Part shown: piece by piece, positions 1 to 64,000 of the stretch | How the letters are laid out: every line of letters starts with the position of its first letter | Numbering within the stretch: the first letter of the stretch is position 1 | NCBI RefSeq assembly: GCF_008710035.1 | Contig: NZ_VYKI01000002.1 | Span: 239,579 to 303,578 of the forward strand | Direction of reading: 5' to 3' | Origin: Stenotrophomonas cyclobalanopsidis | GTDB taxonomy: Bacteria > Pseudomonadota > Gammaproteobacteria > Xanthomonadales > Xanthomonadaceae | DNA: 64,000 nucleotides | Made by a program: the position numbers and the translations under genes | Notes under the pieces: model-generated | Database searches by the model: none | What the model was told of the DNA's origin: nothing | What the model saw: only the letters and a program-made list of their open reading frames with translations

Positions 1-116
1 CGGCCCGAATCCAGCGACACCTCGCGTTCGCTGGAACTGCCGCCGAGCAGCACGGCGACGCGGCCGAACACGGCCGGGTCGGTGGCGCGCAGCGGCGGGA
101 AGGTCAGCGCGCTCAC
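1..116 (-). CDS. ddl: D-alanine--D-alanine ligase (N-terminal part, cut by window edge)
   Basis: Only the first 38 codons are inside the window. The reverse strand reads from a GTG at 114-116 and contains VAVLLGGSSSEREVSLDSG, the N-terminal glycine-rich motif of Ddl ligases that join two D-Ala for peptidoglycan precursors. The GTG overlaps the murC TGA (GTGA), so the two are translationally coupled, and a ddl gene after murC is the usual dcw order. The rest of the gene, and presumably ftsQ-ftsA-ftsZ, lies outside the window. Confidence 0.9.
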   Translation of the reverse strand, partial: MSALTFPPLRATDPAVFGRVAVLLGGSSSEREVSLDSG

Positions 117-1549
117 GCCTGGCCCTCCACCTTGAAACCTTCCACGGCGATCTGGCTGGCGACGGCGCCGATGTCGCCCGCGCCCATCATCAACAGCAGG
201 TCACCGTCCTGCAGCACGTCCGGCAGCACGCTGGCCAGCTCTGCGGCCTTGCCCACCACCACCGGCTCGCTGCGGCCGCGCGCACGGATGGCGCGGGCCA
301 GGGCGTGCGAATCGGCACCGGCAATCGGCTCCTCGCCGGCCGGGTAGACCTCGCTCAGCACCAGCGCATCGACGCTGGACAGCACGGCGGCGAACTTGTC
401 GAACTGGTCGCGGGTACGGCTGTAGCGATGCGGCTGGAAGGCCACCACCAGGCGCTTGTCGGTCCAGCCACCGCGGGCGGCGGCGAACACCGCTTCCAGC
501 TCGCTCGGATGGTGGCCGTAGTCGTCGATGATGCGGACCTTGGCACCACTGGCCGTGGTCACTTCGCCCAGGTCGTTGAAGCGACGGCCAACGCCGGCGA
601 AGCTTTCCAGCGCGCGGGCGATCGCATCCGGGGCCACGCCCAGCTGCCAGCCCACCGCCGCAGCGGCCAGTGCGTTCAGCACGTTGTGCTTGCCCGGCAG
701 GGCCAGCACCACTTCCTGGCTGGTGCCCTGCGGCAGGCGCAGGGTGAAGCGCATGCGCGAACCTTCCTGCACCACGTTCTCGGCGCGAACGTCGGCCTGC
801 GGGCTCATGCCGTAGCTCATCACGTGGCGCGGGGTCTTGGCCGCCAGTGCAGCCACTTCCGGGTCGTCGATGCACAGCACGGCCAGGCCGTAGAACGGCA
901 GGCGCTGCAGGAACTCGGCGAAGGCCGCCTGCACGCGGGCAAAGTCGTTGCCGTAGTTTTCCAGGTGGTCGGCATCGATGTTCGTGATGATCGACATCAG
1001 CGGGTTCAGGCGCAGGAAGCTGCCATCGCTTTCATCGGCTTCGGCCACCAGCCACTGGCCACCGCCCAGCTTGGCGTTGGCACCGGCGGCCAGCAGCTGG
1101 CCACCGATCACGAACGTCGGGTCAAGGCCGCCTTCGCTCAGCACCGCCGCGGTGAGGCTGGTGGTGGTGGTCTTGCCGTGCGTGCCGGCCACGGCGATGC
1201 CGCGACGGAAGCGCATCAGCTCGGCCAGCATCGCCGCGCGCGGCATGATCGGAATGCGCTGGCTGCGCGCTTCCATCAGTTCCGGGTTGTCTTCGCGGAT
1301 GGCGCTGGAGACCACCACGCAGTCGGTGCCCAGTACGTTGGCGGCCGAGTGGCCACGCATGATGCGTGCACCCAGGCCAGCCAAGCGGCGGGTGGCCGCG
1401 TTGTCGGCGTTGTCCGAACCGGACACTTCATAGCCCAGCGTCAGCATCACTTCGGCGATGCCGCTCATGCCGGTACCGCCGATGCCGACGAAATGCACGC
1501 GCGGAAACGCGCGCACCAGGTCGTTGGTGTCGTGCAGGCGGCGGATCAT
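113..1549 (-). CDS. murC: UDP-N-acetylmuramate--L-alanine ligase MurC
   Basis: Cytoplasmic ATP-dependent ligase that adds L-Ala to UDP-MurNAc, the first amino acid of the peptidoglycan stem. The 478-residue protein has the nucleotide fold GIGGTGMSG (22-30), the Mur-ligase P-loop GTHGKTTTT (122-130), an EADESDGSF acidic motif and a DDYGHHP region near the C-terminal domain. The frame is open further upstream, but the ATG at 1549 gives the family N-terminus (MIRRLHD...) and leaves 40 bp to murG. It sits between murG and ddl in the dcw operon. Confidence 0.97.
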   Translation of the reverse strand: MIRRLHDTNDLVRAFPRVHFVGIGGTGMSGIAEVMLTLGYEVSGSDNADNAATRRLAGLGARIMRGHSAANVLGTDCVVVSSAIREDNPELMEARSQRIPIMPRAAMLAELMRFRRGIAVAGTHGKTTTTSLTAAVLSEGGLDPTFVIGGQLLAAGANAKLGGGQWLVAEADESDGSFLRLNPLMSIITNIDADHLENYGNDFARVQAAFAEFLQRLPFYGLAVLCIDDPEVAALAAKTPRHVMSYGMSPQADVRAENVVQEGSRMRFTLRLPQGTSQEVVLALPGKHNVLNALAAAAVGWQLGVAPDAIARALESFAGVGRRFNDLGEVTTASGAKVRIIDDYGHHPSELEAVFAAARGGWTDKRLVVAFQPHRYSRTRDQFDKFAAVLSSVDALVLSEVYPAGEEPIAGADSHALARAIRARGRSEPVVVGKAAELASVLPDVLQDGDLLLMMGAGDIGAVASQIAVEGFKVEGQA

Positions 1550-1589
1550 GCGCGGCCTCGCGCGTGGCAGGCGCAGTGGCGGGCCTTCT

Positions 1590-2687
1590 TCATACAGCTT
1601 CCTCGAGAATGATATCGGCGATGCGCTCGGCGGCATCGACCTTGGCCAGCGCGCGCGCGGCTTGCGCCATCTGCATGCGGCGGGCGGGATTTTCGGACAG
1701 TTCGCGCAGCAGTGCGGCAATGCCGTCGGCCAGCGTTCCATCCTGCTTCAGCAACACGGCCGCATCGCGCTCGACCAGGTACTCCGCATTGCGGGTCTGG
1801 TGATCGTCGACGGCGGCGGGGAACGGCACCAGCACGCTGCCCACGCCCACCGCGCACAGCTCGGCCAGGGTGGACGCGCCGGCACGGCACACCACCAGGT
1901 CGGCCCATGCAAAGGCCTCGGCCATGTGGGCGATGAACGGAGTGATTTCAGCCTGCACGCCGGCCTTGGCATACGCCTCGACCGCTTCGGCATGCAGCTT
2001 CTCGCCGCTCTGGTGGCGCACCTGCACCGGCACGGTGCCGGCCAGCGCGGCGATGGCCTGCGGCACACCGGTGTTGAGCGCGCGTGCACCCTGGCTGCCG
2101 CCCACCACCAGCAGCCGCAGCGGGCCCTGGCGATCGGCGAAGCGCTGCTCCGGCGGCGCGATCGCGGCGATTTCCGCGCGCACCGGGTTGCCGACGAACT
2201 CCTCGCCCTTGGCGAACGTGCCCGGGAAACCGGTCAGCAGGCGGCGCGCGTAGCGCGACAGGATGCGGTTGGTCATGCCCGGCGCACGGTTCTGCTCGTG
2301 CACCAGCAGCGGCAGGCCGTGCAGGCGGGTGGCGATGCCACCGGGGCCGGAGGCGAAGCCACCGAAGGCGATCACGGCGCGCGGCTGGCGCTTGCGGATG
2401 ATCATGCCGGCCGCGCGCAGCGCGCGCATCAGCCGCCACGGTGCACCCAGCAGGGCCAGCTTGCCCTTGCTGCGCAGGCCGGTGATGGCCAGCGTGTCGA
2501 CCGGGATGTCGTGCTGCGGCACCAAGCGGGTTTCCATCGCGCCGTCGGCACCCATCCAGGTGACCGGCACGCCACGCTGGCGCAGCACGCGGGCCACGGC
2601 CAGGCCGGGGAAGATGTGGCCACCGGTACCGCCGGCCAGAATCATCACCGGGCGGGCGCTGGCAGTCGTCGTGGAGGCAGTGCTCAT
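1590..2687 (-). CDS. murG: UDP-GlcNAc: undecaprenyl-PP-MurNAc-pentapeptide transferase MurG
   Basis: Membrane-associated glycosyltransferase that converts lipid I to lipid II on the cytoplasmic face. The 365 residues show the two family signatures: GGTGGH (19-24) in the N-terminal domain for the lipid acceptor, and GGSQGA plus [10 protein letters not shown] in the C-terminal domain for UDP-GlcNAc. About ten extra residues, rich in Ser/Thr/Ala, precede the first motif. Its ATG overlaps the ftsW stop by 4 bp (ATGA). Confidence 0.97.
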
Positions 2688-3994
2688 GACAGCCTCCCGA
2701 AGGTCGGTTCGATGCGCGACTGCAGGCGGCTGGTGCCACGTGCAGCGGCAGCCACCGGTTCGGCTGCCTTCGGCACGCTGGTGGCAGCGGCCGGTGCAGC
2801 CGGTTCAGCCACGGGCGCACCTGCGGCCTCTTCGCCACCACCGATGCGCACGGCCTGGCGGCGCTCGGCGCGCTTCAGTTCATAGGTCACGCGCAGCAGC
2901 AGGCCCATCGCCACGCAGGTCATCAGCACCGACGAACCGCCCGACGAGATCAGCGGCAGGGTCAGGCCCTTGGTCGGCAGGATGCCCAGGTTCACGCCGA
3001 TCGAGACGAAGGTCTGCATGCTGATCCACAGGCCGATGCCGAAGGCGATGTAGCCGGAGAAGTGGCGCTTCATTTCCACGCAGCGCATGCCCAGCCAGAA
3101 GGTGCGGCCGACCAGCAGCGCGTACAGGGCGACGATGGTGCAGGTGCCCAGGAAGCCGAATTCCTCGGCGGTGACCGAGAAGATGAAGTCCGTGTGCGCT
3201 TCGGGCAGGTAATACAGCTTCTGCACCGAGTTGCCCAGGCCGACGCCGGTCCACTCGCCACGGCCCACGGCCATCAGTGCGTTGGACAGCTGGTAGCCAT
3301 CGCCCTGCTGGTCGGCCCACGGGTCAAGGAAGGAGGTGATGCGGCGCATGCGGTACGGCTCGATGATCGCCAGCGCGCTCATGCCGACCAGGCCGATGAT
3401 CACCGGCATCGACATGCGCGGCATGTTCACCCCGCCCAGCACCAGCATGCCGGCGGTGATCGCCAGAAGCAGGGTGGACGAACCGAAGTCGGGCTGCAGC
3501 AGCAGCAGCACGACCAGCGCACCGGCCACGCCCAGCGGCTTCAGCATCGCCGGCCAGGTCGCATTGACCTCGTCGCGGAAGCGCACCAGGTAGCTGGACA
3601 GCCAGACGATGTAGAGCACCTTCACCGCTTCGACCGTCTGGAACTTGGAGATGCCCAGGTTGATCCAGCGGCGCGCGCCGTTGACCGTGCTGCCCAGGCC
3701 CGGCGTGAATACCGCCAGCAGCAGCACGAAGCAGCCCAGCAGCAGGATCTGATTGTACTGCTCGATCGACTTCAGCTCGGTGCGGGCGGCCACGACCGCC
3801 AGCACGATGCCGACCGCCAGGAAGATCAGGTGGCGGTTGAGGTAGTAGAACGGGCTGCTCATCAGCGCGATCGAGCTGGACGCCACCATCACCACGCCAA
3901 TGCCCGTGAGCGCGATGATCGCGCCCAGCAGCCACTTGTCGTAGCTGCCTTCGATGGCTTCGAGGCGTGTTGCCTGGCGGGACAGGTCATTCAT
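2684..3994 (-). CDS. ftsW: Lipid II polymerase FtsW (SEDS family)
   Basis: Ten-helix SEDS glycosyltransferase that polymerises septal peptidoglycan together with FtsI. The 436-residue product has the conserved loops of the family ([34 protein letters not shown]). The start is the ATG at 3994, 2 bp from the mraY stop; the longer open frame upstream is antisense to mraY and does not look like protein. After the last helix there is an unusual Ala/Pro-rich cytoplasmic tail of about 60 residues. There is no murD between mraY and ftsW, unlike E. coli. Confidence 0.96.
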
Positions 3995-3996
3995 TC

Positions 3997-5082
3997 TCAG
4001 CGCACCTTCAGGGTGGCAAGGCCGATCAGCACGAGTACGACCGAGATGATCCAGAAGCGCACGATCACGCGCGGCTCCGGCCAGCCCTTCAGCTCGAAGT
4101 GGTGATGGATCGGCGCCATGCGGAACACGCGCTTGCCGGTCAGCTTGAACGAGGCCACCTGGATCATCACCGACAGTGTTTCGATGACGAACACGCCGCC
4201 CATGATCACCAGCACCAGCTCCTGGCGGGTGATGACCGCGATCGTGCCCAGCACCGCGCCCAGCGCCAGTGCGCCGATGTCGCCCATGAAGACCATGGCC
4301 GGATACGTGTTGAACCACAGGAAGCCCAAGCCCGCGCCGGCGATGGCCGCGCAGATGATGACCAGCTCACCGGCACCGGGGATCTGCGGGATCTGCAGGT
4401 AGTTGGCGAACACCACGTTGCCCGAGGCGTAGGCGAACACGCCCAGGCCGCAGGCCACCAGCACGGTGGGCATGATCGCCAGGCCGTCCAGGCCGTCGGT
4501 CAGGTTGACCGCGTTGGAGAAGCCGACGATCCAGAAGTAGGCGATGGCCACGAAGCTGATGCCGGCCAGCGGCAGCGCGATCGACTTGAACATCGGGATG
4601 TAGAAGGTCAGCGCGGCCGGCACGTCGGCGGTCTGCAGCAGGAAGATGCCCGCGGCCAGGCCGAAGATCGACTGCAGCAGGTACTTCCAGCGCGAGGCCA
4701 GGCCGTTCGGGTCGCGGCGCACGATCTTGATCCAGTCGTCGTACCAGCCGATGGCACCGAAGCACAGCATGACGGCCAGCACCAGCCACACGTAGCGGTT
4801 GCGCAGGTCGGCCCACATCAGCACCGACAGGGTGACGGTGAGCAGGATCAGCGAACCGCCCATGGTGGGCGTGCCGGCCTTGACGAAGTGGGTCTGCGGG
4901 CCGTCGGTACGGATCGGCTGGCCACCCTTGAACTGGGCAAGTCGGCGGATCATCGCCGGGCCGAGCCACAGCGACAGGAACAGGGCCGTCAGCGCGGCAA
5001 GGATGGCGCGGAACGTCTGGTAGTTGAACAGCCCGAACAGGCTCTCCAGCTGCTGCAACCATCGAGCCAGTTCATACAACAT
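3997..5082 (-). CDS. mraY: Phospho-N-acetylmuramoyl-pentapeptide-transferase MraY
   Basis: Polytopic membrane enzyme that makes lipid I from UDP-MurNAc-pentapeptide and undecaprenyl phosphate. The 361 residues include the conserved stretches [23 protein letters not shown] and the cytoplasmic APIHHHFE motif with catalytic Asp/His residues. The ATG at 5082 gives [10 protein letters not shown], the usual N-terminus, and overlaps the 3' end of murF by 11 bp. Confidence 0.97.
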
Positions 5083-6466
5083 GCGGGGATTCCTCTCCTT
5101 GCGCCAGCAGCGCTTTGACAATCGTGTCCATGGCGCTGCCACGGGAACCCTTGACCAGGCAGCGCACGCCAGCGTGCAGCTCGTCCTTCAGCGCCTGCGA
5201 CAGCGCGTCATGGGTGGCGAAATGACGGCCGCCTTCGCCGAAGGCGGTGGCTGCGGCGGCACTCAGCGGGCCCAGTGCATACAGGCGCTTGAGGCCGGCA
5301 GTACGTGCGCGGATGCCGGCCTGCGCGTGCAGCGCTTCGGCGTCAGGGCCCAGCTCGCGCATGTCGCCCAGCACCATCCAGCCCTCTTCCGGGGCGGCGG
5401 CCAGGGCGTCGATGGCGGCGGCCAGCGAACCGGGGTTGGCGTTGTAGCTGTCGTCCACCAGCACCGCGCCGTTGCGCAGCTGGTGGGCGATCTGGCGGCC
5501 CGGCACCGGCTGTGCCGCGGCCAGGCCCGACGCCACCAGGGCCAGGTCGATGCCGGCGCCCAGCGCCAGGCTGGCCGCGGCCAGCGCATTGCTGACGTTG
5601 TGCCGGCCCGGCAGGCCGAGTGCGATGCGGACCTCGCCCTGCGGCCCGACCAGGGTGAACTGGCTGCCCTGCGCACCGGCGCGGATGTCGCGCGCGGTGA
5701 CATCGGCGCTGTGGTCCAGGCCGTAGCGCAGCACCCGGCAGCGCGCCGGGGTACCGACGAAATGCTGTTCGAACCAGCGGCCGTAGGCATCGTCGACATT
5801 GATGACAGCCACGCCATCGGCCGGCAGCGCGGCGTAGATCGCGCCCTTGGTCACCGCCACGCCGAGCAGGCTGCCCATACGTTCCAGGTGCGCCGGAGCG
5901 ATGTTGTTGACCAGCGCATAGCGCGGGCGGGCAATGTCGGTCAGGTAGGCGATGTCGCCCGGCTTGCCGGCGCCCATCTCGTAGACGGCGTAGTCGGCGT
6001 CTTCCGGGGCATCGATGACTGCCAGCGGCAGGCCGATCTCGTTGTTGCGGTTGCCCGGGTTGGCGTAGACCACCTTGTGCGCGTGTTCGGCTACCTGCTG
6101 CAGGATCGCCAGCAGCAGGCTCTTGACGCTGGTCTTGCCGTTGCTGCCGGTGATCGCGAACACCTGGCTGTCGCGGTCGCGCTGCATGCCGGCGGCAATC
6201 CTGGCCAGAGCCAGTTCGCTGTCGGCCACCAGCACCTGCGGCACGTCCAGCGGCAGCAGGCGCTCGACCAGCAGCGCGCTGGCACCGCGCGCCTGCGCAT
6301 CGGCGGCGAAATCATGGCCGTCGAAACGCTCGCCGCGTAGGGCCACGTACAGGGTGCCGGCGCCCAGGCTGCGGGTGTCATTGCTGACCGCATCGATGGC
6401 CACGTCGTCGCCGTGGATCTCGCCACCGGCCCAGTGCGCGATCAGCGAAAGCAGGGTGCGCTTCAT
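5072..6466 (-). CDS. murF: UDP-MurNAc-tripeptide--D-alanyl-D-alanine ligase MurF
   Basis: Adds D-Ala-D-Ala to the UDP-MurNAc tripeptide in the cytoplasm. The 464 residues have the three Mur-ligase domains: an N-terminal substrate domain, the ATP site [12 protein letters not shown], an NEIGLPLAV / [11 protein letters not shown] central region and a [10 protein letters not shown] motif in the C-terminal domain. Its ATG overlaps the murE stop (ATGA), as expected for coupled translation. Confidence 0.97.
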
Positions 6467-8022
6467 GCGATGCCCTCCCCTGCCTGTGCTGCTAGAACAC
6501 CGGCCTTGGCGGCCAGCGCGGCGGCCGCCACTTCGGTGTCGTCGAAGTCGTGGCGCACGCCATTGACCTCCTGGTATGGCTCGTGGCCCTTGCCGGCGAT
6601 CAGGATGATGTCGCCCGCACCGGCGCGCTTCACTGCCAGGCCGATCGCACGCGCGCGGCTGCGCTGCACGGTCACGTGTGCCAGGTCGCGCGGTGCTCCT
6701 TCGCGTCCTGCGACCGCCCCGCTCGGGCTTCCATGCCCAGCGAATCCAGCCAGGATGTCGGCCACGATCACGTCGCCGTCTTCGCCGCGCGGGTTGTCGT
6801 CGGTGACGATGACCTCGTTGGCCAGCCGCTCGGCGATGGCGGCCATCTGCGGACGCTTGCCGGTATCACGCTCGCCACCACAGCCGAACACGCAGTACAG
6901 CGTGCCCTGCAGGTGGCCGTGCAGGCTTTCAAGGGCCTGTTCCAGCGCATCCGGGGTGTGTGCGTAGTCGACCACCACGGTGGGCAGGCCATCCTCACCG
7001 CCCAGGCGGTTCATGCGGCCGCGGATCGGCTGCAGTGCCGACAGCACGCCAGCGATGCGCTCGACCGGTTCGCCCAGTGCATGCAGGCTGCCGGCCACGG
7101 CCAGCAGGTTGTCCACGTTGAAGCGACCCAGCAACGGCGACTGCACCGCAGCGCGCGCGCCGTCGATGAGCAGTTCGAAGCCGATGCCGCGGCCATCCAG
7201 CTGCAGGCCTTCGGCACGCACGCTGGCACCGGCAGTACCGCGCGAGCTCAGGCCGATGGCCTGCACGCTGGCCGGCAGGCCTGCAAACAGTTCACGACCG
7301 AACGCATCATCCAGGTTCACCACCGCGGCCTTCAGGCCCGGGCGATGGAACAGGCGTGCCTTGGCCGCGCCGTAGCTGGCCATGTCACCGTGGTAATCCA
7401 GGTGATCGCGGGTGAGGTTGGTGAACACCGCCACGTCGTAGTGCACGGCATCCACGCGGCCCTGGTCCAGCGCGTGCGAGCTGACTTCCATCGCCACCGC
7501 ACGTGCGCCGTCGTTGCGCAGCTGCGCCAGCAGCGCATGCATCTGCAGCACCAGCGGAGTGGTGAAGCCGGTCGGCTCGACCGCACCATAAAGTCCGGCG
7601 CCCAACGTGCCGATACTGCCACTGGGCGTGCCGAGAAGGTGCCAGGCCTGGGCCAGCAGCTGCACGGTGGAGGTTTTGCCGTTGGTACCGGTCACGCCCA
7701 CCATCGTCATCGCGCGCGAGGGCGCACCATGGAACTGGTCGGCCATGGCGCCGAGGCGTGCGCGCAGGTCCGGCACGGCGATGGCATCGGCCGGCGCCGG
7801 CAGCTCGGCCGGGGCGGGCGGTTCGAACAGGATGGCGCTGGCACCAGCCGCGCGCGCCTGCTCGACAAAGCCCAGGCCATGCGCGCCGAAACCGGCGATG
7901 GCGACGAAGGCATTGCCGGGGCGCACGGCACGGCTGTCCAGCACCAGGCCGGTCAGAACGGTATCGTTGCCCGACAGGGCAACGTCCGGAAGCAACTGCG
8001 AAAGCAACATCGAAGGACTCAT
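6463..8022 (-). CDS. murE: UDP-MurNAc-Ala-Glu--meso-diaminopimelate ligase MurE
   Basis: Adds the third stem residue. The ATP site is [11 protein letters not shown], and the motif DNPRGED near the C-terminus is the signature of meso-diaminopimelate-adding (not lysine-adding) MurE, as expected for a Gram-negative. At 519 residues it is a little longer than usual; the extra length lies just after DNPRGED, in a Gly/Ala-rich stretch ([18 protein letters not shown]) where the family normally has a short loop. The start at 8022 overlaps the ftsI stop by 4 bp; a second ATG four codons later (8010) is possible. Confidence 0.96.
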
Positions 8023-9866
8023 TGCGTGCCTCCCGCGGGCGGGGCCGGCACAGGGTTCTGCGCGCTGGGCAGCGCGGCATCGAATTCGGCGGCGGCATCG
8101 GCCGGCAGCACGGCCTCGGCCGGCGGCGCCGGCAGGATGGAGGCCGAATGCCCCATCTTTCCGGACTGCTGGGCAGCCAGCCACGACTGCAGGTCGTCCA
8201 GCGGGACGTCCATCAGGCGCAGCGTGCCTTCCATCACGTTGTGGTACACCGGTGCCGACACCAGGCCGCCGTAGAACTTGCCGGCCTGCGGGTCGTTGAT
8301 GACGATGACGGTGGCGAAGCGCGGGTTGGTGGCCGGCACCACGCCGGCGAACAGCGAGTTGTAGTGGCCGCGCTCGTAACCGCCGGGGCCGGCCTTGCGC
8401 GCGGTGCCGGTCTTGCCGGCCACGTGGTAGCCGAGCACCGCCGCCTGCTTGGCGCCGCCCTGGGTCACCACCGTTTCCATCATCGCCACCACCTGCTTGG
8501 CGACGCTTTCGTCGATGATCTGCTTGCCTTCGTTGCGCTGGCCCTTGACGAAGGTCGGGGCGATCAGCTTGCCGCCGTTGGCCAGCGCCGAGTACGCGGT
8601 GGCGATCTGCAGCGGCGTCACGTTCAGGCCGTAGCCGTAGGACATGGTGGTCTTGGACGTACCCGACCAGCGCGCCGGGCGCAGCACCACGCCCCCGGAT
8701 TCACCCGGGAAACCACTGTGCGGTACCGAACCGTAGCCGAAGCTGCGGATCGAATCATAGAAGGTCTGGTCGGGCAGCTTGGCCGCAACCTTGGCAGCGC
8801 CCACGTTCGAACTGCGGGTGATCACGCCGGTGACGTTGAGCACGCCGTTGTTGCGCGGCACGTCGCGGATGGTGAAGCGGCCCAGGGTCATGTAGCCCGG
8901 ATTGGTATCGATGATGGTGTCCTTGGTCACCACGCCGGCCTGCAGCGCTGTCGCAATCGTCAGCGGCTTCATCGTCGAACCCGGCTCGACCAGGTCGGTC
9001 ACGGCGCGGTTGCGGCGCGTGTCCGGCACCGCACCGTTGAGCGAATTCGGGTTGTAGGTCGGCAGGTTGACCATGGCCAGGATCTCTCCGGTGGCCACGT
9101 CCATGATCACCATCGAACCGCCGGCCGCCTTGTTGGCCACCAGCGCGTTGCGCAGTTCCTTGAAGGCCAGGTACTGGATGCGGCGGTCGATGCTGAGGGT
9201 CAGGTCCTTGCCCGGCTCGGCGGCGCGCAGCAGGTCGCTCTCCACCGTTTCGCCCTTGCGGTTGCGGATCACCCGCTTGGCGCCGGCCTTGCCGCGCAGC
9301 CATTCGTCGAAGGCCAGCTCCAGCCCTTCCTGGCCGCGGTCATCGATGTTGGTGAAGCCCAGCACGTGCGCCATCGCCTCACCCTGCGGGTAGAAGCGAC
9401 GGAACTCGCGCTGTGCGGCCACGCCCGGAATCTTCAGCGCGACCACTTTTTCCGCGTCATCCGGATTGATCCGGCGGCGCAGGTACATGAATTCCTTGTC
9501 CGACTTCTGCGACAGGCGGCTGCTCAGCTCGTCCATCGACATGCCGACCGCCTGGGCCAGCTCGGGAATGCGGTCCGGTGCACGCAGCAGGTCCTGCGGG
9601 TTCACCCAAATCGAGGCGACCGGGGTGGACACTGCCAGCGGCTCGCCGTTGCGGTCGGTGATCATGCCGCGCGAGGTCTTGATCGGCAGCTCGCGCAGGT
9701 AACGTGCCTCACCCTGGCGCTGGTAGAAATCGCTGTTGATGATCTGCACGTAGGCCGCGCGACCGACCAGCGACACCGAGCACAGGCCGAGCGCCAGGGC
9801 CACCCAGCGCAGGCGCTGGCGCAGGTTGAAGGCGTTGCGCGGGCGGTTGCGGCCAGCCTTGCTCAT
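8019..9866 (-). CDS. ftsI: Septal peptidoglycan transpeptidase FtsI (PBP3)
   Basis: Class B penicillin-binding protein that crosslinks septal peptidoglycan with FtsW. The 615 residues have a short basic cytoplasmic start, one N-terminal membrane anchor (about 20-40), a dimerisation domain and the transpeptidase with its three motifs: STMK (297-300, catalytic Ser), SSN (352-354) and KTGT (485-488). The C-terminus ends in a Pro/Ala-rich tail of about 50 residues, longer than in E. coli. It overlaps ftsL and murE by 4 bp each. Confidence 0.97.
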
Positions 9867-10126
9867 GGGCGCACCACCACCACGTCGGCGGCTTCGGGGA
9901 ACTTCATGCCCAGCTTCTCGCGGGCCACGCGGTCGACGCGGTTGGCTTCGGCCAGGGTGGCCTGTTCCAGCTGCAGGCGGCCGAATTCCAGGTTGATGTC
10001 ATCACGCGTGCGTTCGGCACGCGACAGCTCGATGAACGTCTGCCGATGACGGTGACGCACGAACACGACGCCGATCGCCGAGGCCACGGTGCAGGCCAAC
10101 AGGATGATCAGCAGCAGCCGGCTCAT
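9863..10126 (-). CDS. ftsL: Cell division protein FtsL
   Basis: An 87-residue bitopic protein: a very short N-terminus, one hydrophobic helix (about 3-22), then a heptad-rich periplasmic segment (about 30-70), the normal architecture of FtsL, which joins FtsB and FtsQ and activates FtsWI. The position between rsmH and ftsI, with 4-bp overlaps on both sides, is diagnostic because the sequence itself is poorly conserved. Confidence 0.9.
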
Positions 10127-11109
10127 GCATCGGCCTCCCGCTTCTGTGCCACGCGCAGCACGGCGCTGCGGGCACGCGGGTTGGCGGCCAGCTCTTCATC
10201 GGTGGCCTTGATGGCACCGCCGATCAGGTCCAGGGTCGGCACGAACGCCACGGCCTCGGGCAGGCGGCGGTTGGCCGGCGGCGCCTTGGCCAGGCGGTTC
10301 ATGTACTGCTTGACGATGCGGTCTTCCAGCGAATGGAAGCTGATCACCGCCAGGCGGCCGCCGGGCTTGAGCCGTTCCACGGCCGCATCGAGCCCGGCCT
10401 CCAGATCGGCCAGCTCGCGGTTGATGTGGATGCGGATGGCCTGGAAGCTGCGCGTGGCCGGGTGGATCTTGTCTTTTCCACGCGGCATCACCGAGGCGAT
10501 CAGATCGGCCAGTTCGCCAGTGCGGGTGAACGGCTGCTTCTCGCGGCGGGCGACGATGGCACGGGCGATGCGGCGGCTCTGCCGCTCTTCCCCGTAGGTC
10601 CACAGCACGTCGGCGATCTCGCGGTCTTCGACGCGGTTGATCCACTGCGCCGCGCTTTCGCCGCTGTCCGGGTCCATGCGCATGTCCAACGGGCCGTCCT
10701 TGCCGAAGCTGAAACCACGCTCGGCCACGTCCAGCTGCGGCGAGGACACGCCGAGGTCGAACAGCACGCCATCCAGGCCTTCGGCCGTCGCATCCCACTG
10801 CAGCAGCTGGGCGAAGCTGCCGCGGAAGATGGACACGCGCGCGTCCGGCGCGAAATCGCGCTCTGCCACGGCGATGGCGTCCGGATCCTTGTCCATGACC
10901 AGCAGGCGCCCCTCCGGGCCCAACTGGGTGAGCACGCCACGTGCATGACCGCCACGACCGAACGTGCCATCCAGATAACGTCCGTTTTCGATCACCCTCA
11001 GGCCGTCAATGACCTGGGTGTACAGGACCGGCAGGTGCACCGCCGGCGACTGCGACACCGGAAGGTGACCGGTCTGCGCTTCTGGGCGCATCCGGGCACC
11101 CCGGCTCAC
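10123..11109 (-). CDS. rsmH: 16S rRNA (cytosine(1402)-N(4))-methyltransferase RsmH
   Basis: SAM-dependent methyltransferase of C1402 in the ribosomal P site, formerly MraW. The 328-residue product has the SAM motif [12 protein letters not shown], the ILFDLGVSS-type motif ([13 protein letters not shown]) and the C-terminal [11 protein letters not shown] signature. The ATG at 11109 overlaps the mraZ stop; an internal ATG six codons in is an alternative. Its partner rsmI (2'-O methylation of the same nucleotide) is also in this window at 13.2 kb. Confidence 0.97.
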
Positions 11110-11552
11110 AACTTCAGGTCGAGCAACCCATCCCCCAGATCCTCATCAGACAATGTCTGCTGGATCAAGGCACGATGCGCCTGCTCGCTCCACAATTCGA
11201 ATTTGTCGCCCATACCGAGCAATACCGCCTTTTTCTCAATGCCCACCGCACCGCGGTGGCTGGCGGGAATGCTGATACGACCGTTGCCGTCGAGCTCGAG
11301 ATGGGCGGCCGAACCGACCAGCTTCTGCTGCAACAGGCGCACGACGCGCTGGGTGTTGGGCTTGGACATCACGTCGTCGCGGACCCGTTCCCATTCCGAC
11401 TCGGCATACAGCCACAGGCAGCCGGCTTCGAACGGGTTGTAGGTGAGAACCAGGCGGTTGTTGCTGGCACGGGCGACGAGGTCGCGGTAGGCGGTCGGAA
11501 CCGCCATGCGTCCTTTATCGTCAACTGTGATGGCCGTCTCGCCCTGGAACAC
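11106..11552 (-). CDS. mraZ: Transcriptional regulator MraZ
   Basis: A 148-residue protein with two AbrB-like repeats, each with the DxxGR core (DDKGRMAVP near the start, DGNGRISIP in the middle). MraZ forms ring oligomers and represses the dcw promoter. The start is taken as a GTG at 11552, giving (M)[14 protein letters not shown], the standard family N-terminus; the further upstream ATG adds 18 residues that do not match the family. A purine-rich stretch (GAAGGAAGG) lies about a dozen bases upstream of the GTG. It is first in the operon and likely controls itself through the phased boxes upstream. Confidence 0.95.
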
Positions 11553-11589
11553 GACGCGTGCACCCTTCCTTCGCCCGGTGAAACATTGA

Positions 11590-11634
11590 ACCACGAAAAC
11601 CCACAAAACACCCGGATTTCCCTCTGATGCCCAC
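11590..11634 (-). promoter_or_regulatory. Five 10-bp-phased MraZ-type operator boxes
   Basis: On the minus strand five 5-bp boxes start exactly every 10 bp: GTGGG (11630-11634), GAGGG (11620-11624), CGGGT (11610-11614), GTGGG (11600-11604) and GTGGT (11590-11594). MraZ is known to bind tandem TGGG-type repeats with 10-bp spacing in front of its own gene. The array lies between the probable -10 element and the mraZ start, so binding would block transcription of the whole dcw operon. Confidence 0.7.
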
Positions 11635-11660
11635 CTTAGCAGCGGTCATAGGGTTGTCAA
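11633..11660 (-). promoter_or_regulatory. Probable dcw (mraZ) promoter
   Basis: On the minus strand there is a perfect -35 TTGACA (11655-11660) followed after 16 bp by TAAGGT (11633-11638), a weak -10. Transcription would begin within the MraZ boxes. No other convincing promoter was seen before ddl, consistent with one long transcript. Confidence 0.5.
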
Positions 11661-11730
11661 CAACTTTTCAGCACGGAAATCGCCAGCCACATCAATGGCT
11701 TGCGGCGATGTTTAGAGAATTGTTCAAGGC

Positions 11731-11739
11731 TTATCCACA
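11731..11739 (+). promoter_or_regulatory. DnaA box upstream of the dcw promoter
   Basis: TTATCCACA is a perfect match to the DnaA box consensus (TTATNCACA). It lies about 70 bp upstream of the mraZ -35 element, in an AT-rich stretch of about 200 bp between the divergent mraZ and NRDE genes. A small palindrome (TCTCAA-3-TTGAGA) is at 11753-11767. Only one box was seen, so this is a possible regulatory site and not an origin. Confidence 0.5.
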
Positions 11740-11875
11740 AGTTGCTGATCCGTCTCAATTTTTGAGATTGAACAGAAGTTCAGGGGTGTGGAGACGGCGT
11801 GAAACATGGCCTGCGCATTCATCTGGAACGGGGTGACAGCGGCGTAGGAATGCGCAAACCGGGCACAATGACGCC

Positions 11876-12652
11876 ATGTGCCTGCTTGCTCTTGGCTGGT
11901 TACGTCACCCGCGCTGGCGTCTGGTGATGGCCGGCAACCGCGATGAGTTCCACGCCCGCCCGACGGCGGCCTTGGCCCCTTGGCAGGACGAGCCGTCCAT
12001 CATCGGCGGGCACGACCTGCGTTCGGGCGGTGGCTGGGCCGGTGCAGGCCGTGCCGGGCGCATGGCCGTGGTCACCAACGTGCGTGACCCGCTGGCCGCC
12101 CAGGCCGGTCCCTCGCGTGGTGCGCTGGTGGCCGATTTCCTGCGCGGCCACGAACCGGCCGCTGTGCACATGGACCGGCTGGCCGGGATCGCTGCGGCAT
12201 ATGCTCCGTTCAACCTGTTGTTGGCCGATAGCGACAGCCTTGAGTACCTGGGCAACCATCCGGCCGAGCGCCAGACCCTGGGCCCGGGCGTGCATGGCAT
12301 GTCCAACGGGGCACTGGACGCGCCCTGGCCGAAGACCCGCAGGTTGATGGACGCGCTATCGGCATGGCTGGACGCCGATGGGGTCGGATCCCTTTCGCAG
12401 GGCGAACGGGCTCTGACCCCCTTATGGGCTGCTCTCGCCGACGAACACCGCCCCGCCGACAGCGAGCTGCCCGACACCGGCATCGGCCTGGAACGCGAGC
12501 GCTGGCTGAGCCCGGCCTTCATCCGCGGCGACGACTACGGCACCCGCGCCAGCACGGTGCTGCTGATCGATACCGAGGGCCATGGGCAGATGCACGAACG
12601 CCGCTTCGGCGCGCAGGGTGTATTCCTGGGCGAGAGCAACGTCGCGTTCTAG
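11876..12652 (+). CDS. NRDE (TANGO2-like) family protein
   Basis: A 258-residue protein with the family N-terminus: MCLLALGW, then AGNRDEFHARPT with the name-giving NRDE (21-24), a GGHDLRSGGGW segment and VTNVRDP. Bacterial members are uncharacterised; the eukaryotic homologue TANGO2 is linked to lipid and heme handling. Residues about 169-183 (GVGSLSQGERALTPL) are encoded by a GGGGTC-type palindrome inserted in frame, so this part is probably recent and structurally dispensable. The gene is transcribed away from mraZ. Confidence 0.85.
   Translation: MCLLALGWLRHPRWRLVMAGNRDEFHARPTAALAPWQDEPSIIGGHDLRSGGGWAGAGRAGRMAVVTNVRDPLAAQAGPSRGALVADFLRGHEPAAVHMDRLAGIAAAYAPFNLLLADSDSLEYLGNHPAERQTLGPGVHGMSNGALDAPWPKTRRLMDALSAWLDADGVGSLSQGERALTPLWAALADEHRPADSELPDTGIGLERERWLSPAFIRGDDYGTRASTVLLIDTEGHGQMHERRFGAQGVFLGESNVAF
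12380..12421. repeat. GGGGTC palindrome inside a coding sequence
   Basis: Imperfect inverted repeat: GGGGTCGGATCCC pairs with GGGCTCTGACCCC across a 16-bp loop. It belongs to a family also seen at 19148, 33643, 41969 and 43411, but here it lies inside the NRDE gene and is translated without breaking the frame. Confidence 0.7.
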
Positions 12653-12674
12653 GTAGAGTCGAGCTTGCTCGACT
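12653..12674 (+). repeat. SMAG-type hairpin
   Basis: GTAG followed by an AGTCGAGC / GCTCGACT stem, placed immediately after the NRDE stop codon. SMAG elements are short GTAG-headed hairpins described in S. maltophilia; this one may act as a 3' mRNA structure. Confidence 0.7.
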
Positions 12675-12715
12675 GCGTTCGCCGCGTGGATGGCATCGCC
12701 GATTCGAGAAATGGA

Positions 12716-13069
12716 GGCGGAGCCGGCCGATAAGCCGGGTTCTGTCGTGGACAGTCATTCCTCTAGGCGTTACGTCACCGCAACGCTCAAGCAACCTACC
12801 CGGATCCAACGCGGGCCGCGCCAATGGATCCCTATTTGGTCTTGCTCCAGGTGGGGTTTGCCGTGCCGGTCTGTTGCCAGACTCGCGGTGCGCTCTTACC
12901 GCACCATTTCACCCTTACCGGCCTTCCGAAGAAGACGTAGGCGGTATCTTTCTGTTGCACTTTCCGTCGGCTTGCGCCGCCCAGGCGTTACCTGGCACCT
13001 TGCCCTATGGAGCCCGGACTTTCCTCGGCACCCCCGAAGGGATGACGCGACTGTCTGGCCGGCTCCGCC
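12716..13069 (-). ncRNA. rnpB: RNase P RNA
   Basis: The minus strand carries the conserved landmarks of bacterial class A RNase P RNA, the catalytic RNA that matures tRNA 5' ends: GAGGAAAGTCCGGGCTCC, ATAGGGCAAGGTGCCAGGTA, and near the 3' end ACAGAACCCGGCTTAT. The ends are set by the closing helix P1, a perfect 13-bp pairing between GGCGGAGCCGGCC at 13057-13069 (5' side) and its complement at 12716-12728. The reading frames that cross the locus are spurious. Confidence 0.95.
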
Positions 13070-13123
13070 AACGCGTATTCTAGCGTAAATGCGATGCGCT
13101 CCGCTCCGGGCCACCACAATACG

Positions 13124-13194
13124 GTAGCGCCGGGCCACGCCCGGCGGTTGTCTGATGCCGCGCTACGCGCTCGCCGGGCATGGCCCGGCGCTAA
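13124..13194. repeat. Pair of SMAG hairpins in inverted orientation
   Basis: A GTAG-headed hairpin (GTAGCGCCGGGC...GCCCGGCG) from 13124 is followed by the same hairpin reversed, ending in GCGCTAAC at about 13194. The second one reaches the last codon of rsmI, so it may end the rsmI mRNA. Confidence 0.7.
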
Positions 13195-14009
13195 CGGCCG
13201 TACAACGCCTTGCGCGGGGCGCCGGTCAGTTCGGCGGCCAGCTTGGCGGCGGTCGACGGCGGCAGGTGCTCGCTCAGCTTGGCGTAGACGTGGCGGCCGT
13301 GCGCCAGCTGTGCTTCGGCATCGTCGCCGGCGCCCTGCACCATCACCACGAACTCGCCCTTGCGCTGGTTCTCGTCGGCCTCGACCTTCGCCAGCAGGCC
13401 GGCCAGGTCACCCTCCAGCACGGTCTCGAACAGCTTGGTCAGCTCGCGCGCCAGCACCGCCGGGCGCTCGGCACCGAAGATCGCCGACATGTCCGCCAGC
13501 GATTCGGCGATGCGGTGCGAGGATTCGTAGAACACCATCGTGCGCACTTCGCCGGCCAGTGCCTGCAGGCGGTCGCGGCGGCCGCTGGCCTTGGCCGGCA
13601 GGAAGCCTTCGAAAGTAAAGCGGTCGCTGGGCAGGCCAGCCACGCTGAGCGCGGCGATGGCCGCGCAGGCACCGGGGATGGGGCTGACCTTGATGCCGGC
13701 CGCGCGCGCAGCGCGCACCAGGCGGAAGCCGGGATCGCTGACTAGCGGCGTGCCGGCGTCGCTGACCAGGGCCAGCGACTCGCCGGCCTGCAGGCGCGCC
13801 ACCAGGCGCTGCGACAGCGCCTCTTCGTTGTGCTCGTGCAGGGCCACCAGCGGCTGCTGGATGCCGAAATGGGACAGCAGCTGGCCGCTGCGGCGGGTGT
13901 CTTCGGCACAGATGGCCGCCACCGAACGCAGCACCTCCTGCGCGCGCGGGCTCAGATCGGCCAGGTTGCCGATCGGCGTGGCGACGACGTACAGGGTTGG
14001 CACACTCAT
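13191..14009 (-). CDS. rsmI: 16S rRNA (cytidine(1402)-2'-O)-methyltransferase RsmI
   Basis: Tetrapyrrole-methylase-fold enzyme that 2'-O-methylates C1402, the nucleotide also modified by RsmH. The 272-residue product has the family N-terminus LYVVATPIGNLADLSPRA, CAEDTRRSG, LVSDAGTPLVSDPG and FYESSHRI. The ATG at 14009 gives MSVPTLYVV; a GTG five codons upstream (14024) is an alternative and neither has a strong ribosome site. It diverges from lpoA, the same arrangement as yraL and yraM-yraN in E. coli. Confidence 0.95.
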   Translation of the reverse strand: MSVPTLYVVATPIGNLADLSPRAQEVLRSVAAICAEDTRRSGQLLSHFGIQQPLVALHEHNEEALSQRLVARLQAGESLALVSDAGTPLVSDPGFRLVRAARAAGIKVSPIPGACAAIAALSVAGLPSDRFTFEGFLPAKASGRRDRLQALAGEVRTMVFYESSHRIAESLADMSAIFGAERPAVLARELTKLFETVLEGDLAGLLAKVEADENQRKGEFVVMVQGAGDDAEAQLAHGRHVYAKLSEHLPPSTAAKLAAELTGAPRKALYGR

Positions 14010-14090
14010 TTCAGCGGTACTCACGGGGCAAGGGTAGAATCCTAGCGTGTACCTGGCCAAGGCCGCTGCCCTCATCGCATGGACCCGATC

Positions 14091-15812
14091 ATGAACAAGC
14101 CCGCCGCACGCATCTCCGCCCTGTCGTTGTCGCTGATGCTTCTGGCCGGTTGTGCCACCACCAGCCTTGTCAGCGCTCCCGAATCGCCGGCCCAGAGCCA
14201 GGCGCTGGCGCTGATCGAACAAGGCAAGCCGCGCGACGCTGCCCTGCAGCTGGAAGCGCAGGCCGCCACCCTGCGCGGCGGTGCCCGCAGCAATACCCTG
14301 GCCGATGCGGCCTGGGCCTGGCACCTGGCCGGTGACAGCGCCCGCGCACGCAGCCTGCTGGGCCAGCTGACCGCCCGCCAGCTATCCGGCGCCAGCCTGC
14401 AGCGCTTCCAGCTGGCCAGCGCCGAGCTGGCCCTGGCCGACAAGCAGCCGGCACAGGCCCTGGCCCTGCTCAAGGACGCGGGCGACAACGTGCACCCCAG
14501 CCTGCGCACGCGCTGGCACCTGGCCCGCGCCGAGGCACTGCAGGCCAGCGGTGACAGCTTCGCTGCCGCCGCCGAGCGCGCCCGTGCCCACGCCGGCCTG
14601 GCCGGGACCGCCCGCAGCGATAACCAGGCCGCCATCTCCGGCCTGCTCGGCACGCTGGACGACGCCACCCTGCGCAGCCGCGCCGCGGCGCTGCCGGCCA
14701 ACGACCCGCTGTACAACTTCACCGGCCGTGCGCTGATCGCCCGCGGCCTGCCGCTGCCGCGCCCGTTCGACCGCGAGGGCGCGGCGCAGTTCGATACCAG
14801 CAAGCGCCCGCCGGCGCTGAGCGATGGCTACCGTCCGCCGGCGAAGATGGCCGTGCTGCTGCCGCTGAGCGGCCGCCTGGCTACCGCCGCGCAGCCGGTG
14901 CGCGATGGCCTGCTGGCCGCCTATTACGGTGAAAGCCGCCGCCGCCCGGAGATCAACTTCTTCGATACCGCCGGTACCCCGGCCGGTGCGCTGGCCGCCT
15001 ATGACAAGGCCGTGGCCTCCGGTGCCGACTTCGTGGTCGGCCCGCTGGGCCGCGACGAAGTGGATGCGGTCTACGGCCGCCAGCCGCTGCAGGTGCCGAT
15101 GCTGGCCCTGAACCGCGGCAAGGATGCGCCGCCGGCAGGCAGCGCGGGCTTCTCGCTCGCGCCGGAAGACGACGGCATCGTCGCCGCCGAATACCTGCGT
15201 GGCCGCGAGCGCAACCGCGCCCTGGTCATCAGCAGCAATGACGACACCGGCCGCCGTGCCGCCGCCGCCTTTGCCCAGCGTTTCGCCCAGCGCGGTGGCC
15301 AGGTGGCCGCCACGGTCTCCGTTGCCGAAGCGGTGGGTGATGTCAGCGCCCAGGTCCGCAACGCGGGCCAGGTCGATGCCGTGTTCCTGGCCGTGCGCGC
15401 GCCACAGGCCCGCCTGCTGGCACCGCAGCTGGCCCTGGCCGGTGCCGGTGGTGCAACGCGCGTCGGCACCAGCCAGCTGACCACCGGCAGCGGCAAGGCC
15501 GAGGAAGACGTGGCGCTGGACGGCATCATCTACCCGAACGAAGCCTGGAACGTGCGCAGCGTGTCCGGCCTGCCGTCAGCCGCGCAGGTGGGCCAGACCC
15601 TGCCCAGCGCGCGCGGTGCCGCCGGCCGCCTGTTCGCCTTCGGTGCCGATGCGTGGAAGATCAGCGCCTACCTGGAAAAGCTGTCGAACGAAGGCGGCCT
15701 GGATGGCGCCACCGGTACGCTGTACCTGGACAGCAACGGCAACATCCTGCGCCAGCCGGCGTGGTCCACCTTCAGCGGTGGCCGCCCGATGCCGATCGTC
15801 GGTGGTCGCTGA
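14091..15812 (+). CDS. lpoA: Penicillin-binding protein activator LpoA (outer-membrane lipoprotein)
   Basis: Outer-membrane lipoprotein that stimulates PBP1A, with an N-terminal TPR-like helical region (about 25-210) and a C-terminal periplasmic-binding-protein fold (about 240-570, starting [12 protein letters not shown]). The N-terminus is a lipoprotein signal with lipobox LLAGC. I chose the ATG at 14091 because it gives a normal 20-residue signal; an ATG four codons upstream (14079) is possible. The protein is shorter than E. coli LpoA but complete. It heads an operon with yraN and two more genes. Confidence 0.9.
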
Positions 15813-16170
15813 GCACCTGCAACGGGGCTCGGCGGTGGAAGCCGCCGCCGAGCAGCACCTGCAACAGGCCGGGTTGCAGCCACGCGCACGCAACGTGCGC
15901 TACCGGGGTGGCGAACTGGACCTTGTGATGGATGATGCGGGCACCGTGGTGTTCGTGGAGGTGCGTTACCGCGCGCGCTCGGATTTCGGCGGCGCCGCCG
16001 CCTCGGTGGATGTGCGCAAGTGCCGGCGCCTTGCCCACGCCGCGCTGCTGTACCTGCAGGATCACCCTGCTTTGGCCGACGCGCCCTGCCGTTTCGATGT
16101 GGTGGACGCCAGTGGCGACCCGCCGCAGCTGCGTTGGCTGCGCGATGCGTTCCGGTTGGATGACTGCTGA
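15802..16170 (+). CDS. yraN: YraN family protein (UPF0102, endonuclease-like fold)
   Basis: A 122-residue protein with the UPF0102 pattern: an N-terminal helix, then [15 protein letters not shown] and [10 protein letters not shown], which match the E-x-D...E-V-(K/R) core of restriction-endonuclease-like folds. The function is not established in the family. There is no ATG near the family N-terminus; a GTG at 15802, overlapping the end of lpoA, gives the right length. The stop overlaps the next start (TGATG). Confidence 0.85.
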
Positions 16171-16796
16171 TGCCGTCGATCATCACCCATGCCGCCGTGC
16201 CGCTGGCGCTGTGGTGCGCCGCTGACCGCGACCGCATTCCGCCGCGCCTGCTGACCGCCGGCGTGATTGCCGCGATGCTGCCCGACGCCGATGTACTGGC
16301 GTTTGCCCTGCATGTTCCCTATGCCGATGCGTTCGGCCATCGCGGTGCCAGCCATTCGTTGTTGTTTGCCGGCGTGCTGGCCGCGTTGGCGGCGCTGCTG
16401 GCGTTCTTCGGTAGTCGCCGACTTTGGCCGGCACCAGACAGCTCCGGTAGTCGCCGACCTTGGTCGGCGGTTCTGCGCCAACCAAGGTTGGCATCTACGA
16501 CATCCACGGTGCAGGCCACAGTGTTCGTCTTCGTCTGCGCGGCCAGCCATCCGCTGCTGGATGCGATGACATCGGGCGGGTTGGGCGTTGCCCTTGCCTG
16601 GCCGTGGAGCGAACATCGCTTCTTCGCCCCGTGGCGGCCGATCCGCGTTTCGCCATTTGCGCCGCAGTTCTTCAGCGCGCGCGGCCTGGCCACGCTGCTG
16701 TCAGAGCTGCGCTGGGTGTGGCTGCCGCTGGCCACCGCCGTGATCGCCTGGAAACTGATCCAACCCGCCCCTGCCGTCCCCCGGAACCCCTCATGA
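16170..16796 (+). CDS. Membrane-bound metal-dependent hydrolase (YdjM / DUF457-like)
   Basis: A 208-residue integral membrane protein. It begins [14 protein letters not shown] with the His of the family, has LPDADVLAF and FGHRGASHSLLF, and later ASHPLLDAMTSGG, the His/Asp metal-site pattern of YdjM-type hydrolases. The segment from about residue 81 to 110 (GSRRLWPAPDSSGSRRPWSA and on) is not family-like: it is encoded by three SMAG hairpins inserted in frame between two membrane helices. The start overlaps yraN and the stop overlaps the next gene by 4 bp. Confidence 0.8.
   Translation: MPSIITHAAVPLALWCAADRDRIPPRLLTAGVIAAMLPDADVLAFALHVPYADAFGHRGASHSLLFAGVLAALAALLAFFGSRRLWPAPDSSGSRRPWSAVLRQPRLASTTSTVQATVFVFVCAASHPLLDAMTSGGLGVALAWPWSEHRFFAPWRPIRVSPFAPQFFSARGLATLLSELRWVWLPLATAVIAWKLIQPAPAVPRNPS
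16411..16498. repeat. Three SMAG-type hairpins inside a coding sequence
   Basis: GTAGTCGCCGACTTTGGCCGGC at 16411, a second GTAGTCGCCGACCTTGGTCGGC at 16447, and an inverted GCCAACCAAGGTTGGCATCTAC ending at 16498. They lie within the hydrolase gene and stay open in its frame. Confidence 0.75.
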
Positions 16797-18178
16797 GCAC
16801 TGCCCTGCCCGCCGCCCTCGTTGCCGAACTGTCCGCCCTGCTGGGCGCAGAGGGCTGGCGCGTGGATGACGGTGCGCTGGAGGCCAACGCACAGGACAAC
16901 TCCTGGCGCCGGCAGCGCGCGGAAGCCGTGGCCCTGCCCGCCGACATCGAGCAGGTGCAGGCGCTGGTGCGCGCCTGCCGCGCGTACGGGGTGGCCTTGG
17001 TCGCGCGTGGCGCCGGCACCGGCACCACCGGCGCTGCCGTGCCGCAGCCGGGCAGCATCGTACTGTCGTTCACCCGCATGGACCGCATCGTTGATATCCG
17101 TGCCGGTGACCGCTGCGCCGTGGTGCAGCCGGGCGTGTTGAACGGCACGCTGCAGCAGGCGCTGGCCCCGCATGGCCTGTTCTGGGCACCGGACCCGTCC
17201 AGCGCGGAGATCTGCAGCATCGGTGGCAACCTGGCCTGCAATGCCGGCGGCCCGCGCGCGGTGAAGTACGGCACCAGCCGCGACAACGTGCTCGGTCTGG
17301 TCGCGGTCACTGGCACCGGCGACGTCATCCGCTGTGGCGGCGCCTACACCAAGGATGCCACCGGGTACGACCTGACCCACCTGCTGGTCGGCAGCGAAGG
17401 CACGCTGGCATTGATCGTGGAAGCCACCCTCAAGCTGACCCCGCTGCCGGTCAGCCAGGCCGGCCTGCGCGTGCTGTACCGCGATGCCGATGCCGCCGCC
17501 GCCGCGGTATCGCGGTTGATGTCGCAGCCGGTGGTGCCCACGCGCCTGGAATTCATGGATGCGCGCAGCCTGCAGCTGCTGCGCTTGAATGGCGCCGACG
17601 TACCCGAGGCCGGCGCGATGCTGCTGGTCGAAGCCGATGGCGACCATGACACCCTGCCCTACCTGCTGCAGGCGCTGGCCAGCGCCGCGGAGGGCGACGG
17701 CATGATCGAACTGGACGTGGCGATGGAAGGCCGCGCCCGCGACCAGCTGTGGGCCGCGCGCAAGGCGCTGTCGCCCGCGCTGCGCAGCGTCGCCCCGGGC
17801 AAGATCAACGAAGACGTGGTGGTGCCGGTATCGCGCATTCCCGAGCTGGTGGCCGGCGTGCAGGCGCTGGCGCGTGAGTACACGCTGACCATCGTCACCT
17901 TCGGCCATGCCGGCAACGGCAACCTGCACGTCAACATCCTCTACCACCCGGAGGATGCTGACGAAAACGCACGTGCGCATGCGGCGCTGCCGAAGATCTT
18001 CGAACTGACGCTGGCGCTGGGCGGCACGCTGTCGGGCGAGCATGGCATCGGCCTGGCCAAGCGCGATTTCATGGCGCAGGCGTTCACCCCGGCCACGCTG
18101 GCGACGATGCGCGCGATCAAGGCGGCGCTGGACCCGGATGGCATTCTCAACCCGGGCAAGGTGTTGCCGGCGGCGTGA
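16793..18178 (+). CDS. FAD-binding oxidase (GlcD / D-lactate dehydrogenase type)
   Basis: A 461-residue flavoprotein of the VAO/PCMH family. The FAD part has ARGAGTGTTGAAVP and the SSAEICSIGGNLACNAGGPRA region. The C-terminal oxidase domain has KINEDVVVPVSRIPELV, FGHAGNGNLHVNIL and GEHGIGLAKR, typical of GlcD and of D-lactate or D-2-hydroxyglutarate dehydrogenases. The exact 2-hydroxy acid cannot be told from sequence. The ATG overlaps the upstream stop (ATGA), making it the last gene of the lpoA operon. Confidence 0.88.
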   Translation: MSTALPAALVAELSALLGAEGWRVDDGALEANAQDNSWRRQRAEAVALPADIEQVQALVRACRAYGVALVARGAGTGTTGAAVPQPGSIVLSFTRMDRIVDIRAGDRCAVVQPGVLNGTLQQALAPHGLFWAPDPSSAEICSIGGNLACNAGGPRAVKYGTSRDNVLGLVAVTGTGDVIRCGGAYTKDATGYDLTHLLVGSEGTLALIVEATLKLTPLPVSQAGLRVLYRDADAAAAAVSRLMSQPVVPTRLEFMDARSLQLLRLNGADVPEAGAMLLVEADGDHDTLPYLLQALASAAEGDGMIELDVAMEGRARDQLWAARKALSPALRSVAPGKINEDVVVPVSRIPELVAGVQALAREYTLTIVTFGHAGNGNLHVNILYHPEDADENARAHAALPKIFELTLALGGTLSGEHGIGLAKRDFMAQAFTPATLATMRAIKAALDPDGILNPGKVLPAA

Positions 18179-18194
18179 GGCCACTCGCAATCCT

Positions 18195-18338
18195 GTAGCA
18201 CCGAACTCACGCTCGGCTGCATTGCTCTCTGTAGAGCCGAGCCCACGCTCGGCTGCATTGCCCCTGTAGAGCCGAGCCCACGCTCGGCTGACGCGTCCGC
18301 GCAAAAAGCAGCCGAGCATGGGCTCGGCTCTACAACAG
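18195..18338. repeat. Cluster of four SMAG hairpins
   Basis: Three direct copies (GTAGCACCG..., then twice GTAGAGCCGAGCCCACGCTC) are followed by one inverted copy ending GGCTCGGCTCTAC. They fill the space after the FAD oxidase gene and may serve as its transcript end. No gene is seen from 18339 to the C4-type element. Confidence 0.8.
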
Positions 18339-18455
18339 CTGTCGCGATCTGCTCGCTCGTGCAACCGCGGCCGCGCCACTGCAAGCATTCGTAATTCTTC
18401 TACCTTTCCAACTTTTCTCATTGGGCTGCGGGCGCTAACCGCCCATCCTCGACAG

Positions 18456-18609
18456 GCCACCGACAACGGGTGGCACGGGCTTGCAATCCCGTGGGTTGGT
18501 TTGTTGTTTACGCTTGTCTGCCGGCGTCGTGCACCCCCTGTGCGCGGCGTCGGCGGGCAATCCGTCCGCGGCTCCATGGCGGGCGGTGCGTGGGGGCCTC
18601 GCGCCCGCC
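18456..18609 (+). ncRNA. C4-type antisense RNA, copy 1
   Basis: The plus strand folds into a chain of hairpins resembling the C4 antisense RNAs of phages P1/P7 and of proteobacterial chromosomes: GCCACC/GGTGGC (18456-18474); CACGGG/CCCGTG with loop CTTGCAAT (18475-18494); a long CTGCCGGCGTCG... hairpin with wobble pairs; and GGCGGGC/GCCCGCC (18578-18609) with loop GGTGCGTGG. Two of the hairpins are complementary to the site at 18630-18657. A second copy is at 25873. A conserved AT-rich stretch at about 18388-18423 is the likely promoter. Ends are approximate. Confidence 0.7.
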
Positions 18610-18629
18610 GGCAACTCTTAACCGACCCC

Positions 18630-18657
18630 CGGTATTGCAACCACGCACCGTCCGCCA
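18630..18657 (+). promoter_or_regulatory. Target site of the C4-type RNA, copy 1
   Basis: CGGTATTGCAACC (18630-18642) can pair with hairpin 1 (18478-18491; 12 of 13 positions with one bulge). CCACGCACCGTCCGCCA (18641-18657) can pair over 17 positions, one of them G-U, with TGGCGGGCGGTGCGTGG (18577-18593). The site precedes the ribosome site (AAGGA, 18697-18701) of the following gene. Confidence 0.65.
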
Positions 18658-18708
18658 CCCCGCTGTCAAGCGCGGGTGGCGTCCCGCCTCATGCACAAGG
18701 ACGCCGAG

Positions 18709-19131
18709 ATGATCTCTTCCAAGTACCCCTTCCTGTTCGCCACCCTGGGCGACGCGGCCGCGCGCCTGCCCGACGACCTGGCACGCACGCTGGAAAGCAC
18801 GCTGGCCGCCACCGATGCCGCCAACGCCCCCGAACGCACACCCGAAAGCGTCACGGTGCTGAACTGCCTGCGGCGCATCCGCCAGGTGGAAGCGGCCAAC
18901 GGCCAGCCGTGGCCGAACGATGGGCATACGCCCGGCCAAAGCATGGCGCTGGCCCGCATCGACCGCGCCAATGCCGGACAGACCTTCCTGCTGGAACTGC
19001 TGCACGCCATCGAACGCACGTGCGTGGATGGCGATGAAGACGAGAAGCTAGGTGACGGCGCACGCGAGGGCATTCTGTTTGCCTGCCGCGCGTTGGCCGA
19101 GTACATGGATCTGCAGCTGCACGCGGCGTGA
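18709..19131 (+). CDS. Uncharacterised 140-residue protein of the C4 cassette, copy 1
   Basis: Function unknown. The product is soluble, has no signal peptide or membrane helix, and is predicted mostly helical, with FLFATLGDAAARLPDDLART near the start, then TPESVTVLNCLRRIR and a DRANAGQTFLLELLHAIERT segment. The start is chosen by alignment with copy 2 (26128-26550), which begins at the same place, and by AAGGA seven bases upstream; a nearer in-frame ATG would add residues not shared by copy 2. By eye about three quarters of residues agree between the copies. Each follows a C4-type RNA and target, so translation is probably controlled by that RNA. Confidence 0.75.
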   Translation: MISSKYPFLFATLGDAAARLPDDLARTLESTLAATDAANAPERTPESVTVLNCLRRIRQVEAANGQPWPNDGHTPGQSMALARIDRANAGQTFLLELLHAIERTCVDGDEDEKLGDGAREGILFACRALAEYMDLQLHAA

Positions 19132-19147
19132 GCAGAAATGCAAAAAA

Positions 19148-19185
19148 GGGTCAGATCCCTTCGCGGTGCAAAGGGCCCCGACCCC
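19148..19185. repeat. GGGGTC-type palindrome
   Basis: GGGTCAGATCCCTT...AAGGGCCCCGACCCC, the same family as at 12380 and 41969. It sits just after the small protein gene. Confidence 0.65.
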
Positions 19186-19215
19186 AAGTGCTCTACCGCT
19201 GTAGCTCAGGCCTAC

Positions 19216-19265
19216 CTGTGCACTGGTCTTGTGGCAGCCATCTGCACCCGTGCATCCGCGCGGGC
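19216..19265 (-). pseudogene. Possible relic of an autotransporter barrel
   Basis: The minus strand can be read as ARADARVQMAAT, similar to AHARVQMDAA in the relic at 26791-26850 and to SRVRMDDD in the barrel of the autotransporter at 22110-25349. It is only some 12 residues long and lies just beyond the end of the 812-residue autotransporter gene. Weak evidence. Confidence 0.25.
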
Positions 19266-19353
19266 ATGTGGCCGCCCCGCTGGTAAAGCGGGGCTCTGCC
19301 CTGCTGTGTGAGGTCGTGTCTGACCGGCCTCACTACCGCATGGCTGCGCAGCA

Positions 19354-21792
19354 TTACCAGCGGTAAGACATGCCCAGGTTTCCCGTGGCTTCACGGTACC
19401 CATGGTCGCCGCGCATCACCCCCAATCCACCCCAGGCACTCAGGCCGGACGGGAAATCCACCCGCACCCCGCTGCTGAGCTCGTAGCGGTTGAGCGGTGC
19501 ACCCGCCTTCAACACATCGGCATCGAAGGCAATGCCATCGCTGGCACCATCTCGGTACCAGTTCGCTGCCAGGTAGGGGCTCACTGCCGCCCCGGATGCC
19601 GGGCGTGCCTCGCCCTGCAGGCGCAGGCCCAGACGGCCAGACAATCCGCTGTTGCCCAGGCTGCGCACTACGGTGCCGTTGCTTTCCTGGTGGACGCCGG
19701 TGTTCGAATCGGTGTACACCAGCTGCAGTTCTGGTTGCAGGTGCAATGCGGTACTGCCGATCCTGCCGAGGCCGAAGCGGTATCCCGCCTCCAGCGAGGA
19801 CTGCCACAGGTCCGAATCGTAGCGCTCCGGGGCCAGGCCTTCGCCCTGTACGGTGTTGCGGAAGCGGCCGCGCTGGGCGCTGGCGTCCACATACGCCGCA
19901 TCGTTGCTCCAGTTGCCATACACCCCCACCGCACCGCCTTCCAGCGTGCCGGTGGCGCGGTAGCCGGTCACCGACGAACGCGATTGCGCGTGCGACTGCG
20001 CAGCAGTGGCCATCAGGCCCACGCGGCCACGGCCGTCATCCCACACCCCCACATCCGCACCGAGCTGCAGGCGAGAACGCTGCACGCGCATGCCCAGCTC
20101 TTCATCCACTGCAGACATGCGGCTGTTGCCAGCGTCCACCCGCGCCCAGCCACGCACGCCATCTGCCGCTGTGCTCCCACCCTGGCGGTCACGCCACTGG
20201 TGACGCAACACCTGGTTGAGTGCGAACTGGTTGGCCAGGTAGGCACCTGCTTCGGGACGCAGCACCGGCGGTGGCGGCTCGATCGGGTCGATGGGATCAA
20301 TAGGGTCGATCGGATCGATTGGCGGGTCCACCGGGCCACCACATTCGGGCAAGGTGGGGTCGGTGTCGCAGGGATCAGGCGCGGGCGGCAGCTGCGAGCG
20401 CAGGTACCAGCCGCCGTTGCCGGCATCCTTGAACAGGAAGTACTCGTACTGCCCACCCACGGCACGGCCGCTCAGGTTGAACTGCGCGTTGGATGCCCCG
20501 CCGATGCGGATCAGCTCGATGCCTTTGTCGGTCTGCGCCCCGGCGCCGCCGGCGTTGAACACGCGCACGTTGGCCTGGCCATTGGCATCGCCGGTGATGA
20601 TCAGTTTGTCGGTCGCCGAGGTGTCATCGCCCAATTGGGTATTGAACGCCAGCGTGCCGCCGTTGCCCACGAACGCATCCACGGTGAGCGTGTTGAACGT
20701 GGTGCCGCTGCCCAGCCCCACCACGCCGGTGGCATCCAGCTGCAAACGGCCCACGTTGCTGTCGCCGGTGAGCAGCCAGGTAGCGTCGGTGCCGATGGTG
20801 GCACTGGTGACATCGAAGAAACGGCCATCGAGCTGGGCCTTGTTGCGCAGCACAACGTCGAGGCGGCCATTTAGGACCGTGGTGGGGTCGAAGGTGATGT
20901 TGCCCGCCAGCCGGACATCATCCGCCGCAAAGTTGACATCGGTGCGGGCCGTGCTGGCACCATCTCGTGCCTGGACCAGCAGCAGATTGCCATCACCCCC
21001 CATCAGCTGCGCACCGTTGCTGACGCTGATACGGTAATCCGCGTCGTCATCCAGCGGCTGGACCTCAATGGCGGCGCCGCGTCGCGAAGCTACCCGGGAG
21101 TTGTCGATTCCCAGACGAATGGCGTCTCCCACGGGCTGAAATGATGACAACACAACGCCTATATTGGCCGCATCGATGGTTGATCGGTTGAGGATGTCCA
21201 TCTGCCCGTAGTTCAGGCGCACTCCCAGCCCGGAGTTGAGGGGGTTGCTCGCATTGGGCGCATCCTCGACTACGATCGAGGTACCATCAACAACGACGGT
21301 TGCATCATAGATGCTGGCACCCACGGCGTCGTACGTGACATCAATTCCGACCGCCAGTGTTCTCGGATTCATTTCATCTGCAGTGATCGAGATGGCACTG
21401 TTGACAATCGAGGCGGCCGCGTTGTCACCGCGCAGGGAGACGCCCCCGCCTGAGAAGCGGGTGTTGACGGCCTGAAGTACAGCCCCTTTTCTCAACTCCA
21501 CCGCAGCCTGCCCGCTATTACCGGTCCGCGTCACCTGGGCCCCGTTCAACGTCAGCGTCGAGCCGCTACTGGCTTCCAGCTGATGGGTCCTGCCGCCGTT
21601 GACCGTCAGGCGGGAACCGTTGACCAGGGACCACATTTCCTCGGGATCGCCTTCCACCACCTCCGCGCTCTGGCCATCCAGGTCGCGCGCCATCAGCGCG
21701 GGGGTAGAAAGTGATGCCATGACCAGCAACAGGCCCTTGGCCAGGGGGCGCAGCTCAGGCAGGTCAAAAAGGGGGAAAGCACGGCGATTCAT
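19354..21792 (-). CDS. Autotransporter (type Va), 812 residues
   Basis: Surface protein that exports itself. The N-terminus is an extended signal sequence (about 1-35). Residues about 40-480 are a low-complexity beta-helix passenger rich in Gly/Asn/Thr/Ser (GSRLTVNGG, GSTLTLNGA repeats). A linker DPCDTDPTLPECGG plus four PIDP-like repeats follows. The last about 265 residues form the beta-barrel, ending in MSYRW, a C-terminal aromatic expected by the BAM machinery. No protease motif was seen, so it is probably an adhesin of the pertactin/AIDA type. It is related to the next gene, mainly in the linker and barrel. Confidence 0.88.
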   Translation of the reverse strand: MNRRAFPLFDLPELRPLAKGLLLVMASLSTPALMARDLDGQSAEVVEGDPEEMWSLVNGSRLTVNGGRTHQLEASSGSTLTLNGAQVTRTGNSGQAAVELRKGAVLQAVNTRFSGGGVSLRGDNAAASIVNSAISITADEMNPRTLAVGIDVTYDAVGASIYDATVVVDGTSIVVEDAPNASNPLNSGLGVRLNYGQMDILNRSTIDAANIGVVLSSFQPVGDAIRLGIDNSRVASRRGAAIEVQPLDDDADYRISVSNGAQLMGGDGNLLLVQARDGASTARTDVNFAADDVRLAGNITFDPTTVLNGRLDVVLRNKAQLDGRFFDVTSATIGTDATWLLTGDSNVGRLQLDATGVVGLGSGTTFNTLTVDAFVGNGGTLAFNTQLGDDTSATDKLIITGDANGQANVRVFNAGGAGAQTDKGIELIRIGGASNAQFNLSGRAVGGQYEYFLFKDAGNGGWYLRSQLPPAPDPCDTDPTLPECGGPVDPPIDPIDPIDPIDPIEPPPPVLRPEAGAYLANQFALNQVLRHQWRDRQGGSTAADGVRGWARVDAGNSRMSAVDEELGMRVQRSRLQLGADVGVWDDGRGRVGLMATAAQSHAQSRSSVTGYRATGTLEGGAVGVYGNWSNDAAYVDASAQRGRFRNTVQGEGLAPERYDSDLWQSSLEAGYRFGLGRIGSTALHLQPELQLVYTDSNTGVHQESNGTVVRSLGNSGLSGRLGLRLQGEARPASGAAVSPYLAANWYRDGASDGIAFDADVLKAGAPLNRYELSSGVRVDFPSGLSAWGGLGVMRGDHGYREATGNLGMSYRW

Positions 21793-22109
21793 GCGCAGGT
21801 CCTCAGCGGGAAAGGGAATGCCCGTTGGGAAGGGGCAAGGCGTTACCTCGGCTTCCTTCCTGCATCTCAGGGGCCATGGCGTGACAACACTGTGATTGTC
21901 TGCGCATTGAGATGCTGCAACGGGTCTTGGAACGACGTGAAGTGTCGCAATCCACTCTCTGACGGCCTATGCAACTAGTTGCAATTTCCGGCTGGGAGGA
22001 TGCCGCCTCGCCATGGGCTTGGCGATTTGTTCAGCGTCGCTGCTCGATGCCACTTGCAGTGCCCTGGTAGCGCACGACCGGTGGCCGTGCGCTACCGCCG
22101 CACGCCGCG
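21793..22109. other. Intergenic region between the two autotransporter genes
   Basis: 317 bp with no gene. It should hold the promoter of the 19354-21792 gene. Seen in it: a palindrome GCAACTAGTTGC at 21969-21980 and a hairpin GTAGCGCACG...CGTGCGCTAC at 22067-22095, a SMAG-like perfect 10-bp stem just after the stop of the upstream autotransporter gene, which could stabilise or end its mRNA. Confidence 0.6.
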
Positions 22110-25100
22110 CTACCAGTCGTAACGCAATCCCAGCTGCGCACTGGTCTGGTAGTAACCGGATGCCCGCTGCAACGACAATCCGCCCCACGCACCCAGGCCG
22201 TTGCCGAACGTCACCGAGGCACCGCCACTGAACTCTCCGCGGTTGCGCGGAATGCGTGCATCCACCACGTCATCATCCATGCGTACCCGACTGTCGTTAC
22301 GGGCGTGCAGCCAGTGCGCGGCGATGTACGGCTGCACCTGCGCCATGCCATCACCCCAACGGGTAACCCCCGACAAACGCACACCCGCACGACCATGCAA
22401 CCCATCCGCATGCTGCGTGGCCACCACCGTGCCGTTCGCTTCGGTGTGGCGCAGATCATTCCAGCGACTGTACCCCACCTTCAACTGCGGCTCTACATGG
22501 ATGCCAGCGTTGGGCGCACCGCTCACACGGAACGCATACCCGGTTTCAACCGCACCTTGCCACGCCTTGCTGTCGTACCGCTCCGGCATCAGGCCCACGC
22601 CTTCCACGCGGTTGCGGAACCGTGCACGCTGCACCGAGCCATCCACGTAGAAACCCGCATACGGGTCTTCGTTGGCCGCACGCCAGGTGCCATACACCCC
22701 CAACGCTTCGCCCTTCACTTTGCCGCGTGCGTAATAGCCGGTCAGGGTGTTGGCCGCCGTGCTGCTGGCATTGCCGCTGGACAGCATCACGCCGAACCCG
22801 CTGCCATTGGCCACCTGCATCACATCCACCCCCACGCTCAGCGCCTGGCTGCTGCCACGCACGTCCAACTGGCGGCTGACCGCGTCGAACCCGCTGCGTG
22901 CACCCCGCACGCGCGCCCAGCCGCGGCCTCCCCCCAGGCCCGCCTGGCGGTCGTGGTAGCCCAGGCCGAACATGTTCTGCGCGGCAGTCAGGTTGGACAG
23001 GTAGGCACCGCCTTCCGGGCGCAGCACCGGGTCGGGAAGCGGGTCTACCGGTGGGGTCACCGGGGGATCGACCGGAGGGTCAACAGGCGGGTCAAGCGCA
23101 CCGCCACACTGCGGCAGCGTCGGGTCGGTGTCACAGGGGTCCGGCGGCAGCAACTGCGAGCGCAGGTACCAGTTCCCTTCGCCACCGGCCACGCCGCCCT
23201 TGTGCAGGAAGTATTCGTACTGCCCGCCTACCGCACGCCCGGCCAGTTCAAAGCGTGCATTGGACGTCCCCTCCACGCCGATCAGGGAAATCCCATCCAG
23301 CGTCGGGGCGCCACGCCCGCCCAGGTTGTTGACCTGCACGCGCGCGTTGCCGTGGGTATCCCCCAGTACGTGCAGGTGATCGGCAGGCGAGCGGTCATCG
23401 CCCAGCGCCGCGTTGAACAGGAACATCGCCCCGTCGGCGTGCAGGTCGCCGGTCACGGTGAGAGTGTTGAAGCCACCACTGCCATCGGACAATGCCACCC
23501 CGCTGCCGCGCAGTTCCAGCGCACCCACGCTGGCATCGCCGGTCAGCGTCCACTGGCTGCCGCCTTCCAGCGACAGGCTGTGCAGCAGTGAAGAGCGCCC
23601 GACCCATAACGCGCGGTTGGACAGCGCAAGATGCACCTGCGACTGCGGCACCAGCCCGGCATCTTCATCGGCCTGGGTGGTGACGATGTCGCCATGCAGT
23701 TCCGCCCCGCCTTCCAGCGCAATGTCGAATCGCCCGGCCACGGCCGCATCCAGCGCGATGCCGGTGCCGTTACCACCGGCCACCACGGCACCATTACCCA
23801 AGCGCAGCCCAGCATCACGCGTGCTGCGTACCCACACGCCGCCATGCTGCGCACTGACCAGCGAGCCGCCATCCAGTTGCAGGCTGCCGCGTTCGTTGAT
23901 AACCGCCGCCCAGGCGCCTTCGCCTTCGGCACGGACATGGGTATCGTGCAGCGCCATCTCACCGCCACCGTGCGCGTACAGGCCATGCGCTCGGTCACCC
24001 GTGGTGCGCACCACGCTGTCCTTCAGCCGCACGTTGCCGCCCTGGTAGGCAACCACCCCCATGGCCCCCGCGCCCTCGGTCAGCACCTCCGTCCCGATCA
24101 CATCCATGCGTGGTCCCGGGCCAGCCATCGCATTGGCATAGAGGGCGTGCCCGTTGTCGCCACGGGTGTGCACGCGGCTGCCACGCAGCGTGGCCTGGGC
24201 ATCGGTGCCGAACAGGGCAACGCCGTAGCTGTCGGATCCGCCTGCGCTGATCTGCGAAGCGTCCACCTGCAGCCGGGAGTTGAACCAGACCTCAATGCCC
24301 GAACCCTTGGCAGTAGCTATGGTGGAGTTGTCCACCTGCGCATCCCCATCGCGCATGTTGAGATTGATACCGGTGGAGGCGGTTTCCAGATGGGAATTGC
24401 GCATGACCAGCACCGAGCCCTGACCCAGGCTGATGCCCCAGTTCCCGCGCATGTCCACGTCGTCCAGCAACAGGCGGCCGCCACCGCCTGTGGCAAAGCT
24501 GACCACACTACTGCTGTCGCCGTCGGCATGGATGCGGCCACCACGGAATTCGACTTCCCCGCCCACCAACAGCCCCGCACCGGAGCGCGCATGGCTGAGG
24601 TCGATATGGACATCTTCCAGCGTGACCTTGCTGCCCGCCCCCGTCGTGATGCCACGGGAACCAGCCCCCAGGCCATTGATCTGCACGGAACGCAACGTGA
24701 CATCACTGCCGGCATTGGCGACCGATACCGCAGCACCGCTCCCCATCTGCTCAATCCGCATGCGCTCGGCCCGCAGACTGCCCGCCTGCACATCAATGCC
24801 ATTGGCACTGGTGCCTTCCACGCGGATGACGCTGTCCAGCAGACCCACCGTACCGCCACGCACCGACACGCCGTGGGCCAGGGCACCACGGGTAACGATG
24901 GTGCTGTCGTTGATGGCTGACGTTGCGTTGTCCACCGCGATGCCAAACGCGGCCTGGCCGTTGGTTTCGATGCGCGTATCCACCAGTGCAACGTGGGCAC
25001 CGCTCAACGCCGCCACCCCGCTGGCCGCGTGGCCAGTGGTCACGATGCTGCTGCTTTCCAGTGCAATGCGGCTGCCCACGCCTTCGGCCCGCGCCGCCGC

Positions 25101-25349
25101 GGCGCCCTGGCCTTCGGTGCGCAGGTTGACCGCGCCAGTCGGAACGATGCTGCCACCATTGCGGGCAAAGAAGGCATAGCCGTCTGTGGTGCCGGGGTTC
25201 TCCGGCGCGGTGGTGTGGTAGTCGCCTGCGGCGGGGGTCTGGACGTCGCCGTCGGCAATGACCTGCTGTGCGTTGGCGGGAGGGAGGGAGAACAGCGCAG
25301 CACTGAGCGCGAGCGCCAGGGCATGGTAGGACTGGGGAGGGTGATGCAT
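22110..25349 (-). CDS. Autotransporter (type Va), 1079 residues
   Basis: Surface protein with a cleavable signal (MHHPPQSYHALALALSAALF, cleavage after NAQ about residue 28), a long right-handed beta-helix passenger (about 40-680) built of repeats such as GSRIALESSSIVTTGHAA, a Cys-pair linker DPCDTDPTLPQCGG with PPVDPPV repeats (about 735-775), and a C-terminal barrel ending LGLRYDW. No catalytic motif was recognised; an adhesin or biofilm role is inferred from the family. A decayed copy of its promoter, signal region and barrel lies at 26.8-29.0 kb. Confidence 0.9.
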   Translation of the reverse strand: MHHPPQSYHALALALSAALFSLPPANAQQVIADGDVQTPAAGDYHTTAPENPGTTDGYAFFARNGGSIVPTGAVNLRTEGQGAAAARAEGVGSRIALESSSIVTTGHAASGVAALSGAHVALVDTRIETNGQAAFGIAVDNATSAINDSTIVTRGALAHGVSVRGGTVGLLDSVIRVEGTSANGIDVQAGSLRAERMRIEQMGSGAAVSVANAGSDVTLRSVQINGLGAGSRGITTGAGSKVTLEDVHIDLSHARSGAGLLVGGEVEFRGGRIHADGDSSSVVSFATGGGGRLLLDDVDMRGNWGISLGQGSVLVMRNSHLETASTGINLNMRDGDAQVDNSTIATAKGSGIEVWFNSRLQVDASQISAGGSDSYGVALFGTDAQATLRGSRVHTRGDNGHALYANAMAGPGPRMDVIGTEVLTEGAGAMGVVAYQGGNVRLKDSVVRTTGDRAHGLYAHGGGEMALHDTHVRAEGEGAWAAVINERGSLQLDGGSLVSAQHGGVWVRSTRDAGLRLGNGAVVAGGNGTGIALDAAVAGRFDIALEGGAELHGDIVTTQADEDAGLVPQSQVHLALSNRALWVGRSSLLHSLSLEGGSQWTLTGDASVGALELRGSGVALSDGSGGFNTLTVTGDLHADGAMFLFNAALGDDRSPADHLHVLGDTHGNARVQVNNLGGRGAPTLDGISLIGVEGTSNARFELAGRAVGGQYEYFLHKGGVAGGEGNWYLRSQLLPPDPCDTDPTLPQCGGALDPPVDPPVDPPVTPPVDPLPDPVLRPEGGAYLSNLTAAQNMFGLGYHDRQAGLGGGRGWARVRGARSGFDAVSRQLDVRGSSQALSVGVDVMQVANGSGFGVMLSSGNASSTAANTLTGYYARGKVKGEALGVYGTWRAANEDPYAGFYVDGSVQRARFRNRVEGVGLMPERYDSKAWQGAVETGYAFRVSGAPNAGIHVEPQLKVGYSRWNDLRHTEANGTVVATQHADGLHGRAGVRLSGVTRWGDGMAQVQPYIAAHWLHARNDSRVRMDDDVVDARIPRNRGEFSGGASVTFGNGLGAWGGLSLQRASGYYQTSAQLGLRYDW

Positions 25350-25616
25350 GGAACACTCCGTGGATGAGCCGCCCGATCCTGCGGCACGGCCATGGGGCGC
25401 ACCATGGAAATTGTTGCAACGTAGTTCCGCCGTCCGTGTGAGCCGACGCGGTAGTTGGACGGGGATCTGCAGTTAGTAGGACGAGTGAGGTACATCACGG
25501 CATGCAGCGTGACGGAAACATCCATGCGGCGATGGCGCAGGACCGCGCACGCCGAGCGGGTGCGTCACCTGCCCTCGGCCGGCGAGGCCAGCAAGAGAGT
25601 CACCGCCAGCCATGGG
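25350..25616. repeat. Autotransporter upstream region, also present at 28884-29039
   Basis: Two stretches match the region beside thiL in the same order: CACGGCCATGG.GCGCACCAT through CCGTGTGAGCC to GGGGATCTG (25385-25469 against 28920-29002), and GGCGAGGCCAGCAAG.GAGTC (about 25581-25600 against 29006-29025). Copy A has about 100 extra bp between them. It should carry the autotransporter promoter. Confidence 0.7.
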
Positions 25617-25670
25617 TAAGCTGCCGGTGACCTACTGCTGGTTGGCGAAAAGCAGCGCCGGCTGCACTCT

Positions 25671-25750
25671 GTAGAGCCGAGCCCATGCTCGGCTGCTCTT
25701 CGGTCAGATCACGATGCATCATCGTCAGCCGAGCATCGGCTCGGCGCTAC
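25671..25750. repeat. Inverted pair of SMAG hairpins
   Basis: GTAGAGCCGAGCCCATGCTC from 25671, then the reverse form GTCAGCCGAGCATCGGCTC ending in GCGCTAC at 25750. It is the left neighbour of the second C4 cassette; a SMAG cluster also precedes the first cassette. Confidence 0.75.
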
Positions 25751-25872
25751 AGGGTTTGACGCAATCGGCACGCATTGACGCTCTTTCCCGCGGCGCTGCA
25801 ACTCTTCGTATTTTTTCTACTTTCCAACTTTTCTCATTGGCAGCGCGGGCGCTGCATGCCAATCATGTACGC

Positions 25873-26027
25873 GCCACCGACAACGGGTGGCTAGGGCTTC
25901 CAATCCCGATAGGTAATTCTGTTGTTTACGCTTGTCTGCCGGCGTCGCGCATCCGTGTGCGCGGCGTCGGCAGACATTCTGTCCGCGCAGTTTTGGCGGG
26001 CGGTGCGTGGGGGCACTCGTGCCCGCC
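25873..26027 (+). ncRNA. C4-type antisense RNA, copy 2
   Basis: Same plan as copy 1: GCCACC/GGTGGC hairpin, a hairpin with loop CTTCCAAT (GGG/CCC stem, 25894-25907), the CTGCCGGCGTCG hairpin, and GGCGGGC/GCCCGCC (25995-26027) with loop GGTGCGTGG. The loop CTTCCAAT differs from CTTGCAAT of copy 1, and the target changes to match. A shared AT-rich run (TTTCCAACTTTTCTCATTGG, ending at 25840) precedes it and is the probable promoter. Confidence 0.7.
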
Positions 26028-26048
26028 GGCGTTTCGCAGAGTTACCTC

Positions 26049-26076
26049 CGGTATTGGAACCACGCACCGTCCGCCA
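26049..26076 (+). promoter_or_regulatory. Target site of the C4-type RNA, copy 2
   Basis: CGGTATTGGAACC (26049-26061) pairs with hairpin 1 (25895-25908). CCACGCACCGTCCGCCA (26060-26076) pairs with TGGCGGGCGGTGCGTGG (25994-26010). Target and loop carry compensating changes relative to copy 1 (ATTGCAA to ATTGGAA, TTGCAAT to TTCCAAT). Confidence 0.65.
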
Positions 26077-26127
26077 CCCTCGCGTTCTGCGGGGGTGGCC
26101 CTTTGCACCCCGCACAAGGACGCCGCC

Positions 26128-26550
26128 ATGAGCGCATCGAAGTATCCCTTCCTGTTCGCCACCCTGGGCGAGGCTGCCACGCGCCTGCCCGAAGATCTGG
26201 CACGCACGCTGGAAAGCACGCTTGCTGCCACCCAGGCCGCGAACACTGTGCAGCGCACACCCGATGGAATTACCGTACTGAACTGCCTGCAGCGCATCCG
26301 CCAGGGTGAAGCCGCCGATGGCCAGCCGTGGCCGGACAAAGGCCACACGCCGGGCCAACGCATGGCGCTGGCCAGCATCGACCGTGCCAACGCCGGGCAA
26401 ACCTTCCTGCTGGAACTGCTGCACGCCATCGAACGCACCCGCGTGGATGGTGATGAAGACGCGCAGGCAGGCGATGCGGCACGCGAAGGCCTGCTGTTTG
26501 CGTGCCGTGCGTTGGCCGCCTACGTCGGTGAGCAGGTGCAGGCGGCATAG
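26128..26550 (+). CDS. Uncharacterised 140-residue protein of the C4 cassette, copy 2
   Basis: Paralogue of the 18709-19131 gene with the same length and plan (MSASKYPFLFATLGEAATRL, TPDGITVLNCLQRIR, DRANAGQTFLLELLHAIERT). It has an AAGGA ribosome site six bases before the ATG. The upstream element is also conserved, so gene and RNA moved as one cassette. No known domain was recognised; C4 RNAs in phages P1/P7 control antirepressor and Icd genes, but this protein does not resemble those. Confidence 0.75.
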   Translation: MSASKYPFLFATLGEAATRLPEDLARTLESTLAATQAANTVQRTPDGITVLNCLQRIRQGEAADGQPWPDKGHTPGQRMALASIDRANAGQTFLLELLHAIERTRVDGDEDAQAGDAAREGLLFACRALAAYVGEQVQAA

Positions 26551-26582
26551 ACGGTGCCGCTCTGCGCTGCTGGATGCCAACC

Positions 26583-26611
26583 GGTAGCGCCGAGCATGGG
26601 ATCAGCGCTAT
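26583..26611. repeat. SMAG-type hairpin
   Basis: GTAGCGCCGAGCATGGGATCAG...GCGCTAT, degenerate compared with the other copies; located after the small protein gene. Confidence 0.5.
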
Positions 26612-26635
26612 AGAAGACAAGAATTCTGCCGTTGA

Positions 26636-26720
26636 TCAGGCAAAGTGCTGGTAACCGCCACTGGCGGGCTCGCCATCCACCTGCACACCCTGCCCTTCAG
26701 TGATGCGGCCGACGCAGGTC
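26636..26720 (-). pseudogene. Displaced 3' end of thiL
   Basis: The minus strand reads TCVGRITEGQGVQVDGEP, then ASGGYQHFA and a stop, against TCVGRITEGQGVQVDGEL, ASGGYQHFS at the end of the intact thiL. By eye about 64 of 74 bases agree with 29131-29204 and nearly all differences are silent. Nothing upstream of this piece is thiL-like, so it is a fragment left by duplication or recombination. Confidence 0.75.
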
Positions 26721-26790
26721 GTCCGTCAAGCGAGGTCACCGTGGATGGAGAGCAGTGAGCGCCTGGTGGAGCCGCATTACCCGCCGTCAC

Positions 26791-26850
26791 TCAATCCCAG
26801 CTGCGCGGAATTCGTGCATTGATCACCGCAGCGTCCATCTGCACCCGTGC
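26791..26850 (-). pseudogene. Relic of an autotransporter barrel
   Basis: The minus strand reads ARVQMDAAVINARIPR, then SWD and a stop; the intact autotransporter has SRVRMDDDVVDARIPR in its barrel and ends RYDW. This fits an internal deletion that joined the strand to the last residues. With the signal-peptide relic at 28883 it marks the two ends of a lost autotransporter gene. Confidence 0.5.
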
Positions 26851-26879
26851 ATGGGCGCGGGCACGCGACCGTCCCACCC

Positions 26880-26902
26880 GTAGAGCCGGGCTCTGCCCGG
26901 CT
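26880..26902. repeat. SMAG-type hairpin
   Basis: GTAGAGCCGGGCTCTGCCCGGCT. The remaining sequence to 27023 shows no gene or clear signal. Confidence 0.6.
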
Positions 26903-27023
26903 GCATTTCATTCCGGGGCCAAGGCGTCTGCAGCGTGTCGGTGTTGGATCGGAAAGCAGCCGGGCACTGTGTACTGCACCATCCCGTTGCACAGCGCACC
27001 TGCCGGAGCGGGTAATGCAGTCC

Positions 27024-28037
27024 TCACTGGTAATCGGCTGTCAATGTGGCCTCGCCGCGCAGGACACCCGGCTGCAGCGCGCCGCTGGTGCGGATGTACT
27101 GGGCAGTGAATGCAATGCTTTGGTCACCCGCACTGGACGCGCCATGGGTCCATTGGGTGCCGAACTGCACGGGGGTGGTGCCACGCAACAGGCGCACCCG
27201 TGCGCCCGCCGCCGTGGAATCACGCGTGGGCGTCAGTTGGCCGGTGCCACCGCTGTTGCCGTTGGCATCGGTGAGCGTGAGCTTTACCGTTGTACCGGCA
27301 CTGGGGCAGTTCATGCGCACGTTCAACGTGCTGTTGCCGGCGGTGCTGCCGGCGGTGGGCAGGGCCGTGGGGCGCACATCCGGGAGTGACATCGAGGCGT
27401 TGGACAGCGTGCACGCAATACTGGGCACATTGATATCGAAGGTGATGTCATGCTGCCCCGCAGGAACCCGGCTGTAGCCGGTCAGTCTGGTAGCACCTTT
27501 GTAGCTGCCGCGCGCCACGCTGCTCATGGCACCGCCGCGGGAGACCACGGCGAACTCCAACGCAGCGTAGAGGTCCCCGGAACTGCCCGTCCTGACAACG
27601 AAGTCGTTGCTCTGCTTCATGTTCATCGGGTGGATCTGCGCACCGACACCGGCGCTGTTTTTCCAATGCCGGAACACCACCAGCGGTGAGGTGCTGGAAA
27701 AGCCGTAAGCCGGGTAGCTGGTGCCATCCACGTTCACGTGGCGCACATAGGTCAGGTTGTTGGCCTGCGGTGTGAAAGCCACGCTGATGTTCTGCGTGCC
27801 CGGGCAGCCCCCGTAGCGTATGGCGCCCCAACCGTTGGCACTCCAGCTCCGCAGCACCACGTTGGGGGCCACCTCATTCCGCACGGAAACGCTGGTGCTG
27901 TAAGTGTCGGCTCCGCTCACCGATGTGCAGGCCTGGGCCACCGCAGGCATCAGCAACACCAGCAGCAGCCAGCCTCGCCCACGGCGGGTGGCTGTGCTGG
28001 CACGGTCATCCCCGGCAGGGCAGCGCCGCTTACTCAT
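27024..28037 (-). CDS. Fimbrial tip adhesin-like protein
   Basis: A 337-residue secreted protein. A signal peptide follows a basic start (WLLLVLLMPAVAQA, cleavage about residue 36). An N-terminal part (about 37-205) has no recognised fold and could be a lectin-like receptor domain. The C-terminal part (about 210-337) looks like a pilin domain: two Cys (IACTLSNAS, RMNCPSAGT), alternating strands and a terminal TLTADYQ. That is the layout of two-domain tip adhesins of chaperone-usher pili. It overlaps the pilin stop by 8 bp. No chaperone or usher gene is adjacent. Confidence 0.75.
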   Translation of the reverse strand: MSKRRCPAGDDRASTATRRGRGWLLLVLLMPAVAQACTSVSGADTYSTSVSVRNEVAPNVVLRSWSANGWGAIRYGGCPGTQNISVAFTPQANNLTYVRHVNVDGTSYPAYGFSSTSPLVVFRHWKNSAGVGAQIHPMNMKQSNDFVVRTGSSGDLYAALEFAVVSRGGAMSSVARGSYKGATRLTGYSRVPAGQHDITFDINVPSIACTLSNASMSLPDVRPTALPTAGSTAGNSTLNVRMNCPSAGTTVKLTLTDANGNSGGTGQLTPTRDSTAAGARVRLLRGTTPVQFGTQWTHGASSAGDQSIAFTAQYIRTSGALQPGVLRGEATLTADYQ

Positions 28038-28539
28038 AAGCGGCGGTCACGGTGATGTCGCTACGCACGGTACCCGGCACCAGCGTGGCCACATTGGCCA
28101 CGTAGTACGCCGCGCGCAAGGGGTAACTGGCGCTGGCACCGCTCACCGTGACCACAATGCCGGTGTCGCCCTTTTTCAGGTAGGTGCTTCCGCTGGCACC
28201 GGCCAGCAGCGCCACCGCGATGCCGGTGGCCGGATCGGTAGTGGCGGTGTTCTGCCAGCGCTGCGGGTCCCCGGAGGCGGCGGTCCCATCGAAGGACAGC
28301 TTGGCCCTGGCCACGCCCACGCAGCCGGTGAAGTTGAGCGCACCGGTCTTCACCGCGTTGTCGCCCACCTTGGCCTGGTCGACCCGGATGGTGTCCAGCG
28401 GAATGGCCGGGGCGGCCAGCGTGCAGGTGCCGGGCAGCACGCGGCCACTGATGGTGAGGGTGGCCGTATCGGCCAGTGCAGCGGGGGCCACGCCAGCCAG
28501 ACCCAGCAGGGCAGCGGCGCGCATCAACGAACGGGACAT
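28030..28539 (-). CDS. Major pilin-like fimbrial subunit
   Basis: A 169-residue protein of the type 1 pilin kind: a signal peptide (to about ALA, residue 23), TATLTISGRVLPGTCTLAAP with the first Cys, a second Cys in LNFTGCVG, and a C-terminal beta strand DITVTAAYE with the penultimate Tyr typical of subunits that use donor-strand exchange. The start at 28539 is supported by AGGAG seven bases upstream; a TTG two codons earlier is not needed. It forms a two-gene unit with the adhesin, and sits where an autotransporter gene once was. Confidence 0.8.
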   Translation of the reverse strand: MSRSLMRAAALLGLAGVAPAALADTATLTISGRVLPGTCTLAAPAIPLDTIRVDQAKVGDNAVKTGALNFTGCVGVARAKLSFDGTAASGDPQRWQNTATTDPATGIAVALLAGASGSTYLKKGDTGIVVTVSGASASYPLRAAYYVANVATLVPGTVRSDITVTAAYE

Positions 28540-28541
28540 GG

Positions 28542-28883
28542 TCAACTCCTGGGAGAGAGGAACAAGGCGGACGCGGGAGAGAGCGGCAGGCTCACCGCCT
28601 CGCTCCAGTAGATGCCGCAGGCATCGGGGGCATCGGGCAGGCGGTGGGCAAGGCGGCAGCGGTGTGGCCCATCCGGGTCCACCAGCAGAACGCCCTGCGG
28701 CTGCGCGTCCCGCAATTGGAAAACACCGCCCTGCCCCAGCGCACCGGCAGGACCGCCCTCTTCAGCCCGCGCTGCGGCGCGGGTTTGGACGTCGCCGTCG
28801 GCGATGACCTGGTGTGCGTTGGCAGGTAGGTGGGGGCTGAGCGCGAGCGCCAGCGCATGGTGGGACTGGAGAGGGTGATGCAT
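28542..28883 (-). pseudogene. Relic of autotransporter N-terminus
   Basis: Begins MHHPLQSHHALALALS, skips some residues, then LPANAHQVIADGDVQT, matching the first 37 residues of the 1079-residue autotransporter (MHHPPQSYHALALALS..., PPANAQQVIADGDVQT). After that the frame continues to 28542 without family resemblance, up to the pilin start. It keeps a homologous upstream region and may still supply the promoter for the pilin genes. Confidence 0.65.
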
Positions 28884-29039
28884 GGGACACCGCGTGGATG
28901 AACGGCGCGATTCTGCAGCACGGCCATGGAGCGCACCATAGAAATTGATGCAACGTATTACCGCCGCCCGTGTGAGCCAACCCGTAGTTGGATGGGGATC
29001 TGTCGGCGAGGCCAGCAAGGGAGTCACCGCCAGCTGGGT
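28884..29039. repeat. Second copy of the autotransporter upstream region
   Basis: Counterpart of 25350-25616. Blocks GCACGGCCATGGAGCGCACC and GGCGAGGCCAGCAAGGGAGT are recognisable, in the same order and orientation. Next to it, between 29068 and 29107, is the palindrome GATCAACGATC inside GGTGACGCAC...GTGCATCACC, which could be the terminator of the rib-nusB-thiL operon. Confidence 0.65.
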
Positions 29040-29119
29040 GGTTCTATCGTTGGGGATGGGAGTGGGAGCACCGCGATCGGGTGACGCACGATCAACGATC
29101 GTGCATCACCCGTGCAGCC

Positions 29120-30082
29120 TCAACTGAAATGCTGGTAGCCACCGCTGGCCAGCTCACCATCGACCTGGACGCCCTGCCCTTCGGTGATGCGGCCGACGCA
29201 GGTCAGCGGCACATCCAGTGATTCGGACAGGTACAGCAGCGCGTCGCGCTGGTCGGCGGCGGCGGTGAAACACAGTTCGTAGTCATCCCCACCGCGCAGC
29301 GCGCAGTCGCGCGCGTCATCGCGGCCCAGCAGGGTGCGCAGTTCCGGCGAGATCGGCAGCACGTCAGCATCGATCTGCGCGGTCACGCCACTGCGTGCCG
29401 CGATGTGCCCCAGGTCAGCCACCAGGCCATCGGACAGATCCACGGCGGCATGCGCGAAGGCACGCAGGCGCAGGCCGAGGGTGACGCGCGGAGTCGGACG
29501 CAGCAGGCGCAGGCGCAGGGTTTCGTAGTCACCCAGCAGAGTGGCGGTGGCCACGTCCAGGGCGCCCTGCTGCCACAGCTTCAGTGCACCAGCAGCATCA
29601 CCGATCGTGCCGCTCACCCAGACATCGTCGCCGACCTGCGCGCGGTCGCGGCGCAGGGCCTGGCCGCGGCCTACCTGGCCCATCGCAGTCACGGTCAGCG
29701 ACAGCGGACCGCGCGTGGTGTCGCCACCGATCAGCGCGATGTCGTGCTGGTCGGCCAGGGCGAAGAAGCCTTCGGCGAAGGCGTCGATCCAGTCTTCGCT
29801 GGTGTCCGGCAGCGAGAGTGCCAGCGTGCACCACGCCGGGCGTGCGCCCATCGCGGCCAGATCGGACAGGTTGACCGCCAGGGTCTTCCAGCCGATGTCG
29901 TAGGCCCGGGTTTCCGCCGGGAAATGCACGCCGCTGTTGAGCGTGTCGGCGGTGACCACCAGTTGCTCGTTGGCACGCGGCTGCAGCAGCGCCGCGTCAT
30001 CGCCGATGCCCAGCAGGATGTCGTCGCGCTCGGTGGTGCGGGCGCGGATGCGGTCGATGAGGGCGAATTCGGCCAGGGACAT
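29120..30082 (-). CDS. thiL: Thiamine-monophosphate kinase ThiL
   Basis: Phosphorylates thiamine monophosphate to the active cofactor thiamine diphosphate. The 320 residues carry the AIR-synthase-fold motifs: GIGDDAALL (25-33), NLSDLAAMGARP, GGDTTRGP, AVDLSDGLVADL and GGDDYELCF. It follows nusB in the riboflavin operon, as in many proteobacteria, but here 490 bp of repeats separate the two. Its last 74 bp recur, diverged, at 26647-26720. Confidence 0.95.
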   Translation of the reverse strand: MSLAEFALIDRIRARTTERDDILLGIGDDAALLQPRANEQLVVTADTLNSGVHFPAETRAYDIGWKTLAVNLSDLAAMGARPAWCTLALSLPDTSEDWIDAFAEGFFALADQHDIALIGGDTTRGPLSLTVTAMGQVGRGQALRRDRAQVGDDVWVSGTIGDAAGALKLWQQGALDVATATLLGDYETLRLRLLRPTPRVTLGLRLRAFAHAAVDLSDGLVADLGHIAARSGVTAQIDADVLPISPELRTLLGRDDARDCALRGGDDYELCFTAAADQRDALLYLSESLDVPLTCVGRITEGQGVQVDGELASGGYQHFS

Positions 30083-30143
30083 GGGGCGCTCCGGCGGGTT
30101 GGCGTGAATGGGCGACGGGCGCGGGCGGATGATGCAGACGAGA

Positions 30144-30199
30144 TGGAACCGGTGGGATGGAACCGATGGGACGGAACCGACGGGGCAGAACCGACGGGG
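30144..30199. repeat. Four-copy 14-bp tandem array
   Basis: Units TGGAACCGGTGGGA, TGGAACCGATGGGA, CGGAACCGACGGGG and CAGAACCGACGGGG, head to tail upstream of thiL. The array ends inside the GTAG of the next SMAG element. Confidence 0.75.
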
Positions 30200-30282
30200 T
30201 AGAGTCGACTGTTAGTCGACTGCTTTCCCGTCCGACACCACGACTGCTGATCGAAAAGCAGTCGACTAACAGTCGACTCTAC
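30199..30282. repeat. Inverted pair of SMAG hairpins
   Basis: GTAGAGTCGACTGTTAGTCG from 30199 and its mirror CGACTAACAGTCGACTCTAC ending at 30282; the whole 84-bp block can form one long hairpin. Confidence 0.8.
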
Positions 30283-30530
30283 CAAAGCAGGTTTCCGCGT
30301 TGTTCGACGTCCAAAGCAGGTTTCCGCGTTGTTCGACGTCCAAAGCAGGTTTCCGCGTTGTTCGACGTCCAAAGCAGGTTCCCGCGCCGTTCGACGTCCA
30401 AGGCAGGTTCCCGCGTTGTTCGACGTCCAAAGCAGGTTCCCGCGCCATTCGACGTCCAAGGCAGGTTCCCGCGCCGTTCGACGTCCAAGGCAGATTCCCT
30501 CGCCGTTCGAAGTCCAGAGCAGGTTCCCAG
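30283..30530. repeat. 29-bp minisatellite, eight full copies plus a partial one
   Basis: Unit CAAAGCAGGTT(T/C)CCGCG followed by a TTCGACGTC end. Units start at 30283, 30312, 30341, 30370, 30399, 30428, 30457 and 30486; a partial ninth starts at 30515. The first three are identical, later ones carry substitutions, so the array grew recently at the thiL-proximal end. All three minus-strand frames are open only because the unit lacks stops. There are no spacers, so it is not a CRISPR. Confidence 0.9.
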
Positions 30531-30564
30531 CCATGCCAACCAAGGTTGGCACCCACCAGGAGCA

Positions 30565-30587
30565 GAATCGGGTCAGTGACCCGATTC
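30565..30587. terminator. Perfect hairpin over the nusB stop
   Basis: GAATCGGGTCA, one base, TGACCCGATTC: 11-bp arms spanning the nusB stop codon. There is no T-run on either side, so it is more likely an mRNA 3' structure than an intrinsic terminator. Just beside it is GCCAACC/GGTTGGC at 30536-30551. Confidence 0.4.
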
Positions 30588-31052
30588 GACCTTGCGCCAT
30601 TCCACGGCGGCACGATCCAGCACGCCGTTGACGTAGGTGTGGCCATGCTCGGACCCGAAACGCTTGGCCGATTCGATGGCTTCGTTGATGACCACGCGGT
30701 ACGGCACGTCCAGGCGGTAGCGCAGCTCGTAGCCGGCCAGGCGCAGCACGGCGCGTTCGATGGCGTCCACTTCTTCGATGCCACGATCCAGGTACGGGCC
30801 TAGGGCTTCGTCGATGTCGCGGCGGTTGTCCAGCACGCCATGCACCAGGGCTTCGAAATACGCCAGATCGGCGATTTCGCGGGCCTGCTCGTGGGCGAAC
30901 TGGGCGATCAGCGACTGTGCGTTGCCGCCGGAGATCTGCCAGGCGTACAGCGCCTGCACGGCACGACGGCGGGCGCGCGAGCGCAGCACCGGGTCGATGC
31001 CATCGCGGCGGACGGGTTTACCGGAGGGCTTGCCCTGGGTGTTCTTGTTCAT
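30573..31052 (-). CDS. nusB: Transcription antitermination factor NusB
   Basis: A 159-residue all-helical RNA-binding protein that with NusE/S10 binds boxA and supports rRNA antitermination. Family features: [16 protein letters not shown] near residue 25, an acidic middle ([17 protein letters not shown]), [16 protein letters not shown] and a C-terminal [20 protein letters not shown]. It overlaps ribH by 4 bp. Confidence 0.96.
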
Positions 31053-31516
31053 GGCAGTTGCTCCAGCAGGTTGACCATTTCCAATGCAGCGATTGCGACT
31101 TCTTCACCCTTGTTGCCATGGCTGCCACCGGCACGGGCCTCGGCATCCTCGGCGCGTTCCACGGCCAGCACGCCGTTCAGCACCGGCACGCCGAAATCAA
31201 GCTGCACGCGCATCAGGCCTTCGGCGCAGCGGTCGGCCACGTGTTCGTAGTGGCGGGTGTCGCCACGGATGACGCAGCCCAAGGTGAGGATGGCGGCGTG
31301 TTCATGGGCAGCGGCCAGGCGCGCGGCGACCAGCGGCAGTTCCCAGGCACCCGGCACCCGGATCACGTCGATGTTGGCTTCGGCAATGCCGTTGCCGGCC
31401 AGGCTCTGGCGGGCGCCAGCAACCAGGGTATCGGTGATGCGGGCGTTCCAGCGGCTGGCCAGGATGGCAAAGCGCGCCGACTCGGGGGTGCGAAGATCGC
31501 CTTCGTAGTGGCTCAT
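31049..31516 (-). CDS. ribH: 6,7-dimethyl-8-ribityllumazine synthase RibH
   Basis: Condenses the RibB and RibA/D products to lumazine; forms hollow capsids or pentamers. The 155 residues show [32 protein letters not shown] with the catalytic His, and [12 protein letters not shown]. The longer open frame upstream is not family-like; the ATG at 31516 gives MSHYEGDL. Overlaps nusB (ATGA). Confidence 0.96.
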
Positions 31517-31559
31517 ATGCGGCTTGGGGGTTCGATAAGGGGGTGATTCTACCGCATGG

Positions 31560-31627
31560 TGTGCCGGCCAACGGTCGGCACCTGCCAGGGGGTCGGGGGA
31601 TGGCCGCCGGGCATGGCCCGGCGCTAC
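31560..31627. repeat. Two SMAG-like hairpins between ribH and ribBA
   Basis: GTGCCGGCCAACGGTCGGCAC (31561-31581) and GCCGGGCATGGCCCGGCGCTAC (31606-31627). They separate ribBA and ribH by about 157 bp but no terminator T-run is seen, so the operon may be read through. Confidence 0.6.
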
Positions 31628-31673
31628 CCGGGTCGGAGCCCGCGGTGCGGGATTCGACCCCATCGGGCGACCA

Positions 31674-32774
31674 TTACAGGGTCACCGTTTCCACCACTTC
31701 CAGGCCGTAGCCGGCCAGGCCCACCTGGCGGCGGGGGGTGCCCAGCACGCGCAGCTTGCCCAGGCCCAGGTCGGACAGGATCTGCGAGCCGGCACCATTA
31801 CGGCGCCACTGGCCCACGTCCTTGTCCTTGCCCGGCACCACCGGCGCCGGCTGCTGGCGCAGGCGGGCCAGCAGGGCCTCGCCGTCGCGCGGGGCCGACA
31901 GCACCACCATCACGCCCGCTCCTTCGGCGGCAATCGCGCGCAGGGCATCGGTGGCGGCCACGCCGAAATCATCGCGGCGCCAGTGCAGCAGGTCGGCCAG
32001 CGGGTTCTCCACCTGCACACGCACGAGAGTCGGGGTGTCGGCCGCCGGCGTGCCACGGACCAGTGCGAAATGCAGGTCGTGGGCGATGCGGTCGCGGTAG
32101 GTGACCAGCTTGAACGGGCCGAATTCGGTGTCGATGTCGCGCTCGTCCACGCGCTCGACGGTCTTTTCGGTGGCCAGGCGGTAGGCGATCAGGTCGGCGA
32201 TGGAGCCCATCTTCAGGCCGTGCTCGCGGGCGAACACTTCCAGCTCCGGGCGGCGCGCCATGCTGCCGTCGGGGTTGAGGATCTCCACCAGCACGCCGGC
32301 CGGTTCCAGCCCGGCCAGCATGGCCAGGTCGACGCCGGCTTCAGTGTGGCCGGCGCGGGTCAGCACGCCGCCCGGCTGGGCGATCAGCGGGAAGATGTGG
32401 CCCGGCTGGTGCAGGTCGGCCGGCCTGGCGTTCGGCTTCACCGCCGTGCGGATGGTGTGGGCGCGATCATGGGCGGAAATGCCCGTGGTCACGCCTTCGG
32501 CCGCCTCGATGCTGACGGTGAAATTGGTCTGGAACTGCGCGGTATTGGCCTGCACCATCGGCGCCAGGCCGAGATCGGCGGCGCGGGTGCGGGTGAGGGG
32601 CAGGCACACCAGGCCACGGCCGTGGGTGACCATGAAGTTGATGTCCGACGGCTTGACCAGCTCGGCGGCCATGATCAGGTCGCCTTCGTTCTCGCGGTCT
32701 TCGTCATCGACGATGACGACCATGCGGCCCTGGCGGATGTCTTCGAGGATCTCGGGGATCGGGGCGAAATTCAT
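31674..32774 (-). CDS. ribB: 3,4-dihydroxy-2-butanone 4-phosphate synthase with degenerate RibA-like domain
   Basis: The N-terminal domain (about 1-200) makes the four-carbon precursor of riboflavin from ribulose 5-phosphate; it has [11 protein letters not shown], the metal-binding acidic loop, [12 protein letters not shown] and [11 protein letters not shown]. The C-terminal domain (about 210-366) is placed like GTP cyclohydrolase II but lacks the zinc cysteines and catalytic GTP-binding motif: where a real RibA has a Cys-rich loop this has [19 protein letters not shown] separate active RibA is expected elsewhere. Overlaps ribE by 4 bp. Confidence 0.93.
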
Positions 32775-33373
32775 GCGCGTGCTCCTTCACCCAACAGCCG
32801 CTCGACATACCGGGCGACCAGGTCGATTTCCAGGTTCACCGCGCTGCCCACGCCGGTGGCGGAGAAGGCGGTGTTGGCCACGGTGTGCGGGATGAGGGCG
32901 ACTTCGAAACCTTCGTCGTCCACTTCGTTGACGGTGAGGCTGACGCCGTCCACGCAGATCGAGCCCTTCCTGGCGATGTAGCGGCGCAGCGCGGCTGGCG
33001 CGGCGAAGCGCCAGCGCTGCGCACGTGCATCTTCGTGGACGGACAGGACCTGGCCGAGGCCATCGACGTGGCCGCTGACCAGGTGGCCGCCAAGGCGGTC
33101 GGTCGGGCGCATGGCGCGTTCGAGGTTGATGACCGCCCCTTCAGCCAGCTGGCCCAGCGTGGTCAGGCCGAGGGTCTCGGTGGAGGCATCGGCCTGGAAG
33201 CTGCTGGCGTCGAATGCGATGACGGTGAGGCAGACACCGTTGATGGCGATGCTCTCGCCGATCTGCACGTGGTCGAACGGCAGGTTGCCGACGTTGAAGG
33301 TGAAGCGGACATCGCCGCCGATGGCTTCGCGTGTGGCCAGATGGCCGACGCCTTCGATGATTCCAGTAAACAA
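32771..33373 (-). CDS. ribE: Riboflavin synthase, alpha subunit
   Basis: Dismutates two lumazines to riboflavin. The 200-residue product has the two homologous barrel repeats (about 1-97 and 98-200), each with the INGVCLTV / VDGVSLTV motif; GHLVSGHVDG is the family signature. No ATG is in place: the protein begins at a TTG (33371-33373) giving (M)FTGIIEG, with GGAG about eight bases upstream. First gene after the FMN riboswitch. Confidence 0.93.
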   Translation of the reverse strand: MFTGIIEGVGHLATREAIGGDVRFTFNVGNLPFDHVQIGESIAINGVCLTVIAFDASSFQADASTETLGLTTLGQLAEGAVINLERAMRPTDRLGGHLVSGHVDGLGQVLSVHEDARAQRWRFAAPAALRRYIARKGSICVDGVSLTVNEVDDEGFEVALIPHTVANTAFSATGVGSAVNLEIDLVARYVERLLGEGARA

Positions 33374-33449
33374 GAAACGTTCTCCGCAGAAAGTGAGCGA
33401 AAAACGCCGCAAGGCAAACAGGCGGGCGCAGGGCCGCAAAGGCCCCGTG

Positions 33450-33597
33450 GCACCGTCTTCTTTCATCCGGACTATGACCGTCGGCTCCGGCATTGGACCG
33501 GATCTGCTGACCCCCGGCCATGGACCGGGGCGCTCGCGGGCTCGTGCTTGCGCACCTACCGCCGGTGGGGAATCGCACCCCGCCCTGAAGACGTTTG
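33450..33597 (-). promoter_or_regulatory. FMN riboswitch (RFN element)
   Basis: The minus strand has the conserved RFN blocks in order: TCAGGGCGGGGTG, GATTCCCCACCGGCGGTA, AGCCCGCGAGCG, GGTCAGCAGATCCGGT, CCGACGGT and AGTCCGGATGAAAGAAGACG. Helix P1 is formed by GAAGACG (3' side, 33451-33459 region) with CGTCTTC (33587-33593 region). FMN binding is expected to shut off the rib operon. Downstream, GGGCC TTTGC GGCCC and a GGCGTTTTT run before ribE could form the off-state. Confidence 0.95.
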
Positions 33598-33642
33598 TGT
33601 ACCGGCGAACCGGCTCGGCCAGTGTACCAGCCTGGACTGAAC

Positions 33643-33678
33643 GGGGTCGGATGGGCAGCCCTGCACGGATCCGACCCC
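33643..33678. repeat. GGGGTC-type palindrome
   Basis: GGGGTCGGATGGGCAGCCCT...ATCCGACCCC. It lies upstream of the riboswitch; the remaining space to 33820 holds the promoters of the divergent rib operon and Ax21-like gene, which I cannot place with confidence. Confidence 0.65.
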
Positions 33679-33820
33679 CAGCTGAACCGACCACCAGCTG
33701 TGACGTAAGTCGCTCGTAATCTGTAAAAGTTTCATTAAACTCAAGCCTCGGACGACATGAGGTCGCCACGGACTGCCGACAGGGCGGCCCGCCAATGGAC
33801 TGCAATTCACAGGAAAATCC

Positions 33821-34444
33821 ATGCGCAAGATCCTGATCGTGGCCGCACTGCTGGCCGCCGCACCGTTCTCGGCCTCGGCCGATGCCCTGAGCTACACCTA
33901 CGTCGAGGGTGGCTGGACCCAGGCCAAGGTCAGCGACGACAGCCTCAATGATCCCAAGCTGGACGGCGGCTACGTGCGCGGTTCGGTGGCCCTTGCCGAG
34001 CAGGTGCATGTGTTCGGTGGCTGGAACTACGGCAGCAAGACCTACCACTTCTCCGATGGCTCGGTGAAGCTGGAACTGAACCAGCCGGAGCTGGGCATCG
34101 GCTACCACATGCCCTTCAGCGACCGCGTCGACTACACCGCCGACATTGCCTGGGTGCGTCAGCAGGCCAAGGTCACCGACCGCCTGGACGGTTTTGCTGA
34201 TGAAACCTTCAAGGACCACACCAACCTGGTGCGCGCCACCATGGGCCTGCGTGGCAAGCCCTCGCGCATGACCGAAGCCTGGATCAAGGCCGGTTACATG
34301 GATGGCGGCAACAATTTCGAAGGCACCTGGGTCGGCACCCTCGGTGGCCAGGTCAATTTCACCCGGACCTGGGGTCTGGTGGGCGAGATCTCCGGCTACC
34401 GCGACGTCACCCAGTTCTCGGCCGGCGTCCGCGCCAGCTTCTGA
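33821..34444 (+). CDS. Ax21-like outer-membrane beta-barrel protein
   Basis: A 207-residue secreted protein: signal peptide MRKILIVAALLAAAPFSASA, then SYTYVEGGWTQAKV and alternating strands in a small 8-stranded barrel (VHVFGGWNYGS, LGIGYHMPF), ending in ASF with the terminal Phe of BAM substrates. This resembles the Ax21 (ax21/Omp) family of xanthomonads and Stenotrophomonas, once linked to quorum sensing and virulence, a claim since disputed. Role: outer-membrane protein, function unknown. Confidence 0.75.
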   Translation: MRKILIVAALLAAAPFSASADALSYTYVEGGWTQAKVSDDSLNDPKLDGGYVRGSVALAEQVHVFGGWNYGSKTYHFSDGSVKLELNQPELGIGYHMPFSDRVDYTADIAWVRQQAKVTDRLDGFADETFKDHTNLVRATMGLRGKPSRMTEAWIKAGYMDGGNNFEGTWVGTLGGQVNFTRTWGLVGEISGYRDVTQFSAGVRASF

Positions 34445-34469
34445 TTGCTCGATCCTCGTCGTGTAATCG

Positions 34470-34497
34470 AACGGGCTCCGCGAGGGGCCCGTTTTTT
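34470..34497 (+). terminator. Intrinsic terminator after the Ax21-like gene
   Basis: AACGGGC, 10-bp loop, GCCCGTT followed by a run of six T (34492-34497), 25 bp after the stop codon. Confidence 0.85.
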
Positions 34498-34593
34498 ATG
34501 GGCGCATGTGCTGCATGCAAGGCCCTGCCCGCGCAGCGCTTGATCGCTACGCGCTTGCGGGCACGCCTTGCCCGCCATTGATCGCCTCGCAGA

Positions 34594-35526
34594 TCATTGG
34601 CGGAGGAAGTGCAGCAGGTCCTGGTTCAGACGGTCCGCATGGGTCTGCGTCAGGCCATGAGGTGCACCGTGGTAGACCCGCAGCGTTGCATTCCGGATCA
34701 TCGCGGCAGAGGCCTCGGCGGAGATATCGATCGGCACGATCTGGTCGTCATCACCGTGGATGACCAGGGTCGGGATATCAAACTTCGCCAGATCCGCGCG
34801 GAAGTCCGTGGCCGAGAACGCGGCGATGCAATCGTAGGTATTGATCGCTCCGGCCTGCATGCCTTGTGCGACCCAGGTGTCGATCATGGTCTGCGAGCTC
34901 TTGGCACCCTGGCGCTTGAAACCGTAGAAGGGGCCCGAGGCGATGTCGCGGTAGAGTTCGCCCCGGTTGGCCTGATGGGCGGCGCGCATCAGATCAAAGA
35001 CCTCGCCGGGCACGCCCTTCGGGTTGTCGTCGGACATCAACATGCGCGGGGGGACCGCGCTGACCAGCACTGCCCGGCGCACCCGTGCCGTGCCATGCCG
35101 GCCGATATAGCGTGCCACTTCGCCGCCGCCGGTAGAGAACCCGACAAGCGTCGCCTTGTCCAGATCGAGAGTATTGAGCACGACCGCAAGGTCGTCGGCA
35201 TAGTGATCCATGTCGTTGCCCGACCAAGGCTGGCTTGATCGCCCGTGGCCACGGCGGTCATGGGCAACCACGCGATAGCCCCGGGCGGCAAGGAACTGCA
35301 TCTGTACTTCCCAGCTGTCGGAGTTGAGTGGCCAGCCGTGGCTGAACACCACCACTTCGCCCTGCCTGGGGCCCCAATCCTTGTAGTAGAGCTCGACGCC
35401 GTCAGGCGTTGTCAGGTAGCTGGGGCTACGCGCCACCGCCACTGGCTCAGCGGTGGGCGGGGCTGCGTTCAGCGGCGATTGGGCCGCCAGCACAGTTGTA
35501 ACGGCGGCGAAAAGGTATCTGAGCAT
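34594..35526 (-). CDS. Secreted alpha/beta hydrolase (non-heme chloroperoxidase-like)
   Basis: A 310-residue protein of the alpha/beta-hydrolase fold. Signal peptide [21 protein letters not shown], then the core [15 protein letters not shown], oxyanion loop [10 protein letters not shown], nucleophile elbow GFSTGGGE, acid [11 protein letters not shown] and His GAPHGLT. This is the pattern of cofactor-free haloperoxidases/esterases; the substrate is unknown. Start at 35526 is chosen because AGGA lies six bases upstream; an ATG two codons earlier has no such spacing. Last gene of a minus-strand set with a MoaF-like and an isochorismatase-like gene. Confidence 0.85.
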
Positions 35527-35628
35527 GATCATTCCTGTCACGTCATGGAGGGCGCAGCCGACGGCGGCTCCGGGCGTGCGCCGTGGCCGGTCCATCGGAA
35601 ACACATGGGGTGAATCGTGCCGGAGCCA

Positions 35629-36369
35629 CTACCGCGCCGATGGCGCAGCCGCAGCCCGCTCGCCCGGGTCGAACATCGAAATGCCACCGGCGGCCCCCGT
35701 TGCGGGCACTTCGTCCTGCAGCACATCCCAGTGCTCGGCCAGTTTTCCGCCCTGCACACGGAACAGGTCAACCACCACCTGGGGTACATCGGCCCAGCCG
35801 CGGATGCGGCCATGGATGGCCACGAGATCGCCTTCGGCGATGACCAGCCCAGGCTCGTAGAAGACCTCCGGCGAGAGCGCTGCGACAAGTGATCGCAGGG
35901 CATCACGCCCCTGCGCGATGGTCGGGTTGTGCTGCACGTAATCGGCCGCGTAGAGTCGGTCCACCGCCGATGCGTCGTGGTGCTGGAACAGTGACGTCAT
36001 GGCTTCCAGAACCAGCGCCTTGTTGCGCTCCGGACGCGCATCCGATGCCAGCGGCGCGGCCCGGGTTACTGCCATGGGGCCATTCATGCGCAGGAAGCGG
36101 CCATCGGGCAGGGTGATGAAGGAATGCACGTGTGCGCGGTCGTAATCCTGCACATTGGTTACCGTCGCGCCAGATGCCTCCGTCCAGCTGACGGCGAACA
36201 TGCTGTTGCCAAGCGGCACCACATCGATCGCTACCGTCTCGCTGTGCGCGAAGGGGCCCTCGTCGATGGCGAATGTCATCCTGTCCAGCGAATGCAGCTC
36301 GAGGCGGACCGTGAAGTCGGGGTAGCGGACATCCATCTGTTGCCCGACAGGAAAATGTTGGCTTGACAC
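35629..36369 (-). CDS. MoaF-like / SnoaL-like two-domain protein
   Basis: A 246-residue protein. The N-terminal half (about 10-110) resembles the MoaF lipocalin-like domain (FTVRLELHSLDRMTFAID, AHVHSFITLPDGRFLR). The C-terminal half (about 120-235) is an NTF2/SnoaL-type domain (NKALVLEAMTSLFQHHDASA, YVQHNPTIAQGRDAL). The start is a GTG at 36369 because GAGGAG sits seven bases upstream; the longer frame above is not protein-like. Function unknown; probably small-molecule metabolism with its neighbours. Confidence 0.75.
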   Translation of the reverse strand: MSSQHFPVGQQMDVRYPDFTVRLELHSLDRMTFAIDEGPFAHSETVAIDVVPLGNSMFAVSWTEASGATVTNVQDYDRAHVHSFITLPDGRFLRMNGPMAVTRAAPLASDARPERNKALVLEAMTSLFQHHDASAVDRLYAADYVQHNPTIAQGRDALRSLVAALSPEVFYEPGLVIAEGDLVAIHGRIRGWADVPQVVVDLFRVQGGKLAEHWDVLQDEVPATGAAGGISMFDPGERAAAAPSAR

Positions 36370-36496
36370 AGGAAGACTCCTCGTTGGACACAGCGCCGGC
36401 CACAGGCCTGCACGGGTCATGGTGGGGTGGCAGCGGTACCGCAGGGGCATGGCGCTGACCATGCCCCGATGCGTGCCCGCGCAGGGCCGGCCGGGT

Positions 36497-37150
36497 TCAG
36501 CCAGCGCTGGGCGCCACAGGGGTATTGAGCAGCTGCTGCTCCCACATGTAGGCAATGCCACTGCCACCCACGTGATCGATCAGCACCTGCGTCAGCTTTT
36601 CAGCAGACCCCATCCGCGCCCAGTCACGCTGCCACTCGGCAGCCAACGCGACCCACGTCATCATGTTCACGCCGGCGGCGATCATCCGCTGGATCGACAC
36701 GTTGTGGGCTTCGGTGGAGGTGCCGCCGGAGGCATCGGTGATCACCGTGACGTCCCAGCCTTCACCGGCTGCCTGGATGGCCGGCATCGCCACGCAGATC
36801 TCCGTCCACAGGCCGGCAATGATGAGCTGCTTGCGCCCGGTGGCCTTCACCGCATCCACCACCGCCGGGTCTTCCCAGGTATTGATGAAGGTACGGTCGA
36901 TGACCGCCTGGCCCGGGAACACATCGGTGATGTGGCGGAAGAGCGCACCGCCGCGTTCAGCGATGACACTGGTGAGGATGACCGGCACATCAAAGGCCTT
37001 TGCCGACTTGGCCAGCGCGGTCGTATTGTTCACCACCGCCTGCGGATCGTGGCTGTTGACGTTGGCCAGCTGGTAGGGCTGGTGATCGATCAGGACGACG
37101 ACGGAATCTTCCGGGCGAAGCAGGGAATCCAGACCGTTGCGGAAACTCAT
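36497..37150 (-). CDS. Isochorismatase-family cysteine hydrolase (YcaC-like)
   Basis: A 217-residue cytosolic enzyme. Family features: VVVLIDHQPYQ with the catalytic Asp, the strand IDRTFINTWEDP, and LIIAGLWTEICVAMPA with the nucleophile Cys, as in E. coli YcaC. Substrate unknown. A good ribosome site (GAGGA) precedes the ATG. It is transcribed divergently from the LysR gene, 144 bp apart, so it is a likely target of that regulator. Confidence 0.88.
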   Translation of the reverse strand: MSFRNGLDSLLRPEDSVVVLIDHQPYQLANVNSHDPQAVVNNTTALAKSAKAFDVPVILTSVIAERGGALFRHITDVFPGQAVIDRTFINTWEDPAVVDAVKATGRKQLIIAGLWTEICVAMPAIQAAGEGWDVTVITDASGGTSTEAHNVSIQRMIAAGVNMMTWVALAAEWQRDWARMGSAEKLTQVLIDHVGGSGIAYMWEQQLLNTPVAPSAG

Positions 37151-37294
37151 GGCAATCCTCTTTCAATGATGGGGCGCTGTCGTGATATGAAGGGCGAATG
37201 CAGCAGCACACTTCGACGTGGATACTGACAGCGCGCTGCGGAGCGCAGTAGCCACGCACCGGGCGACACTCCGTCGCACAATGAGGAACGCCTG

Positions 37295-38188
37295 ATGGAC
37301 ATCGAAGAACTACGCACGTTTGTGGAGGTGGCCGATGCCGGCGGCATCACCGCCGCCGCACAGCGCCTGGGTGTTGCCAAGTCGGTTGTCAGCCGGCGGC
37401 TGGCGCGGCTGGAGGAGGCGCTTGGCATCCAGCTGCTGGCCCGGACGACCCGCGGCGCGTCGCTGACCGAGGCCGGGGCCACCTTCCGCGACTACGCTGC
37501 GCGGGTGACTGCGGAAATCGACAACGCCAGGGACATCCTGCTGCCTACGGGCGAACTGCGGGGTCGCCTGCGGATCGCCGCGCCGCTGTCATTCGGCTCC
37601 ACCCATCTGGCCCCCATCTTCGCCGAGCTCGCGCGACAGCATCCCCATCTGCATGTGCATGCGTGCTACAGCGACCGCCATGTCGATCTTGTCGCCGAGG
37701 GCTACGACTGTGCGATACGCCTGGGCTACCTGCCCGATTCGAATCTGATCGCCAGGCGCGTCGGGCCCATCTACGGGAAACTGGTGGCGTCGCCGGCGTA
37801 TGTCCGCAGCCACGGCGCACCGCAGGCACCGGATGCGTTGTCACAGCACGAATGCCTGATGCAGGGCACCGAGAGCTGGCAGTTCATGGATGGCGACAGC
37901 GTGGTCACCGTGCGGCCGCAGGGACGGTTCAAGGGTGACAACGGAACGGCCCTGGTGGCGGCCGCGCTGGCGGGGCTGGGCATCGCCATGCTTCCCGAAG
38001 GCCTGGTCACCGCGCAGCTGGAGGCCGGCACGCTCGTTGCGGTGATGGAACCGTATCCGGTGCGCCCAGCAGGGATGTTCGTCGTCCGTCCGCCAACGCC
38101 TCATCCTGCGCGGAAGGTCAAGGCGTTGACGGAGCTGCTGATCGAGTGCTTCGCCGAACACGCCCCCGTCCCGGCCACCAGGATCTGA
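37295..38188 (+). CDS. LysR-family transcriptional regulator
   Basis: A 297-residue DNA-binding regulator. N-terminal winged helix-turn-helix (MDIEELRTFVEVADAGGITA, VAKSVVSRRLARLEEAL, LTEAGATF), then a periplasmic-binding-protein-like effector domain from about residue 90. GAGGA lies seven bases before the ATG. Divergent from the isochorismatase-like gene, which suggests control of the 34.6-37.2 kb cluster; the effector is unknown. Confidence 0.92.
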   Translation: MDIEELRTFVEVADAGGITAAAQRLGVAKSVVSRRLARLEEALGIQLLARTTRGASLTEAGATFRDYAARVTAEIDNARDILLPTGELRGRLRIAAPLSFGSTHLAPIFAELARQHPHLHVHACYSDRHVDLVAEGYDCAIRLGYLPDSNLIARRVGPIYGKLVASPAYVRSHGAPQAPDALSQHECLMQGTESWQFMDGDSVVTVRPQGRFKGDNGTALVAAALAGLGIAMLPEGLVTAQLEAGTLVAVMEPYPVRPAGMFVVRPPTPHPARKVKALTELLIECFAEHAPVPATRI

Positions 38189-38321
38189 CGGCTGGCGCGA
38201 GGGCGGACCGGCAATTTCAAAGTTCTTCTATCGACCTGGTGCCCAGCTGCCGCGATCCTCGCGGGCCCATCCTTCGCAATGCACATCCCTCCGTGCCAAT
38301 GTTCTTCCCAGCACCGCGACC

Positions 38322-38690
38322 TTGTTGAATCGCTGTTCCGTACCCGACCTTGGCCCGCTGTACGCGCGCTACAAAGAGGCAACATGCGCAGGTTCTGCGG
38401 TTGCAGCGCCTGCCGCACTGGCGGACCGCTATCGCCGCCAGGCCAGCCTGCTGCAGGATGAGGAGCAAGCACCGGCACTTGCAGGATCGCCTGCATGCGA
38501 ATGGCCCCTGCACCCATTCCGCCACTGCGTACGCCGGCAGTCGCCACAGCGCACAGAGGCGTTCAATGCCCTCCAGGCCGACGCAATGGATACGGCCGGA
38601 AAGATGGATCAGCATGCGTTGCTGCATTACTGCAACAACCAGGTATCTGCGTGTCTTCACTTCGAATACAGGAGGCTGACCTGCCGATGA
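38322..38690 (+). CDS. Hypothetical protein, doubtful
   Basis: An open frame of 122 codons from a TTG start in an otherwise empty 530-bp stretch between the LysR gene and ribD. It has no similarity I recognise, no clear ribosome site and a lower GC than its neighbours. Segments such as DRYRRQASLLQDEEQAPALA and AMDTAGKMDQHALLHYCNNQ look protein-like, but alternative frames are also open here. It may be non-coding. Confidence 0.3.
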   Translation: MLNRCSVPDLGPLYARYKEATCAGSAVAAPAALADRYRRQASLLQDEEQAPALAGSPACEWPLHPFRHCVRRQSPQRTEAFNALQADAMDTAGKMDQHALLHYCNNQVSACLHFEYRRLTCR

Positions 38691-38722
38691 GGCAGCGCCA
38701 TGTTCAACGCGCTCGCCGAACT

Positions 38723-39808
38723 CTAGGGCCGCAGCAGCAACCGCAGGTCATCACCCACCTGGCGCTGGTCGACCACGCGCAGCCGTCGCTGCTGGTCCAT
38801 CGCCCCGATGCCGAGGCCGGCCAGCAGCGGGCGGCCGGTGTCACCCAGCAGCGTCGGTGCCTGGTACAGCAACAGCTCATCGACCCAGCCGCCGCGCAAC
38901 AGCGCACCGGCCAGGGTGGCACCGGCTTCGGTGTGCACTTCGTTGATGCCACGCTCGGCCAGCAGCGCCAGCACCGCCCCCAGATCCAGGCGGCCATCGA
39001 TGCTGGGCACGCTGGCGAATCCTGCGTCAGCCGCATCCGGCGCGCTCACCGCGGCATCGTGCACATACAACGTCGGCGCCCCGCCCTCGCGGACGCGGCT
39101 GCATTCCAGCGAGCGCAGGCGGGAGTCCAGCACCACACGTAGCGGTGGCATCACCTCGGTATCGGCCAGGCGCACGGTCAGCATCGGATCGTCGGTCAGC
39201 ACCGTATCGGCACCGGTCAGGATCGCGCCGGCACGCGCGCGCCAGTGCTGCACGTCTTCGCGCGCCGCCTCGCCGGTGATCCACTTCGAGCTGCCATCGG
39301 CCATTGCGGTGCGGCCGTCCAGGCTCGCAGCCAGCTTCACCCGCAGCCACGGGCGGTCGCGCTCCACGCGCGACAGGAAGCCCTTGTTGAGTTCGCGCGC
39401 CTGCGCAGCCATCAGGCCTTCGGCCACCTCGATGCCCGCCTCGCGCAGCAGGTTGAAGCCACCGCCATCGACCTTCGGGAAGGGATCGCGCAGCGCCGCG
39501 ACCACGCGCGACACACCGGCTTCGATCAGCGCCAGCGCGCACGGTGGCGTGCGGCCGAAATGCGCGCAGGGTTCAAGGGTCACGTAGGCGGTGGCGCCCC
39601 GCGCTTCGCTGCAGGCTTCGCGCAGGGCGAAGACTTCGGCATGCGGGCCGCCGGCACGCTGGTGCCAGCCCTGCCCGACCACGCGTTCGCCATGGGCGAT
39701 CACGCAGCCGACCATGGGATTGGGGCGGGTGGTGTAGGCGGCACGTTCGGCCAGACGCAATGCGTTGGCCATGTGCAGGTGGTCAAGGACGGTGAACGAA
39801 GTGCTCAT
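38723..39808 (-). CDS. ribD: Bifunctional riboflavin deaminase/reductase RibD
   Basis: N-terminal deaminase (about 1-150) with zinc motif HAE (56-58), Cys81 and Cys90 in EPCAHFGRTPPC; C-terminal reductase (about 150-361) with KLAASLDGRTAM and TEAGATLAGALL. Catalyses the two middle steps of riboflavin synthesis. The ATG at 39808 gives MSTSFTVLDH; the frame continues upstream into a palindrome. It lies with nrdR, 5 kb from the riboswitch-controlled rib operon, and no riboswitch is seen in front of it. Confidence 0.95.
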   Translation of the reverse strand: MSTSFTVLDHLHMANALRLAERAAYTTRPNPMVGCVIAHGERVVGQGWHQRAGGPHAEVFALREACSEARGATAYVTLEPCAHFGRTPPCALALIEAGVSRVVAALRDPFPKVDGGGFNLLREAGIEVAEGLMAAQARELNKGFLSRVERDRPWLRVKLAASLDGRTAMADGSSKWITGEAAREDVQHWRARAGAILTGADTVLTDDPMLTVRLADTEVMPPLRVVLDSRLRSLECSRVREGGAPTLYVHDAAVSAPDAADAGFASVPSIDGRLDLGAVLALLAERGINEVHTEAGATLAGALLRGGWVDELLLYQAPTLLGDTGRPLLAGLGIGAMDQQRRLRVVDQRQVGDDLRLLLRP

Positions 39809-39847
39809 GCGGCCATGGTAACGCCGCTGGTGGGGATCCACGCCATC

Positions 39848-39868
39848 GTGCCAACCAACGGTTGGCAC
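39848..39868. repeat. SMAG-like hairpin between nrdR and ribD
   Basis: GTGCCAACC AAC GGTTGGCAC, a perfect 9-bp stem. Confidence 0.6.
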
Positions 39869-39886
39869 CCACCTCCCACCGGTGTG

Positions 39887-40408
39887 TCAGCCCTTCTTTT
39901 TCTTGGTCAGGGCGATGACATCGCCCAACAGCTGCAGCTGTTCGGTGCTGGAGGGCAGGTCGCGTTCCAGCTTCTCGATCTCCTCGCGGAAATCGGCTAC
40001 GTCCTCGAAGCTGCGGTAGACCGAGGCGAAGCGCACGTAGCCGACGTGGTCGAGCTTGCGCAGTTCGTTCATCACGAACTCGCCGACCTTGATGGAAGGC
40101 ACCTCGCGTTCGCCGCTGATGCGCAGCTGGTGGACCACGGCGCGTACCGCCGCTTCGATCTTCTCTTCGGGCACGGCGCGCTTCTGCAGCGCGCGGTCGA
40201 AGCCGGCGCGCACCTTGCGCTGGTCGAAGGCCTCGCGGGTGCCATCACTCTTGACGATGGCCGGCAGCTTCAGCTCGACCGTTTCCAGGGTGCTGAAACG
40301 TTCATTGCAGGCCTCGCACTCACGCCGACGGCGGATCGTCGCGCCGTCTTCGGAGACGCGCGAGTCGATGACCCGGGTATCGGCATGCTGGCAGAAGGGG
40401 CAATACAT
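39887..40408 (-). CDS. nrdR: Transcriptional repressor NrdR
   Basis: Zinc-finger ATP-cone repressor of ribonucleotide reductase genes. The 173 residues have zinc cysteines 3, 6, 31 and 34 (CPFC, CEAC), followed by [20 protein letters not shown] and the ATP cone, and a C-terminal Lys-rich tail. Adjacent to ribD, as in many bacteria. The gene is 96 bp after a set of small membrane-protein genes. Confidence 0.96.
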
Positions 40409-40504
40409 GGAACGCCTGGCTCAGGAGGAATACCTATCTGTCATCGTCATGACAGCGTCGCAAAGGTACCTGAGAAAGGAAAAACCAGCAAATGCGCGCC
40501 CTGT

Positions 40505-40942
40505 TCAGGCAGTGCCCAGGCGCTCCGCCCTCCACCGCATGTGGCACGCCAGGGTCAGCCAGGGCGCCCCCAACAGCACGGTCAGCAGCAGGATGACTGG
40601 GTCTTCGCTGAGGTCACGGCCAACCATGGCCAGTGCGGGTATTCCTTGGACGGCAGAAAGCACCACCAGCATGTCCAGCAGACGAAGCCCGCCTCGTGGA
40701 CCGGCAGGCACCGCCTTTCCCCACGAGGTGAAAACCACGATGACGCAGACCGGAACAATGGCCGATAACAGCAGCCACGCGGCGCCGGCCACCAGAAATG
40801 CTTGAAATGCTTGGTTACCGCCGTGGAGCGAAGCCCACAGGAGTACCAGCGACCCGAGGACGCCCAGCCCAGCGCACGGCATGGAAAACAGAAAAGCATG
40901 AAAGAGCGGGCCCCACTCTTTCCCAGTACGCAATGTCGGCAT
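40505..40942 (-). CDS. Small membrane protein, copy C
   Basis: A 145-residue hydrophobic protein with about four membrane helices, ending LLGAPWLTLACHMRWRAER. It shares this C-terminal pattern (G-x-P-x6-H-x-(A)RW) with the next two genes, so the three form a tandem family. Function unknown. Start overlaps the upstream stop (TAATG). Confidence 0.7.
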   Translation of the reverse strand: MPTLRTGKEWGPLFHAFLFSMPCAGLGVLGSLVLLWASLHGGNQAFQAFLVAGAAWLLLSAIVPVCVIVVFTSWGKAVPAGPRGGLRLLDMLVVLSAVQGIPALAMVGRDLSEDPVILLLTVLLGAPWLTLACHMRWRAERLGTA

Positions 40943-41436
40943 TACGGCACTCTTTTCGACGGAATCATGGGTTGCCCGGGTAATGAGGGCCGCTGGAAGG
41001 TTGCCTCGCCCCTGCCCAACCACCGCAGATGCCACCCCACGCTTGCCCATGGAGCGCCGAAAAGCATCACCAAGGGCGCATAGAGAAAGGCTTCCGGGAC
41101 CCATCCAGTCATGGCAAAAAACATCGCCACCGCTGCTGCCGCCTGGAAGCCGGAAACGATGACCAGAGCCTGCAACCAGGTGGCCTTCGCCCGTAGCCCC
41201 TGTGCACCAGCAGTTCGCCAGGTATTGGCCAGCATCAGCGCGGCGCTGGCGCCCCATACCCACATGAGCGCCCAGCTTGCGGCGGCCACCAGGAACACCT
41301 CAGATGGCTGATTTCTGCTGTAACAGGCCATCCCAAGCGCATACGCGATCAGCAGGCCAATCCAGGCGCATGGAAAGGAAACCAGCAATAGATGCCACCG
41401 CAACCTGACGTGCGTCAGGCGACCCAGCAGATTCAT
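40942..41436 (-). CDS. Small membrane protein, copy B
   Basis: A 164-residue protein with about four helices (LLLVSFPCAWIGLLIAYALG, VFLVAAASWALMWVWG, ALVIVSGFQAAAAVAMFFAM), ending LFGAPWASVGWHLRWLG plus a short tail. The frame is open further up, but the ATG at 41436 gives a normal N-terminus (MNLLGRLTHVRLRWHLLLVS). Member of the same tandem family; function unknown. Confidence 0.7.
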   Translation of the reverse strand: MNLLGRLTHVRLRWHLLLVSFPCAWIGLLIAYALGMACYSRNQPSEVFLVAAASWALMWVWGASAALMLANTWRTAGAQGLRAKATWLQALVIVSGFQAAAAVAMFFAMTGWVPEAFLYAPLVMLFGAPWASVGWHLRWLGRGEATFQRPSLPGQPMIPSKRVP

Positions 41437-41530
41437 GGGCTTTCCCAAGGATGAAGACCGTTGGGAGGTTAAGCAGGCCCCTTCGCCACTACCATGCAAC
41501 TTGTCTGAAAATCAGGCGCCCGGGACGGGC

Positions 41531-41947
41531 TTACGTCCGCCAGCGCAGCCACGCCAGATGCGCAGCCGGCAGCAGCAGCGGCGGGCCGTACAGCAACAGC
41601 GCAAAGCCCTGCCCGCGCTCGGTCAGGCCGACCACCATGCTCAGCACGGCGGCGGGAATGGCCGCCAGGGCGCCGACCAGCAGCAGGCCCCACCAGACCC
41701 GGCCCATGGCCTGCAGGCCTGATCGGCCCTGCAGCAGGAAATCGGCGCCGATGCGCACCCAGGCGACGATGCCCAGTGCCCCTGCCGCGCCCCAGCAGAC
41801 CAGCAGCAGCCGGCTCAGCAGGCGGGTTTCCTGCATCAGGCCGGAGTACACGCCCACCAGGGCCACGGTGCCGCCCAGCAGCAGGCCGGGCAGGCCGAAC
41901 AGCAGCGCCAGTGCAAGGTGCAGGCGTTTGTGCAGGCGCTCATCCAT
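41531..41947 (-). CDS. Small membrane protein, copy A
   Basis: A 138-residue protein with about four helices (LALALLFGLPGLLLGGTVAL, LLLVCWGAAGALGIVAW), ending LLLYGPPLLLPAAHLAWLRWR. The end matches copies B and C in layout. It lies 69 bp downstream of glyA with a GGGGTC palindrome between. Function unknown. Confidence 0.75.
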   Translation of the reverse strand: MDERLHKRLHLALALLFGLPGLLLGGTVALVGVYSGLMQETRLLSRLLLVCWGAAGALGIVAWVRIGADFLLQGRSGLQAMGRVWWGLLLVGALAAIPAAVLSMVVGLTERGQGFALLLYGPPLLLPAAHLAWLRWRT

Positions 41948-41968
41948 GTGCGTCGCTTCCTGGGTACC

Positions 41969-42007
41969 GGGGTCAGAGCCCTTCCCTGCGGGAAGGGATC
42001 CGACCCC
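41969..42007. repeat. GGGGTC-type palindrome after glyA
   Basis: GGGGTCAGAGCCCTTCCC...GGGAAGGGATCCGACCCC, one of the best formed members of the family; it lies right after the glyA stop and may act as an mRNA 3' structure. Confidence 0.75.
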
Positions 42008-42016
42008 ACTCCCCGA

Positions 42017-43270
42017 TCAGCCGTAGACCGGGTACTTGCGGCACTGCGCGCTGACGGCGTCGCGCACGCGGGCGATGACGGCGTCATCGGCCGGGGCGTC
42101 GAGCACGTCGGCGATCCAGTTGGCCAGGTCCACGCAGTCCTGTTCGACATAACCGCGGGTGGTCACCGCCGGGGTACCCAGACGCAGGCCCGAAGTCACG
42201 AACGGCGAACGCGGGTCGTTCGGCACCGAGTTCTTGTTGACGGTGATGTGAGCCTTGCCCAGCGCGGCTTCCGCGTCCTTGCCGGACACGTCCTTGCCGA
42301 TCATGTCGACCAGCATCAGGTGGTTCCGGGTGCCGCCCGAGACGATCTTGTAGCCGCGCGCGATGAGCGTGCTGGCCATCGCCTGGGCGTTCTTCACCAC
42401 CTGCTGCTGGTAGGCGGTGAAGCCCGGTTCCAGCGCTTCCTTGAAGGCCACAGCCTTGGCGGCGATGACGTGCATCAGCGGGCCACCCTGGATGCCCGGG
42501 AACACCACCGACTGCAGCTTCTTGACCAGGTCTTCGTCAGCGCCCTTGGCGACGATGATGCCGCCGCGCGGGCCGCGCAGGGTCTTGTGGGTGGTCGAGG
42601 TGACCACGTGGGCGTGTTCCAGCGGGCTCGGGTAGACGCCGGCGGCGACTAGGCCGGCCACGTGGGCCATGTCCACGAACAGGTAGGCACCGACCTTGTC
42701 GGCGATGGCGCGGAAGCGCGCCCAGTCGATCACCTGCGAATAGGCCGAGAAACCGGCCACGACCATCTTCGGCTTGTGCTCCAGGGCCAGGCGCTCGACT
42801 TCGTCGTAATCGATCAGGCCCTGGTCGTTCACACCGTACTGCACGGCGTTGAACAGCTTGCCGGAAGCATTCACCTTGGCACCGTGGGTGAGGTGGCCGC
42901 CGTGGGCCAGGCTCATGCCGAGGATGGTGTCACCCGGCTGCAGCAGGGCGAAGTACACGGCCTGGTTGGCCTGCGAGCCGCTATGCGGCTGCACGTTGGC
43001 ATAGTCCGCGCCGAACAGCTGCTTCAGGCGGTCGATCGCCAGCTGCTCGGCAATGTCCACGTATTCGCAGCCACCGTAGTAGCGCTTGCCCGGGTAGCCT
43101 TCGGCGTACTTGTTGGTCAGCTGGCTGCCCTGGGCCTCCATCACGGCCGGGCTGGTGTAGTTCTCGCTGGCGATCAGCTCGACGTGGTCTTCCTGACGCT
43201 GGGTTTCGGCGGCAATGGCCTTGGCCAGTTCGGGATCGTAGGTTTCGATGCGGACGTCACGCGGGAACAT
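42017..43270 (-). CDS. glyA: Serine hydroxymethyltransferase GlyA
   Basis: PLP enzyme that interconverts serine and glycine and supplies one-carbon units. The 417-residue product has [35 protein letters not shown], the PLP-lysine motif [14 protein letters not shown] and [17 protein letters not shown]. It heads a probable operon with three small membrane proteins, nrdR and ribD. No glycine riboswitch is seen upstream. Confidence 0.97.
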
Positions 43271-43356
43271 CGGTTACTCCGGCAGGCAGGGAAAAGAGGG
43301 ATGGCACAGCCCCTGATTGTAGCCCCGTGGCGGCCTGCCGGGGCCGGAATGGACGC

Positions 43357-43388
43357 GGGGCCGGATCCCCTGGAGGAGATCCGGCCCC
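43357..43388. repeat. Palindrome GGGGCCGGATC
   Basis: GGGGCCGGATC, 10 bp, GATCCGGCCCC: perfect 11-bp arms, upstream of glyA. Confidence 0.7.
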
Positions 43389-43410
43389 GTATGGTTTTGC
43401 CTGTGGGCCT

Positions 43411-43449
43411 GGGGTCGGAGCCCTTCCGTGCGGGAAGGGCCCCGACCCC
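43411..43449. repeat. GGGGTC-type palindrome
   Basis: GGGGTCGGAGCCCTTCC...GGAAGGGCCCCGACCCC, between glyA and the RcnB-like gene, close to the RcnB-like stop. Confidence 0.75.
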
Positions 43450-43458
43450 GTTGCCGGC

Positions 43459-43971
43459 TCAACGGCTGAGCACGTACTGGGCGATGACGCCGGTGGCGAT
43501 GGCCACCAGTAGCATGTTGCCGCGGTCATCCCGGATCCACTGGTGGCCATACGGCGGGCGGCGGAGGTGGTAGCGCGGGTAGTCGTTCACCACATAGACC
43601 GGCCCGCGGTAGTAATCGCGGTAGCGATGGCCGACCTGCCAGCCGTAGCCGGGTCCCGGGCGATAGCCGGGGCGGTGAACCACGCGCGGCGGCGGCGGCG
43701 CCGGATGGTAGTGGCGGCGGTCATGGTCGCGGCGCCAGTCACGGCGGTCCTCGCGGTAATCGCGACGCGCTTCGCGGCGGTCGCGTTCCCACTCGCGACG
43801 GTCCTGGCGATGCTCGCGACGATCGTCGCGACGATCGTCGCGGCGGTCGTCGCGGCGGTCGTCGCGCCACTCGCGGCGATCACGGTGATCGTTGTCGGCG
43901 AACGCCGGCGTGACAGCGCCCAGCGCCAGCACAGAGGCCATGGCCCCGGCCACGATTCGATTAATGCGCAT
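43459..43971 (-). CDS. RcnB-like periplasmic protein with DDRR repeats
   Basis: A 170-residue secreted protein: signal peptide (MRINRIVAGAMASVLALGAV, to ALADN), a highly charged middle with repeated DRRD/DDRR units (about 30-85), a proline-rich stretch, and a C-terminal YPRYHLRRPPYGHQWIRDDR - LVAIATGVIA end that matches the RcnB family of nickel/cobalt homeostasis proteins. The metal role is only inferred. The repeats are reflected in DNA as a GTCGTCGCGACGATCG-like tandem. Confidence 0.7.
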   Translation of the reverse strand: MRINRIVAGAMASVLALGAVTPAFADNDHRDRREWRDDRRDDRRDDRRDDRREHRQDRREWERDRREARRDYREDRRDWRRDHDRRHYHPAPPPPRVVHRPGYRPGPGYGWQVGHRYRDYYRGPVYVVNDYPRYHLRRPPYGHQWIRDDRGNMLLVAIATGVIAQYVLSR

Positions 43972-44130
43972 GAGAGACCTCTGCTGCTGTGGATGGTGAT
44001 GTCCATATTGCGCAACCGATCTGAACCGTTTCCGGCTGGAAACGCTTCCCGTTGGCGCATTCTGCTCAGTATTCAGCCTTCGGCCAGCCCCACGGGGGCC
44101 CGGCAGGCGCGGCCGCGAACCGGTTCCGGC

Positions 44131-44136
44131 TATAAT
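44131..44136 (+). promoter_or_regulatory. -10 element of the ettA promoter
   Basis: A perfect TATAAT lies 90 bp before ettA in GGCTATAATTGG. No convincing -35 is seen at the usual distance, so strength and exact start are uncertain. Confidence 0.4.
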
Positions 44137-44225
44137 TGGCGGTATTCCATTCAGTCTGTGCCCGCTGTCGTCCGGGAGCTTCCCGCTGACGGACGGGTGC
44201 AGGGCCGCGCCCCTACGGAGACCTC

Positions 44226-45890
<1,665 letters not shown>

Positions 45891-45898
45891 GAAAGGAA

Positions 45899-45925
45899 GA
45901 ACGGCCGCGCTCTGCGCGGCCGTTC
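45899..45925 (+). terminator. Hairpin after ettA
   Basis: GAACGGCCGCGC, TCT, GCGCGGCCGTTC: perfect 12-bp stem starting 8 bp after the stop. The following TGCATTCTGC has few T, so it is a weak intrinsic terminator or an mRNA-stabilising end. Confidence 0.6.
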
Positions 45926-46048
45926 TGCATTCTGCTAGGTCACCACCGTTGGTCGTGACGCCTTCCGCGCAGTCAGGCACTTTTTCACGTGATGGCGGCC
46001 GTCTTCACGTCCGTCAAGCACGCGTCACACCTTGTCGCACATGGCCTG

Positions 46049-46075
46049 TTGACAGCTTGCAACTATTTGTATGTT
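46049..46075 (+). promoter_or_regulatory. Possible promoter of the outer-membrane protein gene
   Basis: TTGACA (46049-46054) and TATGTT (46070-46075) with a short spacer of 15 bp, about 65 bp upstream of the start codon. Confidence 0.35.
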
Positions 46076-46138
46076 CCGCCGCACCGTCATCGGGTTTCCT
46101 ACGCCCCGCGTTACATCCCCAAACGTAGGAAAACCCCC

Positions 46139-46828
46139 ATGAAAACCATTATCAGTACCACTGCCGCCCTGTTGCTGTCGGGCACCGCTGCTGCCGCGCC
46201 GGCGCAGTGGGACGGCTTCTACCTGGGCGCCCAGGCCAGCCACAGCGAAGGCGGCAGCCATGACCGTGGCAATGCCGATGCCTCCGAAAACAGCATCCGC
46301 GGCTTCACTGGCGGCGTGCAGGGCGGGCGCTACTGGCAGTTCGACAACAACGTCGTGACCGGCGTCGAAGGCGCGCTGTCGTTCGGCAACATCGAGCGCG
46401 AGTGGAAGGACCGCGACGTCAACCGCTACAGCCCCTACCACGGCAAGGACTCCGTCAGCCGCTCGGGCAGCATCCACGGCACGCTGGGCTACGCCATGGG
46501 CCGCTGGCTGCCGTACGTGGGTGCCGGCGTGACCGTTGCGCAGCAGGAGTTCACCCTGGGCTGCGACAAGTCGCTGGTGGAAAAGACCAACGGTTGCCGC
46601 GTGGCCGAGTTCGAACACCGTGCCAGCCACACCACGGTCGGCACCCATGCAGTGGCGGGCGTGCAGTACCGCTTCAATGACCGCCTGTCGGCAGGTGCCG
46701 AGTACCGCTACACCCACCTGGGTTCCAGCCCGGTGACCCTCGAAGACCCCAATTACCCGGGCGCAGCCCGCCGCAACTTCCATACCGACTACAGCAGCGT
46801 TACGCTGAAGTTGAACTACTACTTCTAA
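46139..46828 (+). CDS. Small outer-membrane beta-barrel protein
   Basis: A 229-residue protein: signal MKTIISTTAALLLSGTAAAA, then WDGFYLGAQASHSEGG and a series of amphipathic strands (GFTGGVQGGRYWQFDNN, VGAGVTVAQQEFTLG, GVQYRFNDRLSAGAEYRYTH), ending VTLKLNYYF with the terminal Phe of BAM substrates. This is the opacity/Omp25-like porin layout; two Cys (GCDKSLVEKTNGC) may form an outside disulfide. Exact role unknown. The ATG at 46139 is chosen for the signal peptide. Confidence 0.85.
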   Translation: MKTIISTTAALLLSGTAAAAPAQWDGFYLGAQASHSEGGSHDRGNADASENSIRGFTGGVQGGRYWQFDNNVVTGVEGALSFGNIEREWKDRDVNRYSPYHGKDSVSRSGSIHGTLGYAMGRWLPYVGAGVTVAQQEFTLGCDKSLVEKTNGCRVAEFEHRASHTTVGTHAVAGVQYRFNDRLSAGAEYRYTHLGSSPVTLEDPNYPGAARRNFHTDYSSVTLKLNYYF

Positions 46829-46890
46829 CCGCCTGACGACGCATCCGCACTCCTTCGGGCGGCAAGGCGCGCAGGCATGAGAGATCTGCG

Positions 46891-48207
<1,317 letters not shown>

Positions 48208-48225
48208 GCGGCCGCGCTGCGCGCT

Positions 48226-48300
48226 CGCCGGGCATGGCCCGGCGCCACCGGAACATGCGCGGCGCCGAAGGTAGCGCCGGGCCATGCCCGGCGGCACTAC
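48226..48300. repeat. Two SMAG-type hairpins
   Basis: CGCCGGGCATGGCCCGGCG (48226-48244) and GTAGCGCCGGGCCATGCCCG (from 48271). They separate the permease gene from the convergent bcs operon. Confidence 0.7.
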
Positions 48301-48309
48301 CGGCAGCGA

Positions 48310-49473
48310 TCAATGCCGCGGCTGCAGCTGCCCGTCGGCGCCGAAACGCCAGCGGCCTTCGGCCCAGCCCAGGCCGAACAGGCTGAGCATCTGCGTGTAG
48401 TAGACCGGCGTGGCTGCGCGCTGCTGTGCGGCACTGGGCAGGCTGTCCTGCAGTTGCCGGGCCAGCGCGGTTTCGCCCTGCGCCAGCAGGTAGGGCAGCA
48501 AGGCCGCACGGAAGCCGTCATTGCCTTCGCCCTGCCCTGCACCGCTGCGGGTATCGATCTTTTCCCACATCGTCGCACCACTGCGGAGGCGCTGCAGCGG
48601 GCCGGACAATGCCTGCAACTGGCGCTTGAACAACGGGTCGCGCGGTGCGGTCATGCCCGCCCAGGTGTAGCAGCGGATGGCGTCGTAGCTGCCGACCGCG
48701 CCGCTGACCGGATCGGCCACGAATGCCCCGTCTTTCCATGCAGCCCAGTCGGGCGCGAAGCCCTGCGGACTGCTCTGCTGCAGCAGCGCCACGGTGTTGC
48801 CGGCCAAGGCCTGCCACGGGCCGTCGCGATCAACAGCGGCAAAGCGGCGCAGCAGTGGCAGCGGCAGGTAGCTGGGATTGACCCGGGTGACCCCATCGGC
48901 CACGAACCCGTTCGGGCCGGGCAGCAGCATCGGGCCCAGCCCATCAAGGTCGGCGATCTCGCGCTCGCGGACCTGCGCCAGCATGGCCATGGCGATGCGC
49001 TGATAATCCGGCATGCGCCACAGGCGCGCCGCTTCCAGCAGGGCATAGGCCAGCCACAGGTCCGAGTCAGATGCGGGATTGGGATCCAGCACCGACCAGC
49101 TTCCCTTGCCATCGCGGCCCCACAGCCAGGCTGGCAACCGCGCGGCCATGTCACCACCGGCGAGGTTGTCCTGGGTCCAGCGCAGCACGCGCGCGAAGCG
49201 CTCGGCATCGTTGGCCACCAGCGCGAAGAACAGCGCATAGGACTGGCCTTCGGAGGTGCTGCGCTGGTCGGCTTGGCTGCGATCGATCATGCGACCGTCC
49301 TCACTCAGGCTGCTGTCGCACAGCAGCTGCCAGGCCGGCCAGCCACGGCGGCCATCGTTGGCGGCGCAACCGGGTACGGCGATGGACAGCAGCGGCAGTG
49401 CGGCCAGCGCCGCCAGCAGGCGGCGGCGGGAGACCGTAGCGACGAGCGGGGTGGCGACAGGCGGCATCAGCAT
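48310..49473 (-). CDS. bcsZ: Endoglucanase, GH8 (BcsZ type), distal copy
   Basis: A 387-residue periplasmic or secreted beta-1,4-glucanase. The N-terminus has a twin-Arg start SRRRLL (15-20) and a hydrophobic run to VPGC. GH8 signature: RSTSEGQSYALFFAL (catalytic Glu in TSEGQSY, 73-79), NLAGG, PAWLWG and SYDAIRCYTWAGM with the base Asp (264). Trims cellulose during export. It is the last gene of the bcs operon, after bcsC, and resembles the other GH8 gene before bcsC. Confidence 0.92.
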   Translation of the reverse strand: MLMPPVATPLVATVSRRRLLAALAALPLLSIAVPGCAANDGRRGWPAWQLLCDSSLSEDGRMIDRSQADQRSTSEGQSYALFFALVANDAERFARVLRWTQDNLAGGDMAARLPAWLWGRDGKGSWSVLDPNPASDSDLWLAYALLEAARLWRMPDYQRIAMAMLAQVREREIADLDGLGPMLLPGPNGFVADGVTRVNPSYLPLPLLRRFAAVDRDGPWQALAGNTVALLQQSSPQGFAPDWAAWKDGAFVADPVSGAVGSYDAIRCYTWAGMTAPRDPLFKRQLQALSGPLQRLRSGATMWEKIDTRSGAGQGEGNDGFRAALLPYLLAQGETALARQLQDSLPSAAQQRAATPVYYTQMLSLFGLGWAEGRWRFGADGQLQPRH

Positions 49474-49574
49474 CTCCAGGTGCAGGAGCCGGGGGCAGGA
49501 ACCGGCCGGGCTGCAGGTATAGCGCAGGCGGCGGACACGCGGCGTGCAGGCCTGCGTGCCCGACCCGCCAACGC

Positions 49575-52500
49575 TCAGGGCCCGCCGCTGTACGGCGAGC
49601 GCAGCACCTGCGGGCGCATGCCCAGGCCCGAGCCCAGGCGGTCGAGCAGGAAGCGCAGGTACAGGCTGGTGCCGAACTGGCGGTAGTCACGCGCGTTGTT
49701 CAACTCCATCCGGCCGCCCAGGAACAACTGGCTGGACAGCTGCCACTCGGCGGCGGCGCTGAGGTTGTAGGACACGCCGGTCTTGGTCTGGCCACTGTAG
49801 ACCGGTGCCACGTACTCGCTGGTCAGCCCGAGCAGCGCAGCCATCGACGCGGCGTCATAGGCCGCCTGCTGCAGGGCAGCGTCGGTGGGGAAGTAGTCAG
49901 AGGCCTTTTCCTCGAAGTACTGCACGCCGACGCTGCCATCGACCTGCCAGGCCACCCGCGCGCGTTCATTGCGGCCGTTCCAGTGCACGGGGAAGCCGAC
50001 ATCGAGATAGCGCTGCGGGCTGAAGTAGCCACCCTGCCCGTAGGTGAAGCCACTCAGGTTGCGCTGGTACTGCAACGCGGTGACATTCAGGCCAGCGGTG
50101 AGCGACTGGTTGCTGGTTTCCAAAGCCTGTACGTACACGCCCAGGCCAACTTCGCTGCGTTCGTTGTTGGCCACGTTTTCGCCCTGCAGGCGATGCCAGG
50201 ACAGGTTGGCGTAGCCACCGATGAGCCCGTTGTCGAGCGTGCCGCCGATCTTGGCACCGGTGGCGGTGACGCCGCCCCAGCGCTGGCCGGTGCGGTCGTC
50301 CTGCACCCCGGAAAAAGCGAGGACGCTGTCGGTGACGGCGCGGCGCGAGGCTTCACCGGTCCAGGTGAAACCCTCGCCGATGCGGCCTTCGTAGGCGACG
50401 CCGCCGACCATCTGGTTTTCCGAGAAGCCCAGTGGCGAGGTGCCGACATCCGCGCGCAGGCCGCCGCGCTGATAGCCCACCGAAATGCCGGCGCCCGTCG
50501 CATCCTGCGCGGACAGGCGACGCGCGCCGGCGGCGTTGGCCACCATTGCATACAGCGTGTCCTGGAAGGTGATCGGACTCTGGCCGCTGTTGGCACCGCT
50601 GGCCAGTGCCTTCAGCTGTGCCTGTTCGGCGCTGGTCAGTCCGCGCGACAGGCCGCCGTTGTTCAACAGCTGGGTCGCGATCTGGCTGATCGGCGTATTG
50701 CCGACATCACGCGACAGCAGGTAGGCCGGCAGTGGATCGGCAAACAGCAGTGCCAGTGCCGCCGTGCGTCGTTCGGCGGCGGTCAGCGCACCATCGGTCT
50801 GGTTGTACAGCTCCTGGTAGCGACCGTTATCCAGTGCACGCTGTTCGATCAGGTTGCGCGTGGCGTTGCTTTCACCGCGGGTCAGCAGGGTCTGGTAGAG
50901 CGAAGAGCCCACCAGGTCGTCCACCGGAGTACGGTCAGCGGCCAACGCGCCGGCCAGCGCCGCCTGCGGGCCACCGCCAAAGCGGCTGGCGTCGACATAC
51001 GCGGCATCCGGTTGCCCGGCATCGAGCACGACCGGGGTCACGGCCACGATCAGCTTGCCATCGCCCACCGCGAAGCGGGCCTCCATCGGCACCTGCAGAT
51101 CATCCAGCTTGCCTTGCCCGGGTTCACCATCGCGGCTGCGGTAACTGGCACCGACGGCCAGGCTGCTGCTGTTCTCTGCGGTGAGGTCACGCAGTTCGGC
51201 CAGCACGCCCTGGTTGCCGGTGCTGGCGGTGGCGGCCTCGGTACGGCGGCTGCGGCTGGACTGGCCCGGGACCGGCAGCGCATCGAGCTGCGCCGTCGCC
51301 GTGCGCGCGGTGACCGGCTCGGGCAGCCCGGACGCATCGAACAACGGCCCCTGCACGCTGCTGCGCGGCAGGCCGCTGCTGCCGACGGGCGCGGCAGCAG
51401 CCAGCGCATCGACCGCCGCTGGCAGTGGCAGGTCGCCGCTGCGCAGTGCACGACTGGCAACGCCGCGGTTCATGCCGGCGAAGGGGTTGAACGCACCGGC
51501 ACCGCCGGCCAGCGCTGCGTTGCGCGAACGCGGCATGCCGGCATCGGCGTAACCGGACTGGCGGGCGGCAGCAGCCAGCGAGGCCTTGAAGTAACTTTCG
51601 GCACGGCGGTTCTTGCCGGCGGCGCGGTACACGCGGCCGGCGCCGGCCAGCACGTCGGGTGAATCGGGCGCCTTGGCCAGCGCCTGCTGCAGGTAAGCCT
51701 CGGCGGTATCCATGTCACGCAGCGAGGCGGCACTGCCGGCGGCGGCGACCAGCGCATCGACATCGCCGGGACTGCGCTGCAGCTGCTGCTGGTACAGCGC
51801 CAGCGCCTGGCCATGATCGCCGGCGGCACTGTACAGCCGCGCAAGTGCCGCGATGTTGCGTGGGTCGTCGGGATGCTCCGCCAGCGCCGGGGCCAGCACG
51901 CTGTAGGCCGCTTCCAGGTTGCCCTGCTCGCGCAGCGCATCGACCTGGCGCAGCACGTAACCGGAACGCAGATCCTGCAGGCGCGCCTGCTGGGCGGCAT
52001 CCAGCTGGGCCTGTCCCAGCTGGCGCAGCACGGCGGCGACTTCGCCATCACGCCCCGCGCGCAGCAGCACCGAGGCGTACTGCAGGCGGGCCTCGGTACT
52101 GGGGTTGTCCCCCTGCAGCAGGCCACGGGCCAGGGTCATCGCGCGTTCGCTGCTGCCGATGTCTGCATAGGCACCGGCCAGTGCCGCCACCAGTTCCGGG
52201 TTCTGGGCCTGGTTGCCGAGCGCAGCCTCGGTGCGCGCCAGCAGCAGCTGCGCTTCACCGGTGCGCTGGCGCTGGGCCAGGCTGCGTGCCTGCGCACCCT
52301 GCGCCTGCACCAGGGCCACGGTGCGCAGCGCCTCGATCTCGGCCGTGCGCGCGTTGGCTGGGATCTGCTCGAGGAGCGTGAGCATGCGCGGCCACTGCTG
52401 GCGTTCCTGCGCGAACAGCGCCTGCGCCTGCAGCGCCTCCACCGACCCGTCAGTGCCCGCAGCAGCCAGCTCGGCCATGACCCGGTCGGCTTCGCCGGCC

Positions 52501-54014
52501 TGCCCCATGCGCTGGTACAGGCGCGCCAGTTCCAGACGCAGCCAGGGATCGTCAGGCTGGGCCAGCAGCGCGTCCTCCAGTTCCACCTGCGCCATCTGCA
52601 AGCTGCCGCCGGCGATGGCTTCCTGCGCGCGGGCGCGGGCCAGGTTGGCGCGCAGCACGGCACGGCCGCCGGCCTTTTCCTGCTGCGCGGGGGTCATGCG
52701 CTCCATCATCACGGCCGCTTCTTCGGCCCGGCCCTGACGGCCAAGCAGGCCCACCAGGCCCTGCAGCGCACCTGCATCGCCCGCGTCCAGTTCCAGGGCC
52801 TTGCGGTAGCTGCGCTCGGCCGCAGCGGGGTCGGTGCCTTCCTGCAACTGCGCCAGCGCCACATGGCCGGCCGGCTGCTTCGGCTGCAGGCTGATGGCCT
52901 GCTGCACGCGTGCCAGCGCATCGGCACCGCGCTGCCCGCGCACCTGCTGCAGGGTCAGCCAGTAACGCGCACTGTCGGCGGCACTGCGCCACTTTCCATC
53001 GCGGGCCACGGCCTGCTTGAGCAGTTCATTGGCCTCTTCAAAACGTTCCTGGCGCAGGCGCACCGAGCCAAGGCCGCCAAGCGCACCGGCATCGCGCGGA
53101 CGCGCGCGCAGCACCTGGGCGAAGCGGCTTTCCGCCTGCGCCAGCTGGTTGTTGTCGAGCGCGCGGAAGGCTTCACCGAGCAGGCGCTGGTTGGGGTCGA
53201 CCGCCGCAGCGGCGGTGCTGGCCTGCTCGCGCAGCTGGCCCGCCTTGGCGGCCACTTCGCGATCGTTCGGCTGTGCGGCCAGGAAGGTCTGGTACAGCGG
53301 CGCGTCGGCAGGACCTGCATTGAGCCACAGCAGCGCCTGGCGCCACGCCGCTCGGGCGGGGCCACCGGTGTCCTGGCGCTGGCTGAGCGCGCTGAGCTGG
53401 CTGATGCCATCGCGGCGGCTGGGCTCGCGGTAGGTCAGTACCTGCGCCAGCGCCAGCCGTGCCGACGGCGTGTCGTTGCGACCAACCAGTTTCTGCAGGC
53501 CATCGCGCGCGCGCGCCCAGCCTTCCGGGGTGCCGGCCAGCACCTGGTAGTACTCCAGCGCAAGATCGTCCGGCGGCGCGCTGCCGGCGAACGCCTTGTC
53601 GTAGCTGCGCACCGCATCGACATAGCGGCCGGCCGCCGCTGAACGGCGCGCGGCCTGCAGCGGGTTGTCACCGCCGCCGGAACCTCCGCCCAAAGCCAGC
53701 CGCAGACGCGCGGTCTGCGGCGCCTGCGGGTGGCGTGTCTGCAGCTGCTGCAGGCGCCTCTGTGCCTCGGCACGGCGCCCTTGGTTGAGGTCGATCAGAC
53801 CCAGGCCGAGCAGCGCATCGGGCTGGTTGACGTCGGTAGCCAGCAGCTTCCGCCAGGTATCGGCCGCCAGGTCTTCACGGCCCTGGTCGTGCCAATAGTT
53901 GCCCTGGTTGACCAGCTGCTGCACTGAGGCGCTCTGCGCCCAGGCTGGCGTTGTCAACACGCACAGGTCGAGCAGGCCGACCAGGCATAGCGGCTTCAGG
54001 TGTTTGCGGAACAT
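49575..54014 (-). CDS. bcsC: Cellulose synthase subunit BcsC (outer-membrane export)
   Basis: A 1479-residue protein that spans periplasm and outer membrane: signal peptide (to AQSAS), about 18-20 TPR-like repeats in the first 850 residues (ARLGLGLIDLNQGRRAEAQ-type), a linker, and a C-terminal porin-like barrel (about 1080-1479; GAFVSYR-type alternating strands). TPRs guide the nascent glucan; the barrel lets it out. Longer than E. coli BcsC (about 1150), mainly in the TPR and linker. It overlaps the upstream bcsZ stop by 19 bp. Confidence 0.95.
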   Translation of the reverse strand: MFRKHLKPLCLVGLLDLCVLTTPAWAQSASVQQLVNQGNYWHDQGREDLAADTWRKLLATDVNQPDALLGLGLIDLNQGRRAEAQRRLQQLQTRHPQAPQTARLRLALGGGSGGGDNPLQAARRSAAAGRYVDAVRSYDKAFAGSAPPDDLALEYYQVLAGTPEGWARARDGLQKLVGRNDTPSARLALAQVLTYREPSRRDGISQLSALSQRQDTGGPARAAWRQALLWLNAGPADAPLYQTFLAAQPNDREVAAKAGQLREQASTAAAAVDPNQRLLGEAFRALDNNQLAQAESRFAQVLRARPRDAGALGGLGSVRLRQERFEEANELLKQAVARDGKWRSAADSARYWLTLQQVRGQRGADALARVQQAISLQPKQPAGHVALAQLQEGTDPAAAERSYRKALELDAGDAGALQGLVGLLGRQGRAEEAAVMMERMTPAQQEKAGGRAVLRANLARARAQEAIAGGSLQMAQVELEDALLAQPDDPWLRLELARLYQRMGQAGEADRVMAELAAAGTDGSVEALQAQALFAQERQQWPRMLTLLEQIPANARTAEIEALRTVALVQAQGAQARSLAQRQRTGEAQLLLARTEAALGNQAQNPELVAALAGAYADIGSSERAMTLARGLLQGDNPSTEARLQYASVLLRAGRDGEVAAVLRQLGQAQLDAAQQARLQDLRSGYVLRQVDALREQGNLEAAYSVLAPALAEHPDDPRNIAALARLYSAAGDHGQALALYQQQLQRSPGDVDALVAAAGSAASLRDMDTAEAYLQQALAKAPDSPDVLAGAGRVYRAAGKNRRAESYFKASLAAAARQSGYADAGMPRSRNAALAGGAGAFNPFAGMNRGVASRALRSGDLPLPAAVDALAAAAPVGSSGLPRSSVQGPLFDASGLPEPVTARTATAQLDALPVPGQSSRSRRTEAATASTGNQGVLAELRDLTAENSSSLAVGASYRSRDGEPGQGKLDDLQVPMEARFAVGDGKLIVAVTPVVLDAGQPDAAYVDASRFGGGPQAALAGALAADRTPVDDLVGSSLYQTLLTRGESNATRNLIEQRALDNGRYQELYNQTDGALTAAERRTAALALLFADPLPAYLLSRDVGNTPISQIATQLLNNGGLSRGLTSAEQAQLKALASGANSGQSPITFQDTLYAMVANAAGARRLSAQDATGAGISVGYQRGGLRADVGTSPLGFSENQMVGGVAYEGRIGEGFTWTGEASRRAVTDSVLAFSGVQDDRTGQRWGGVTATGAKIGGTLDNGLIGGYANLSWHRLQGENVANNERSEVGLGVYVQALETSNQSLTAGLNVTALQYQRNLSGFTYGQGGYFSPQRYLDVGFPVHWNGRNERARVAWQVDGSVGVQYFEEKASDYFPTDAALQQAAYDAASMAALLGLTSEYVAPVYSGQTKTGVSYNLSAAAEWQLSSQLFLGGRMELNNARDYRQFGTSLYLRFLLDRLGSGLGMRPQVLRSPYSGGP

Positions 54015-55159
54015 GGGTTACTCCAGGCAGGCAGCAAGCGCCCGTCGGCGGAAAATCGGAAGCGTCGGTCCATCCAGCCTTTGCCGAACAGGACCAGCGA
54101 ACGCTCGTAGTAGTTCAGATCGGTGGCCGCTTGTACGCGGGCCTGCTGCGCTTTCAGCAGCGCAGGCTGCGCGGATGCCGCCAGGCAAGGCAGCAGGGCG
54201 GCGGAAAAGCCGGCCGGCGCGGTGCCGGTGCCGACGCCGGTGCGGACCTGGATCTTCTCGGCCAGGTGCCCCTGCTCACGCAGCATGCCTACCGGGCCGG
54301 ACAGGGCCTGCAGCAGACGGCGACGCAGCGGGTCGGCGCTGTCGACCATGCCCGCCCACAGGTAACAGCGGATGGCGTCGTAACTGCCCAGATCGCCCTT
54401 GTCTGCGTCGGTGACGAACGCACGTCCGTTCCATGCGACCCAGTCGGGCGCAAACCCGACGGGAGCGCTGGCTTCCAACAGCGCGACGCTGCGTTCGGCC
54501 ATGCGTGCCCAAGGACCCTTTGCATCGACTGCCGCGAAACGGCGCAGCACGAACAGAGGCAGGTAGCAAGGGTTGAGTGTCCAGCGATCGGCATGGATGA
54601 AGCCGGCGTTGCCAGGCAGCAGCATCGGGCCAAAGCCAGGCAGCTCGGCCACTTCGGCCTTGCGCATCAGCGCCAGCATCTGCCGGCCGGCATCGTGCAG
54701 GCCGGGGCGCTTCCACAGCCGCCCGGCTTCCAGCAGAGCGTAGGCGATCCACAGTTCGCCATCGGACGCGGTATTGGGATCCAGCACGCGGAACTGGCCG
54801 GCCGCATCACGGCCCCACAGCCACGCGGGGAGGTTCAGGTCGGGGCGGCCGCCGCAGAGCTGGCGACGGGTCCAGCCGAGCACCCGGTCAAACAGCACCG
54901 GATCGTTGTCGACCAGCGCGAAGAACAGCGCATACGACTGAGACTCGGAAGTGCTGCGCAGATCCTTGTTGAGGAAATCCACGACCCGGCCATCGTCCTG
55001 CACATGCTTCTGCACGAAGCTGCGCCATTCCCGCCATGGGCCCGCGCAGCGCGGCAGGCTGACCGCCTGCACGGCCGCCGGCAGCAGTGCCATGCCCGCC
55101 GTCCCGGCCAACAGCTGCAGGAAACGGCGACGTGCTGCACCGTGAACAACGATGGCCAT
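53996..55159 (-). CDS. bcsZ: Endoglucanase, GH8 (BcsZ type), proximal copy
   Basis: A 387-residue glucanase. Twin-Arg signal RRRFLQ (10-15) and TSESQSY (70-76, catalytic Glu), PAWLWGRD and GSYDAIRCYLWAGM. This position between bcsB and bcsC is the usual one for bcsZ. The ATG at 55159 is taken because the frame above it lies in bcsB. The gene is 2 bp after bcsB and overlaps bcsC by 19 bp. The second GH8 gene differs by SEG/SES in the active-site loop. Confidence 0.93.
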   Translation of the reverse strand: MAIVVHGAARRRFLQLLAGTAGMALLPAAVQAVSLPRCAGPWREWRSFVQKHVQDDGRVVDFLNKDLRSTSESQSYALFFALVDNDPVLFDRVLGWTRRQLCGGRPDLNLPAWLWGRDAAGQFRVLDPNTASDGELWIAYALLEAGRLWKRPGLHDAGRQMLALMRKAEVAELPGFGPMLLPGNAGFIHADRWTLNPCYLPLFVLRRFAAVDAKGPWARMAERSVALLEASAPVGFAPDWVAWNGRAFVTDADKGDLGSYDAIRCYLWAGMVDSADPLRRRLLQALSGPVGMLREQGHLAEKIQVRTGVGTGTAPAGFSAALLPCLAASAQPALLKAQQARVQAATDLNYYERSLVLFGKGWMDRRFRFSADGRLLPAWSNPCSANT

Positions 55160-55161
55160 GC

Positions 55162-57474
55162 TCAGCCCCCTCCCTGCGCCAGGCGGCGCCGTGCCTGCCA
55201 CTTCAGCAGCACGCGGGCCAGCAGCGCCAGCAGCAGGCAGCACAGACCCACCAGCAGGCCCAGCCACAGCGGATTCTGCGCAAAATACCAGCGCGCCCAG
55301 GTCAGCGGCGGCAGGTGGCCTACGTAGTAGGTCTGGTTACCGGACATGCTGCGCACGGTGTTCTTGTGCAGAAGCACGGCGCTGCCCTGGAAATCGCGCA
55401 GCAGAGCCGGTTCGAACCACGCATCGAACAGACGCCCGAGCTGGCCGGGATCGTCGGCGATGATGGCCACCACGCTTCGCCCCTTCCGCAGCGGCGATTC
55501 AAAGCCGAGCATCACCACATCATCAGGATCCGGGCGCAGCCCCACCTCAGCCATCGAGGGCAGATCGGTGCGCTGCGCATCGGGCGACAGGAAGCTGGGC
55601 AGGTGGGAAGTCAGCCAATCGGACAACGCGAAGCTTCGTTGCTGCGTGCCCTCGCCGATGGGCATGTCCGCGGCCCATTCGGTGAACAGCGGCTGGGTGC
55701 GGCGCGAGCCCAGCACCAGCAGGTCCAGATCCGGGTTGGCGGCCACGTCGGCGGCGCGCAGGAAGCGGCTGCCCAGTGCCGGGTAGCCGGTGGACGCACC
55801 CATCCGGCCCAGCACGGTAAGCGCGTTGCCGACGTCCTCGGCAGTGAATGCATCAGGCAGCACCACGGCCGATTCGGACAGGTCGGCCATGCGCGTAAAC
55901 GGGAAGCCGGCATTGCCGAACGCCGCCAGGTTGGGCATGGCCATGAAGTGGTGGAAGCCACGCAGGTCGATGCTGGAATCGCCATCGATGGCGGCCGACA
56001 CATCCGGGAAGGTGTTCTTGCATTCGCCGGCCTGGGGGCGATCGAAGAAGAAGTGGAAGCGCAGCTGGCTGCTGGAGGAGAACGGGCCGGTGGGCAGCAT
56101 CACCTTCTGCTCGATCGGCATCTGCCCGCGCACCTTCAGCTTGTTCCACAGTTTTTCCGGCATGGTCTGCGCGCGCGGCAGGCCATCCAGCGGCAGCGTG
56201 GTGACGAAGGCATCGTTGATGTTGATGTTCAACGCGGACTTGTCAGCGCCCTCGGGCAGCGTGTAGCGGTAGCGCAGGTCCAGCGGGATGCCCTGCTGGC
56301 GCCACACGAACAAGTCCGGCGGCAGCTGCAGGCCGATGCGGATGAGGTCCGGGTGGTAGCCAACCACGTTCAGTTCACTGGTGCGTGTCACCAGCTCGTC
56401 GAATCGCACGGGACGATCGCTGCGGATCCAGTTGGGGGCGTCGTAGGGCTTGCGCGCGGCGGCAGGCTTGAAGCTGTCGATGCTGGCACTCGGGCCGGAC
56501 AGCGGTGCGCCCAGCGCCAACGCCGAGGCGGCCGTACGCAGTTCGGCTTCATCGCGACCGAGCACCAGCAGCAGCTTGCCGTTGGGGTCGTTGGGATGGG
56601 TGAGCACGGCCACGGTGGGACCCGCCACCTGCGGCATTTCCAGGCCCGGAATGCTCTTGCCGGCCGTCGCCAGCACGACGGCATTGCCCTGCAACGGCAG
56701 CGCATCGGGGCTGGCGGTGAAGCGCGCGCCGCGATAGCCGGCCAGTGCGCCGAACCACGAGGAGACGATGCCGGCGGCCTGCAGCGTGCCGGCGCTGGGC
56801 TGGCCCGCGTACACGAATGGCAGATCCAGGCGGCGGGTGTCGCGGGCATCAAAGAACGGCACGGGCAGCAGCGACAGATCGTTGTTCAGCTGCAGCGGCA
56901 ACCACCCCAGCTGCAGGTAGCTGCTGCTGTCGATGTTGGCCCACAGGCTGGAATGGTCCGGATCCTCACACTCGCGGGTGTAGTGCCCGATCAGCTGCAG
57001 GTTGATGCGGTTGTAATCGATGATCAGCCGCGGATCGACGTCGATGTCACGTTCAATCACCTTGCCCGCCTCTTCGGTGGCGACCGGGAGCGTGGCCACG
57101 GTGACGTCGTTGACCGTTACCTTCAGGTGCGACAGGTCGGGGAGCAGCGAGGGCGAGTAGCTGTACTTCAGGTGCAGTGATGCACGGTCCACGACCTGGT
57201 CGCTGCGCACCGAGAACGGCACGCCGGCCGTGCCCTGCACACCACGCAGGGTGATCTCGTAGTCGATGCCGAGCTGCTTGAGCGTTGCGCGGCTCTGCTG
57301 CATGGACGCGGGCACCGGTGCGGTGGCGGGTACCGCGGCCACACCCACGCCGGCTGCAGGCGCGTTCGCGTCCTGCGCCTGCACCGCAGCCCACGGCAGG
57401 GCCAGCGCGAAGGCCACCACGGTGGCACGCGGGCGCAGCCGCAGGCGGCCAATGCGGAAAACACGACGGGTCAT
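55162..57474 (-). CDS. bcsB: Cellulose synthase subunit BcsB
   Basis: A 770-residue periplasmic partner of BcsA: signal peptide, two alternating carbohydrate-binding and flavodoxin-like domains in the middle, and a single C-terminal membrane helix (LWLGLLVGLCCLLLALLARV) that docks on BcsA. Begins with ATG overlapping the bcsA stop (ATGA). No catalytic residues are expected. Extra N-terminal Ala/Pro stretch follows the signal. Confidence 0.94.
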   Translation of the reverse strand: MTRRVFRIGRLRLRPRATVVAFALALPWAAVQAQDANAPAAGVGVAAVPATAPVPASMQQSRATLKQLGIDYEITLRGVQGTAGVPFSVRSDQVVDRASLHLKYSYSPSLLPDLSHLKVTVNDVTVATLPVATEEAGKVIERDIDVDPRLIIDYNRINLQLIGHYTRECEDPDHSSLWANIDSSSYLQLGWLPLQLNNDLSLLPVPFFDARDTRRLDLPFVYAGQPSAGTLQAAGIVSSWFGALAGYRGARFTASPDALPLQGNAVVLATAGKSIPGLEMPQVAGPTVAVLTHPNDPNGKLLLVLGRDEAELRTAASALALGAPLSGPSASIDSFKPAAARKPYDAPNWIRSDRPVRFDELVTRTSELNVVGYHPDLIRIGLQLPPDLFVWRQQGIPLDLRYRYTLPEGADKSALNININDAFVTTLPLDGLPRAQTMPEKLWNKLKVRGQMPIEQKVMLPTGPFSSSSQLRFHFFFDRPQAGECKNTFPDVSAAIDGDSSIDLRGFHHFMAMPNLAAFGNAGFPFTRMADLSESAVVLPDAFTAEDVGNALTVLGRMGASTGYPALGSRFLRAADVAANPDLDLLVLGSRRTQPLFTEWAADMPIGEGTQQRSFALSDWLTSHLPSFLSPDAQRTDLPSMAEVGLRPDPDDVVMLGFESPLRKGRSVVAIIADDPGQLGRLFDAWFEPALLRDFQGSAVLLHKNTVRSMSGNQTYYVGHLPPLTWARWYFAQNPLWLGLLVGLCCLLLALLARVLLKWQARRRLAQGGG

Positions 57475-59621
57475 GCGGAATCTCCGGTACGCGGTGGGGC
57501 GGCATCGCTGCGACGTCCGCCGGTAGTGATGAACCGCCCCAGGCGGTGGAAGCCACGCAGGCTGGCCTTGAACACATCGCCGAACGAGCGCAGCAGCGTG
57601 TCCCGGTCATGCCGACCCCACAGCTGCACCCAGATATCGGCACGGGCAAAAGTGCAGGTCACCAGCCAGCGCTCCTGCTCCAGGTCCAGCTCGCCGAACT
57701 GCAGGCTGATGCCTGATGCATCGCGGTCGTGGCGGATGATCACCGGCAGCTGCTTGCTGCGGTTGCGGTTGCTCAGTTCGATGTAGGCCACGCTGCCAGG
57801 CTGCAGCGGCTCGGGTACGTCCAGCTGCACGGCCATGCCGCCGGTGGAAAAGTTCAGGGTGCGGCACCGCAGTGCGCGCCCTCCCTCCAGATGCAGAACC
57901 GCCGGCATCGACAGCGGTACGCGATGCGAGCGGCGGATCTGCCGCTGCTCGCCGGAGGTAGCGATGACCGCACCGAGCATGATGGTGTTGTACAGCGTCC
58001 AGCCCAGGTTCAACCAGATGGTGTTGCTTTGCCCATCGGTATCGGCCATGACCAGGCGCACGATGCCGACCACGATCCCGATCACGTTCAGCAGCAGAAG
58101 CACCAGGTAGGGCCGGGCGATCTGTGCGTCGAAGTAGCTTTCCTTGACCAGACCGCCCTTGGCGGTGACGTTGAACTTGCCCAGCTTGGGGTTGATGACC
58201 GCCATCAGCGTCGGCCGCAGGATGTACCAGGCCAGCGTGGTCTCGTACACCTCGTTCCACAGCAGGTGGCGGTGGCGGCCCTGCACGCGGACGTTGGTGA
58301 GGTTGGCCTGCAGGATGTGCGGCAACGCGTAGGCCAGGATCATCAGCGCCGAGGCGTGGATGACATGCGCACCGAAGAACAGGTAGGCCAGCGGCGCGGT
58401 GAGGAAAATGATGCGCGGCAACCCATAGAAGAAGTGCAGCATGGCGTTGGTGTAGCAGACGCGCTGCACGAACTTCAGGCCGCGGGTGAACACCGGGTTG
58501 TCCACGCGCAGGATCTGCGCCATGCCACGGGCCCAGCGGATACGCTGGCCGACATGTGCCGAGAGGCTTTCGGTGGCCAGGCCGGCAGCTTGGGGAATGG
58601 GAATGTAGGCGCTGCGCCAGCCGGCCTTGTGCAGGCGGATGGCGGTGTGCGCGTCTTCGGTCACCGTTTCCACCGCCACGCCACCGATGGCTTCCAGCGG
58701 CGCACGGCGCAGCACGGTGCAAGACCCACAGAAGAACGTGGCGTCCCACAGGTCGTTGCCGTCCTGCAGAAGGCCGTAGAACAGCTCGCCTTCGTTGGGC
58801 ACCTTGCCGAACGTGCCGAGATTGCGCTCGAAGGGGTCGGCCGAGAAGAAGTAATGCGGTGTCTGCACCACGGCCAGCTTGGCGTCGGCAAGGAAACCGC
58901 CCATCGACATCTGCAGGAACGAGCGGGTCGGGACGTGGTCGCAGTCGAACACGGCCACGAACTCGCCATGGCTCTTCTTCAGCGCGGCATTGATGTTGCC
59001 GGCCTTGGCATGGTTGTTGTTGGTACGGGTGATGTAGTGCACGCCGACCTGTTCGCAGAACTCGCGGAACTCATCGCGGCGTCCATCATCGAGCAGGTAG
59101 ATGTTGAGCTTTTCGGCCGGCCAGTCCAGCACGGTGGCAGCCAGGATGGTGGTTCGCACCACCGACAGCGGTTCGTTGTAGGTGGGAATCAGCACATCCA
59201 CCGTCGGCCACTGTGCCCGGTCCTCCGGCAGTGGCACCGGTGGCCGGTTGAGCGGCCACGCCACCTGGAAGTAGCCGAGCACCAGCACCACGTAGGCGTA
59301 GATTTCCGCCGCCACCAGGCCAGCACCCAGCGTCAGGTCGACCAGCGTGCCGAAGCCGAGCGTCTCGGTCAGCCGCCACCACATGTACCGGGTGGACATG
59401 ACCAGCGACAGGCCCATCAGGATCAGCGGAATGAGCCTCCCTTCGCGGTTGCGCAGCAGCAGCGCGATGCCGAATACCACCGCCGAGAAAACCAGCTGGT
59501 AGGTCACGTCCATCGGTACGGTGGCAACGAAGGCCAGCAGGGCGAGGGCACCGGCGACCAGAACGGCAAGGCCCAGGCGCACCATGAAAGCGCTGCGCGC
59601 GGGAGGCGATGTGTGCGTCAT
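57471..59621 (-). CDS. bcsA: Cellulose synthase catalytic subunit BcsA
   Basis: Inner-membrane GT2 synthase that polymerises UDP-glucose and extrudes beta-1,4-glucan. The 716 residues show DDG (178-180), DCD (226-228), TED (321-323) and QRIRW (359-363), the D,D,D,QxxRW set, about eight membrane helices, and a C-terminal PilZ domain with RRSHR (563-567) and NFSTGG (590-595), so activation by c-di-GMP is expected. I chose the ATG at 59621 (MTHTSPPARS) because the frame before it is not family-like. Confidence 0.97.
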   Translation of the reverse strand: MTHTSPPARSAFMVRLGLAVLVAGALALLAFVATVPMDVTYQLVFSAVVFGIALLLRNREGRLIPLILMGLSLVMSTRYMWWRLTETLGFGTLVDLTLGAGLVAAEIYAYVVLVLGYFQVAWPLNRPPVPLPEDRAQWPTVDVLIPTYNEPLSVVRTTILAATVLDWPAEKLNIYLLDDGRRDEFREFCEQVGVHYITRTNNNHAKAGNINAALKKSHGEFVAVFDCDHVPTRSFLQMSMGGFLADAKLAVVQTPHYFFSADPFERNLGTFGKVPNEGELFYGLLQDGNDLWDATFFCGSCTVLRRAPLEAIGGVAVETVTEDAHTAIRLHKAGWRSAYIPIPQAAGLATESLSAHVGQRIRWARGMAQILRVDNPVFTRGLKFVQRVCYTNAMLHFFYGLPRIIFLTAPLAYLFFGAHVIHASALMILAYALPHILQANLTNVRVQGRHRHLLWNEVYETTLAWYILRPTLMAVINPKLGKFNVTAKGGLVKESYFDAQIARPYLVLLLLNVIGIVVGIVRLVMADTDGQSNTIWLNLGWTLYNTIMLGAVIATSGEQRQIRRSHRVPLSMPAVLHLEGGRALRCRTLNFSTGGMAVQLDVPEPLQPGSVAYIELSNRNRSKQLPVIIRHDRDASGISLQFGELDLEQERWLVTCTFARADIWVQLWGRHDRDTLLRSFGDVFKASLRGFHRLGRFITTGGRRSDAAPPRTGDSA

Positions 59622-59720
59622 GCGGCTTCTTCCCGGCCGCGACAATGCGGCCTCTATCGTGGCGGAATCGCGGCCGCGTCCTTCCCCGATGCCGGGAGGT
59701 GCACCGCAGGTGGCGTTGAC

Positions 59721-60047
59721 TCAGCGCCGGCGCAAGCGCGCCAACGGACTCTGCCCGGCATCCTGCAACGGTGCCTGGGCCAAGCGCTGGAACAGCTCTT
59801 GCAGCGGGGTCACAGCGGCCGCTACGGAGGCGACCGAAGGCGGCAGGGGCCCCGGCTCGGCTGCAGTCGACGGCCCAACGGCCTCGACGGCGGCCGGCAT
59901 CGGCACCGCTGGCGAGGTCTCCTGCGGAGCGCCGGCGACAGTGGCCGGCTCATCGGAGAAATCGTGGTAGTGGGGTGCTCCGGCACGGGTGCCCAAGCGT
60001 TTGAACAGGCCGGCCACATCATCGTGACTGGCAGAATCAACAGACAT
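59721..60047 (-). CDS. bcsP: BcsP-like cellulose synthase accessory protein
   Basis: A 108-residue protein with the BcsP pattern: a short conserved N-terminal motif (DDVAGLFKRLGTRAGAPHYH), a long Pro/Ala/Val-rich linker, and a C-terminal PLQELFQRLAQ helix. BcsP is found with bcsD in type I operons and helps order the synthase array. Function here is inferred from order and motif. The 98 bp before bcsA carries no other gene. Confidence 0.7.
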   Translation of the reverse strand: MSVDSASHDDVAGLFKRLGTRAGAPHYHDFSDEPATVAGAPQETSPAVPMPAAVEAVGPSTAAEPGPLPPSVASVAAAVTPLQELFQRLAQAPLQDAGQSPLARLRRR

Positions 60048-60080
60048 TCAGAAGCCCTCGATAGACGGTGAACAGAACAC

Positions 60081-60539
60081 TCAGCTGACCCGGCGCAGGA
60101 CGTAGCGTGACACATCTGCCGAACTCCCCGGCCCCGGCTCCAGGTCCAGCGCGGGCGACATGCCTGACTTGCGGAACCAGACCCGGTAGACCCCTTCCAG
60201 GAAGGAGGTATTCCATCCTGCATGGTGGGCCAGCAACGCGGTCAGCGGTGCCGCCAGATGCTCGATGACCACCTCGGTGCCGCCATCCCGCAGCGTCACC
60301 GTGCCCCAGCTGATGCTGGCCCAGACCGCATTGGCGGCCGCTTCCAGCGCCTCCAGCGTGTCTGCGGCAGGCAGCGTATGCGCGCGCGCGAAGCGCTCGC
60401 CCATGCGTGCCATCAGCCGGGCGACATCCGCGTCCGGCAACGCCCCGGCAAACTCGTCCGCCATGGCCAGAATGAAACCCCGCCACTGCGGCGAACACGC
60501 CTGCACGCGGTAATGGTCCAGCAATTCAGATGCGCTCAT
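60081..60539 (-). CDS. bcsD: Cellulose synthase subunit BcsD
   Basis: A 152-residue protein with the BcsD features: LARMGERFARAHTLPA helix region, WASISWGTVTLRDGG and FLEGVYRVWFRKSG near the end. BcsD forms octamers that align glucan chains into fibrils (type I operons such as in Komagataeibacter). The ATG at 60539 is used; a TTG four codons upstream is possible. It heads the bcs operon; the 219-bp AT-rich stretch upstream (60540-60758) has no gene and should hold the promoter. Confidence 0.8.
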   Translation of the reverse strand: MSASELLDHYRVQACSPQWRGFILAMADEFAGALPDADVARLMARMGERFARAHTLPAADTLEALEAAANAVWASISWGTVTLRDGGTEVVIEHLAAPLTALLAHHAGWNTSFLEGVYRVWFRKSGMSPALDLEPGPGSSADVSRYVLRRVS

Positions 60540-60758
60540 GTAGGTCCCCAACGGCCCGGCGCAGAACGGGCAAAATCGTTCACTCGTCCCGCAACCGACA
60601 AAAAGTGTGAACTACGCCCCGATTTATTGTGGCACATCCCGAACCCGGATGGAGGCTTCCCTAGGCTCAACCCTATGGATTTGTTGATTTTTTTTATGAA
60701 CGCAGTTTTCTGACAGGTCATTTCCACGCTCAGGGGGTCTTCGACGGGGGAGCGGCAG

Positions 60759-61940
60759 TCAGGCTTCCGGCGGCAGTTCGAAGACCTGGCGCAGGTAGCT
60801 GAGATAGCCCGGGTCGTCGCACATGCTCTTGCCCGGCGAATCGCTCAGCTTGGCCACCGGCTGGCCGTTGCAGCGGACCATCTTGATGACGATGTTGAGC
60901 GGGGTCGGGCCAAGATCGTTGGTCAGGTGCGTGCCGACGCCGAACGCCACCTGGCAGCGCCCACGGAAGTAGTCGTACAGGCGCATGACCTTGGTGATGT
61001 CCAGGCCGTCGCTGAAGACCAGCACCTTGCTGCGCGGATCGACGCGGCGCTGCTGGAAGTGGGCGAGCATGCGATCGCCCCAGTCGAACGGATCACCCGA
61101 ATCGTGGCGCACGCCATCGAACAGCTTGCAGAAGTACATGTCGAAATCGCGCAGGAACGCATCCAGGCCGACCACGTCGGACAGGGCGATGCCGAGGTCG
61201 CCGCGGTACTCGCGTGCCCACGACTCCAGCGCCGCCACCTGCGAATCACGCAGGCGCGGGCCGAGGGCCTGGAATGCCTGCAGGTACTCGTGGGCCATGG
61301 TGCCGTGCGGGGTCATGCCATACAGGCGGGCGAAGTGCACGTTGCTGGTGCCAACCAGCTGCGGACCGAGTGCATCGCGCAGCAGCGGCAGCAGGCGTGC
61401 ATGCCAGTCGCGCGAGTAGCGGCGGCGGCTGCCGTAATCGGCAATGCGGCACTGTTCGAAGCCGGGGGTATCGCGCAGCAGCGCGGCCTTGGCCTGCAGG
61501 CGGCGCTCGCCCTCGGCGAAATCAGCGGTGGTGGTGTTGCGGAACCAGACTTCGTTGATGATCGCCAGCAGCGGCACTTCGAACAGGATGGTGTGCAGCC
61601 AGGGGCCGGTGATGTCCAGGTCGATCTCGCCCGGCACCGTCGTCGACGGCTTCAGCTGGATGTACTTGCGATCGAGGTGGAACAGGCCGAGGAAATCGGC
61701 GAAGTCGGGCTTCACGAAGCGCAGGCCACGCATGTAGTCCAGCTCTTCATTGCTGAAGCGCAGGCTGCACAGGTGGTCGATTTCTTCGTTGATCTGGTCG
61801 ATGTAGCTCGCCAGGTCGATACCGGGGGTGCGGCACTTGAACCGGTACTGGACCAGGGCGCCGGGGTGATGGTGCAGCACCGCCTGCATCATGGTGAATT
61901 TGTACAGGTCGGTGTCGAGCAGGGACTGGATGATGGCCAT
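60759..61940 (-). CDS. pncB: Nicotinate phosphoribosyltransferase PncB
   Basis: Salvages nicotinate to nicotinate mononucleotide for NAD synthesis. The 393-residue product has [16 protein letters not shown] near the start, [21 protein letters not shown], with the conserved His, and [31 protein letters not shown]. Long family match over the full length; ends PPEA. Independent of the bcs operon. Confidence 0.96.
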
Positions 61941-61991
61941 GGGGCGATTATGCCCCCGTTGGCGTGAAACGCGTTTTCCGAGCCCGGCTCT

Positions 61992-62077
61992 GTAGAGCCG
62001 AGCCCATGCTCGGCTGCTCCAGCCTCAGGCGCCATGAGCCCGGAACGGAAAGCAGCCGAGCGCGGGCTCGGCTCTAC
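61992..62077. repeat. Inverted pair of SMAG hairpins
   Basis: GTAGAGCCGAGCCCATGCTC from 61992 and the mirror copy ending GGCTCGGCTCTAC at 62077. Located between pncB and the glycosyltransferase operon. Confidence 0.8.
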
Positions 62078-62082
62078 AGGGA

Positions 62083-62922
62083 TCAGAGCGCCTTGCGCAG
62101 CAGCCGCGGCACCAGCATCAGCGCATGGGCCCAGATCGCGCCCCACACCAGCACCCGCACCGGCGCCGAGCGCTGCTTCGCCTCGAACTTGCTGAAGTAG
62201 CGCCACAGGCCTCGGTGCTTGTGCCACTCGACGAAGAACGGCCGCGAGCGGCTGGACACCCCGCGCACGTGCGTCACCCGCAGATCATTGGCGATGGCCA
62301 CCACGCCGCCGGCCTCGCGCACGCGGCGGCACAGGTCCAGGTCTTCTGCGTGCAGGCGATAGCCGGCATCCCAGCCCCCGAGCCGGTCGAACAGCGCGCG
62401 CGGCATCAGCAGCAACGCACCGGACAGCGCCGGCACCTGCTGCATCGCCTGCGCCGGGTCGCGCGGGATGGCCAGCCGCCCGCCGCGTCCGGGCGAACGC
62501 AGCATGGCCAGGAAATCGGGATCGCGCCGGCGCACGGCGTCGTCAGCGAAGCCGTGCTCGTCCACCTGCTCCACGCCCAGCAGGCAATCATCCAGTGCCA
62601 GCGCGCGATCACGCAGCGCCGCCAGGGTGTCCTCCTCCACCAGCAGGTCGGGATTGATGAAGGCCAGCCAGGGGCTGCCTGAATCGGCCACGCCCTGGTT
62701 GTTGGCGGCGGCAAAACCAGGATTGTCCGGGTTGCCGATGAAGCGCACGCGCGCGTCGTGACTGGCGTGGCGCTGCACGATTTCCAGCGTGTCATCCTGC
62801 GAACCGTTGTCCACCACCCGGATCTCGGCCACGTCCTGCGCCTGGCGCAGGCGCGACAGGCAGGCATCGATGGTGCTGCCGCTCTGGTAGGTGACGACGA
62901 TGGCGGCGATGGCAGGGTTCAA
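62083..62922 (-). CDS. GT2 glycosyltransferase (rhamnosyltransferase-like)
   Basis: A 279-residue soluble GT-A enzyme. Family features: AAIVVTYQSGSTIDACLSRL, VVDNGSQDDTLEIV, the DPD-like INPDLLVEED, and LHAEDLDLCRRVREAGG, the ED motif of WbbL-type rhamnosyltransferases. A hydrophobic C-terminal patch suggests membrane contact. Acceptor unknown, probably a surface polysaccharide. Start overlaps the upstream gene (ATGA). Confidence 0.85.
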   Translation of the reverse strand: MNPAIAAIVVTYQSGSTIDACLSRLRQAQDVAEIRVVDNGSQDDTLEIVQRHASHDARVRFIGNPDNPGFAAANNQGVADSGSPWLAFINPDLLVEEDTLAALRDRALALDDCLLGVEQVDEHGFADDAVRRRDPDFLAMLRSPGRGGRLAIPRDPAQAMQQVPALSGALLLMPRALFDRLGGWDAGYRLHAEDLDLCRRVREAGGVVAIANDLRVTHVRGVSSRSRPFFVEWHKHRGLWRYFSKFEAKQRSAPVRVLVWGAIWAHALMLVPRLLRKAL

Positions 62923-63773
62923 GCAGGCGACTCCGGCGGCGGTGGCGTGGCGAACAGGTCGCCCTGCTCTCGCGGCATTATCGCCTGCTGCAACCGTTGC
63001 TGCAGGTCATCGCGCAACGCATGCAGCGGGTCGTGCATGAGGAAATCGGCCAGCCGCGGCATCCAGCCCGGCCAGCGCGCGGCCAGGGCCTCCAGGTCAC
63101 CCTCGCGGCTGACGGCCTCACCGGCGCGACTGACAAAGGCGTTTTCGCACAGCACGTTGCGCCAGCCCAGCCCGGCCATGCGCAGGCTGAGGTCGACCAG
63201 CGCCGCGTTCCAGCCGAGGTAGCTGTCGGTATCGAGGCCACCGGCACGGTGCCGCGCGTTGCCGCGCACCAGCACGGTGTGGGTGACCGCCGAGGGCAGT
63301 TCCGGGTGCAGGTTCGGCAGGCTTGCACAGGTATGGGCCAGCAGCGCGGTGTCGGCCGGCTCGGGATTGATTTCGCCCAGCCGCGGCCATGCGGCGGTTT
63401 CGCCGGCATTGCACCACGGCGTGGCGGTGGCGATGGCGGCATCGCGGGCGAACGCGGCCTGCAGCTGCTGCAGCCAACCGGGCGCGGGCACGCTGTCCGG
63501 GGCGAGCACGGCAACGTCCAGTCCCTCGCAGGCGCGCAGCATTTCGTCGAGGTGGGCGACTTCGCCGAGTGGTCGCGCGCGGCGAGTGTATTCGGCTTTC
63601 AGCGGTGTATGCGCGAGCCAGTGCTCGACCACGGCCTGCGCGCGCGGCCCGGCCTGTGCGTCATCAGCCAGCCATACCGCGGTGCCCGCGGCGGTGCCGG
63701 CGTCGAGCGCGGCCAGGCAGCGATCGAGCGCGGCATCGTCCACGCCCAGCGGCAACAACACGATCGCCCCCAT
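62919..63773 (-). CDS. GT2-like glycosyltransferase
   Basis: A 284-residue protein with a GT2-like fold: IVLLPLGVDDAALDRCLAAL, AVWLADDAQAG, and later DTDSYLGWNAALVDLSLRMA resembling the acceptor-site region. The DxD motif is not clear (VAVLAPDSVPAPG in its place), so activity is uncertain. The pair acts together with the downstream glycosyltransferase and is likely transcribed from near 63800. Confidence 0.65.
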   Translation of the reverse strand: MGAIVLLPLGVDDAALDRCLAALDAGTAAGTAVWLADDAQAGPRAQAVVEHWLAHTPLKAEYTRRARPLGEVAHLDEMLRACEGLDVAVLAPDSVPAPGWLQQLQAAFARDAAIATATPWCNAGETAAWPRLGEINPEPADTALLAHTCASLPNLHPELPSAVTHTVLVRGNARHRAGGLDTDSYLGWNAALVDLSLRMAGLGWRNVLCENAFVSRAGEAVSREGDLEALAARWPGWMPRLADFLMHDPLHALRDDLQQRLQQAIMPREQGDLFATPPPPESPA

Positions 63774-63836
63774 CCCGCCTCCGTGGTAGTCGCTGGCGGT
63801 AGCCTACCACCGGCAGGGCTGCGCCCTGCACCCGCT

Positions 63837-63860
63837 GTAGAGTCGAGCCATGCTCGACTG
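63837..63860 (+). repeat. SMAG-type hairpin
   Basis: GTAGAGTCGAGCCATGCTCG plus end. A further TGGTAGTCGCTGG...CCTACCACC palindrome is at 63784-63811. Confidence 0.65.
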
Positions 63861-63910
63861 AAGCAACAGGCGGAGCAACAGCAACAGCTGGGTACCTGCG
63901 GGTTGGCGGG

Positions 63911-64000
63911 GTGGGTCCGGTTGAGGGGGACGCTGCAAGTACGTCCCTGTAAGCTCGGTCGCCGCATCCATGCGGCTCACGCCCCCTCAACCGGACCCAC
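63911..64000. repeat. Long inverted repeat at the window end
   Basis: GTGGGTCCGGTTGAGGGGG (63911-63929) and its perfect complement CCCCCTCAACCGGACCCAC (63982-64000) flank 52 bp. The element runs to the last base, so it may continue. The middle holds a smaller GCCGCATCCATGCGGC palindrome. Confidence 0.75.

Follow-up and report, generated by a model that had tools for sequence, protein, structure and literature searches.

A chromosomal family of C4 RNAs in Stenotrophomonas with predicted, mostly copy-specific targets in their own leaders

Two similar elements lie within the 64,000 nt of Stenotrophomonas cyclobalanopsidis DNA analysed here (the window), and in each of them the loops of two hairpins had been proposed to act as a C4-type antisense RNA on a complementary site further downstream. 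The reputation of C4 rests mainly on its part in phage immunity. We examined whether such RNAs are encoded here and, if so, on which sequence they act. The Rfam C4 model (RF01695) matches the window twice on the + strand, with 62.1 bits for copy 1 and 66.5 bits for copy 2 against a gathering threshold of 45, so that the family was correctly recognised in both copies. The roles were inverted: since the C4 RNA is the downstream part of the element, the hairpins taken for the antisense RNA are the target, and the supposed target is the antisense strand.

Organisation of the two modules

Using site names taken from the order of the phage P1 record (a1, b1, c4, a2, b2, icd), each module consists of hairpin H1, hairpin H2 with a1 in its loop, b1, hairpin H3, the C4 RNA with b' in the P3 loop and a' between stems P3 and P1, and an ORF, all on the + strand. 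In copy 1, H1 (18457-18473) is followed by H2 (18476-18491), whose loop a1 (18481-18487) is the target of a', by the b1 tag (18494-18501), which is the target of b', and by H3 (18514-18560), which stands where the U-tract terminator of a canonical locus would be. The C4 RNA itself (18572-18662) comprises P1 (18578-18593 with 18641-18656), P2 (18593-18606), P3 (18608-18632), b' (18620-18627) and a' (18634-18640); behind it come a GGGTGGC segment (18674-18680) complementary to the 3' end of stem P1, an RBS-like AAGGAC (18697-18702) and a 140-codon ORF of a small helical protein family (18709-19131). Copy 2 repeats this arrangement with H1 at 25874-25890, H2 at 25893-25908 (loop a1 25898-25904), the b1 tag at 25911-25921, H3 at 25932-25976 and the C4 RNA at 25989-26081 (P1 25995-26010 with 26060-26075; P2 26010-26024; P3 26026-26051; b' 26037-26047; a' 26053-26059), followed by GGGTGGC at 26093-26099, again complementary to the 3' end of P1, AAGGAC at 26116-26121 and a 140-codon ORF of the same family at 26128-26550. 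The P1/P2/P3 fold is the minimum free energy fold of the copy 1 C4 (z -4.96), and a GG at the start of stem P1 is a candidate site for the RNase P processing by which C4 RNAs are trimmed to about 77 nt. Just 3' of the C4, the GGTGGC-type segment complements the 3' end of P1 in 98.9% of cells over 88 aligned rows and could make a hairpin competing with the C4 fold; by eye it is present in canonical loci too.

A promoter-like stretch precedes each copy (18404-18449 and 25820-25866, both putative). In copy 1 it contains the 20-mer CTTTCCAACTTTTCTCATTG, also found 5' of copy 2, followed by TTGGGC and CATCCT spaced 17 nt; since a sigma-70 scan returned no promoter at 9 of 12 copies, the stretch can only be called a presumptive promoter.

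The complementary stretches quoted for a1 and a' are present in both copies, as TTGCAAT (18481-18487) with ATTGCAA (18634-18640) and as TTCCAAT (25898-25904) with ATTGGAA (26053-26059), although the site placed about 20 nt downstream actually begins about 150 nt 3' of the hairpin loop. A longer and variable pairing between b1 and b' had been overlooked: in copy 1 GGTTGGTT (18494-18501) pairs with AACCGACC (18620-18627) over 8 pairs, one of them G-U, and in copy 2 AGGTAATTCTG (25911-25921) pairs with CAGAGTTACCT (26037-26047) over 11 pairs, again with one G-U. The single compensated base pair between two copies, which had been read as the mark of selection, is little proof alone, while the covariation seen over wider homologues (see below) goes far beyond chance. 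A lack of C4 match and a lack of covariation among more homologues had been named as outcomes against the original prediction; the Rfam search and the alignments of many homologues gave neither.

Several stems of the module covary among 88 aligned leaders, a set that includes the canonical loci L039, L073 and L076 and from which L037 was left out. The H1 stem has 11 double changes (shuffle maximum 3), and in H3 double changes occur at 10 of 13 core pairs, 89 in all against a shuffle maximum of 33. P1 and P2 of the C4 also covary beyond shuffles over the 88 rows, whereas in the same rows the H2 stem shows no covariation beyond shuffles.

Pairing of C4 RNAs with their leaders and with downstream sites

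The genome to which the window belongs (4.2 Mb in 53 contigs) has 20 C4 matches above the cut-off, while 14 control genomes have none. This multiplicity had escaped the original prediction, as had the gene for a protein with which the unit closes, and the location between autotransporters is not a general one, with the 20 copies spread over 16 contigs. A family ORF begins 34-51 nt 3' of the C4 in 18 of the 20 copies, the exceptions being L019, without family ORF, and L020, with a different short ORF. The leader motif, allowing at most 2 mismatches, occurs 14 times in this genome and always at a C4 locus, hence no orphan leader of the Stenotrophomonas type (class ii, see below) is seen there. 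Another five family matches, at four places in this genome, are unaccompanied by a C4 match above the cut-off. L120-L123 (G000:C4:95339-95686, C53:51825-52208, C1:87703-87966 and C15:51903-52079) are relatives of the family, or fragments, that likewise have no C4 match above it, and a simple scan for the P1 motif upstream of these four saw no C4 start.

Among the 20 copies, upstream duplexes between leader and C4 are much more stable in cognate than in non-cognate combinations (-42.6 versus -30.4 kcal/mol; 0 of 100,000 permutations as good), whereas downstream duplexes stay at background (-25.8 cognate, -25.6 non-cognate). With whole leaders and raw energies, 13 of the 20 are reciprocal best partners. 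When the target segment only was used in the 12 genomes with at least 3 usable copies, 65 of 68 leaders preferred their own C4, 61 of them reciprocally, and 0 of 20,000 permutations were as good; this test and the folding of 86 leaders described below leave out the 14 of 103 copies without a leader anchor (L006, L017-L021, L026, L034-L036, L038, L044, L054 and L107) as well as the canonical L039, L073 and L076. In five genomes sampled more fully (20, 26, 16, 16 and 9 copies, of which G038 with 16 of 18 matches, G057 with 16 of 19 and G036 with 9 of 16 were partly fetched), whole leaders preferred their own C4 in 59 of 87 cases by raw energy and in 74 of 87 after row and column centring. For each of these genomes 0 of 20,000 permutations were as good, and the C4 segments are distinct inside each genome.

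The tags also change together with their partners between genomes. In an orthologous group of 17 loci, whose proteins have a median identity of 0.91 (minimum 0.53) and whose tags give 14 distinct rows, pairing holds in 98 of the 112 tag cells, compared with a shuffle mean of 73.5 and maximum of 94, and 27 cells carry double changes, compared with 9.4 in shuffles (0 of 5,000 shuffles as high for either value). L001, L037 and L094 were not part of this count, and because a single pairing register was used throughout, pairs are undercounted in L042, L049 and L071, whose register is shifted by one. The pairing of leader and C4 is thus strongly supported as a selected and mostly copy-specific one, as far as sequence comparison can tell. 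One could suppose that the C4 RNAs mainly regulate other mRNAs in trans, with a1/b1 in the leader as a decoy that limits free C4, in line with the new bacterial targets proposed for C4-like RNAs of Acinetobacter baumannii (PMC5320573). We find this unlikely: address and leader covary copy by copy, and the leader is therefore at least one selected partner of the C4.

The addresses diverge most where copies share a cell. Copy pairs with proteins at least 75% identical number 20 within genomes and 271 between genomes; none of the 20 intra-genome pairs shares its C4 pairing segment, compared with 32 of the 271. The b' identity is 0.60 within versus 0.73 between genomes, with a Mann-Whitney p of 3.3e-5 that serves as a guide only because copy pairs are not independent, on a background that is similar in both sets (proteins 0.88 identical within genomes and 0.89 between; remainder of the RNA 0.91 within and 0.92 between, p 0.59). 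The simplest reading is that selection acts against cross-talk between co-resident copies.

In order to compare these modules with C4 loci of the known type, we set 95 Stenotrophomonas copies of class ii, meaning not of phage P1-type layout and assigned by eye, against 26 canonical loci (18 from other genera and 8 of P1 type within the genus), after removal of six duplicate loci. Canonical loci have the order b1, U-tract (25 of 26), C4 and a2/b2 at the ribosome-binding site, a layout also shown by the phage P1 record. Their cognate pairing is clear upstream (median z -2.48, 20 of 26 below -2) and weaker downstream (median z -1.62, 11 of 26 below -2). Among the 77 distinct C4 segments of class ii, the upstream pairing is equally evident (median z -2.60, 56 of 77 below -2), while the downstream a2/b2 pairing is absent (median z 0.10, 3 of 77 below -2, 0 reciprocal best). 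This bears on the established action of C4, which canonical loci display, namely repression as in phage P1, where pairing with a2/b2 at the ribosome-binding site blocks translation of the ORF that follows; with no cognate downstream pairing in class ii, and with the window's genome in agreement, such a mode is very improbable here.

Predicted control within the leader

Class ii loci also differ from canonical ones between b1 and C4, where a T run was found in 2 of 95 copies, both times inside the tag. In the canonical loci (L135-L152, the 8 P1-type copies of the genus and the P1 record, L166:3221-3490) a terminator-like U-tract lies between b1 and C4 in 25 of 26, and by eye b1 abuts or overlaps a competing hairpin. 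With canonical b1 beside a competing hairpin and U-tract, C4 binding could therefore promote termination of its own transcript, that of phage P1 included. In class ii, where the U-tract after b1 and the b2 at the ribosome-binding site are both absent, the terminator and RBS routes would both be closed.

These features must be weighed against control of the kind found in phage P4, in which C4 acting in trans on a1/b1 would stop RNA polymerase in the leader, Rho-dependently or with the aid of H3, and so silence the small gene. The P4 CI RNA is described as a leader-binding termination factor (PMC4825925), and by that account it resembles the present modules in being a processed antisense RNA that pairs with its own leader 5' of itself, the target (seqA) preceding the antisense RNA on one transcript; the U-tract between b1 and C4 of canonical loci fits such a scheme as well. 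The likeness is one of layout by description; P4 also has a downstream site (seqC) and acts by termination, whereas class ii lacks the U-tract (the T runs of the two exceptions lying within the tag) and pairing energies revealed no second, seqC-like downstream target in class ii or in the window's genome. P4-type termination is accordingly possible, if somewhat doubtful.

We favour a different reading, to which we assign a probability of roughly 0.45: each element would be a self-addressed C4 antisense module, the C4 acting on its own leader and thereby autoregulating its gene. The general self-targeting character of the module is likely. One transcript, probably starting near H1, would carry the target, H3, the C4 RNA and then the gene for the small helical protein, and the C4 would act on the leader of its own transcripts instead of on the ribosome-binding site. 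As long as the leader is uncut, its a1/b1 would pair in cis with a'/b' and prevent the C4 domain from folding, while a previously produced C4 that binds a1/b1 in trans would let the new C4 domain fold. The folded new C4 would then be excised, by RNase P as in phage P1, and join the pool, with loss of the intact mRNA. Each gene would in this way be autoregulated through the C4 of its own module, and the roughly 20 paralogues would interfere little with one another.

Folding calculations predict that leader pairing and C4 folding are mutually exclusive. For 86 class ii leaders, the mean modelled probability of stem P1 rises from 0.06 when the leader is intact to 0.96 when the target segment is blocked, against 0.08 when a neighbouring stretch is blocked, in a thermodynamic model without pseudoknots or kinetics and with 30 nt of 3' sequence in the main run. 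Since blocking the target raises the modelled P1, a mature C4 bound in trans could set a nascent C4 free for folding and processing. With only the a1 loop blocked the probability is 0.64, and with only the b1 tag blocked it is 0.69 (85 copies, possibly including the canonical L039, L073 and L076), and the C4 without leader reaches 0.97. Canonical loci switch less (0.44 to 0.73, control 0.58; 26 loci); in this comparison and in the folding without leader, the class ii group contains L039, L073 and L076. The contrast is also smaller when 70 nt of 3' sequence are included, with means of 0.17 intact, 0.90 target blocked and 0.18 control; under this setting the C4 of copy 1 folds in any case (0.99), and P1 of copy 2 is released by the control block as well (0.98).

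Occlusion of the ribosome-binding site was rejected as the switch, its mean accessibility barely moving over four states (0.39, 0.32, 0.35 and 0.35; 87 copies, among them possibly L039, L073 and L076). Inspection by eye of a few copies revealed no consistent frame for a leader peptide over a1/b1.

A bolder form of self-targeting is rather unlikely. The copies might amount to a chromosomal bank of some 20 RNA switches insulated from one another, each C4 recognising its own leader tag only, in which trans binding allows the following C4 domain to fold and mature and silencing becomes self-reinforcing and gene-specific. Each paralogous small protein might then be held on or off independently, possibly heritably, and the loss of the RBS target might have freed b/b' from the Shine-Dalgarno constraint, so that addresses diversified after each duplication.

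The repeated unit, its protein and its relatives

Dispersed copies share homology that begins at H1 or at the promoter-like stretch, in some copies further upstream, and ends at the ORF stop, for which reason the repeated unit looks like a transcription unit; the idea of a mobile unit was considered and set aside. Copy 1 is preceded by a gene for an FAD-linked oxidase, and two minus-strand autotransporter-like ORFs with autochaperone/pertactin domains (19357-21792 and 22113-25349) lie between the two copies. Among the matches listed, G054, G038 and G060 have a module immediately behind the FAD-linked oxidase and some other genomes have one no more than a few kilobases away, and the oxidase flank is retained in genomes that lack C4, for example G002 and G012.

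Could the copies be decaying remnants of phage immunity regions, devoid of present function? C4 is a phage device, and some loci are damaged: L019 has no family ORF, L026 no intact ORF, and L037 (G032) keeps its C4 and family ORF with a leader that no longer shows H1, H2 or a1/b1. Against this, stems and tags covary, at least 90 of the 95 class ii copies fetched first carry a family ORF of at least 110 residues, and dispersed copies are homologous within the unit only. Moreover, no record in the phage collection resembles the copy 1 unit, and the phage and plasmid collections encode no relative of the copy 2 protein. Decay is thus improbable, and the Stenotrophomonas set is strongly supported as a real feature, a domesticated, address-diversified C4 family.

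C4 matches occur in 39 of 61 Stenotrophomonas genomes, that of the window included, and 33 of these have at least 5, with 7-26 copies each. A class-wide draw found C4 in 21 of 321 genomes with a top count of 6 outside Stenotrophomonas; these counts are lower bounds because the stricter filters of that search recover just 13 of the 20 copies in the window's genome. A 1.5 Mb genome of another genus (G434) has 6 matches in all, four of them within 1.4 kb on contig C9 (about 1700-3092). The protein family follows the RNA closely: it is matched in 35 of the 61 Stenotrophomonas genomes, and the two counts correlate with a Spearman coefficient of 0.94, both occurring in 35 genomes, C4 alone in 4 (one copy each) and the protein alone in none. 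A family-wide draw found it in 4 of 119 genomes and 2 of 54 genera, and the five named relatives of the copy 2 protein among genome contigs are all from Stenotrophomonas. G003 and G028 have 20 and 19 C4 matches with 11 and 7 weaker protein matches, and their C4 RNAs may be paired with more divergent proteins.

The protein itself has a conserved core around DGQPW and EGL in an alignment of 24 members, and its AlphaFold model is largely helical (mean pLDDT 85.7, pTM 0.63). The icd/ant antirepressor genes were not found 3' of the C4, the downstream ORF being another small protein. Pfam, NCBIfam and PHROGs gave no trusted family match for it; weak matches to Herpes_gE, TimA, phrog_26, PDC-S02 and RES were treated as chance. 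Foldseek gave no trusted fold relative (best E 2.0 in the PDB and 0.72 in BFVD), and the best VIA-align Z was 7.6 over helical hairpins. The two long C-terminal helices of model m0a3d7d049dd3 (residues 75-139) superpose on Rop variants, with Z 5.3 and 5.1 and rmsd 1.5 and 1.6 over 56 and 55 residues. Rop acts on kissing RNAs and helps their kissing; we claim no likeness because such Z values are also reached by unrelated helical bundles.

Among known systems, the C4 of phages P1 and P7 (RF01695; AF234172) shares with these modules the C4 fold, an upstream a1/b1 on the same transcript, the positions of a' and b' and a downstream gene, and differs in that here there is no a2/b2 at the RBS, no U-tract after b1 and no icd/ant, b/b' is hypervariable and 20 copies lie on one chromosome. 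The upstream a1/b1 layout is itself already known, both from Rfam and from the P1 record, in which putative a1/b1 sites are annotated upstream of c4. What is new, at least in the sequences compared, are the departures from canonical C4, namely the lack of a downstream RBS target, the lack of a U-tract after b1 and the hypervariable, covarying b/b'. The c4-a1b1 element (RF03163), listed by Weinberg et al. 2010 (PMC2864571), likewise lies just upstream of C4 and is complementary to it; copy 1 scores 18.8 bits against its threshold of 46.7, and copy 2 gives no match with E up to 1. A further leader RNA before C4 is isrK (RF01394), described as adjoining C4 in Burkholderia cenocepacia and Xylella and as forming one transcription unit with it in B. 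cenocepacia (PMC4603805). IsrK ends at an intrinsic terminator, whereas class ii has H3 without U-tract, and the isrK model has no match within the window. When 20 canonical loci were scanned, RF03163 matched 5 and RF01394 matched 3.

The nearest precedent is that of the C4-like RNAs of Acinetobacter. Group 1 of A. baumannii AB5075 has 21 such sRNAs, with processing at GGW and a Region 1 stem-loop whose loop is CACAUU or CUACAUU (PMC5320573), and, compared by description only, it resembles the present set as many chromosomal C4 copies differing in the specificity loop; in the accessible parts of that paper it differs in that no cognate upstream tag or protein family is described. Titles and abstracts, with partial coverage of the literature, yielded no paper on C4 RNAs of Stenotrophomonas. 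Here C4 makes up a large chromosomal family with many co-resident and largely orthogonal antisense/target pairs. If the favoured self-addressed reading is true, these provide naturally occurring specificity pairs in which loop-loop recognition can be studied, an example of a regulator that gave up translational repression for control through the leader only, and a way into a protein family that has no name yet. Finally, Rfam also places an RNase P RNA (12715-13066) and an FMN riboswitch (33451-33596) on the minus strand of the window.
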